DNA from: Dehalococcoidia bacterium
GTDB lineage: Bacteria; Chloroflexota; Dehalococcoidia; UBA2979
Length of the DNA: 40,921 bases
Assembly: GCA_029246995.1 (NCBI GenBank)
Contig: JAQWMB010000027.1
Location: forward strand, 1 to 40,921
Direction: 5' to 3'
Shown: piece by piece, positions 1 through 40,921 of the stretch
Layout: the number at the start of each line of letters is the position of its first letter
Position numbering within the stretch: the stretch's first letter is position 1
The notes under the pieces: generated by a model
Told to the model about the DNA's origin: nothing
What the model saw: only the letters and a program-made list of their open reading frames with translations
Databases searched by the model: none
Program-made: the position numbers and the translations under genes

Positions 1-137
1 CAAAGTTTTAAAAAATGATTTAAGGAAGCTTTATTCTTCAAAATAAATAGCATTAATTAGGAAAGCTTTGCTATTGGAAATTTTTCAATTAAGATTATTA
101 TCAAACGGGATGCAAGGAAATGATTCAAGGAAAACAA

Positions 138-2300
138 ATGTTCAACTCACTAATTAACTTCATGAATGGTTATTGGCTATCTTTGTTGTTTACTGTAACT
201 TTTTTGTTATTAATTTTTAGCGGTCTATTTCTTGGGTTTGGTATCGAAGAATCAACTGCATCCAGAGAAATATTTTTTAATGTTAGTCCTTGGCCTATTT
301 ATTTACTACTCAGTATATTCACTGGAATTTTAATTTTTGGCATATTGAGACATGGTTCACTTTGGCTGATTGGTAAGCCTGTTAAAGACTGGAATATCAA
401 TATTCCTTGGAGATTGAATAATGCCTTTAAACTAGGCGTTATGCAAGATAAAGTGCGTCGTGATTTGTACGCAAGTGTAATGCATTGGTGTATATCTGCT
501 TCAATTATTATATTGACATTTGTAACTGCTCAAGTTGCGCTAGAAGATGATACCCCATTACATTTCTTACATGGCAATTATTATTTATTTTTCTCTTTTT
601 ATGGTGATCTTTTTGGCTTAATTGGCTTAATCGGTGTTTCTATGGCGATTTATAGAAGATACTTTGATGATTTTCATAGAATTAGATGGGATGAAAGAAT
701 TGAAGATCATTTAATTCTATGGGGTTTATTTTTGATTTTGCTTTCAGGTTTTTTTGTAGAATCATACAGGATTTCAATCGATGAATTATCTTCTAATCCT
801 GAATGGGCGCGATGGTCTTTTGTTTCATATTTGTTTGCAAATTTTACAAAATTATTTAATTTTTCTGAAGGTTTACTTTTAAATCTACATACCATTTCTT
901 GGTGGACACATGTTGCAATCGTATTTTTTTGGCTAACGTTAGTTGTATTTACTAAATTAGATCATTTTTTATTTGCTCCTATAAATGCATTTTTATTAAG
1001 AACGGATTCCCCAGGGAGACTATCAAGAATTGAAAATATTGAAGAACAAGAGGTTTTTGGTGTTGGTCAGATTCAAGATTTTAATTGGAAACAGTTATTT
1101 GAATTAGATGCTTGCGTAAGATGTGGTCGTTGCACAGAAGTTTGTCCTGCAAATTTAGCTGGTCAACCATTATCGCCAATGCATTTAATACAAGATCTTA
1201 AGGCACATTTTAATGAAACTGCTCCACTTGTACAGGAAGCAGGAAACAATGGTGAAGATGTTCGCACTGTTGCAAAAAAAGCAATGATAGGTGACGTGAT
1301 TAAAGAAGAGACATTATGGGCTTGTAGAACTTGTGGTGCTTGCGTCCAAGAATGTCCAGTAATGATTGAACATGTTCCATCTATTATTGATATGAGAAGA
1401 TTCTTGGTTATGGATGAAGCAAAGATTCCTCAAACAGCCCAAGCTGCACTGGAAAATTTAGAAATGCGAGGTCATCCTTGGAAGGGTACAGCTTTAGAAA
1501 GAACCACGTGGATGGAAGGATTAGGCGATGTACCGATCTTTGATGGATCACAAGAATATCTATACTGGGTTGGTTGCTCTGGTTCTTTAGTTGAAAGAAA
1601 CTTACCAATTACAAAAAAAGTTTTTAGTTTATTAAAGGCAGCTGGATCGTCTTTTGGTGTACTTGGACAAGAAGAGACTTGTAACGGAGACCCTGCTAGA
1701 CGACTTGGAAATGAATACCTTTATCAAATTTTAGCAGAACAGCTTATCACTACTTTTAAAGAAAAAAATGTGCAGAAAGTTATTACTAATTGTCCTCATT
1801 GTTTCAATACTTTTAAAAATGAATACCCTCAATTTGATGGTAAGTTTGAAGTACTACATCATACTCAATTTCTTGATACTGCAATTCAAGAAGGGAAACT
1901 TGTACCAAATAAACCAATTGACATAGACGTTACTTATCACGACTCTTGTTACTTAGGTCGGATTAATAATGAATACGATGCACCAAGAAATGTGCTAAAT
2001 TCAATCCCTGGATTGAATATTATTGAAATGGATAGAAATAAATCTAAAGGTTTATGTTGTGGTGCAGGTGGGGGAAATATGTGGCAAGAAGAAGTAGGTG
2101 CTCGAAGAGTTAATCACGTTAGAAGTGAAGAAGCTATTGATACTGGTGCAGATGAATTAGTTTCGAATTGTCCATTTTGTATTCAGATGTTTGAGGATGG
2201 AGTTCCTTCAGTAGAACCAAATGAAGAAAATAGAATTAAGCCATTTGATATTGCAGAAGTTTTATATGAGTCTATTGACTCACTTCCTGAAGAGAATTAA
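138..2300 (+). CDS. EMO-like ETF:(mena)quinone oxidoreductase, cytochrome b / HdrD-type iron-sulfur membrane protein
   Basis: Predicted membrane enzyme passing electrons from reduced electron-transfer flavoprotein to the quinone pool. The first ~300 residues hold several hydrophobic helices of the NarI-like cytochrome b type, with possible heme histidines in MHWCIS and LHTISWWTH. Then come two 4Fe-4S motifs of the CxxCxxCxxxCP kind (about residues 325-340, CVRCGRCTEVCP; and 394-410, CRTCGACVQECP). Last are two CCG domains of the HdrD/GlcF type (GLCCGAGGG near 640, plus NCPHC and NCPFC). Its place directly upstream of etfB and etfA matches the EMO family described in fatty-acid-oxidising bacteria. 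Start: ATG 138 has AAGGA at 127-131 with 6-base spacing; the in-frame ATG at 120 has no properly spaced ribosome site. The product is 720 residues. The family is confident; the exact quinone and partner are inferred. Confidence 0.85.
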   Translation: MFNSLINFMNGYWLSLLFTVTFLLLIFSGLFLGFGIEESTASREIFFNVSPWPIYLLLSIFTGILIFGILRHGSLWLIGKPVKDWNINIPWRLNNAFKLGVMQDKVRRDLYASVMHWCISASIIILTFVTAQVALEDDTPLHFLHGNYYLFFSFYGDLFGLIGLIGVSMAIYRRYFDDFHRIRWDERIEDHLILWGLFLILLSGFFVESYRISIDELSSNPEWARWSFVSYLFANFTKLFNFSEGLLLNLHTISWWTHVAIVFFWLTLVVFTKLDHFLFAPINAFLLRTDSPGRLSRIENIEEQEVFGVGQIQDFNWKQLFELDACVRCGRCTEVCPANLAGQPLSPMHLIQDLKAHFNETAPLVQEAGNNGEDVRTVAKKAMIGDVIKEETLWACRTCGACVQECPVMIEHVPSIIDMRRFLVMDEAKIPQTAQAALENLEMRGHPWKGTALERTTWMEGLGDVPIFDGSQEYLYWVGCSGSLVERNLPITKKVFSLLKAAGSSFGVLGQEETCNGDPARRLGNEYLYQILAEQLITTFKEKNVQKVITNCPHCFNTFKNEYPQFDGKFEVLHHTQFLDTAIQEGKLVPNKPIDIDVTYHDSCYLGRINNEYDAPRNVLNSIPGLNIIEMDRNKSKGLCCGAGGGNMWQEEVGARRVNHVRSEEAIDTGADELVSNCPFCIQMFEDGVPSVEPNEENRIKPFDIAEVLYESIDSLPEEN

Positions 2301-2348
2301 TATTTTGTTGGTTAGGAAAGTTTGTAGTTTAATTTATTAGGGGGTATT

Positions 2349-3155
2349 ATGCATTTCGTTGTATGCGCTAAACAAATTCCAGATCCTGATACACCGCCAT
2401 CTGCTTTTAAGATTGATGAAGCAAAAAATGAAGTTATTCCTGCTGCTGGCATCGCGCCAGTATTAAGTCAATTTGATGGCATTGCTGCTGAAGCAGCTTT
2501 AAGGATAAAGGAAAAATTAGGTGATGTTAAAATTACAGTTATTTCACTAGGTAAGGAAAGTGCTCAAGCAGCTATAAAGCAAGTACTTGCAATGGGTGCT
2601 GATGAAGGATTGTTACTTGAGGACGATGCGTTTGAAAATGGTGATCATTTTACAACGGCATTAGTATTATCTGAAGCAATTAAAAAACTTGGTGATGTAG
2701 ATGCAGTTTTTTGTGGAAGACAAGCAGCTGATTGGGATATGGGCCAAGTTGGACTAGGTATTGCCCAATTACTTGAATTACCATGTGCAATCATTGGTAA
2801 AGATGTACAGATAGAAGATGGAGCCATGAGCGTACAAAGAGTACTTCTTGATGGATTTGAAACTGTAAAGATGCCTTTACCAGCTGTTGTAACAGTCTCG
2901 AATGAGCTTGGTGAGCCAAGATATCCAAAATTGCAGCAAATTATGCAAGCAGCAAAAAAAACTGTTACTAAATGGGGATTAGATGACCTTGATAATCTTG
3001 ATACTTCTAAGGTTGGAGAATCAGGAAGAAAATTAAAACTAGAGAAATTATTCATTCCAACTAGTGATAGTGATGTAGAAATTATTGACGGCGAAACTGC
3101 AAAAGAGCAAGCTGACAATTTAGTTGCAAAATTAAAAGAAGCAAAAATTCTTTAA
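2349..3155 (+). CDS. etfB: Electron transfer flavoprotein beta subunit
   Basis: EtfB pairs with EtfA to form the soluble flavoprotein that takes electrons from acyl-CoA dehydrogenases; the beta subunit carries AMP in ordinary ETFs. The 268-residue product has the family opening (VCAKQIPDPDTPP), the nucleotide-binding region ALAMGADEG-like (VLAMGADEGLL) and the recognition segment GRQAADWDMGQVG. A GGGG Shine-Dalgarno at 2341-2344 lies just upstream of the ATG. It is followed 22 bases later by etfA and preceded by the EMO-like gene, so the three probably form one transcript. There is no fixC/fixX homologue in view, so a bifurcating Fix complex is not supported. Confidence 0.95.
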   Translation: MHFVVCAKQIPDPDTPPSAFKIDEAKNEVIPAAGIAPVLSQFDGIAAEAALRIKEKLGDVKITVISLGKESAQAAIKQVLAMGADEGLLLEDDAFENGDHFTTALVLSEAIKKLGDVDAVFCGRQAADWDMGQVGLGIAQLLELPCAIIGKDVQIEDGAMSVQRVLLDGFETVKMPLPAVVTVSNELGEPRYPKLQQIMQAAKKTVTKWGLDDLDNLDTSKVGESGRKLKLEKLFIPTSDSDVEIIDGETAKEQADNLVAKLKEAKIL

Positions 3156-3177
3156 TAACAATTGAAAGGAAATATCT

Positions 3178-4143
3178 ATGACAAAAAATGTAATGATTAT
3201 CGGAGAATTTAATGATTCCGGTTTATCAGATACTACTTTAGAACTTTTAGGTGGTGCAGTTGGATTAAGTTCTGGAGGTTCAGTAAGCCTAGTATTATTA
3301 GGTAGTGGTTCAGAAAATCAATCCAATGCTGGGTTTAAGGCTGGGGCAACAAAAATTTACATAGCTGATGATGAGTCCTACAACGAATTCTTACCTGATA
3401 AATGGATGGCTGCTATTATTGATGCATCGACACAAGATAATCCTGATTTAATTCTCTTAGAGCAATCTTCAATTGGTAGAGATCTAGGACCTCGTGTTGC
3501 TTTTAAATTATCTACTGCCGTTGCAATGGATTGTGTTGCTATCGAAGAAGATAATGGCTTAAAGGTTACACGGCCTTGTTTTGGTGGTAATGCTAGAGCA
3601 GTTTATAGCTTTACAGACAGCCCTGCTGTTGCAACTGTAAGGGCAAAATCATTTGAACCAATTGATTCCGGCAATGAATCTGGAGAAACAATCAAAATTG
3701 ATGTTAATGCTGAAACTAAGGTGTCTATTATTAATCGTGAAGCCATAGTGACTGAAGGTCTAAAATTAACTGATGCTCCTATTGTTCTTTGTGGTGGTCG
3801 AGGATTAGGTGGCCCAGAAGGATTTGATATGATACAAGAACTTGCTAATGCTATTGGTACAGATAAAGCTGCAATTGGTTCTTCGAGAGCTGCTTGTGAT
3901 TTAGGATGGTATCCAGTTGCAAATCAAGTTGGTTTAACTGGCAAGGTAGTGAACCCAGATCTATATATTGGCATTGCTGTTTCAGGTGCTAGCCAACATA
4001 TGGCAGGCTGTAGCGGCTCTAAATCAATTATCGCTATTAATAAAGATCCTGAAGCAAATATGTTTAAATCATCAAGATGGGGAATTGTTGGTGATTACAA
4101 GGAAGTAGTACCAGCACTAATCGAAGCAATGAAATCTAATTAA
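3178..4143 (+). CDS. etfA: Electron transfer flavoprotein alpha subunit
   Basis: EtfA binds the FAD that shuttles electrons between acyl-CoA dehydrogenases and the membrane oxidoreductase. The 321-residue length is normal. The C-terminal FAD domain is clear: CGGRGLGGPEGF near residue 205, GSSRAACDLGWYP, NQVGLTGK, then LYIGIAVSGASQHMAG and INKDPEANMF, matching the family's conserved order. The start ATG has AAGGAA upstream (about 8 bases). It closes the EMO-etfB-etfA set. The gap of 62 bases to coaE has no visible terminator, so some read-through is possible. Confidence 0.95.
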   Translation: MTKNVMIIGEFNDSGLSDTTLELLGGAVGLSSGGSVSLVLLGSGSENQSNAGFKAGATKIYIADDESYNEFLPDKWMAAIIDASTQDNPDLILLEQSSIGRDLGPRVAFKLSTAVAMDCVAIEEDNGLKVTRPCFGGNARAVYSFTDSPAVATVRAKSFEPIDSGNESGETIKIDVNAETKVSIINREAIVTEGLKLTDAPIVLCGGRGLGGPEGFDMIQELANAIGTDKAAIGSSRAACDLGWYPVANQVGLTGKVVNPDLYIGIAVSGASQHMAGCSGSKSIIAINKDPEANMFKSSRWGIVGDYKEVVPALIEAMKSN

Positions 4144-4205
4144 TTTCTTATAAATAATTTGTATTGCTTTTAATTTATGACTCTTAATTTTTAAAGGAAC
4201 AGTTC

Positions 4206-4829
4206 ATGCATATTGTTGGCCTAACAGGTGGGATTGCTTCAGGCAAATCATATGCTGCTGAATATTTTATCAAGATGGGCGCTAGATCACTTAATTGTGA
4301 TGTATTAGGACATGAGAGTTATAAAAAAGGTTCTTTATCTTATATAAAAATAGTCTCCACTTTTGGTTCAGATATTCTTGATGACAACGATGAGATTGAT
4401 AGAAGAAGTTTGGGTCCAATTGTTTTTTCTGATTCAAAAAAAATGGATCAATTGACATCAATTACTTGGCCAGCAATAAAAGATTTAATTCGTATTAAGC
4501 TCAATGATTTTAATGTAGATGATCCAAATTCAATTATTATGCTTGAAGCAGCCGTTCTTCTTGAAGCTGGCTGGGATGATTTAGTAGATGAAATTTTGGT
4601 AATTTATGCCCCAGTAGAATCGGTCATCAAAAGAATTAAATCAAGAGATAATATTGATGAAAACCAAGCAAAAGATAGAATTAACTCGCAATTATCTAAT
4701 GAACAAAGGTTAAAGTCTGCTAACAGCTCTATTGAAAATGCCGGAGAGTTAGTTGATTTTCAGAATAATTTAGATTCTTATTGGAGCGATCTAAAATTAA
4801 AACTAAGTGAAACGTTAGGCAAGCAATGA
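4206..4829 (+). CDS. coaE: Dephospho-CoA kinase
   Basis: Catalyses the last step of coenzyme A synthesis, ATP-dependent phosphorylation of the 3'-OH of dephospho-CoA, in the cytoplasm. The 207-residue protein opens with the P-loop GLTGGIASGKS (residues 5-15), followed by the family segments NCDVLGHE (equivalent of the DAD..H motif), RRSLGPIVF, and LEAAVLLEAGWDD. An AAAGGA ribosome site precedes ATG 4206. Its stop overlaps the start of the next gene by four bases (ATGA), so it is translationally coupled to the AAA+ ATPase. Supply of CoA fits the CoA-centred content of the window, but coaE is a housekeeping gene and this may be coincidence. Confidence 0.93.
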   Translation: MHIVGLTGGIASGKSYAAEYFIKMGARSLNCDVLGHESYKKGSLSYIKIVSTFGSDILDDNDEIDRRSLGPIVFSDSKKMDQLTSITWPAIKDLIRIKLNDFNVDDPNSIIMLEAAVLLEAGWDDLVDEILVIYAPVESVIKRIKSRDNIDENQAKDRINSQLSNEQRLKSANSSIENAGELVDFQNNLDSYWSDLKLKLSETLGKQ

Positions 4830-5680
4830 AATCTAGTAATAATGGAAAATTGAAGTCACAAGCTATTCCTGTTGAAGAATTTAAATTAGATCATCAACCT
4901 TTTTATGTTCCGATCAATAATGAGGTGCAACTTTTTGAAAGAGCCTATAATAGTAAAATCCCTGTTATTCTTAAAGGCCCAACTGGTTCTGGCAAAACAA
5001 GATTTGTAGAATATATGTCTTGGAAATTAAATCAATCTGCCAGTACGCCTTTAATTACTGTTGCATGTCATGAAGATTTAACTGCATCGGATTTAGTAGG
5101 GAGGTATTTAATCGAAGATCAAACTACTAAGTGGATTGATGGTCCTATTACGCGTGCAGTTCAATTAGGAGCTATTTGTTACTTAGATGAAATTGTCGAA
5201 GCCAGAAAAGATACTACAGTACTTATTCATCCATTAACTGATTATAGGAGACTTTTACCTTTAGAAAAAAAAGGTGAATTAGTACAAGCAGCTGACGGCT
5301 TCTTGTTAGTCTTATCATATAATCCTGGCTATCAATCAATTACAAAAGATTTAAAACATTCCACAAGACAACGTTTTGTATCTATTGAATTTGACTATCC
5401 ACCTGAAGATATTGAGAAAAAAATTATACTTAATGAATCTGGGTGTGATGAAGCTATTGCGGAAAAATTAGCTTTATTAGCAATAAAAATTAGAAACTTA
5501 AGAGAGTATGGTTTATCTGAAGGGGTATCAACAAGATTATTAATTTATGCAGGATCATTAATCAAAAATGGGATTAAGCCTATCGAGGCATGTATTTCAA
5601 CTGTTGTATGGAGCTTAACTGATGAAAAAGACCTGCAAAGCTCTATAGAAGAGATTGTAACATCCATCTTTACAGAATGA
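4826..5680 (+). CDS. MoxR-family AAA+ ATPase (NorQ/CbbQ type)
   Basis: ATPase of the MoxR/NorQ/CbbQ type, which forms hexameric rings and works with a VWA-domain partner to remodel or metallate a client enzyme. The 284-residue protein has Walker A GPTGSGKTRF (about residue 50), Walker B AICYLDEIVEAR (about 115), and a C-terminal helical lid with LSEGVSTRLLIYAG, the arrangement of the NorQ/CbbQ branch. The start codon overlaps the coaE stop. The next gene is a VWA protein of the NorD/CbbO class, the standard partner. No nitric-oxide reductase, Rubisco or methanol dehydrogenase gene is near, so the client is unknown. Confidence 0.9.
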   Translation: MKSSNNGKLKSQAIPVEEFKLDHQPFYVPINNEVQLFERAYNSKIPVILKGPTGSGKTRFVEYMSWKLNQSASTPLITVACHEDLTASDLVGRYLIEDQTTKWIDGPITRAVQLGAICYLDEIVEARKDTTVLIHPLTDYRRLLPLEKKGELVQAADGFLLVLSYNPGYQSITKDLKHSTRQRFVSIEFDYPPEDIEKKIILNESGCDEAIAEKLALLAIKIRNLREYGLSEGVSTRLLIYAGSLIKNGIKPIEACISTVVWSLTDEKDLQSSIEEIVTSIFTE

Positions 5681-5710
5681 TTGCAATGGCTGTTTATGCC
5701 AGGAAATAAT

Positions 5711-8700
5711 ATGGAATTAATACCAAAAAAAATTGTTAATTTAGAGATTAATTATTGGCCGACTTCCAATCTTGCACAAAAGGCATTCATTATTTTTTTA
5801 AATAATGAAGGTGCAAAACTTTCTGATAAAGAACTTATATTATTTGCCCAACAATGCGAAAGAATTGCAAATGCATCTATTCGTGCTTGGGAAGCTTCTG
5901 ATAATTTTATTAAAGTTTCATCAGAATTATTAAATAATTATGATTTTGAAACTTTAATAAAGATAAGTAATATTGCGTATAGTCTGTGTCTGCAATCTCC
6001 AATTATTGCTGCTAGTTTTGTTAAAGAATGCCCAAAGCTTTTAAATACAATTGAGGTTAATGAAATAGAATACTTTCATAATATCTTAAAAAGATTATCT
6101 TCATCTGGATGGAAAGAGATTGCTTTAGCTAAAGTATTTTTAGAAAAATCACCAGAAATTCTAAAGTTAATTCATTTAAAGCAAATGAAAATTATTATTT
6201 CTATTTTAACGAATTTGTCTGATAAATCTCATGAATTAACTGTAAAAAATATTGAAAAATTACCTATAGCATTACTATCAATAGCTCCATCATCAAGGGT
6301 GCACTTTTTAAAATTGATTAATGAATTATCTATAATATCTTGGCCTGATGTAGGAAGTAATATTGAAAAATTACCTCAATTGCTTAGACCATATTCAAAG
6401 AATGTAGTTAAAGAATTAATAGTTGTTGGCGGCCAAGTCTTAAAAAAAGATGGTCGGAAAGATTATGAGGAATATTTACTTGCGTTAGGTGGATTAGTAT
6501 ATATTGATCCAAGTTATCATTCTTGGTTAATAAAGTCAGTAGTTTCTATTAATCAACATAGCTCTAAGGCAGCTGTTGCTTTTATGAGTATAATGCCAAA
6601 ATTACTTTCTCTATATTCAAAAAAAGACTTAACAAAATGGATTAATGAAGGTATTGAATATCTGTTAAAGTATTCACAAGAACCTGATGATACTTCTTAT
6701 TTTAAATTAGAATCTAATTATTCTATAAAGTTTCTTTATGAAAATTCTAGTGTAGAACTAATTAGTCGTAAAAAGTTGATATTAGAAAAGTATTGCCAAG
6801 CATTGGCTGGTCGACATTTAGCTATTTTAGATATCGATGCTTTAGTTGCACAAAATATTGGATGGCTGCCAGACTCAATCGCTTCTACAGATGGATCTAG
6901 TATCTATTTGCCTGCAAGAATAAATATTTTTGAGAGCAAGGAGAAGAATTTTCAAGTATATAAAGTTTATGCTACACATCAAGCTTCAAGAATTGAATTC
7001 GGTTCTTTTGATTACAAATTTATAATGTCTCAACAAATTATTGATTCCAATGATATAACTGATGAGAGTGAGCGCAGTGATGATTATTCAACTGAAATTC
7101 AAAAGTTTTTTAGTTATTTTTCCGATAAGGATTTAATTAGTAATCTTTTTTCAATTGTCGAAGATTTTCGAATTGATGGAAGAACTAATTTACAATACCC
7201 TGGTATTAGTCTTGCAAAAAAGATGGTAAAAAAATATGAATTATCTAAAAGAAATAATTTGTTTTTATTGCCAAATCGAGAAATGCTTATTGAAAGTCTT
7301 ATATGCTTTTCTTTGGGTAAAAAGAATCTTTTTACAACAGAACATTCTTATCAATCAGTATATATTTCTTTAGTTGACTTACTTACATCTTTATTAACTT
7401 TAAATTCGACAGTTAATGATTCTGCAAATGTTGCTTCTGAGATCTATCATGTACTTATTAATATACCAAATATATTGGAATTTGATGGTTCAAAAAATCA
7501 GAATGAAAAAATTTCAATTCAAAATTCTTCGGCTATCATGCCTACTAATAACTCTGATAACGATTCTAATGATCTAAGTAATGAATTGGATTTTCAAGCT
7601 CCTCAAAAACCAGAATACCAAGGAGATTTTAAGCCAGATTTGATTGAATTAATTACAAATGCAAAAAATAAAAATGATACATTTGATAACCAAGCATCTG
7701 GGATGGATCAAGAAATGTTGAATAATTTTTTGCAAGAAACTACTGAGATTAATGTTGATCAATTAGCAGAAGGGGAATTCGAACAATTTTCAAATCTTTT
7801 TAGTAATAATATCAATCTTTTTAATGATGAAAATGCCTCGGTTCAAAATACTGATAATAGAGAGACCGATGTTGTAGATAAAAATGATTTAAATTATGTT
7901 TCCATAGGTAAATCAAAAATGAATTCTTATTATTATGATGAGTGGAATTTTAGAACGCGTGACTATAAACCTGATTGGTGTAAAGTTATTGAAAAAGAAT
8001 TAGAACCTGGTGAATCAGACTATTATGACCAAGTTATCTTAGAGCATTCAAAGCTTATTAGTGAGACAAAAAGAAAATTTGAATATTTAAAACCAGAAGC
8101 AATGAAGAAGGAAAAACGCTTAGAAGATGGTGACGAAATTGATTTAGATAGGCTTGTAGATTTTTTTGCTGATAAATTAGCTGGTTATAGTCCTCGAGCT
8201 GATTTTTATTGGAAGAGAAATAAAATTGAAAGAGATGTTTCTGTCGCCTTGTTATTAGATATGTCTGCATCAACGGATGAAATTATTGAAAAAGACTCTA
8301 CGAATCTTCCCCAATATAATAATTACTCTGGTGCACCTGGGACTTATTTCACATGGCTAGCATCAAGAAATCTTGCCAATAATCCCGTTAATCATAAACG
8401 GATTATTGATATTGAGAAAGAATCGACAATTGTATTATCAGAAGCCTTGGATGCTATTGGTGATAATTACGGTTTATATGGATTTTCTGGATATGGCAAG
8501 GACAACGTTGAATTTTTTGTGATTAAAGATATAGAAGAGCCTCTTGATGAAGATATACGTAGAAAAATTGCAGGGATACAACCAGTTCGTTCAACAAGAA
8601 TGGGACCAGCAATTCGCCACACTATCAAGAAGTTAGAAGTGACTCAAAGTAAAATAAAGATTATTATTCTTATCTCTGATGGCAGGCCGCAAGATCATGA

Positions 8701-8926
8701 ATATGGTAAGGATAGGACTGAAAAAGAGTATGCCATACATGATACTAGGCAAGCTTTATTAGAGGCTAAGCATAAGGGAATCACTCCTTTTTTGATCACT
8801 GTGGACAAAGAAGGTCATGATTATTTGCAGCAAATGTGTGATGATATTGGCTATGAAATTGTTTCAAATATAGATTCATTACCTGTTAGGTTAACTAATC
8901 TTTATAAAAATATTTCATTAAAATAA
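5711..8926 (+). CDS. Large NorD/CbbO-like VWA-domain protein, partner of the MoxR ATPase
   Basis: At 1071 residues it is longer than typical NorD proteins. Roughly residues 60-380 look like helical repeats rich in Leu, Ile and Ser/Lys. The stretch around residues 590-740 is low-complexity, acidic and Asn/Asp-rich, and probably a flexible linker. The C-terminal 250 residues are a VWA domain with an intact metal site: DMSAS starting at Asp850, a threonine in RSTRMGP, and Asp990 in ISDGRPQD. The tail (EYAIHDTRQALLEAKHKGITPFLITVD) is typical of NorD. Start: ATG 5711 has AGGAAA at 5701-5706; the frame is also open back to TTG 5681, just after the ATPase stop, and to ATG 5696, but neither has a ribosome site. 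Function with the ATPase is inferred; the client is unknown. Confidence 0.85.
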   Translation: MELIPKKIVNLEINYWPTSNLAQKAFIIFLNNEGAKLSDKELILFAQQCERIANASIRAWEASDNFIKVSSELLNNYDFETLIKISNIAYSLCLQSPIIAASFVKECPKLLNTIEVNEIEYFHNILKRLSSSGWKEIALAKVFLEKSPEILKLIHLKQMKIIISILTNLSDKSHELTVKNIEKLPIALLSIAPSSRVHFLKLINELSIISWPDVGSNIEKLPQLLRPYSKNVVKELIVVGGQVLKKDGRKDYEEYLLALGGLVYIDPSYHSWLIKSVVSINQHSSKAAVAFMSIMPKLLSLYSKKDLTKWINEGIEYLLKYSQEPDDTSYFKLESNYSIKFLYENSSVELISRKKLILEKYCQALAGRHLAILDIDALVAQNIGWLPDSIASTDGSSIYLPARINIFESKEKNFQVYKVYATHQASRIEFGSFDYKFIMSQQIIDSNDITDESERSDDYSTEIQKFFSYFSDKDLISNLFSIVEDFRIDGRTNLQYPGISLAKKMVKKYELSKRNNLFLLPNREMLIESLICFSLGKKNLFTTEHSYQSVYISLVDLLTSLLTLNSTVNDSANVASEIYHVLINIPNILEFDGSKNQNEKISIQNSSAIMPTNNSDNDSNDLSNELDFQAPQKPEYQGDFKPDLIELITNAKNKNDTFDNQASGMDQEMLNNFLQETTEINVDQLAEGEFEQFSNLFSNNINLFNDENASVQNTDNRETDVVDKNDLNYVSIGKSKMNSYYYDEWNFRTRDYKPDWCKVIEKELEPGESDYYDQVILEHSKLISETKRKFEYLKPEAMKKEKRLEDGDEIDLDRLVDFFADKLAGYSPRADFYWKRNKIERDVSVALLLDMSASTDEIIEKDSTNLPQYNNYSGAPGTYFTWLASRNLANNPVNHKRIIDIEKESTIVLSEALDAIGDNYGLYGFSGYGKDNVEFFVIKDIEEPLDEDIRRKIAGIQPVRSTRMGPAIRHTIKKLEVTQSKIKIIILISDGRPQDHEYGKDRTEKEYAIHDTRQALLEAKHKGITPFLITVDKEGHDYLQQMCDDIGYEIVSNIDSLPVRLTNLYKNISLK

Positions 8927-8945
8927 CAGATACTTAGCCATTTGT

Positions 8946-9917
8946 TTATATTGTATATTTATTTTCAATTTGCCTTACTCTCTTTTCTTCAGTGAGTTTA
9001 TCCATTATACCAATGACTTTAATTGTTGTTTGAATAGCATTTGCCGCTGTAAAATTCACAAATTGCTTATAGAGTAGCTTTGTTATTTGATTAATATTTA
9101 ATTGTTCAGTGCTTAGCAATGATATTATTTTATTTTCAAATCTATCATAATGATTTCTATAATAGTTCATAGTAGCTATCGGTTCCTTGATGGTGTCTCC
9201 ATGTCCAGGGAAAATATGCCTTATGTCTTTTTGCATTAATTGATTAATTGAATTTCGAAAATGCAAGTTACCATTCCATTTTTTTTCACTACTAATTGAA
9301 GAAAAATGCATACCAGTTGAAGGAATTTTGCCATTGAGAATAGTGTCTCCAGAATATAAATAGCCATCTTCTTTGATGTATCCAGCTATGCTACCTGGTG
9401 TATGTCCGGGGCAAGCTATTACTTCTAAGCTCCTATTGTTCATTAATGGGAATATATGGCCACCAACAACTGGTTTAATTTTGTTCCATGGCATTGGCTC
9501 CCATTGATTTAAGAATTGACCTTCATGACCCATCAACCATTCATTAATAGTATTTTTTGACAATCCATTTTTGATTAATTGATTCATTGTTTTTTTTGTA
9601 TTGATTGTTTTCCATTTATCACCTGCAGTGTATGCACTCATATCTGGAGCACCTCCAAAAAAATCAATATCAAATTGACTCCAATATGAACCTAAGCCGG
9701 CATGATCAGCATGGGCATGAGTAATGAGGATTTTTTTTATTTCTTCTGTTCTTATATTGTTTTGTTTTAAATATTCTTGTATTAATTTAATAGCATTTTT
9801 AGAATTTGGTCCTGTATCAATTAAAAGATACCCACCACCAGCCTCTATGGACATGGGCAACAGGTATAGATGATTTGAGTCAATAGTAATTTTTTTATGT
9901 TGAATCATGATTTGCAT
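8946..9917 (-). CDS. Metallo-beta-lactamase-fold hydrolase
   Basis: Zinc hydrolase of the metallo-beta-lactamase superfamily (glyoxalase II / lactonase-like group), 323 residues. Metal ligands are visible: HAHADH at residues 67-72, the His of PGHTPGS, the Asp of YSGDTIL, and the His of FPGHGD. A C-terminal helical extension with LLSTEQLNINQITKLLYKQF resembles the winged-helix tail of the LACTB2/BLACT group. The gene starts inside the end of cinA (23-base overlap), so the two are coupled. ATG 9917 and ATG 9908 are both possible starts, with no clear ribosome site for either. Substrate unknown. Confidence 0.85.
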   Translation of the reverse strand: MQIMIQHKKITIDSNHLYLLPMSIEAGGGYLLIDTGPNSKNAIKLIQEYLKQNNIRTEEIKKILITHAHADHAGLGSYWSQFDIDFFGGAPDMSAYTAGDKWKTINTKKTMNQLIKNGLSKNTINEWLMGHEGQFLNQWEPMPWNKIKPVVGGHIFPLMNNRSLEVIACPGHTPGSIAGYIKEDGYLYSGDTILNGKIPSTGMHFSSISSEKKWNGNLHFRNSINQLMQKDIRHIFPGHGDTIKEPIATMNYYRNHYDRFENKIISLLSTEQLNINQITKLLYKQFVNFTAANAIQTTIKVIGIMDKLTEEKRVRQIENKYTI

Positions 9918-11148
9918 CTATGACTATTGTATCTAAAAACTCTTTGATTAATGTAAATGAAAGGAAGACAGCTCTATTTTTTATTTGTGTTCTGTTGCCA
10001 GGTAAGAGTAATTTTTTATTAATAACTTTTTCTCCATTTGTAATTGATAAAAAAATTGTACCACTTTCTTTATTTTCAATTGTATCAATGCCAGCTACGC
10101 CAGTTATTGCTAGGCCAATATCTGCTTTAAATATCTGCTTTGCTTGTTTTGCTAATTCACTAGTTGTTTTAAGTGACACTGTGCCTTCACTTTCTAAAAT
10201 TTCTTGGGAAATTCCTGAAAATAGCTTTGCATCTTTTTGATATGCCACTAATGAACCTTTAAAAAAACTAGATGAGTTTTCAATATTAGTTATTTCATTT
10301 GCGAGATTACCTCCTGAAGCGGATTCAATGATGCCTAATGTGAGATCATGTTGATTCATTACTTTTTGAATAACTTGAGCAAATTTTTGGTCATCTTCAC
10401 CCCAAATGTATGTATCAAGAATATCTTTAATTTGCATTTCTATTGGTTTGATCATTTTATAGGCTATATCTTGATTTTTTGCCTTAGCTGCTATACGTAT
10501 ACTGACACCATCTTTTTTTACATAAATGCCTACTGATGGGTTTTCTCCGTGTAAAAAAGATTCAATCATTTCATTAATATTAGACTCACCTAATGTGGAT
10601 GTCTTAATTATTTTTTTCACTAATACATCCTGACTTTTATTTAGTAAGCGTTCTTTGATTTGCCCAAACCACATTGTTTTCATTTCAGATGGTGGTCCAG
10701 GCATCAGAATAATTTGAAAATTATTTTTTTTAATCCACCATCCAGGTGCAGTACCTACTGGATTATCTAAAAATTTAGCTGATTTAATAATTGAAGCTTG
10801 TTTAATATTTTTTTCTGGAAATTGCCTATCCCTTGATGCAAAGAAGTTTCGCAATTTTTTTTCCTGATCTTTATCGATAATCATTGTTTCATTTAAGGCC
10901 AAGGCTAATGTTTCTCTAGTAATATCATCTTCAGTAGGACCAAGGCCTCCAGTCATAAAAATGATATCTGATCTTTGAATTGCAGTACGAATTATTTCTT
11001 CTAGTCTGTTAAAATTATCACCAACTTGAGTCGTCCATAATAAATCAATACCTAATGTGGGGAATTCATTAGCTAAGAAATTTGAATTAGTGTCAATAGT
11101 TTCGCCTAGTAGAAGCTCTGTACCAACTGAAATGATTTCTGCTTTCAA
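9895..11148 (-). CDS. cinA: CinA-family protein (COG1058 domain plus nicotinamide-nucleotide amidase domain)
   Basis: A 417-residue two-domain CinA. The N-terminal molybdopterin-binding-like domain (KAEIISVGTELLLGE, TGGLGPTEDD, MPGPPSEM) acts in other species as an ADP-ribose/NMN-related pyrophosphatase. The C-terminal PncC-like domain (about residues 255-410; ESASGG, ITGVAGID, SGTIFLSI) is a nicotinamide-nucleotide amidase. Together they salvage NMN formed from NAD use. The start is a TTG at 11148, which places MKAEIISVGTELL exactly where the family begins; a GGGA sits about 5 bases upstream. It lies between a DinB-like gene and a coupled MBL hydrolase. Confidence 0.92.
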   Translation of the reverse strand: MKAEIISVGTELLLGETIDTNSNFLANEFPTLGIDLLWTTQVGDNFNRLEEIIRTAIQRSDIIFMTGGLGPTEDDITRETLALALNETMIIDKDQEKKLRNFFASRDRQFPEKNIKQASIIKSAKFLDNPVGTAPGWWIKKNNFQIILMPGPPSEMKTMWFGQIKERLLNKSQDVLVKKIIKTSTLGESNINEMIESFLHGENPSVGIYVKKDGVSIRIAAKAKNQDIAYKMIKPIEMQIKDILDTYIWGEDDQKFAQVIQKVMNQHDLTLGIIESASGGNLANEITNIENSSSFFKGSLVAYQKDAKLFSGISQEILESEGTVSLKTTSELAKQAKQIFKADIGLAITGVAGIDTIENKESGTIFLSITNGEKVINKKLLLPGNRTQIKNRAVFLSFTLIKEFLDTIVIDANHDST

Positions 11149-11171
11149 TGGAATCCCAATTCTAATTTTTT

Positions 11172-11639
11172 TTATTTTAATTTTTTTAGATGATTCATTA
11201 ATGTATCTATTTTATCACTATTTTTAGTAATTAATTTTTCTAAATATTTCAGATTTTTTTGATTTTCTAAATGATACAGTTGAGCATTATTATTATTTAA
11301 ATTGCTAGAAATAAGATTAAATTGTTCTTTGTTCTGTAAAAAAGTTACTATTTCTATTTTGCGTAAACTAAAAAATGTAAGCATTTTCATTCCGATTGCT
11401 TTTCTTATTACTGCAGGTTGACTTAAATGGGTTAATTGCTGATTAGATGATTGACTAATTTCTAATAAAATATCATTTATACTTAAAATATATGATACTA
11501 AATGTCTTATCGTCCAGCCTTGACTATTTAAGTTTTTATGCAGATTAGATTCGCTCATGTCCAATATATAAGCACTGAGTAAATGGGTATTCTCCATGAT
11601 TTTTTTAAAACTTTGTTCTATTGTAGATACTTTTTCCAT
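11172..11639 (-). CDS. DinB-like helical protein
   Basis: A 155-residue, mostly helical protein. The segment SQGWTIRHLVSYILSINDILLE (about residues 39-60) resembles the DinB/DinB_2 pattern W(T/S)(V/I)xExLxHL, in which the histidine binds metal; here that position is His46. I do not see the second metal motif (HxxH) near the C-terminus, so metal binding may be lost. It lies 23 bases upstream of cinA on the same strand and is probably its first operon partner. No ribosome site is evident at ATG 11639. The family call is tentative and the function unknown. Confidence 0.55.
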   Translation of the reverse strand: MEKVSTIEQSFKKIMENTHLLSAYILDMSESNLHKNLNSQGWTIRHLVSYILSINDILLEISQSSNQQLTHLSQPAVIRKAIGMKMLTFFSLRKIEIVTFLQNKEQFNLISSNLNNNNAQLYHLENQKNLKYLEKLITKNSDKIDTLMNHLKKLK

Positions 11640-11745
11640 AATAATTTAATAAATTTAATCTCACTGACTATTGCTATAATTATTTATGATAAATCTTTTT
11701 TTTTGCATAACATAGACAATTATTAATTTTTATAAATTTACTTAC

Positions 11746-11754
11746 TGATATAAT
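11746..11754 (+). promoter_or_regulatory. Extended -10 promoter of murI
   Basis: TGATATAAT is a perfect extended -10 element (TGnTATAAT) with the hexamer at 11749-11754. Transcription would start near 11761, leaving a leader of about 22 bases that contains the AAGGA site used by murI. No convincing -35 is visible, as is usual with an extended -10. It overlaps the upstream in-frame ATG at 11753 and so argues against that start. Confidence 0.6.
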
Positions 11755-11782
11755 GAAAATGTGTTTTTTTAAGGATGAGATT

Positions 11783-12592
11783 TTGACAAAAATCGGTATT
11801 TTTGATTCTGGCGTGGGTGGCTTGACAATAGCTTCTAAAATACAAGAAAGAGCATCAAAGCATAAAATTATTTATTATGCTGACAATGCTTTTTTCCCAT
11901 ATGGCTCAAAAGATGAAGACATTGTTATTCAACGTTCAATATATTTAACTAAACAACTCTTATCTGAAGGTTGCAACATTATAATAGTTGCTTGTAATAC
12001 TGCATCTTCAGCAGCACTAGAATTATTACGTAAGCAATTTGACGTACCAATTATTGGTATTGAGCCAGCAGTTAAGCCCGCAATGGAAAATACAAGTTCT
12101 GGAAAAGCACTTCTATTAGCTACTCCTTTAACAACTACTGGCGAAAGATTATCTAGGCTTGAGAAAAATTATGTCGATCAAGGGCAATTGTATTCTTTAC
12201 CAATGGAAGGATTGGCAGAAAAAATAGAACTCGGCCTGCTTTCTAAAGATAGCTTAATGAGTGAATTGCAATTTATACTTGATGAATATTATCATTTAGG
12301 CGTTGATGCATTAATCTTAGGATGTACGCATTACTACTTTTTAAAAAAATATTTGTCTGAGATTTCTCCTGCACATATTTTAATTTTTGATTCAATTAAT
12401 GGCGTTATAAAAAGAATTGAAAAAATTATTTCTGAAGAAATGAATAGTGATCAAGTTGAACAGGTTCATGAAAATATTGACTGCTATGTAACAGGGAATA
12501 TCACTTCATTTATGGTATCAATCACTAGTATAATTGATTATGGATTTGAGCTTCCAAAGTTATTAATTATGAAAAAGAATCATATTGAATAG
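11783..12592 (+). CDS. murI: Glutamate racemase
   Basis: Makes D-glutamate for peptidoglycan by interconverting L- and D-glutamate without cofactor. Both catalytic cysteines are visible: Cys71 in VACNTASSAALE and Cys181 in LGCTHYYF. The N-terminal IGIFDSGVGGLT and YYADNAFFPYG are family signatures. Start: TTG 11783 has AAGGATGAG at 11771-11779 and gives a normal 269-residue protein beginning MTKIGIFDSG; the in-frame ATG 11753 lies inside the promoter. pyrF follows, with its ribosome site overlapping the murI stop. Confidence 0.93.
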   Translation: MTKIGIFDSGVGGLTIASKIQERASKHKIIYYADNAFFPYGSKDEDIVIQRSIYLTKQLLSEGCNIIIVACNTASSAALELLRKQFDVPIIGIEPAVKPAMENTSSGKALLLATPLTTTGERLSRLEKNYVDQGQLYSLPMEGLAEKIELGLLSKDSLMSELQFILDEYYHLGVDALILGCTHYYFLKKYLSEISPAHILIFDSINGVIKRIEKIISEEMNSDQVEQVHENIDCYVTGNITSFMVSITSIIDYGFELPKLLIMKKNHIE

Positions 12593-12601
12593 GAATATAC
12601 A

Positions 12602-13417
12602 TTGAATTTTATTAATAAATATCAAAATATTGTAGAAAAAAACCATAGTTTTCTTTGTATTGGGTTAGATATCCATGATGAATTGATGCCAAGCCAGTTT
12701 ACTTCTATTGATTTTCTTAAAAATATTATAGATTCAACTAAAGATTTGGTATGCGCTTATAAACCAAATGTTGCTTTTTTTGAGAAACATGGTCCTGAAG
12801 GAATTACTCTTCTTAAAAATATTATCGACTATATACCCTCTAACATACCAATTATCCTAGATGCAAAGAGGGGCGATATAGGTTCTACAGCTAAAGCTTA
12901 TGCTGATGCTGCTTTTAATTTTTTTAATGCAGATGCAATCACATTAAATCCATATTTTGGAATAGATTCTATCAAGCCATTTATCGACTTCCAGGATAAG
13001 CATATATTTATTTTATGTAGAACAACTAATCAGAGTAGTAACGAAGTACAATCACTAAAACTTAAAGACGGATCAAGTTTATTTAAAGAGGTTGCTTTTT
13101 TATCTAATCAATGGAACCACAATAATAATATAGGTCTTGTAGTTGGTGGAACTTTTGTTGATGAGGCTAAGGAAATTCGTTCTATAAGCCCCGAAATGAT
13201 TTTTTTAGTACCAGGCATTGGTAGCCAAGGAGCAGATACTAAGAAGATTGTTAATGCACTCAAAGTGAGTGACTCTAAGCCGCAAATTATTATTTCTGCC
13301 TCACGGTCTATTATTTTTGCTGGCGAACAAAATAGTACAAGCATTGCTGATTATATGGGGGATGTTAGAAATGAAGCCATAACTCTTAAGAATGAAATTA
13401 ATCATTATCTTAATTAA
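12602..13417 (+). CDS. pyrF: Orotidine-5'-phosphate decarboxylase (subfamily 2)
   Basis: Final step of UMP synthesis, decarboxylation of OMP. The 271-residue product belongs to the longer subfamily 2: FLCIGLDIHDELMP near the start, AYKPNVAFFEKHGPEG, the catalytic Asp/Lys array ILDAKRGDIGSTAKAY (Asp87, Lys89, Asp92), TLNPYFG, and a phosphate-binding end with VPGIGSQG and SASRSIIFAG. The start is TTG 12602 with AGGA at 12591-12594, seven bases away. It is in an operon with murI. No other pyrimidine genes are nearby. Confidence 0.93.
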   Translation: MNFINKYQNIVEKNHSFLCIGLDIHDELMPSQFTSIDFLKNIIDSTKDLVCAYKPNVAFFEKHGPEGITLLKNIIDYIPSNIPIILDAKRGDIGSTAKAYADAAFNFFNADAITLNPYFGIDSIKPFIDFQDKHIFILCRTTNQSSNEVQSLKLKDGSSLFKEVAFLSNQWNHNNNIGLVVGGTFVDEAKEIRSISPEMIFLVPGIGSQGADTKKIVNALKVSDSKPQIIISASRSIIFAGEQNSTSIADYMGDVRNEAITLKNEINHYLN

Positions 13418-13457
13418 TCATTATTTATGAATTTATGAATTAGTTTTATTTTCTAAA

Positions 13458-13486
13458 TTGACTACTCTCTACTTCTAGAATAAACT
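13458..13486 (+). promoter_or_regulatory. Sigma-70-type promoter for the BFN gene
   Basis: TTGACT (13458-13463) and TAAACT (13481-13486) are separated by 17 bases, in the intergenic space after pyrF. Transcription would start near 13493, and the AGGGG ribosome site follows at 13518-13522. This is consensus reading only. Confidence 0.45.
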
Positions 13487-13528
13487 TTACCCACATAAGT
13501 TAGTAGAATCTATATTTAGGGGCATTTG

Positions 13529-14092
13529 ATGATAGAATTGCATATTGATAGTATTAGAGTCAGCTTACGTCATTATCAAAGAGTAATTGTTTTAAAAGAA
13601 AATAATACTCAAAAATTCCTTCCAATTTGGATTGGCGCTGATATTGCTGATGCAATTGCACTTTCATTACAAGATATTGATTTACCTAGGCCACTTACAC
13701 ATGATTTAATGAATGAGCTAGTTAGTCATTTAGGTGGACAAGTGGAATCCATTATTGTTAATAAACTTGAAAATGATACATATTATGCGAGTATTAAAAT
13801 TAATACTAATAATGGTATCATAGACATTGATGCTAGGCCATCAGATGCTATTGCACTCTCAGTTCGAACAAAAGCCCCTATTTATGTAGATGATTTAGTA
13901 TTTGAAAAAGCATGCATAAATATTGATAATGAAAAAAATATTATACAAAGTGACCAAAATTTTAGTGAAGTGAACAGTGAAATTACTGATGAAGAATTAC
14001 AAAAATTATCAGCATTTAAAGATTTTGTTTCTGAATTAGATTTTGATTTATCAGATGAAAAAGATGATAAAATGTCTGAACAAGATAACTAA
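13529..14092 (+). CDS. Bifunctional nuclease (BFN/DUF151) family protein
   Basis: The first ~130 residues match the BFN/DUF151 domain: IRVSLRHYQRVIVLKE, FLPIWIGADIADAIALSLQ, PRPLTHDLM, and IDARPSDAIALSVRTKAPIYV. Plant members have nuclease activity on RNA and DNA; the role of bacterial members is poorly known. The C-terminal ~45 residues are acidic, partly resembling the UvrB/UvrC-like tail region of longer members (ITDEELQKLSAFKDFVSELDF). Start: ATG 13529 has AGGGG six bases upstream; the ORF could begin three bases earlier at TTG 13526, but that spacing is too short. It has its own predicted promoter and precedes the ATP synthase operon. Confidence 0.88.
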   Translation: MIELHIDSIRVSLRHYQRVIVLKENNTQKFLPIWIGADIADAIALSLQDIDLPRPLTHDLMNELVSHLGGQVESIIVNKLENDTYYASIKINTNNGIIDIDARPSDAIALSVRTKAPIYVDDLVFEKACINIDNEKNIIQSDQNFSEVNSEITDEELQKLSAFKDFVSELDFDLSDEKDDKMSEQDN

Positions 14093-14124
14093 TATTATTA
14101 CCTTGTTATTTATTTATTATATCT

Positions 14125-14165
14125 CTTGCTAAGAAATCTATAAATTAATATAGTCTCTTAGTAAG
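14125..14165. promoter_or_regulatory. Promoter and overlapping dyad upstream of the ATP synthase operon
   Basis: A -35 TTGCTA (14126-14131) and -10 TATAGT (14149-14154) are spaced by 17 bases, predicting transcription from about 14161. Superimposed is an inverted repeat: CTTGCTAAGA (14125-14134) with TCTTAGTAAG (14156-14165), one G-T-type mismatch, and inner arms CTATA (14138-14142) and TATAG (14149-14153). The dyad covers both promoter hexamers, as a repressor site would. A smaller hairpin (AAGACT 14169-14174 / AGTCTT 14184-14189) lies in the leader before the GGGGG ribosome site of atpZ. Confidence 0.5.
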
Positions 14166-14215
14166 AAAAAGACTTAACTAATGAGTCTTAAAGAATTAAG
14201 TGGGGGATTTTCTAA

Positions 14216-14425
14216 TTGTATGAGTCGCCCGCTTTTCGTTTAGTAGGGATTGGTTTTTATTTTGTTGTATCTATTTTAATTCCGCTTTTATTAGGAATGA
14301 AAATAGATGAGAAATTAGACTCCGATCCAATTTTTACTATTCTAATGCTTGTTTTTGGTTTAATCATTGCTTTTGTTGGTGCATATAGACAAATTCAGGA
14401 AGTTGTAAAAAACAAGCATCGTTAA
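14216..14425 (+). CDS. AtpZ/AtpI-type ATP synthase assembly protein
   Basis: A 69-residue protein with two membrane helices (about residues 8-27 and 38-56) joined by the short loop KIDEKLDSDP, as in the F0F1-ATPase gene1/AtpZ family. Such proteins help c-ring assembly or Mg2+ delivery. It is the first gene of the atp operon. The start is TTG 14216, with GGGGG at 14202-14206; no in-frame ATG exists near it. Its position before atpB supports the call more than the sequence alone does. Confidence 0.75.
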   Translation: MYESPAFRLVGIGFYFVVSILIPLLLGMKIDEKLDSDPIFTILMLVFGLIIAFVGAYRQIQEVVKNKHR

Positions 14426-14460
14426 TTCAATAAAGTGATTTTGAAATGAGGTCATTTTTC

Positions 14461-15820
<1,360 letters not shown>

Positions 15821-15870
15821 ATTAATTTGCTTAGCAATACTGAAATACTGTGTAGAGATTTGAGGTAAAT

Positions 15871-16473
15871 ATGAACACTTTAGCTAAAAGAACTTTTTTG
15901 CTCTTTAACTTTTTGGTGTTACTTTTTTTTAGCCAGGCAAATCAAATATTTGCTGCTAAAGAAGAAGTAACAGGTATTGCTAAGCTTGGTTTTAGCTTAC
16001 CTGGTTTAATTACTCAGATAATTAACTTTGCTATTTTGTTAGTTGTCTTGAGAATTTTTCTATGGAAGCCATTTTTAAAAATTATTGATGATAGAAATCA
16101 AAAGATTAAATTAGGGCTTGAAGCAGCGGAGCAGGCAAGCTTGCAAGCAAATGAGAGTCAATCTGAATCTAAGAAAATACTGGATGATGCTAGAAATGAA
16201 GCTTCACAATTTATTACTGATACGAGAGAGATGGCTGAAAAATTAAAAATTGAATTAGAAGATAAAGCAAAGCAAGACGCAGATGTGATATTGCAAAAAG
16301 CTAAGAAAGAGATAGAAAGAGATAAAGAACAAGCTTTAGCAGTAATTAGAAAGAATTTTGCTGAAATTACTATCTCGGCTGCAGAAAAAGTTATTGATAA
16401 GTCGCTCGATAAAAGTATTCATGAAGAATTAATTAATAATGTGTTGGAAGATTATAAATTTGATAATGAATGA
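15871..16473 (+). CDS. atpF: ATP synthase F0 subunit b, with signal-peptide-like leader
   Basis: Peripheral-stalk subunit linking F0 to F1. After one membrane helix (about residues 47-66; QIINFAILLVVLRIFLWKPF) comes a long charged coiled coil (residues 70-175) with the family pattern IIDDRNQKIKLGLEAAEQA. Ahead of the helix is a second hydrophobic stretch (residues 8-28, ending FSQANQIFAA) that looks like a cleavable signal peptide. The start ATG has GAGGT upstream. It is the fourth gene of the atp operon. Confidence 0.92.
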   Translation: MNTLAKRTFLLFNFLVLLFFSQANQIFAAKEEVTGIAKLGFSLPGLITQIINFAILLVVLRIFLWKPFLKIIDDRNQKIKLGLEAAEQASLQANESQSESKKILDDARNEASQFITDTREMAEKLKIELEDKAKQDADVILQKAKKEIERDKEQALAVIRKNFAEITISAAEKVIDKSLDKSIHEELINNVLEDYKFDNE

Positions 16474-16492
16474 TAATTAAGGAAAAGTAAGT

Positions 16493-17032
16493 ATGCTATT
16501 AAGGGATGTTGCAGGCAAGAGATATGCTTCAGCAATTGGTGAGATTGCTGAAGAGAATAATAATTTTGATTATTGGTCAAAGTTATTGAATGATGCTTCA
16601 ATTATTTATCATGATTCTAATTCTCAAGTTTTGTTTCATAGTAATGAATTTACAGATGAAAAATTTCAATCTTTGATAGTTGATATATTTACAGAAATTG
16701 ATCAACAAGGCATAAATCTTATGAAACTTTTAAAGAAAAAAAATAGATTAAAATTAATTCCTTCTATTAATTCGTATTTTCAAGAAATAGTGGATCAAAA
16801 TGATAATGTTATTAGAGGAGAGATAGTTACAGCAATTAATTTTGAATCAAGCCTATCTTCTATTGAAGGGTTGTTATCAAAAAAATTGAATAAAAAAGTA
16901 ATATTAAATGCATCAGCAGATGAGAGTATTATTGGCGGAATCAAACTACGTATCGGTGATCGTTTGTATGATGGAACTATAAAAGCTAGGCTCAATAAAC
17001 TCAAGGATAGTTTATTAGATGTTAAGAGTTAA
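16493..17032 (+). CDS. atpH: ATP synthase F1 subunit delta
   Basis: Delta joins the b-stalk to the top of the F1 head. The 179-residue protein has the helical N-terminal domain (AGKRYASAIGEIAEENNN, YWSKLL) and the C-terminal OSCP-like end (GGIKLRIGDRLYDGTIKARLNKLKDSL), which is the family signature. It starts at ATG 16493 with AAGGAAAAG upstream. Its gene lies between atpF and atpA, in the usual order. The middle region is divergent, as is common for delta. Confidence 0.92.
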   Translation: MLLRDVAGKRYASAIGEIAEENNNFDYWSKLLNDASIIYHDSNSQVLFHSNEFTDEKFQSLIVDIFTEIDQQGINLMKLLKKKNRLKLIPSINSYFQEIVDQNDNVIRGEIVTAINFESSLSSIEGLLSKKLNKKVILNASADESIIGGIKLRIGDRLYDGTIKARLNKLKDSLLDVKS

Positions 17033-17056
17033 TAATTAAAAATATTGGAGGGTATC

Positions 17057-18568
17057 ATGTCAGTTCGTCCAGATGAAGTAGCATCTATTTTAAAGAAACA
17101 GATTGAAAACTTTGATGATAAAACAAATGAGGTGAATGTAGGGACTGTTATTGAAGCATCAGATGGTATAGCCCAAATTTTTGGTTTGCAGAACTGTCTT
17201 TCATCTGAACTTATTGAATTTAGTAATGGTGTCAGAGGCTTAGCTTTAAATCTTGAAGAAGAAACTGTAGGAGCTATTATTCTTGGTGAATATTCTGCTA
17301 TTAAAGAAGGTGATGAGGTTAAGACAACAGGTGAAGTTGCTTCAGTTCCTGTAGGTGAAAATTTTATTGGTAGAGTGGTTAACGCTCTAGGTCAGCCTAT
17401 CGATGAGCTAGGTTCAATTTCAGCAGCTGAAACTAGACCTGTTGAGAGAATTGCTCCAGGAGTAGTTTCTAGAAAGAGTGTTGATCAACCTTTGCAAACA
17501 GGGATTAAGGCTGTTGATGCTATGATTCCTATTGGTCGTGGCCAAAGAGAGTTGATTATTGGCGATCGTTCTATTGGAAAAACTGCAATTGCAATTGATG
17601 CAATTATTAACCAAAAAAGTGAAGATGTTATTTGTGTGTATGTTGCAATTGGTCAAAAAGATTCAAAGGTTGCTCAAACTGTAGCTTCATTACAGGAAAA
17701 TGACGCTATGGATCACACAATAGTAGTCTCAGCATCAGCAGCAGAATCGGCAGCTTTACAGTACCTTGCTCCTTATTCAGGCTGCGCGATTGCAGAATAT
17801 TTTATGGATCAAGGTAAAGATGTATTAATTATTTATGATGATTTGTCAAAGCATGCTTGGGCTTACAGGCAGATCTCACTTCTTTTAAAAAGACCTCCTG
17901 GTCGTGAAGCATATCCTGGTGATGTTTTTTACTTACATTCAAGGTTATTAGAGAGAGCAGCACGAGTTAATGAATCTTTTGGTGGCGGTTCAATAACTGC
18001 TCTTCCAATCATTGAAACTCAAGCTGGTGATGTTTCAGCATATATTCCAACAAATGTTATTTCTATTACTGATGGCCAAATTGTTTTGGAGCAGGGATTA
18101 TTTAATACTGGCCAGAGACCTGCTACAAATCCAGGTATTTCAGTTTCAAGAGTAGGTGGTTCTGCTCAAACAAAAGCAATGAAAAAAGTAGCGGGTACTT
18201 TAAGATTGGATTTATCACAGTACAGAGAATTACAAGCTTTTGCTCAGTTTGGTACGGATGACTTAGATGCGACAACAAAGAGACAACTCGAACGAGGTGC
18301 AAGATTAACTGAATTGTTAAAGCAGAAACAATATTCACCAAAATCTCTTTCACAGCAAGTTACGATTTTATATGCAGGGACTAAAGGCTTTTTAGATGAA
18401 GTTCCTGTTGATAAAGTGGGTGACTTCGAAGAAAAATTCGAACAATTTATGGATGCTCAACATAAAAATATTTTAGATGAAATTGAAAGTTCAAAAGATA
18501 TTTCTGATGATTTAGAAAAAAAACTTGAAGATGCTATTACGAATTTTCAAGGTACTGTAAGTTATTAG
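17057..18568 (+). CDS. atpA: ATP synthase F1 subunit alpha
   Basis: Non-catalytic nucleotide-binding subunit of F1, 503 residues, normal length. It begins [19 protein letters not shown] at ATG 17057, preceded by GGAGGGT; a TTG at 17045 is in frame but precedes the ribosome site. [37 protein letters not shown]-like ([12 protein letters not shown]) and [10 protein letters not shown] are all present, including the arginine finger in the last. The P-loop is unusual: GDRSIGKT, where nearly all alpha subunits have GDRQTGKT. The Lys and final Thr are kept. Confidence 0.96.
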
Positions 18569-18596
18569 AATTTATTAGTCCTTTTGGAGGGATTAT

Positions 18597-19493
18597 ATGC
18601 CAAGTGGTGGATCAGTTAGAGAAATAAAAAATCGCATGAGTGCTGTTGCAAATACTGCAAAAGTCACTAAAGCTATGGAACTTGTTTCTGCATCAAAAAT
18701 GCGTAAGGCTCAACAAAAAGCACTTGACTCTCGTCCTTATGCTGAAATGATGCGAGATATTCTTGTAAGAATGCTCCAGAGCATTGATATGGATAATTTT
18801 GAAGCAAATCCAATGCTTAGCAAAAGTGTATCTGATAAAATTGGCATAATACATATAACTCCTGATAGAGGACTTGTAGGAGGATTAAACTCAAATATGA
18901 ATAAAAAATCTTCTACATTTATTCTTGAGAAACAAGAGAGTGAAATCGATGTATCATTAATTACTTTAGGAACAAAGGGACGTGATTTTTTTGCAAGATC
19001 TGGATATTCGATTAATGCATCTTATGAGATGAATGAATTACCAGATGAAATTGCTATTGCAAAAATAATTGCTGAGAAAGCTAGTACTGATTTTATTTCT
19101 GGTGAAGTGGGTGAATTATATATCGGTTATCAAAAATTTATTAATAATGCAAAGCAGGAAGCAACCATTAAAAAACTACTTCCAATTAATAAGGATTTCG
19201 TTATAAATTCTGAAGAAAAACCATCGACCAAGCAGTATCTTATCGAACCCGATGTCAATTCTGTATTAGAAGTACTTTTACCTAAAGTCGTACTCACGCA
19301 AATTTTAGAGGCTATTTTAGAATCTACTGCTTCAGAACATACAGCTAGAATGGTTGCAATGCATCAAGCTACAGAAGCTGCTGAAGAAATGGTTTCTGAG
19401 CTTAATTTGACTTATAACAAAGCAAGACAAGAGATGATTACTGGAGAATTACTAGATATTGTTGGAGGAACTGCAGCAATATCTGATAACTAA
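18597..19493 (+). CDS. atpG: ATP synthase F1 subunit gamma
   Basis: Central rotary shaft. The 298-residue protein has the two terminal helices that form the shaft: VREIKNRMSAVANTAKVTKAMELVSASKMRKA at the start, and SEHTARMVAMHQATEAAEEMVSELNLTYNKARQEMITGEL at the end. Between them is the Rossmann-like domain (ITPDRGLVGGLN). The start ATG 18597 follows TTTGGAGGG. It is in the usual place between alpha and beta. No insert of the redox-regulatory type seen in chloroplasts is visible. Confidence 0.95.
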   Translation: MPSGGSVREIKNRMSAVANTAKVTKAMELVSASKMRKAQQKALDSRPYAEMMRDILVRMLQSIDMDNFEANPMLSKSVSDKIGIIHITPDRGLVGGLNSNMNKKSSTFILEKQESEIDVSLITLGTKGRDFFARSGYSINASYEMNELPDEIAIAKIIAEKASTDFISGEVGELYIGYQKFINNAKQEATIKKLLPINKDFVINSEEKPSTKQYLIEPDVNSVLEVLLPKVVLTQILEAILESTASEHTARMVAMHQATEAAEEMVSELNLTYNKARQEMITGELLDIVGGTAAISDN

Positions 19494-20912
<1,419 letters not shown>

Positions 20913-20932
20913 TTATCTGATTGGAAATTTGT

Positions 20933-21337
20933 ATGGAATTAATCATATTACAGGCAGACAGAACATCAATAAACCTCGAGGATGTAACATCTGTAAATGT
21001 AAAAACGATTGATGGTGAAATGACAATTTTACCTAATCATATAGGAATAGTAAGTGCTCTGAATATTGGTGAAGTTCATGTAAAAAATGATTCAACAGAA
21101 TTTGGTTATGCTGTTCATGGCGGATTCATTGAAGTTGCTGATAATAAGGTAGTTATATTAGCTGATAGTTGTGAAGTATCTGATTTAATTGACCCAGTCC
21201 GTGCAAATGAAGCAAAGAGTCGTGCTTTAAAACGTATTGCAGGTGAGTCCATAGCTGACGAAGATGTAGATTTGTTACGGGCAAAAAATGCCTTAAAGCG
21301 AGCTGAGTTAAGATTGAAAATAAATTCTACAAAATAA
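20933..21337 (+). CDS. atpC: ATP synthase F1 subunit epsilon
   Basis: Small regulatory/central-stalk subunit, 134 residues. The beta-sandwich domain shows TILPNHIGIVSALNIGEV and YAVHGGFIEVADNKVVILAD, and the two C-terminal helices follow (DPVRANEAKSRALKRIAG, LLRAKNALKRAELRLK). Start: ATG 20933 has GGAA at 20923-20926; the in-frame TTG at 20921 would be too early. It ends the atp operon proper. A 124-base gap without a clear terminator precedes murA. Confidence 0.92.
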   Translation: MELIILQADRTSINLEDVTSVNVKTIDGEMTILPNHIGIVSALNIGEVHVKNDSTEFGYAVHGGFIEVADNKVVILADSCEVSDLIDPVRANEAKSRALKRIAGESIADEDVDLLRAKNALKRAELRLKINSTK

Positions 21338-21461
21338 AATATTTTTTTACTAATAATGAGCAATCCTTCTAGTATTCTTTTGCTTTCCAATTTATGATTT
21401 TCAATAAGTATCAAAAATGCTTTATAAATATCTATAGCAATTAGAAGATACCGGAGAAATA

Positions 21462-22736
21462 ATGGTCAAAGTAAATTCTGAAGAACTCGTCATTCAAGGA
21501 GGAGAAAAACTAGATGGTACTATAGCGATTAATGGCTCTAAAAATGCAGCTCTTTATGCCATTGCTGCATCTTTACTTACAGAAGATGAAGTTACTTACT
21601 ATAATGTACCTGAAATCTCTGATGTACTTAGCATGAAACAAATTTTACAGAGCCTAGGTGCAAAAATTGATATTACATCAGAATATGTTAAAATTTGCTC
21701 TGCAGATGTTGATAAAGTATCTTTATCTAAAGATTTATCTGTAAAATTAAGAGCTTCAATTCTTATACTAGCTCCTTTACTTGCTAGACATGGGCTAGCA
21801 GAATGTTTTTTACCTGGAGGCGATGATATTGGTGAGCGACCAATTGACATACATATCGATGGTTTAAATAAGCTGGGTGCAAAAGTGGAAATAGAAGGCA
21901 ATAAGCTAGTTGCTTCAGTTGATCGTTTTTTAGCAAATAAAATTGTTTTTGATTATCCAAGTGTTTTAGGAACAATTAATTTACTTTTTGCTGCATGTTT
22001 GGCAACTGGTGAAACACAATTGGAAAATGTAGCAACTGAACCAGAAGTTCTCATGTTAATAGAGATGTTAAATAACATGGGTGCTGATATACAGGGTGGT
22101 GGTAGCCAAACATTGTTAATACATGGGGTTCAAGAGCTACATGGTACAGAAATTAAAGTTATTCCTGATAGGATTGAAGCAGGTACGTTAATGATGTGTA
22201 TTGCTGTAACGAATGGAAAAGGGCACCTGACTAACTTAGCATATGATCATATGGGTTCAATTATAGAAAAATTAAGAGATGCTAATATTCATATTATTGA
22301 GGAGGATGATAGTTTAATAATTGATGCAAGTAATAAAATTACTCCAGTTAATGTACAGTCTGTGCCATATCCTGGTTTTCCAACTGATTTACAGGCTCCA
22401 GTGGCCACGTTATTGACCCAGGCATCTGGATTGTCTGTGATTCATGAAAGAGTGTTTGATAATAGATTATTGTATATCAAGGAAATCAATTTAATGGGTG
22501 CTAATATTCAAATAGATAATCAAAAAATATACATTAATGGGCCATCAATTTTAGAAGGAAAAAATATTCGTGCTTTGGATGTTCGTGCTGGAGCAGCAGC
22601 TATTATTGCTGGGCTAGTTGCTAAAGGAGAAACTAGAATTAGTGCTTTACATCATATAGATAGAGGCTATAGCAATATTGATTTTCAACTTAAAACATTA
22701 GGTGCAAATATTACTAGAATGGACATTAGGAGTTAA
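21462..22736 (+). CDS. murA: UDP-N-acetylglucosamine 1-carboxyvinyltransferase, Asp-type active site
   Basis: First committed step of peptidoglycan synthesis, transfer of enolpyruvate from PEP to UDP-GlcNAc. The 424-residue protein has NGSKNAAL with the catalytic Lys27, RASILILAPLLAR, and the late LQAPVATLLTQASG and RAGAAAIIAG motifs. At the position of the usual catalytic cysteine (PGGCAIG) this protein reads PGGDDIG, so residue 121 is Asp. The same change is known from mycobacteria and chlamydiae and makes MurA insensitive to fosfomycin. GGAGAAATA precedes the ATG. mreB follows after 3 bases. Confidence 0.95.
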   Translation: MVKVNSEELVIQGGEKLDGTIAINGSKNAALYAIAASLLTEDEVTYYNVPEISDVLSMKQILQSLGAKIDITSEYVKICSADVDKVSLSKDLSVKLRASILILAPLLARHGLAECFLPGGDDIGERPIDIHIDGLNKLGAKVEIEGNKLVASVDRFLANKIVFDYPSVLGTINLLFAACLATGETQLENVATEPEVLMLIEMLNNMGADIQGGGSQTLLIHGVQELHGTEIKVIPDRIEAGTLMMCIAVTNGKGHLTNLAYDHMGSIIEKLRDANIHIIEEDDSLIIDASNKITPVNVQSVPYPGFPTDLQAPVATLLTQASGLSVIHERVFDNRLLYIKEINLMGANIQIDNQKIYINGPSILEGKNIRALDVRAGAAAIIAGLVAKGETRISALHHIDRGYSNIDFQLKTLGANITRMDIRS

Positions 22737-22739
22737 TTT

Positions 22740-23771
22740 ATGTTCATAAAAAAAATTGGTGTTGACTTAGGTACCTCAAGTATTGTGATTGCTGAGGAGA
22801 GAAATGGCATTGTTATCGATGAGCCTTCAGTGGTTGCATTGACGAAAAATGATGAAACAGTTGTTGCAATTGGGAGTAATGCACAAAGCATGCTTGGTAG
22901 GCAACCTGATGCAATTCAAGTTGTTCGTCCACTGAGAGAAGGTGTAATTGCTGATTATAGAATTGCTGAAGCAATGATGACATTTTTTATTCAACAGGTT
23001 ATTGGGCCACTAAAAGTTATAAAACCAAAATTGATGGTGTGTGTTCCGTTGGGGATCACTAATGTTGAGCAAAGAGCAATAAGAGATGCAGCGATAGCCT
23101 CTGGTTCTAGAAGACCCCCTTACTTGATTTCTGAGCCAGTAGCAGCAGCTATTGGTGCTGGTTTACCAATTCATTCACCAAGAGGAAATATGGTTTTAAA
23201 TATTGGAGGTGGTAGAACTGAGGCAGCAGTGATATCAATGTTTGGAGTTGTCGCAAGTCAATCAGTTAGAGTTGGTGGGGATACGTTTGATTCAGCAATT
23301 GTTGATTATATTCGCAAGAGACATAATTTAATTATTGGCTTAAGAGCTGCTGAGGAAATTAAAATTAAGATTGGCTCTGCTATTGAAATTGAAAATCAAG
23401 ATAAAATAGGTATTCGTGGTAAAGATCAACTATCCGGTATCCCTAGAACAATTACTATTACTTCTAATGAAATTGCTAATGCAATCGAACCTCAATTAAG
23501 TGAAATAGCTTTAACAATTGTATCCGTACTTGATCAAACTCCTCCTGAATTAGCTGCTGATATCATTGATAGAGGCATTATGCTTACAGGTGGCAGTGCC
23601 CAATTAAAATTCATTGATAAGCTACTCCTTTTAGAGACTGGTGTCCCTATTCATACTTCTGATAATCCTCGTCATTGTATTGCTCTAGGAGCATTAATGG
23701 GTTTAGATTTTGCTGATTCAATTGCTAGGTCTTTTACTTATGAGGATGATTTTTTTTCATCTAATGATTAG
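22740..23771 (+). CDS. mreB: MreB/Mbl-family actin-like protein
   Basis: Bacterial actin homologue organising wall synthesis, 343 residues. It has the phosphate-1 loop GVDLGTSS, the PLGITNVEQRAIRDA stretch, the catalytic glutamate in SEPVAAAIGAGL, and the late LTGGSAQLKFIDKLL. The phosphate-2 loop differs from the family: NIGGGRTE rather than DIGGGTTE (Asn154, Arg159), and GLRAAEEIKIKIG replaces the usual GERTAEEIKIEIG. It may bind or hydrolyse ATP differently. It lies 3 bases after murA, so the two are surely co-transcribed, as with murA and mbl downstream of atp in many Firmicutes. Confidence 0.9.
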   Translation: MFIKKIGVDLGTSSIVIAEERNGIVIDEPSVVALTKNDETVVAIGSNAQSMLGRQPDAIQVVRPLREGVIADYRIAEAMMTFFIQQVIGPLKVIKPKLMVCVPLGITNVEQRAIRDAAIASGSRRPPYLISEPVAAAIGAGLPIHSPRGNMVLNIGGGRTEAAVISMFGVVASQSVRVGGDTFDSAIVDYIRKRHNLIIGLRAAEEIKIKIGSAIEIENQDKIGIRGKDQLSGIPRTITITSNEIANAIEPQLSEIALTIVSVLDQTPPELAADIIDRGIMLTGGSAQLKFIDKLLLLETGVPIHTSDNPRHCIALGALMGLDFADSIARSFTYEDDFFSSND

Positions 23772-23797
23772 ATAAACTTTTTTAAAGATACTTATTT

Positions 23798-24139
23798 TCA
23801 TATTTTATTTTTTATTATTCTAATTATGGGGCCTATGATCATAAAGCCTATGAATCCTAGTGTAGTTAATGCTAGGTTTTCTAAAATAAATTCTTCATTC
23901 TCTTTCGAAGAATCAAAAAGAAGCTTGCATGCGTTAGAAATAATCCAAAGACATAAAATATAAATTATCAGAGATACTTTAGGTCTTTTTTTTGCTATGC
24001 CTGAATGAATATATCTTATGCCATGCATTATGCCAAATAAAAAATAAAACAAGTAACTAATTTTCAACTCAATAAAAAAAATGAATAATATTAAGGTGGC
24101 TGCGTATATAAAATTTATTTTAAAATTTTTCAAAAGCAC
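23798..24139 (-). CDS. Small integral membrane protein of unknown function
   Basis: A 113-residue protein with about four hydrophobic helices (roughly 9-24, 28-44, 55-72 and 88-106). Two short basic stretches (SGIAKKRPK, IRIIKNKI) suggest cytoplasmic loops. I recognise no family. It begins 8 bases after the ispH stop on the same strand, at a GTG, so it is probably the second gene of an ispH operon. A TTG two codons later is an alternative start. It is called a gene because of the operon spacing and membrane-protein composition; expression is unproven. Confidence 0.55.
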   Translation of the reverse strand: MLLKNFKINFIYAATLILFIFFIELKISYLFYFLFGIMHGIRYIHSGIAKKRPKVSLIIYILCLWIISNACKLLFDSSKENEEFILENLALTTLGFIGFMIIGPIIRIIKNKI

Positions 24140-24147
24140 TCTCTTTT

Positions 24148-25101
24148 TTATTGCGTTAGGTTTCTTTTGGGGACAGGAAGATTGTCAGGTGGTTTAAATT
24201 CAATTGTTTCTTGAGCTACGGATATTGTATCAATCGTTTTGACTCCTCTTTGCATCAAGTCATTAATAATAGGTTCAAGAAGCTCATCTGGAACTGATGC
24301 TCCTGCAGTTAAACCAATCACACCTACATTTTGATACCATGATTCGTCAATTTCTTCTATTCCTTCTATTCGATAAGCTACTGCTCCAGAGCTTTTTGCA
24401 TGTTCCATTAATCTAACTGAATTACTTGAATTTGGGGAACCAACTACTAAAATCATGTCAGCCTTTTTTGCTAGCTCTTTTACAGCAGCTTGCCTGTTTG
24501 TAGTCGCATAACAAATATCATTTCTAATTTCTGCATTTGGAAATTTTTGATTGATTGTATCTATGATTTCGTGCGTGTCATCAACTGATAACGTAGTCTG
24601 AGTCACAACGAAAACTTTTTCTGAATTAATGGAAACATTATTTGCTTCATCAATACTATCAATGACAGTTGTTTTCGTAGGGGCTTCTCCTAATGTGCCT
24701 TCAACTTCATCATGGCCTCTATGACCAACAAGTAAGATATCATAACCATCTCGAGCAGCTTTTTTTGTTTCTAAATGGACTTTTGTGACTAGAGGACATG
24801 TTGCATCAATAATTCTTAATTTTCTTTTTTTTGCTTCTTGCATTACTAAAGGAGAAATACCATGAGCACTAAAGACAATTCTAGATTTTTTTGGAACTTC
24901 TATAATATTCTCAGTAAAAATGACTCCTCTTTTTTTAAAATTTTCTACAATAAACTTGTTGTGTACGATTTCATGATAAGAGTAAATTGGTGGTCCTTCA
25001 CTCTCAAGTAAATGATTAATGACTTCAATTGCCCTTACAACGCCAGCACAAAAACCTCGAGGTTCTGCTAAAAGTAATGTGTGTGGTTTAATTTTATTCA
25101 T
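24148..25101 (-). CDS. ispH: 4-hydroxy-3-methylbut-2-enyl diphosphate reductase
   Basis: Last step of the MEP isoprenoid pathway: reduction of HMBPP to IPP and DMAPP by a 4Fe-4S enzyme. The three cluster cysteines are Cys18 (EPRGFCAGV), Cys102 (DATCPLVTKVH) and Cys197 (NDICYATTNRQ). TQTTLSVDDT, the SSNSVRL substrate motif and GLTAGASVPDELL are also present. The 317-residue length is normal. A TATAAT-like -10 lies upstream (complement of 25132-25137), with transcription beginning about 25 bases before the ATG. It implies MEP-pathway isoprenoids, hence quinones and undecaprenol. Confidence 0.95.
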   Translation of the reverse strand: MNKIKPHTLLLAEPRGFCAGVVRAIEVINHLLESEGPPIYSYHEIVHNKFIVENFKKRGVIFTENIIEVPKKSRIVFSAHGISPLVMQEAKKRKLRIIDATCPLVTKVHLETKKAARDGYDILLVGHRGHDEVEGTLGEAPTKTTVIDSIDEANNVSINSEKVFVVTQTTLSVDDTHEIIDTINQKFPNAEIRNDICYATTNRQAAVKELAKKADMILVVGSPNSSNSVRLMEHAKSSGAVAYRIEGIEEIDESWYQNVGVIGLTAGASVPDELLEPIINDLMQRGVKTIDTISVAQETIEFKPPDNLPVPKRNLTQ

Positions 25102-25213
25102 CAGTTATAATATTTATAGAATCATTGTTATATTATACTTCATTTTATAGTGACCTCAGTTAATGTAACAGAGATGAAGTTAATTTCTTTTTTTAGAGCT
25201 TGGTGATAAGTAA

Positions 25214-26017
25214 ATGGATAATATGATTAAATCGACTCTGCGTAGTCCATTCTTACCAACCCCTTTTAAAAAGCTACTTCAACATAAAATATACTTCGAG
25301 AATTTTTTTATGCAAATTGTACCTAGTATAGATACGCAAGGGTTTATTGACAGCGCATTATATATATCTGATATATCCTTAGAACCTGTAGAATCTATCA
25401 TTTCTATAAATGAGTATAAAAAAATTTTTAATAATTATGATTTAGAATATCAAAACAATATAATCTCAATTCTTAATATTTTTGACTATCAACAACCACA
25501 AGTTCTTTTAATTTTAGCAGCTCTTTTAGAAGCTTTTGATAACGATACAATTGGTGGGAGTGGCTCTATGACAATAAGGGTAGACCGTACTCAGGAAAAA
25601 AATAATCAGAAATTTAATTTAATATTGCCAAATTCTGAAGATTTTTATTTATTTAAAGAGTTTGTGGATTTTTTCGAATCAAATACTATACCTGATTTAT
25701 ACTTATCATTTGCAAATCATCAAGATTACCTTATTTATATGTGGGAAAATTTACAACATCTTTCTAGTTTTCCAGATGTTAGAAGACTGATTAGAGGAAT
25801 TTACTATTATGCAATTTCATCTAGTAAATTTCTTGCTGAGCCTATCCATATTAGCGTGCAAGAATGTATATCAGCTGGGATTTCTTTAGATGAAATTAAT
25901 AAAATAAAAGAATTAATTTCATCTAATCTCTCAATGTATTCTGCAATGATTGTGCATTGTTCGGCTATGAGAATTGGCTTAGGCATTAATCAAAAAAAAG
26001 TTATTAAGGGTAATTAA
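25214..26017 (+). CDS. DehI-like protein (2-haloacid dehalogenase family fold), function uncertain
   Basis: A 267-residue, mainly helical protein resembling the DehI group (PF10778): a repeated pattern with ILNIFDYQQPQVLLILAALLEAF in the middle, LPNSEDFYLFKEFVDFF, then IPDLYLSFANHQDYLIYMWENLQ and a C-terminal MYSAMIVHCSAMRIGLG. True DehI enzymes remove halide from 2-haloacids, but many homologues have no known substrate. GGTGA at 25202-25206 is well spaced for ATG 25214. It lies one base before the SCO1664-family gene and is clearly its operon partner. The family assignment is from remembered pattern and should be treated as moderate. Confidence 0.5.
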   Translation: MDNMIKSTLRSPFLPTPFKKLLQHKIYFENFFMQIVPSIDTQGFIDSALYISDISLEPVESIISINEYKKIFNNYDLEYQNNIISILNIFDYQQPQVLLILAALLEAFDNDTIGGSGSMTIRVDRTQEKNNQKFNLILPNSEDFYLFKEFVDFFESNTIPDLYLSFANHQDYLIYMWENLQHLSSFPDVRRLIRGIYYYAISSSKFLAEPIHISVQECISAGISLDEINKIKELISSNLSMYSAMIVHCSAMRIGLGINQKKVIKGN

Positions 26018-26018
26018 A

Positions 26019-26786
26019 ATGATTAATGATTTTTTGAATCAAGATATTGATAATTCATCATCCAACAATCAATATTCTCTTGATGAAAAATTAGATTTTT
26101 TGGCTAATGCTGAAATTGTAGAAATTAATCCGATATATCGTGGCTCAAACTACGTGTATCTTACTTTGTTAAAAAATCATAAATCTCAAAAGATGCTTTC
26201 TATCTACAAGCCGGTAGATGGCTTACAGCCATTATTTGATTTTGATATTACTACGCTTCCAGATAGAGAGTTATCTGCTTTTGTTCTTGATCAATTATTA
26301 GGATGGAACTTGATTCCAGCTATTGTCATTAGAAATGGCCCTTTAGGAGTAGGCTCTTTGCAGGAATTTATTTATCATGATCCTAATAATAATTATTTTG
26401 ACTTTATTAATGAACCGGCGCATCATCCTTCTCTATTGCAGATAGCAGTCTTTGATCTTTTAGCTAATAATGCAGATCGCAAAGGAGGACATGTTATTCA
26501 AGATTCTTCAAAAAATTTCTGGGCTATAGATAATGCACTTAGTTTTCATACTGAAGAAAAGCTTAGAACTGTTATTTGGGATTTTGCAGAAAAAAAGATT
26601 CCAGATAATTTAATTAGTGATATAAAAGTTTTATCTAATATTTTAGAATCCAATAAAAATAAGCTTTCAAGCAGTATAAATCAATTAGAGATTGAAAGTC
26701 TGCTTGTCCGTTGTAATGAGCTTGCATGCAACCCTATTATGCCTAAGATTTACCCATGGCGTTGTTGGCCATGGCCTTTAATTTAG
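26019..26786 (+). CDS. SCO1664-family kinase-like protein
   Basis: A 255-residue protein of the SCO1664 family (TIGR03843), distantly related to phosphatidylinositol 3/4-kinase-like folds. Diagnostic segments are SIYKPVDG (Lys64, ATP-contact candidate), LGWNLIPAIVIRNGPLGVGSLQEFI, the catalytic-loop-like LLANNADRKGGHV (Asp153), and WAIDNALSFH (Asp171, metal-binding candidate), then LRTVIWDFAEKKIPD. The biochemical role is unknown. The upstream AAGGG is 8 bases from ATG 26019. The last 44 bases overlap the end of the phosphatase gene on the other strand. The usual actinobacterial neighbours (DUF3090, a phosphoglycerate-mutase-like gene) are absent here. Confidence 0.8.
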   Translation: MINDFLNQDIDNSSSNNQYSLDEKLDFLANAEIVEINPIYRGSNYVYLTLLKNHKSQKMLSIYKPVDGLQPLFDFDITTLPDRELSAFVLDQLLGWNLIPAIVIRNGPLGVGSLQEFIYHDPNNNYFDFINEPAHHPSLLQIAVFDLLANNADRKGGHVIQDSSKNFWAIDNALSFHTEEKLRTVIWDFAEKKIPDNLISDIKVLSNILESNKNKLSSSINQLEIESLLVRCNELACNPIMPKIYPWRCWPWPLI

Positions 26787-27702
26787 CAATCAATAAATAT
26801 TTAGTGCTGTTGATTAGTCTTAGTAACAAACCGAAAATAATATTTTTTTCATTAAATCGATTCTTTAAAATATCTATATCTTTTTCCTCCCCGGCTACTA
26901 TTGTTCCATGCCAGTTTTGTATCTCATCAATTTTTTTTGGTAGAGGTAAGGGATCGTCAATTGCATTTCTAATTTCATTCCACTGATGTTTATTTTTAAT
27001 CCACACTTTTTTTCTACCAGCTCTTAAAAGTACTATGCCAGCAGCAATATCCCACAGTCTCATGCCATTTAAATATGCTCCATCTAAAATACCTATAGCT
27101 AACATTGTAATTTCAAAAACAGCGCAACCGCTAACTCTAACATCGCTACCTGTATGCTTTGCAGGTATTGCATAAGGTAATGTGTGCAACCCCCTTTTAA
27201 TCTCTTGTTTTCCTTTATTAATATCTATTGCTTGATTATTAAATTTAATTTTTGAATTCAAATTAGCATGATATACGCCAGGAGTTAACTGATGCGATAC
27301 GGAAATCCATATTGCACCAACGATAGGGCTGTTGTTAAACAGTAATCCTATAGAACACCCAAAAATAGGTAGTTGATTAACAAAATTAGTTGTTCCATCT
27401 ATTGGATCAATGACCCATGCTAATGCATTATTTGATATTTCAAGAGGTTTCTCTTCTTCGCCTATAATTGTATGTTCAGGGTATTCTTTTTGGATACTTG
27501 CTCGTATGAATGCTTCTATATTTTTATCAGCGTCAGTGACTGGATTGTTTGGTATTTTAGAAATATTTTTTGCATTTTTGTAAGTAAGTTTGCCAGGATC
27601 AGTGATAGCTTGAATAATTTTATTACCAGCTTTATTAGCAAGATTATATGCAAAATTTTCTAAGCTTTGCAATTCTTCATTTGTTAATTCAGTTTTATTC
27701 AT
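26743..27702 (-). CDS. Inositol-monophosphatase-family protein (SuhB/CysQ type)
   Basis: Mg2+-dependent phosphatase family, 319 residues. The metal-site motifs are present: GEEEKPLE, DPIDGTTNFVNQLPIFGCSIG, and the late LRLWDIAAGIVLLRAG. Substrates in the family include inositol phosphates, PAP and fructose bisphosphate; the sequence does not decide which. The C-terminus extends past the normal end with a hydrophobic, basic tail (FGLLLRLINSTKYLLIAKLK), part of which is the overlap with the SCO1664-family gene. It starts 17 bases after ccr on the same strand and is probably co-transcribed with it. Confidence 0.85.
   Translation of the reverse strand: MNKTELTNEELQSLENFAYNLANKAGNKIIQAITDPGKLTYKNAKNISKIPNNPVTDADKNIEAFIRASIQKEYPEHTIIGEEEKPLEISNNALAWVIDPIDGTTNFVNQLPIFGCSIGLLFNNSPIVGAIWISVSHQLTPGVYHANLNSKIKFNNQAIDINKGKQEIKRGLHTLPYAIPAKHTGSDVRVSGCAVFEITMLAIGILDGAYLNGMRLWDIAAGIVLLRAGRKKVWIKNKHQWNEIRNAIDDPLPLPKKIDEIQNWHGTIVAGEEKDIDILKNRFNEKNIIFGLLLRLINSTKYLLIAKLKAMANNAMGKS
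26754..26774. repeat. GC-rich inverted repeat inside the convergent gene overlap
   Basis: CCATGGC (26754-26760) and GCCATGG (26768-26774) form a perfect 7-bp stem with a 7-base loop, within the last codons of both the SCO1664-family gene and the phosphatase gene. It is notably GC-rich for this AT-rich window. There is no long T-run on either side, so it is at most a weak or imperfect shared terminator. Confidence 0.5.
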
Positions 27703-27719
27703 AGCTTCAAACTATCTTT

Positions 27720-28940
27720 TTATTTCTTTGATATTTTAATTGTCATATTACCTGGTTTATGTGTATTTTCTAATAATTTCTGATGAGCAATACCAATGTC
27801 ATTGAATTCAAATATTTCTGAAACTGTTGGTATGACTTTTTTCTTCATAACTAATTCATTAATGCCTTGGCAGTCGCTAGGATTTGCAAAATGTGACCCC
27901 TGCAATCTTTTTTGCTTAACCCATAAATATCTTAAATCTACATCAGCATTATATCCAGATGTCCCACCACAGACTACTACCATGCCTCCAGTATCGCATA
28001 CAAAAATCGATGTCGGTATTGTATCTTCCCCGGAGTGCTCAAAAACAATTTCTGGTTTTTGTTTTTTCCCAATAATAGTTTGGAATTCTTCTAGAAATCT
28101 TCTTGCTTGGTCAGTCCATAATTTCATTTCTGGTTGGTTTTTAATATCAGGTAGCCTACCCCAATGGGAGAATTTTTTTCTGTTTATGCTTCCTAAAGCA
28201 CCAATACTTTTACAGAATGCAGATTTATCTTCACTAGAAGTTACTGCTATTGGGATACCTCCTAAAGCAGCAGTAATTTTGATTGCCATTGCACCTAAAC
28301 CACCGGCACCTCCCCAAATTAACACTGGAGTACCTTTTTTTACTTTATTGGGGGAAAATCCCATAAGCTGCCTATATGCTGTTGCTCCAGTAAGCATGTA
28401 GACTGATGCTTCCTCCCAGCTTAAAAAATTTGGCTTACTATAGCATTGGAATTCTTTGACTATGGCAAACTGTGCAAATGAACCATAATTTGTATCATAT
28501 CCCCATATACCTGACGATACAGATTCCATCGGTGGTTTACCAAGCAATATATCTTCTTGATTTTCATTCCATGTCCCACAAGAAATTACTACTTCATCAC
28601 CAACAGTAACTTTTTTAACATTTTCACCTATTGCCCATACAATTCCTGAAGCATCTGAACCACATACTTGATAGTCTTCATTATAGCCATTGCGTTGATT
28701 TTGTTTAATGATATCTACAGGTTCTCCAAGAGCTGCCCAAACTCCGTCATAATTAACGCCTGCTGCCATTACAGCTATTAAAACATCATTTTTACCTACT
28801 TTAGGAACAGGTACTTCTTCTATTGCAAATGCTTTGAGGGGGTTGCCATATCTTTCTTGACGAATCGTAGCAGCATGCATCATGGATGGAATTTCACCAA
28901 TTTTCGGTAATTCTCCAATAGGATAAATTTGATTAGTCAT
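27720..28940 (-). CDS. ccr: Crotonyl-CoA carboxylase/reductase
   Basis: NADPH-dependent reductive carboxylation of crotonyl-CoA to ethylmalonyl-CoA, the key step of the ethylmalonyl-CoA pathway. It also supplies polyketide extender units. The 406-residue medium-chain reductase has AAGVNYDGVWAALGEP, CGSDASGIVW, YGSFAQFAIVK, the nucleotide-binding loop WGGAGGLGAMA, and RYLWVKQKRLQGSHFANPSD, whose histidine fits the known CO2-pocket residue. Start: ATG 28940 is placed at the predicted transcription start of its promoter (see 28947-28975); TTG 28946 is an alternative. No other ethylmalonyl-CoA genes are in the window. The following gene is the phosphatase. Confidence 0.9.
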   Translation of the reverse strand: MTNQIYPIGELPKIGEIPSMMHAATIRQERYGNPLKAFAIEEVPVPKVGKNDVLIAVMAAGVNYDGVWAALGEPVDIIKQNQRNGYNEDYQVCGSDASGIVWAIGENVKKVTVGDEVVISCGTWNENQEDILLGKPPMESVSSGIWGYDTNYGSFAQFAIVKEFQCYSKPNFLSWEEASVYMLTGATAYRQLMGFSPNKVKKGTPVLIWGGAGGLGAMAIKITAALGGIPIAVTSSEDKSAFCKSIGALGSINRKKFSHWGRLPDIKNQPEMKLWTDQARRFLEEFQTIIGKKQKPEIVFEHSGEDTIPTSIFVCDTGGMVVVCGGTSGYNADVDLRYLWVKQKRLQGSHFANPSDCQGINELVMKKKVIPTVSEIFEFNDIGIAHQKLLENTHKPGNMTIKISKK

Positions 28941-28946
28941 GGCCAA

Positions 28947-28975
28947 ATGTTAACAGATTCATGGATTGATGTAAA
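28947..28975 (-). promoter_or_regulatory. Promoter of ccr, probably leaderless
   Basis: On the minus strand, TTTACA (28975-28970) and TAACAT (28952-28947) are separated by exactly 17 bases. Transcription would begin at or within one or two bases of the ATG at 28940, with no room for a ribosome site, so the mRNA would be leaderless. The -35 element overlaps the T-run that ends the amt transcript. Confidence 0.55.
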
Positions 28976-29024
28976 AAGAACTAAAATATTGTATTAATTT
29001 TTTTTAATACAATATTTTAGTTCT
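28972..29024 (-). terminator. Intrinsic terminator of amt
   Basis: A perfect 21-bp stem (arms 28977-28997 and 29004-29024; one arm begins AGAACTAAAATATTG) with a 6-base loop begins 12 bases after the amt stop codon. On the minus strand it is followed by TTCTTTTT. The stem is AT-rich, so its length rather than its GC content gives it strength. Confidence 0.8.
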
Positions 29025-29035
29025 GTAGTAATAAT

Positions 29036-30244
29036 TTACTCTTTTGCCGCAAAATTTTCACCATGCAAGCTGATATCTAAGCCTATTGACTCTTCTTCTT
29101 CAGTGACCCGAATACCAATTGTTATATCTATTACTTTTATTATAATAAAAGTAATAGTGAAGGAATAAGCAATTGTGACAATGATGGCAACTATTTGATT
29201 AATAAATAGAGCTGAATTACCAAGAAAAAGACCATTAACACCACTAGGGTTGACTGCAACATCTGCTAATAAGCCAAGCATTAATGCACCAATGATACCT
29301 CCAATCAAATGTACGGCTACTACATCTAATGAATCATCGTAGTGAAATTTTTCTTTTAATTTAATTGCTGCTGGACATAAAGCACCTGCTGCAATACCAA
29401 TTAAAAGTGAAGAAAAAGGAGTTACAAAGCCTGCAGCAGGAGTAATTGCTACTAATCCAGCTACTGCTCCAGATGCAAATCCTATTGCAGTAGGCTTTGT
29501 TCCAGTTAATGATTCATACATATTCCATGATATTGCTGCTGCACCTGCTGCAATTTGAGTAGTAACAAATGCATTTGCTGCGATGCCATCTGCAGCTAGT
29601 GCTGAACCAGCATTAAAACCAAACCATCCTAGCCACAGTGCTCCGGCCCCTAGCAAAACTAAACTTGGTCTAACCGGTGCGCCGCTATCTTTTCTTTTAC
29701 CTAATACTAATATTACTGCTAGTGCAGCAGCGCCTGCATTAATATGCACTACTAATCCACCAGCAAAATCTAGAGCTTCTATATTATTACCAATAAATCC
29801 ACCACCCCAAACCATATGTGCCATTGGAGAGTATACAAGTAATGACCATAATGCAACAAAGATGACCCACGCATTAAATTTCATTCTTTCAGCAATTGCA
29901 CCGGCAATAAGTGCTGGTGTAATAATTGCAAACATCATCTGAAAAACCATAAAAACATTATCAGGTATGGTTAAACCAAAATGGGTGGTTCCTTGGCCTA
30001 AATTAAATAAACCAAAAAATTTTAGATTTCCAATAAGACCACCAATATCATCCCCAAATGCTAAAGAAAATCCTGCTAGCATCCAGACTACGGTTACTAT
30101 GCCCATTGTTATGACAACTTTCATAAACATTGCTAGTGCATTTTTTGTTCTTACCATTCCACCGTAGAAAAAAGCTAATCCAGGTGTCATGAATAAAACT
30201 AAAGCTGAGCTTGCTAATATCCAAGCTGTATCTCCAGTATTCAT
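29036..30244 (-). CDS. amt: Ammonium transporter (Amt family)
   Basis: Channel-like uptake of ammonium across the inner membrane. The 402-residue protein has about eleven helices and the family's signature segments: MTPGLAFFYGGMVRTKN near the start, DFAGGLVVHINAG with the first pore histidine, LLGAGALWLGWFGFNAGSAL, and DDSLDVVAVHLIGGIIG with the second. A strong GGAGG is 7 bases before the ATG. No glnK/glnB gene adjoins it. The C-terminal tail is short and acidic. It is probably under nitrogen control (see 30296-30322), and ends at a perfect hairpin terminator. Confidence 0.95.
   Translation of the reverse strand: MNTGDTAWILASSALVLFMTPGLAFFYGGMVRTKNALAMFMKVVITMGIVTVVWMLAGFSLAFGDDIGGLIGNLKFFGLFNLGQGTTHFGLTIPDNVFMVFQMMFAIITPALIAGAIAERMKFNAWVIFVALWSLLVYSPMAHMVWGGGFIGNNIEALDFAGGLVVHINAGAAALAVILVLGKRKDSGAPVRPSLVLLGAGALWLGWFGFNAGSALAADGIAANAFVTTQIAAGAAAISWNMYESLTGTKPTAIGFASGAVAGLVAITPAAGFVTPFSSLLIGIAAGALCPAAIKLKEKFHYDDSLDVVAVHLIGGIIGALMLGLLADVAVNPSGVNGLFLGNSALFINQIVAIIVTIAYSFTITFIIIKVIDITIGIRVTEEEESIGLDISLHGENFAAKE
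29128..29157. repeat. Perfect 30-bp palindrome within the amt coding region
   Basis: The half-site CTATTACTTTTATTA (29128-29142) is followed directly by its exact reverse complement (29143-29157). It lies in the part of amt encoding the last membrane helix and beginning of the tail. It may be a chance product of Ile/Phe/Lys-rich AT codons, or a protein-binding or cruciform site. Confidence 0.75.
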
Positions 30245-30295
30245 ATAAAACCTCCATGTAAATTTAAATATCTAGGTAGATAGTATCTGCACAAT

Positions 30296-30322
30296 GTTAC
30301 AATAATGTTTCAGGATTATTTC
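30296..30322. promoter_or_regulatory. Possible GlnR-like operator between amt and the Dam-like gene
   Basis: On the minus strand, the 5-mers GAAAT (30322-30318), GAAAC (30311-30307) and GTAAC (30300-30296) are spaced exactly 11 bases apart. The actinobacterial GlnR consensus alternates gTnAC and GaAAC with 6-base gaps. It lies 52-78 bases before amt, upstream of a weak -10 (TACTAT, complement of 30280-30285), as an activator would. A 5-1-5 palindrome (AGATA-G-TATCT, 30278-30288) is adjacent. No GlnR gene is in the window; this is inference. Confidence 0.35.
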
Positions 30323-30353
30323 TTAAAGATTAAATTTGATGATAGGCATGTTT

Positions 30354-31205
30354 ATGGTAAAACCATTTATTAAATGGGCAGGCGGTAAGTCAAGTATTCT
30401 TAATCAACTAATTGATAATTTACCAGAGCAATTTAATAATTATCATGAACCAATGCTTGGAGGTGGAGCACTATTACTAAATAATATGCAAAATGATGTA
30501 ACTAATAGAAAATATTTTGCAAGTGATTTAAATGAAGAGCTTATACAAACATACAATGTAGTTAAAAGTTCATTGGGTCCATTAATTATGAAATTAAGAA
30601 AAATTGAAAAAGAATATTTAAATTCTAGTCTTATCGATCGTGAGCAGCTTTTTTATAAAATTAGAGCTCAGAGATTACAAAATCCAATAAGTATAGCAGC
30701 AAGGTTTATTTTTTTAAATAAGACATGTTTTAATGGCTTATATCGAGTGAATAAAAGTAACCAATTTAATGTTCCTCATGGTAAATATAAGATGCCTAAA
30801 ATCTTGGATGTAAGCAATCTTCAGAATATTTCTCAGATACTACAAAAATTACATTTACGCCAACACAATATTAATAAAGGGTATAAATTTGCTAAGAGTA
30901 ATGATTTTGTTTATTTTGATCCTCCATTTTATCCAATTTCCAAAACAGCTGATTTTACGAGTTATACTACAGATAAATTTTCACATGATGCACAATTAAA
31001 ACTTAAGTGGATTGTGGATGATTTAACGAATCGTAAAGTATATGTTATGTTGTCTAATTCTGATCATCCGTGGATTTTAGGTGCCTATCAATCAAGTGCA
31101 TATATGATTAAAGAAGTAGAAGCTAGGAGATCATTGTCTTCTAATGTTTTAAGTCGTGGTAAGATTAATGAACTAATAATTACAAACTATCACATGATTA
31201 ATTAA
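30354..31205 (+). CDS. Dam-type adenine-N6 DNA methyltransferase
   Basis: A 283-residue D12-class methyltransferase, probably of GATC-type specificity by resemblance to Dam/DpnM. It has the motif FIKWAGGKSSIL at the N-terminus, EPMLGGGALLLNN (SAM-binding), FIFLNKTCFNGLYRVNKSNQFNVPHG, and the catalytic VYFDPPFYPISKTADFTSY (Asp189). The catalytic tetrad reads DPPF instead of the usual DPPY. The start ATG 30354 is chosen because the family begins about here and AGG sits 7 bases upstream; earlier in-frame starts exist back to 30336. No restriction enzyme gene adjoins it, so it may be a solitary regulatory methylase. Confidence 0.88.
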   Translation: MVKPFIKWAGGKSSILNQLIDNLPEQFNNYHEPMLGGGALLLNNMQNDVTNRKYFASDLNEELIQTYNVVKSSLGPLIMKLRKIEKEYLNSSLIDREQLFYKIRAQRLQNPISIAARFIFLNKTCFNGLYRVNKSNQFNVPHGKYKMPKILDVSNLQNISQILQKLHLRQHNINKGYKFAKSNDFVYFDPPFYPISKTADFTSYTTDKFSHDAQLKLKWIVDDLTNRKVYVMLSNSDHPWILGAYQSSAYMIKEVEARRSLSSNVLSRGKINELIITNYHMIN

Positions 31206-31220
31206 GCGTTTTACTATATC

Positions 31221-31979
31221 TTACTTGTCCTTTAATTCATGAACTTCTATCGATGCATTTTTCATAAATCTTGTTTCAGCACCTAGCATAATCATTTTAA
31301 ATCCGATATCTTTATATTTTTTTGAGAATTCTAAGCTATGTGTATGTATACCTGGGATTACATTATTTCTCTTACACGCTTCAAAAATTTTCATAATTGC
31401 GTTGTGGTGTTTCTCAGATATATTATCACCAGTGGGTTCGACGCCTATTGCATAAGCAAGATCAGAAGGTCCAATATATGCTGCATCTACTCCAGGCGTG
31501 GAGAGAATTTCATCTAAGTTTTCTAATGCTTCTTCCGTTTCAATCATTACTATACATAAAACTTCATCATTTGCGAAATCTTTATAATTTTGGCCCCATG
31601 AAAATGCTGCTCTTGCTGCTCCAGAAGAACGCTTACCATTTGGAGGATACTTGCATGCTGTAACTGCTTTTTCTGCGTCCTCTTTATTATTTATTAAGGG
31701 GACAATTACGCCATATGCACCTGCATCTAATACTTGCATAATTTGATAAGGTTCATTCCATGGTACTCGTACCAATGGTACGCAATCTGTAGTTGAAATA
31801 GCCTGGATCATTGGGATCACATCACTAAAATCAATAAGACCATGCTGCATGTCAATGCATAGCCAATCGAACCCACAATTAGCCATCACCTCTGCACTGA
31901 ATGACGAATTAACTGTTAACCAGCCACCAACTGCTATTTCATTTTTTTGCCAAATTTGTTTTATTTCATTCTTTTTCAT
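31221..31979 (-). CDS. HpcH/HpaI-family class II aldolase
   Basis: Metal-dependent aldolase splitting 2-keto-4-hydroxy acids, typically to pyruvate and an aldehyde. Conserved features in the 252 residues are the catalytic His46 in DMQHGL, Arg71 in VRVPWNEP, the glutamates in MIETEEALENLD, YIGPSDLA (Asp173), and the RSSGAARAA loop. The substrate cannot be read from sequence. A TATAAA -10 (complement of 31987-31992) is only about 8 bases from the ATG, so the mRNA may be leaderless. It is divergent from an MFS transporter across 65 bases, suggesting joint regulation. Confidence 0.88.
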   Translation of the reverse strand: MKKNEIKQIWQKNEIAVGGWLTVNSSFSAEVMANCGFDWLCIDMQHGLIDFSDVIPMIQAISTTDCVPLVRVPWNEPYQIMQVLDAGAYGVIVPLINNKEDAEKAVTACKYPPNGKRSSGAARAAFSWGQNYKDFANDEVLCIVMIETEEALENLDEILSTPGVDAAYIGPSDLAYAIGVEPTGDNISEKHHNAIMKIFEACKRNNVIPGIHTHSLEFSKKYKDIGFKMIMLGAETRFMKNASIEVHELKDK

Positions 31980-32012
31980 GAAATTATTTATAGCATATTC
32001 AAGAAATGATTA

Positions 32013-32018
32013 TATAAT
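32013..32018 (+). promoter_or_regulatory. -10 element for the MFS transporter gene
   Basis: TATAAT at 32013-32018 predicts transcription from near 32025, just ahead of the GGAG ribosome site at 32036-32039. The -35 region is not well conserved. It lies within the 65-base divergent region shared with the aldolase gene. Confidence 0.45.
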
Positions 32019-32044
32019 TAGATTTAATATTTTTTGGAGTTAAT

Positions 32045-33289
32045 TTGAAAAGACCAGTTGTATCCGCAATGATTGCTCATGGCACTGTACACATGATAGA
32101 GGTAACTTTCGCTGCTGTTTTGATATATGTAGGCCAAGAATTTAATATAGGTTTAACTGCTCTTGGTTCTTTGGCAACGGCTGGAACAGTACTATTTGGC
32201 GGCACAGCTATTGTTGCAGGTTTTTTATCCGACAAGCTAGGTGAAAAAAAATTAATAGCTCGCTCACTTTTTGCAGCCGCCATTCTTTCTTTTGTAGTTG
32301 CATGGTCTCCGAATTTGTATATATTATCTGTTTCTTTATTGTTTCTTGGCGCTATTATTGGCCTGTATCATCCTCCTGGTACTGCAATGGTAGCTATTAT
32401 GGCTAAAAATCGAGGAAGTGGCTTGGCTAAGCATGGAGTGGCGGGCAATATTGGCTTAGCTACTTCGCCAGCTCTTGCAGTATTTATTGCGTCAACATTT
32501 GGTTGGCGTATTTCTTATGTGGCTGTTGGGATAATTGCATTGATTGCTTTTTTATTTTTTCTAAAATTTGCACCGTCTAAAGAAGAAGTCATAGAAAGGC
32601 AAAAAGAACTTGGTTTAATCGATATTCAAAATGATGGAAATGTTACTAAGAGCTTTTCTTTTAATTTGGATGCAATTACAAACATACTAAGTGAATGGTC
32701 AGAAAAAAGATTAATATTAATTTATATTACGATTCTTGCCAATGGTTTTATTTATCGTGGGGCATTAACATTCTTTGCTTTACATATAACGAATCAATTA
32801 GGCATAAAAATATTTTCCTATGATAGCTCTGTAATAGCTGGTAGTTTGACTACCATGTTATTGCTTACTGGTATTCTTGGACAATTTTTCGGTGGTTATT
32901 TAGCAGATAAGATGAATACTGCAGCAGCAGCATTATTGTTTAATATAATACTTGTTCCATCTTGTTTAATTATTGGCTATTTTTCTGGTTGGACTCTAAT
33001 AATTTTTATAGCTATTTTTGTTATTTTTAATTGGGGCCAACAACCTATCGCAAATAGCTTGATGGCTAGTTTTGCTCCACAAGGTGCTATTGGTAAGGCA
33101 TTTGGTTTACAATTTTTTCTTGGTTTTGGCGTAGCATCTGTTGCTGGAATAATTTGTGGGTACATTGCTGAAATTTTTGGAACCTATGCAGTTTTTTATT
33201 TGTTAGCTGGTATGGCCTCTCTATCTACATTTGCATTCTATTTTATTTGGCGTATTGATGTAAACAGCAGAAAGCATCTTGAGAAATAA
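32045..33289 (+). CDS. Major facilitator superfamily transporter
   Basis: A 414-residue protein with about twelve hydrophobic helices and a hydrophilic middle loop near residues 175-220 (EEVIERQKELGLIDIQNDGN). The MFS motif A-like loop FLSDKLGEKK lies between helices 2 and 3, and its counterpart GYLADKMN in the second half. It begins at TTG 32045 with GGAG 5 bases upstream. The substrate is unknown; an organic acid is plausible given the divergent aldolase. It converges with the esterase gene, leaving only 4 bases between the stops. Confidence 0.9.
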   Translation: MKRPVVSAMIAHGTVHMIEVTFAAVLIYVGQEFNIGLTALGSLATAGTVLFGGTAIVAGFLSDKLGEKKLIARSLFAAAILSFVVAWSPNLYILSVSLLFLGAIIGLYHPPGTAMVAIMAKNRGSGLAKHGVAGNIGLATSPALAVFIASTFGWRISYVAVGIIALIAFLFFLKFAPSKEEVIERQKELGLIDIQNDGNVTKSFSFNLDAITNILSEWSEKRLILIYITILANGFIYRGALTFFALHITNQLGIKIFSYDSSVIAGSLTTMLLLTGILGQFFGGYLADKMNTAAAALLFNIILVPSCLIIGYFSGWTLIIFIAIFVIFNWGQQPIANSLMASFAPQGAIGKAFGLQFFLGFGVASVAGIICGYIAEIFGTYAVFYLLAGMASLSTFAFYFIWRIDVNSRKHLEK

Positions 33290-33293
33290 AAAA

Positions 33294-34433
33294 TTAATTA
33301 TATTCGTTAATAATTATACGCGATTTTTCTTCTGGGATATTAGCCTGCATTTTAATATGACGTATAAAAAAATTGGTCATAATGTTATTTGTTTCTTTAA
33401 TCACGCTAGGGCTCCATCCACCATGTCCTCCATTTTCTATAGTCATTAAATTATATTCAACAGATTTATTAGGATATATTTCTTTTAATTTCTCGAGATA
33501 TATTAATGATTGCTCGTAATACACAACCGGATCTGCTTCTCCATGTATTATCAGATGCGGCATAGGTATTCCTTTACCTAAGTAGGTTATTAAGCTAATT
33601 GCAGATAAAAAAATATTTTCAACAATCGGAGGCCTAGGCCCAGTAATTTGCTGAGTTAACTTTACTGTATCGCTATGTCCATAATAATTTGCTATTGCCT
33701 GTATATCAGAAGAATACTCAAGATTATCACCTACATTCCCCTCTAGCTCAATAGATTGTTCATTGATACTATAATTTTCTAATCCACTTGTTGCTGCTAA
33801 AAGCCCCACTGATGCACCTCCTGCAGACTCACCATATGCTCCGATTTGATCAGTCTTTAAATTATAATTTTTTTCGTTTGCTCTTAACCATCTAATTGCA
33901 GCTTTCTGATCATGAAGAAAATTTGGAAATTCGCCTGCTGCTCCAAGGCGATAATTAATAGATGCGAATGCAAAACCAGCTTGAAGCAAGTTATTATTAG
34001 ACTTTGCTCTTTTCTGACCCTGCACAAAGCCTCCCCCGTGCACATGAACAATTACTTCATATGATTTATCACTCATGCAATCTTCAATTACTTTTTTATT
34101 TTTACATGGCATCCACAGATTGAGTGTTTGACGGATATTATTAGTATTTGCATAATCTAAATCTATGCATTCGATAATATTATTTTTTAAAATACAATTA
34201 TTAAATATATTTTTTAAATTTTGAGTTTGTGATTTAGTTTTCTCGCTTGTTTCAGTTGCAATCTTTTTTATTGGTTGGGGCACAGGCTCCTTGATAGTTT
34301 GTAAAACAGACTGAGAACTATTTTGTTGATTGTGAGATTTTAAATCTGATGTTGCATTGGAACAGCTTATAGCTAAGGTTGGTACGATTATTAGTAATTT
34401 AATTAATAAATTGTTAAAAGAATTTTTACTCAC
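33294..34433 (-). CDS. Exported alpha/beta-hydrolase (carboxylesterase/lipase type), probable lipoprotein
   Basis: The 379-residue protein begins with a hydrophobic segment ending LAISC (Cys24), a tolerable lipobox, followed by a Ser/Gln/Lys-rich spacer to about residue 75. The hydrolase domain has the oxyanion HGGGFVQG, the nucleophile Ser203 in GESAGG, an Asp in HGEADPVVYYE, and His in GGHGGW, making a full catalytic triad. Cysteines 80, 89, 110 and 119 could form disulfides outside the cell. It starts at GTG 34433, without a clear ribosome site. Substrate unknown; an ester of a sugar, lipid or polymer is possible. Confidence 0.83.
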   Translation of the reverse strand: MSKNSFNNLLIKLLIIVPTLAISCSNATSDLKSHNQQNSSQSVLQTIKEPVPQPIKKIATETSEKTKSQTQNLKNIFNNCILKNNIIECIDLDYANTNNIRQTLNLWMPCKNKKVIEDCMSDKSYEVIVHVHGGGFVQGQKRAKSNNNLLQAGFAFASINYRLGAAGEFPNFLHDQKAAIRWLRANEKNYNLKTDQIGAYGESAGGASVGLLAATSGLENYSINEQSIELEGNVGDNLEYSSDIQAIANYYGHSDTVKLTQQITGPRPPIVENIFLSAISLITYLGKGIPMPHLIIHGEADPVVYYEQSLIYLEKLKEIYPNKSVEYNLMTIENGGHGGWSPSVIKETNNIMTNFFIRHIKMQANIPEEKSRIIINEYN

Positions 34434-34512
34434 TATATATTTTAATTTAATTAAATTTACGCTTATTGTAACTAAAGCTTTTTTAAAAAAACATTAAAAT
34501 TTAATTAAGTGC

Positions 34513-34541
34513 TTGATAGGAAATATAAGTTACACTATCAT
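34513..34541 (+). promoter_or_regulatory. Promoter of the MscS gene
   Basis: TTGATA (34513-34518) and TATCAT (34536-34541) are 17 bases apart, predicting a start near 34548 and a leader of about 19 bases containing GGTGA. It occupies the upstream part of the longer open frame and so supports ATG 34567 as the true start. Confidence 0.45.
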
Positions 34542-34566
34542 TATTAAAAAAAATTTGGTGATAATT

Positions 34567-35658
34567 ATGTTCGAACCTGATCTAGCTTCTGAATTAGTTT
34601 ATGCACTAGTGATATTACTTTTTTTTGGCTTGTTAAGTTTTGCAAGCATATTTTTGTTAAAAAGGGTAATTAATAAATTAACACAATCTACTGAATCAAC
34701 TTTAGATGACCAGCTAGTAAATAGTTTAAAGCGTCCTATATTTTTTGTTATTATTGGCCAAGGTATTTTTATTGCCGTTGATTCTATGGATAGCCTTCTT
34801 GAATATCAAAATTATATTAATAATTTATGGATGACATTTAATGTTGCCATAAGTCTTCTAATTTTGAGAAGAGCTTTTGATAGTTTTATTACTTGGTATG
34901 AAGCTGAATATATCTTTAATCCTTCTTTTACTGGTAGTAGTAAATTACAAATTTTTATTAATCGTTCAAATTTGCCAATTATAAAGAGAATTGTTAATGT
35001 TATTTCTTGGCTAGCACTTCTTTTAATTGTGTTATCATCGCTTGGAATTTCTGTTAGTCCTCTTTTAGCTGGACTGGGAATTGGAGGTTTTGCTTTTGCT
35101 TTAGCAGTACAACCGATTCTCACAAATGTTATCGCAAGCTCATATATGCTTTCTGATTCTTCAGTGCGCGTCAATGATTTTATAGAAATTGAGGGTGGAC
35201 CAACTGGATGGGTTGAAGATATTGGTTGGAGGGCTACGAGATTAAGAACCTTTGATAACAATCTTATTATGATGCCTAATTCACATCTGGCTGATGCAAC
35301 TGTAACTAATTTTGATGCTGTTGACTCTCCTATGGATGTAAAAGTTGAAACAGGGGTAGCCTATGAGTCAGATTTAAATCAGGTAGAGGAAATATGTATC
35401 GATGAACTACAAAAAATTATTGTAGAGATTGATAATGCAGTGCCAGATAGACCTCCTCTATTTTTATTTACAGAATTTGGTGATTCAAATATTAATTTTC
35501 TTGTTAAAATTCGAGCAAATAACAGAAGAAGTGTTGGTTCATTAAAACACATTGTTATAAAGAGAATCCATCAAAGATTAAATGATGAAGGTATTACAAT
35601 TAATTATCCTGCGAGACGATTGTTGATTAATAAAGAAGATGCGAGTGGTCTCAATTAA
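34567..35658 (+). CDS. Small-conductance mechanosensitive channel (MscS family)
   Basis: Opens under membrane tension to release osmolytes. The 363-residue protein has N-terminal helices (residues 8-32, 56-76, 88-104) and the pore-lining helix region LLAGLGIGGFAFALAVQPILTNV, followed by the beta domain (VRVNDFIEIEGG, GWVEDIGWRATRLRTFDNNLIMMPNSHLADATVTNF). These are the core features of the family. Start: ATG 34567 with GGTGA a few bases upstream. It converges with argC over 21 bases. Confidence 0.9.
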   Translation: MFEPDLASELVYALVILLFFGLLSFASIFLLKRVINKLTQSTESTLDDQLVNSLKRPIFFVIIGQGIFIAVDSMDSLLEYQNYINNLWMTFNVAISLLILRRAFDSFITWYEAEYIFNPSFTGSSKLQIFINRSNLPIIKRIVNVISWLALLLIVLSSLGISVSPLLAGLGIGGFAFALAVQPILTNVIASSYMLSDSSVRVNDFIEIEGGPTGWVEDIGWRATRLRTFDNNLIMMPNSHLADATVTNFDAVDSPMDVKVETGVAYESDLNQVEEICIDELQKIIVEIDNAVPDRPPLFLFTEFGDSNINFLVKIRANNRRSVGSLKHIVIKRIHQRLNDEGITINYPARRLLINKEDASGLN

Positions 35659-35679
35659 ATAATTGCTTTGTGGATATCT

Positions 35680-36756
35680 TTATGGATATAAAGGTACTCT
35701 CTCAATACCAGTTTTTTCATCAAGCCCATACATAATATTTAAACATTGCACAGCATTGCTGCTTTGGCCTTTCATAAGATTGTCTATTGCCGAAAAGATA
35801 ATAGCATGCTTGCCTGTAGCATCAACATCTACAGAAATATCACAAAAGTTAGAACCTCTTACATTTTTTATATTAGGAGGATGATCAAGAATTCTGATAA
35901 ATTGTTCTGATTGATAATAATCTTTGAAAATTTCAAGTAGTTGATTTTTAGATTTTTTTTCTGTTAATTCTATATGTATTGAGGACAGGATACCTCTAGT
36001 TGTATTGATCAAATGAGGTATGAAGTGAATGTCTTCAATTTTCTTACCAAGATCAGATACTACTTTCTTAACTTCGGTAACATGTTGGTGAGATAATACG
36101 CGATAAGGCATAAAATTACTTTCCATATTTGAAAAATGCTGTGTTTCATTTAAGCTTTTCCCTGCTCCAGAAGTACCGGTAGTACTATCTATATTAATTT
36201 GTGCTCCAGTAATAAGTTTTAATTTACTGAGAGGGGCAATGCCTAGTATCATAGAAACAGCAAAGCATCCAGGATTTCCAACAATAGTGGCATTTTTTAT
36301 TTCATCTTTGAAAAGTTCTGGAAGCCCATAAACTGATTTATGTAATAAATTTTTTGCACTATGTTGAGTATCATTGATTTTTGGATGTTTTTGTGCATAC
36401 TCCTCATAATCATTAATATCTTTAAAGCGAAAATCACCAGAAAAATCAATGATTTTAATATTGCATTCTAGCAATTTTTTATACAAGGGTTCAATTATTT
36501 GCATTGCAACAGTATCAGGAGTTGTGAAAATAATAACATCGGCATTTTTACCAATTTCATTTTGGTCAATTTCTTGTACCATTAATTCGCTGATCGTATT
36601 TAAATGAGGATAGTAGTTATTTATTGTTTCTCCAAATTGATCTTTTGCAAATAAGCTTGTTATTTGAAAATTAGGATGTGAAGATAGCAGATCAATGATG
36701 CCTATGCCACCATATCCAGTAGCTCCAATAACTTGAACTTTAATTTTTTCTTTCAT
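35680..36756 (-). CDS. argC: N-acetyl-gamma-glutamyl-phosphate reductase
   Basis: Third step of arginine synthesis, NADPH-dependent reduction of N-acetylglutamyl phosphate. The 358-residue protein has the Rossmann start VIGATGYGGIG, the catalytic Cys164 in GNPGCFAVSM, and STTGTSGAGK, HVTEVKK and IHFIPHL motifs. Length agrees with the family. Start: ATG 36756 follows AGGA with 6-base spacing; a TTG at 36771 is in frame but would put the ribosome site inside the gene. It stands alone here, without argJ, argB or argD. Confidence 0.93.
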   Translation of the reverse strand: MKEKIKVQVIGATGYGGIGIIDLLSSHPNFQITSLFAKDQFGETINNYYPHLNTISELMVQEIDQNEIGKNADVIIFTTPDTVAMQIIEPLYKKLLECNIKIIDFSGDFRFKDINDYEEYAQKHPKINDTQHSAKNLLHKSVYGLPELFKDEIKNATIVGNPGCFAVSMILGIAPLSKLKLITGAQINIDSTTGTSGAGKSLNETQHFSNMESNFMPYRVLSHQHVTEVKKVVSDLGKKIEDIHFIPHLINTTRGILSSIHIELTEKKSKNQLLEIFKDYYQSEQFIRILDHPPNIKNVRGSNFCDISVDVDATGKHAIIFSAIDNLMKGQSSNAVQCLNIMYGLDEKTGIERVPLYP

Positions 36757-36841
36757 AAAAATTCCTAACAATTTTTACCCAGTGCTAATATCTTTTATAA
36801 ATTACTACTTGAATCCTTTTTAAAGTATTATATAAGCAATT

Positions 36842-37399
36842 ATGCAAAAAATAGACTTAATAGAAGAAAAAAACTGGACATCTTTCTTGCTTATTGACGA
36901 TGATAAGTTATTAGCACTGTGTAAAGTTGATTATTTCTTGTCTTCTAAACCAGGTGGGCAGCATCGTGATAAAAAAGCATCTTCAGTGAGACTGACATTA
37001 AAAAATACTAGAATTGTTGTTTCTGCATCTGAAAATAGAAGTCTTAATAAGAATATTAAAATTGCTTTAAAAAAATTAAGAATTGAAGTCACATGCCAAT
37101 TACGCTCTAAGATAGATTTAAATTCTTTTATTTTAATTTTTAAGCTTGATGAAGTTTTTGATAGCACTGGATTAATTATTAATCGAAAACTCTTATATTC
37201 TGCAGGAAATAAAAATTACCTACCATTGTGTGCTTTTATTTTGGATTATTTACATAATGATAAATGGGGAATTAGTGCTTTTTCAAAAAAATTTGGCATA
37301 TCAAATACTAATATCGTTTCTTTTTTATCTAAAGAAAAACGTTTAATTATATGGGTTAATCAGGAGAGAGTAAAGAACGGAATGAACCTCTTAAAATGA
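36842..37399 (+). CDS. GGQ-domain release-factor-like protein
   Basis: A 185-residue protein with the catalytic GGQ motif of peptide release factors at residues 38-40 (SSKPGGQHRDKKASSVRLTL). The stop-codon recognition domain of RF1/RF2 is absent. It resembles the ArfB/RF-like family that frees nascent chains from stalled ribosomes, but lacks the typical basic C-tail of ArfB, instead ending in a small helical region (WGISAFSKKFGISNTNIVSFL) that looks like a helix-turn-helix. No ribosome site precedes the ATG, and a TATTATATAA stretch lies within 16 bases of it, so the transcript may be leaderless. The specific role is unproven. Confidence 0.75.
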   Translation: MQKIDLIEEKNWTSFLLIDDDKLLALCKVDYFLSSKPGGQHRDKKASSVRLTLKNTRIVVSASENRSLNKNIKIALKKLRIEVTCQLRSKIDLNSFILIFKLDEVFDSTGLIINRKLLYSAGNKNYLPLCAFILDYLHNDKWGISAFSKKFGISNTNIVSFLSKEKRLIIWVNQERVKNGMNLLK

Positions 37400-37407
37400 T
37401 TAGTCTT

Positions 37408-37851
37408 TTAAGATTTACTTAAGTCCCAGGTTGTGATTTTTTTTGGAATTATTTTAACATTAACTCTTTTATTAATTATATTATCAATGTCAGAAGCTGT
37501 TCGATTGACTCCATATTTTGCTGTTATTGAATTTACAGTTTGTAGAATTAATTCCTTATTACTATCCATCTTAGCTATACCTTCGATCGTTATTCCTTTT
37601 AATTCTTGATATTTAATGCCACTTTCTACCATTACTACAATTCTGTTATCTCTTTTAAGGTTAACAATTTTTTGTGATTTATAATAACTTGTAAAATTGA
37701 TATTAAGTTGGTCATCTAGAACAAACCACATTGGAACTAAATGGGGGATGCCATTTTTTGAGATAGTAGCCAAATTTAAAATTTTGCTACTATAAATAAG
37801 TTGATTGATAGATTTATCATCCAGTTTATATTTTTTTTTATCTCGGGTCAT
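37408..37851 (-). CDS. Pyridoxamine-5'-phosphate-oxidase-family (PPOX) flavin or F420-type protein
   Basis: A 147-residue split-barrel protein: LATISKNGIPHLVPMWFVLDD is the characteristic start of the barrel, followed by YKSQKIVNLKRDNRIVVMVESG and the late GITIEGIAKM. The fold binds FMN or F420 and reduces varied substrates; other members bind heme or biliverdin. The substrate cannot be told from sequence. A GGATAATAA element precedes the ATG. Its 3' end is only 8 bases from that of the GGQ protein gene. Confidence 0.8.
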   Translation of the reverse strand: MTRDKKKYKLDDKSINQLIYSSKILNLATISKNGIPHLVPMWFVLDDQLNINFTSYYKSQKIVNLKRDNRIVVMVESGIKYQELKGITIEGIAKMDSNKELILQTVNSITAKYGVNRTASDIDNIINKRVNVKIIPKKITTWDLSKS

Positions 37852-37893
37852 TTATTATCCAATGTCTTATTGATGATATTTTTTTAGTAATTA

Positions 37894-37902
37894 TGGTATA
37901 TT
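37894..37902 (+). promoter_or_regulatory. Extended -10 element for the first CoA-transferase
   Basis: TGGTATATT (37894-37902) fits an extended -10 (TGnTATATT). Transcription from about 37909 would leave a leader of some 19 bases before ATG 37928. It is in the divergent space after the PPOX gene. Confidence 0.4.
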
Positions 37903-37927
37903 GACATAACAAACGGCGATGGTAAAG

Positions 37928-39115
37928 ATGAATCAACCCTTAAATGATATTTGTATAATTGAATTTGGAGCTTCTGTAGCAGGCGCTGCTTGTACAAAAA
38001 CCTTTTCTGATTATGGTGCTAGAGTTATAAAAATTGAACCTTATGATGGAGGTAAATTGCGTAGAATACCACCATTTAAAAATGACATTCCAAGTATTAA
38101 TAGTGGTGCGTTTCACCTAGCTTTTGATTCTGGCAAAGAATCTGTCATTATAGATTTTTCTAGTAATTCTGGTTTAGAAATTATAAAAGAGCTTTATAAG
38201 CTTGCTGATTTAGTTATATATGATTTACCTCCTTCAAATATTGAAAAATTACAATCTGTCCTTGATAAGGAATCTGGCCCAAGTACTGTGTCGATTACTC
38301 CTCATGGGTTACAAGGCCCATATAAAGATAGAATCGAAAATGATATTTCAACTCTAGCATGGACAACAAGGATGTATAGAAATTCTATAGAGAATGAGCA
38401 GCCTTTACGTAATGCTCCAGAATCAACATTAGTACAAATTGGGCATACAGCAGCTGCAGTTGGAATTGGAATTTATTGGGGTCATCATCATGATAAAATT
38501 AGAAGGGACGCAGAAGTATCTGGAGTAGAAGCAGTACTTGGAAATGTTGATACTGGCTTTGTAAGTTGGGTTTTTACTGGGAACCTGCCTCAGAGAATTG
38601 GTGGTCAATTGAAAACAAGATATCCAACTGGCATATACCCATGTAAAAATGGATATATTGTATTATCTGCGAATGAAGAACCTTGGTTTTCCAGACTTTG
38701 TATTGCTATTGGCCATCCAGAAATTCTTAAAGATCAAAGATTTACTGAATTTAGGGAAGATAATTGGGAGGCTTTTATGACTTATCTTGGTCCTTACCTT
38801 GAAAAACATGATAAAAATTATATTTTTACTCATCTTCAAAAACATGGAGTCATGGTTGCTCCAGTTTTAAATGCATCGGACTTACTGAATGATTCTCAAG
38901 CTATAGCACGTAAATCTTTTATTGAAATAAAAGATGATAAAAATGGCGATTTTCATTTTGCTGGAGCCCCTTTTCATATGAATCAAATTAATGATCATAG
39001 TTTTCAATTAATGGCTGCTCCGGAACTTGGAATGAATACAAATGATGTACTTGGTGAGATAGGATATAGCGCAAATGAAATTATAGCGTTATTTCGAGCA
39101 GGAGTAGTGGGTTAA
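37928..39115 (+). CDS. Family III (CaiB/BaiF) CoA-transferase-like subunit A, catalytic Asp not evident
   Basis: Family III CoA-transferases move CoA between carboxylic acids through an aspartyl-CoA intermediate. The 395-residue protein has the family's start (FGASVAGAACTKTFSDYGARVIKIEPY), TPHGLQGPYKDRIEND and TRYPTGIYPCKNGYIVLS. At the position where the catalytic Asp is expected, this protein reads STLVQIGHTAAAVG, with Val169 where the neighbour has Asp. It may be a non-catalytic partner. Start: ATG 37928 aligns with the start of its paralogue at 40479 (MNQPL versus MEQPL); ATG 37919 is also in frame. It is followed after 1 base by subunit B. Confidence 0.85.
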   Translation: MNQPLNDICIIEFGASVAGAACTKTFSDYGARVIKIEPYDGGKLRRIPPFKNDIPSINSGAFHLAFDSGKESVIIDFSSNSGLEIIKELYKLADLVIYDLPPSNIEKLQSVLDKESGPSTVSITPHGLQGPYKDRIENDISTLAWTTRMYRNSIENEQPLRNAPESTLVQIGHTAAAVGIGIYWGHHHDKIRRDAEVSGVEAVLGNVDTGFVSWVFTGNLPQRIGGQLKTRYPTGIYPCKNGYIVLSANEEPWFSRLCIAIGHPEILKDQRFTEFREDNWEAFMTYLGPYLEKHDKNYIFTHLQKHGVMVAPVLNASDLLNDSQAIARKSFIEIKDDKNGDFHFAGAPFHMNQINDHSFQLMAAPELGMNTNDVLGEIGYSANEIIALFRAGVVG

Positions 39116-39116
39116 A

Positions 39117-40361
39117 ATGAGCAATCATTCATTAGAAGGTATTAAAGTTGTGGAAATGGCTGAAGCATGGGCTGGGCCAGTAGGAGCTTCATTATTAGGT
39201 GATATGGGGGCTGATGTAACAAAGATAGAATCATACCCTAGGCATTCTTTAACTCGGCCAACTTCTTCAAGGTATGCAACAATGCCTGGCAATGGTCCTG
39301 TTTATGAAAGAGATGCCTTGCATCATCAAGGTAATAGAAATAAGAAAAACCTTGCAATGGATTTACGTACAAAGTTTGGCAAAGAAATAATGAGAAAAAT
39401 ATTATCTGAAGCAGATGTTTTTATTGAAGGCTATGCAGCTGGTAAAATTGCTCAATTAGGGTTTGATTGGGAGGAAGTACAAAAAATTAATCCTAATTTG
39501 ATAATGATATCTATAGCCGGATGGGGCTTAGCGGGACCATATAAAAATATGGTTACTTTAGGTGCTGGCTTAGATGCAACAACTGGTCATTTATCAGTAC
39601 GAGGTTATCCTGAAGGTGATTTTGTTGATACGCATCCAAATTTTCATTCTGATGCTACTGGGTCATCAACTATTTTTTTTGCTATATTGACTGCCTTAAT
39701 ACAAAGAAATATTACTGGTTCTGGCACTTTTATTGATCTATCACAATGGGAAGCATTAGTTTGGCAATTTCCAGCTATTTTAGCAGATTGGTCAATGAAC
39801 AAAAGGATTCCTGCTAGGCTAGGTAATGCAGATATGCATATCGTTCCACACGGTGTTTATAAAACTGCAGAGGATGATAAATGGATTGTCGTTGTTGCAG
39901 AAAATGATGATCAGTGGGCAAGGTTATGTGAAGTTATTAGTCATTCCAATTGGGCTGATTTGAGCCATGCTTATTCAAGCATTATAGGTAGATTAAAGGG
40001 TCGAAAAGAGATAGATGAAGCAATTGAACAGTTTACTATAAAATATAATGGTTTTGATTGTGCTGATTTATTACAAAAAAATAACATTCTTGCTTCTCCA
40101 GTCGTTACACCTCCAGATGTCTTGCTTTCCAAGCAATTATATGAAAGAGATTGGCATAAGACAATAGAGCATAAATGGACTGGGCCAGTTATGGTAGGTG
40201 GATTTTTGTGGAATGTAGAACCTGATAATCTAGATTGGAATATACCGACTGCTCTAGTTGGTGAGCATAACAAAGAAATTTTATTAAAATTAGGCTATAG
40301 ATCTGATGAAATAGATGCTTTTTATAAAAAAAATGTTATCGGTAACAAATACTCAGATTGA
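39117..40361 (+). CDS. Family III (CaiB/BaiF) CoA-transferase subunit B, catalytic
   Basis: A 414-residue member with the full family pattern: VVEMAEAWAGPVGASLLGDMGADVTKIE, NRNKKNLAMDLRT, LIMISIAGWGLAGPYKN, and the probable catalytic Asp179 in HPNFHSDATGSS. The C-terminal half has HGVYKTAEDDKWIVVVAENDDQW and SPVVTPPDVL. It starts one base after the upstream gene's stop and so should be made in a fixed ratio to it, which is consistent with a heteromeric enzyme. Acid substrates are unknown. A small inverted repeat (TGATTAGT 40359-40366 / ACTAATCA 40376-40383) follows but lacks a T-run. Confidence 0.9.
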   Translation: MSNHSLEGIKVVEMAEAWAGPVGASLLGDMGADVTKIESYPRHSLTRPTSSRYATMPGNGPVYERDALHHQGNRNKKNLAMDLRTKFGKEIMRKILSEADVFIEGYAAGKIAQLGFDWEEVQKINPNLIMISIAGWGLAGPYKNMVTLGAGLDATTGHLSVRGYPEGDFVDTHPNFHSDATGSSTIFFAILTALIQRNITGSGTFIDLSQWEALVWQFPAILADWSMNKRIPARLGNADMHIVPHGVYKTAEDDKWIVVVAENDDQWARLCEVISHSNWADLSHAYSSIIGRLKGRKEIDEAIEQFTIKYNGFDCADLLQKNNILASPVVTPPDVLLSKQLYERDWHKTIEHKWTGPVMVGGFLWNVEPDNLDWNIPTALVGEHNKEILLKLGYRSDEIDAFYKKNVIGNKYSD

Positions 40362-40478
40362 TTAGTCAATTTTTAACTAATCATACATACTCAACTAATA
40401 ATACATTTAGTATTTGTTTTTTTGTGAAATTATTATAGTATTGATATCTAGCAATTCTACAATCATTATGAGGGAAGC

Positions 40479-40921
40479 ATGGAACAGCCACTAGTTGATT
40501 TAAGAGTTCTTGAAATTGGTGGCAGTGTCGCTGTATCTGCAGCTGGAAAAAAATTTGCTGATTTTGGTGCAAATGTTATAAAAATTGAACCACCAACAAT
40601 AAGTGAAGTCCGAAAAATACCTCCATTTCCAGATGATAATTTTCATATTGATCATGGAGCTATGCATTTAGCATTTGATACTAGTAAAAAGTCAATGATT
40701 TTAGATTATTCTACAAACTCAGGTAAAGAAATTCTTAAACGAATGTCTTCTGATTCTGATTTAATTATTATTGACTTGCCTGCAAAAGATTCAGAGGAAC
40801 TAATTAATTTAATTAATAGTGATGCAGGATCATCAACAAATATTGTAACTATTACTCCACACGGTATGGATGGCCCTTATAAAGATCGCGTTGAAAATGA
40901 TTTATCAATTTTTGGTTGGTC
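40479..40921 (+). CDS. Family III CoA-transferase-like protein, paralogue of subunit A (partial, cut by window end)
   Basis: Starts at ATG 40479 with AGGGAAG just upstream; 147 codons are visible before the window ends. The translation (MEQPLVDLRVLEIGGSV, then FADFGANVIKIEPP, RKIPPFPDD, MHLAFDTSKKSM, TPHGMDGPYKDRVEND) aligns throughout with the gene at 37928, not with the one at 39117. It is therefore a second copy of the A type. The expected catalytic-Asp region lies beyond the window. Confidence 0.88.
   Translation, partial: MEQPLVDLRVLEIGGSVAVSAAGKKFADFGANVIKIEPPTISEVRKIPPFPDDNFHIDHGAMHLAFDTSKKSMILDYSTNSGKEILKRMSSDSDLIIIDLPAKDSEELINLINSDAGSSTNIVTITPHGMDGPYKDRVENDLSIFGW

Follow-up and report, generated by a model that had tools for sequence, protein, structure and literature searches.

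The window analysed here comprises 40,921 nucleotides and covers positions 1-40921 of contig C18 (174 kb) in a draft genome of 1.19 Mb. At its end lie three neighbouring genes, all on the + strand and each with a match to the family III CoA-transferases (PF02515). The first gene, A (37919..39115), encodes a protein of 398 aa; translation probably begins at the ATG at 37928 rather than at 37919, in agreement with the conserved start of its relatives. The second gene, B (39117..40361, 414 aa), is separated from A by a single base, as was noticed in the original prediction. The third gene, A' (40479..40921), is cut by the window end and in its complete form spans positions 40479-41678 of C18. Beyond the window, 13 bases after the end of A', a fourth gene of the B type, B', is found at about 41692-42954 of the same contig. 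The PF02515 scores are 184 bits for A, 271 for B and 200 for the complete A', and all four proteins are far over the Pfam cut-off. A and A' share 48% identity along their full length and B is of a different type, which agrees with the alternation first described for the three genes. A repeat of the pair had also been proposed, with a B-type partner after the third gene as its check; the presence of B' bears this out, and the gene order on the contig is A-B-A'-B', two tandem two-gene pairs. The whole draft genome contains 30 matches to PF02515, fragments among them.

The array is flanked by argC and by genes for an RF-1 domain protein, PNPOx and NhaA. A search of this neighbourhood for a pathway found none, the argC/RF-1-domain/PNPOx/NhaA flanks being kept solely in near relatives. 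Several apparent conserved neighbours in GC-rich loci were rejected as shadow ORFs. Scans for promoters and terminators gave results at chance level, and no NCBIfam equivalog reached its cut-off for A or B. Elsewhere in the window, a lone gene for a D12-class adenine DNA methyltransferase occupies positions 30336-31205.

When named genomes were scanned with the A-type alignment, the near relatives of A came only from Chloroflexi/Dehalococcoidia MAGs, save for one contig labelled Legionellales. The label SAR202-type, used below for this marine bacterium and its kin, is inferred from these relatives and from the CaiB/BaiF expansion published for SAR202. The exceptional contig (L042, NZJM01000058.1, Legionellales bacterium MED1261 by title) shares both the A-B-A'-B' array and its flanks at 72% identity; it is probably of SAR202 type and mis-binned. 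Besides L042, two further named contigs (L044 and L050) have the double tandem. A sister MAG (L048, QGNP01000002.1) has just A'-B' at the syntenic place, between the same flanks, and the pair was therefore gained or lost as a unit.

Family III enzymes act through a catalytic aspartate, Asp169 in FRC. Alignment with Escherichia coli YfdW (FRC type), YfdE and CaiB places Asp179 of B (codon 39651..39653, + strand), the predicted nucleophile, at this position, as had been read from the sequence before, and B' has an Asp there too. The same position is occupied by Leu171 in A (codon 38429..38431, + strand) and by Ile in A'. The original prediction was right that A is devoid of the catalytic Asp and one residue off in naming Val169. 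The corresponding stretch of A-type paralogs (PESTLVQ, PYAGIVQ, PHVADIQ, PYTTSMQ) aligns free of gaps at the Asp place, and the residue is therefore Leu171 (counted from the ATG at 37919; Leu168 from 37928), which rules out Val. In an AlphaFold model of A (pLDDT 85.9), Leu171 is the third residue of a helix that spans residues 169-192. The same helix of Mct spans residues 163-186 and has the catalytic Asp165 as its third residue (PMC9196870). The acidic residues of A closest to the old site are E140, invariant in 33 A-type relatives, and D142, nearly so. D142 aligns with Glu140 of FRC and its equivalent is also found in the Asp-less chain of BbsEF, the succinyl-CoA:(R)-benzylsuccinate CoA-transferase of the toluene pathway (PDB 9fn0, 9fol, 9fun); D142 is thus unlikely to be a new nucleophile by itself. 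Another Asp of A in the active site would have spoken against the original prediction, and the alignment, with Leu171 at the site, points away from one.

The asymmetry between the two types is maintained in 33 SAR202-type A-B pairs, four of which belong to the source genome and the others to its relatives. The Asp is present in all 33 B proteins, and 32 of the A proteins carry T, A, E, L, S, V, I, M, H or Q instead. The one Asp-bearing A is the source genome's copy on contig C17 (C17:96533-97711). The Asp of this copy looks like a chance event at a free position, since its ortholog in the sister genome G001 has Thr and its own CoA-binding stretch is nonetheless lost. The Asp-bearing C17 gene (L032:12531-13712) is followed by two B-type genes (A-B-B) and has an MFS transporter gene directly upstream; such a transporter accompanies the paralogous cluster of the C17 type in several genomes and is absent beside the array of the window. 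The CoA contacts of A and B were transferred by alignment from Mct, in which the equivalents Arg75, Asn100, Phe101 and Arg104 hold CoA (PMC9813914). In all 33 pairs, B carries a basic side chain at YfdW position 75 and an aromatic one at position 97; neither is kept in A, which is also three residues shorter than B just after position 97. Asn96 of YfdW is missing from B, as it is from A. Judged by these positions, A appears to have lost the residues that bind CoA.

The pairing of the two types extends well beyond the array. The source genome and three SAR202-type relatives contain 109 family III domains, 66 with the Asp and 43 without; the sequences are related and the counts are not independent. 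Of the Asp-less domains, 39 have an Asp-bearing partner, either adjacent or in the same fused protein. Among the other four, one is at the end of its contig (C3) and one close to it (G011 C23), a third belongs to a broken gene (G011 C5:6611), and the last (L161, G011:C5:48135-49343) is an apparent orphan with no partner adjacent. All 23 other stand-alone domains have the Asp. A single Asp is found in 40 of the 43 neighbouring pairs and two in the other three, and no pair is without one. The Asp-less member comes first in 32 and second in seven, 21 of these being fusions. Two comparison genomes, Nocardioides daejeonensis (nine domains) and Bradyrhizobium sp. LHD-71 (50 domains), contain few Asp-less domains; all nine of these are paired, and all 36 stand-alone domains have the Asp. 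The rule is therefore not special to the SAR202-type lineage. Over the six genomes, the 55 neighbouring or fused pairs comprise 49 with exactly one Asp and six with two, and none lacks it altogether. Asp-less domains make up 39% of the total in the four SAR202-type genomes versus 12% in Bradyrhizobium sp. LHD-71. Several Asp-less halves have a Glu in the catalytic place (C27 and C28 of G000; C4, C16 and C17 of G007). Glu is the nucleophile of the family I CoA-transferases, so these halves may not be silent.

At the level of sequence, these results support the earlier proposal of a dedicated non-catalytic subunit: the Asp is absent from 32 of 33 A proteins and never lost from B, and A is both conserved and co-inherited with its partner. 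Very probably, A-B and A'-B' are obligate heteromers in which each dimer has a single active site, to which B would contribute the Rossmann domain with the Asp, and A the small domain. In Mct and its relatives the two chains interlock, and each pocket is shared between them, one chain supplying the Rossmann domain and its partner the small domain (PMC9196870). The A-B dimer would be such an interlocked dimer of family III. Its working pocket would consist of the Rossmann domain of B, with Asp179 and the CoA site, closed by the small domain of A. There, Asp179 would attack the donor acyl-CoA to give an aspartyl anhydride and then an aspartyl-CoA thioester, from which the acceptor, a carboxylic acid, would take the CoA. 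The mirror pocket in the Rossmann domain of A, which lacks the Asp and has an impaired CoA site, would be silent. The role of A would then be the assembly of the dimer and the shaping of the acceptor pocket, and the site of B would require it. A further proposal, which we regard as speculative and rather unlikely, is that A, A' and other paralogs are interchangeable specificity modules for several B catalytic subunits in one cell, giving many substrate ranges from few catalytic chains in a small SAR202-type genome; E140-N141-D142 and Gln173 of A might then form a second, non-catalytic acid-binding site.

The drift of the Asp place over ten other residues is what would be expected if A were a paralog of B in decay, retained by chance. 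The dN/dS of A, however, is 0.08-0.17 in most comparisons (0.27 in one) and close to that of B, with synonymous sites close to saturation in the more distant pairs. These ratios indicate that A is under purifying selection and not decaying. The mean identity among relatives is 50% for A against 53% for B, and 33 intact pairs are found. Decay is refuted by the purifying selection and can hardly be credited. The pairwise distances of A and B are also correlated (r 0.87, matched by 0/10000 permutations in a Mantel test), an agreement that points to co-inheritance and in which operon linkage and physical contact are not told apart. Good conservation would also suit an A that is an enzyme in its own right, either a homodimer using E140 or D142 or a catalyst of the racemisation or lyase chemistry of the fold; the constancy of both acids and the racemases among family III folds count for it. 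On the other hand, the counterpart of D142 in FRC and in the Asp-less BbsEF chain, the loss of the CoA-binding positions, and the presence of a B alongside every A-type gene found make an independent activity of A improbable.

The remaining alternative assigns the activity to a homodimer of B, with A as a separate regulator or as a decoy that competes for B. It draws on the Asp that B keeps and on the many stand-alone Asp-bearing members of the family. Against it, 19 natural fusions with the Asp-less half first, distributed over the four genomes, indicate that both types can function together within a single chain, and the crystal of BbsEF contains both chains. A free regulator is accordingly very improbable, and the heteromer with a single active site remains the preferred reading.

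The unexplained expansion of CaiB/BaiF-type transferases in SAR202 has been taken to represent many separate enzymes acting on refractory carbon (PMC5395668, PMC6306507). Under the heteromer reading, about 40% of the expanded CoA-transferase domains of the lineage are probably non-catalytic partners. If so, the number of distinct transferase activities is lower than the gene count, and expression of such a gene by itself is likely to fail. The pairing rule tells which genes should be annotated and co-expressed together.

Among known systems, FRC/YfdW, YfdE, CaiB and Mct share the fold of B, for which the interlocked dimer and the Asp mechanism are expected. These enzymes are homodimers with two Asp, whereas A-B has one Asp-bearing chain. 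Active members of family III have the Asp at FRC position 169, and by this measure B and B' belong with them and A and A' do not. By fold alone, the model of A is about equally near YfdE, SUGCT and BbsEF (TM about 0.8-0.87). DddD, a fused two-domain DMSP CoA-transferase/lyase, has one catalytic Asp, in its second half. It resembles the A-B pairing by description, with two family III halves in one protein, and fused proteins elsewhere in the source genome have the same order, an Asp-less half and then an Asp half. A and B, unlike DddD, are separate ORFs. DddD-like matches have been reported in SAR202 (Landry 2017, PMC5395668).

Among solved structures, the two BbsEF chains are closest to A and B in sequence, and each protein matches its own chain best: A matches 9fn0_A (1e-27) and B matches 9fn0_B (1e-48). 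Counted in the alignments, the residues at the Asp place are Tyr171 in chain A and Asp178 in chain B, and the title of PDB 9fol names a 'D178-CoA adduct'. A family III heteromer whose only catalytic Asp lies in the B-type chain is therefore experimentally known. A-B has the same gene architecture, two adjacent genes for unlike family III chains, one with the Asp and one without. It differs from BbsEF proper in that A and B lie in clades of their own, not with BbsE and BbsF, and that no toluene-pathway genes (bbs/bss operon) are found near the array. Another pair of the source genome (C13:13506-15976) is nearer to BbsEF (E 4e-43 and 2e-78, versus 1e-27 and 1e-48 for A and B); in the tree, in which several deep forks are weak, this pair groups with the two BbsEF chains, and A and B form separate branches. 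SmtAB of Chloroflexus, the succinyl-CoA:malate CoA-transferase to which the original prediction appealed, is a two-gene family III enzyme from the same phylum. Sequence comparison suggests BbsEF as the better precedent, given that it supplies the nearest solved relatives and has the same one-Asp asymmetry. The single-Asp heteromer architecture is thus already known from BbsEF; as far as the literature consulted shows, what appears to be new is the clade, the occurrence of the pair as a double tandem, and the count of the probably non-catalytic share of the lineage's expansion.
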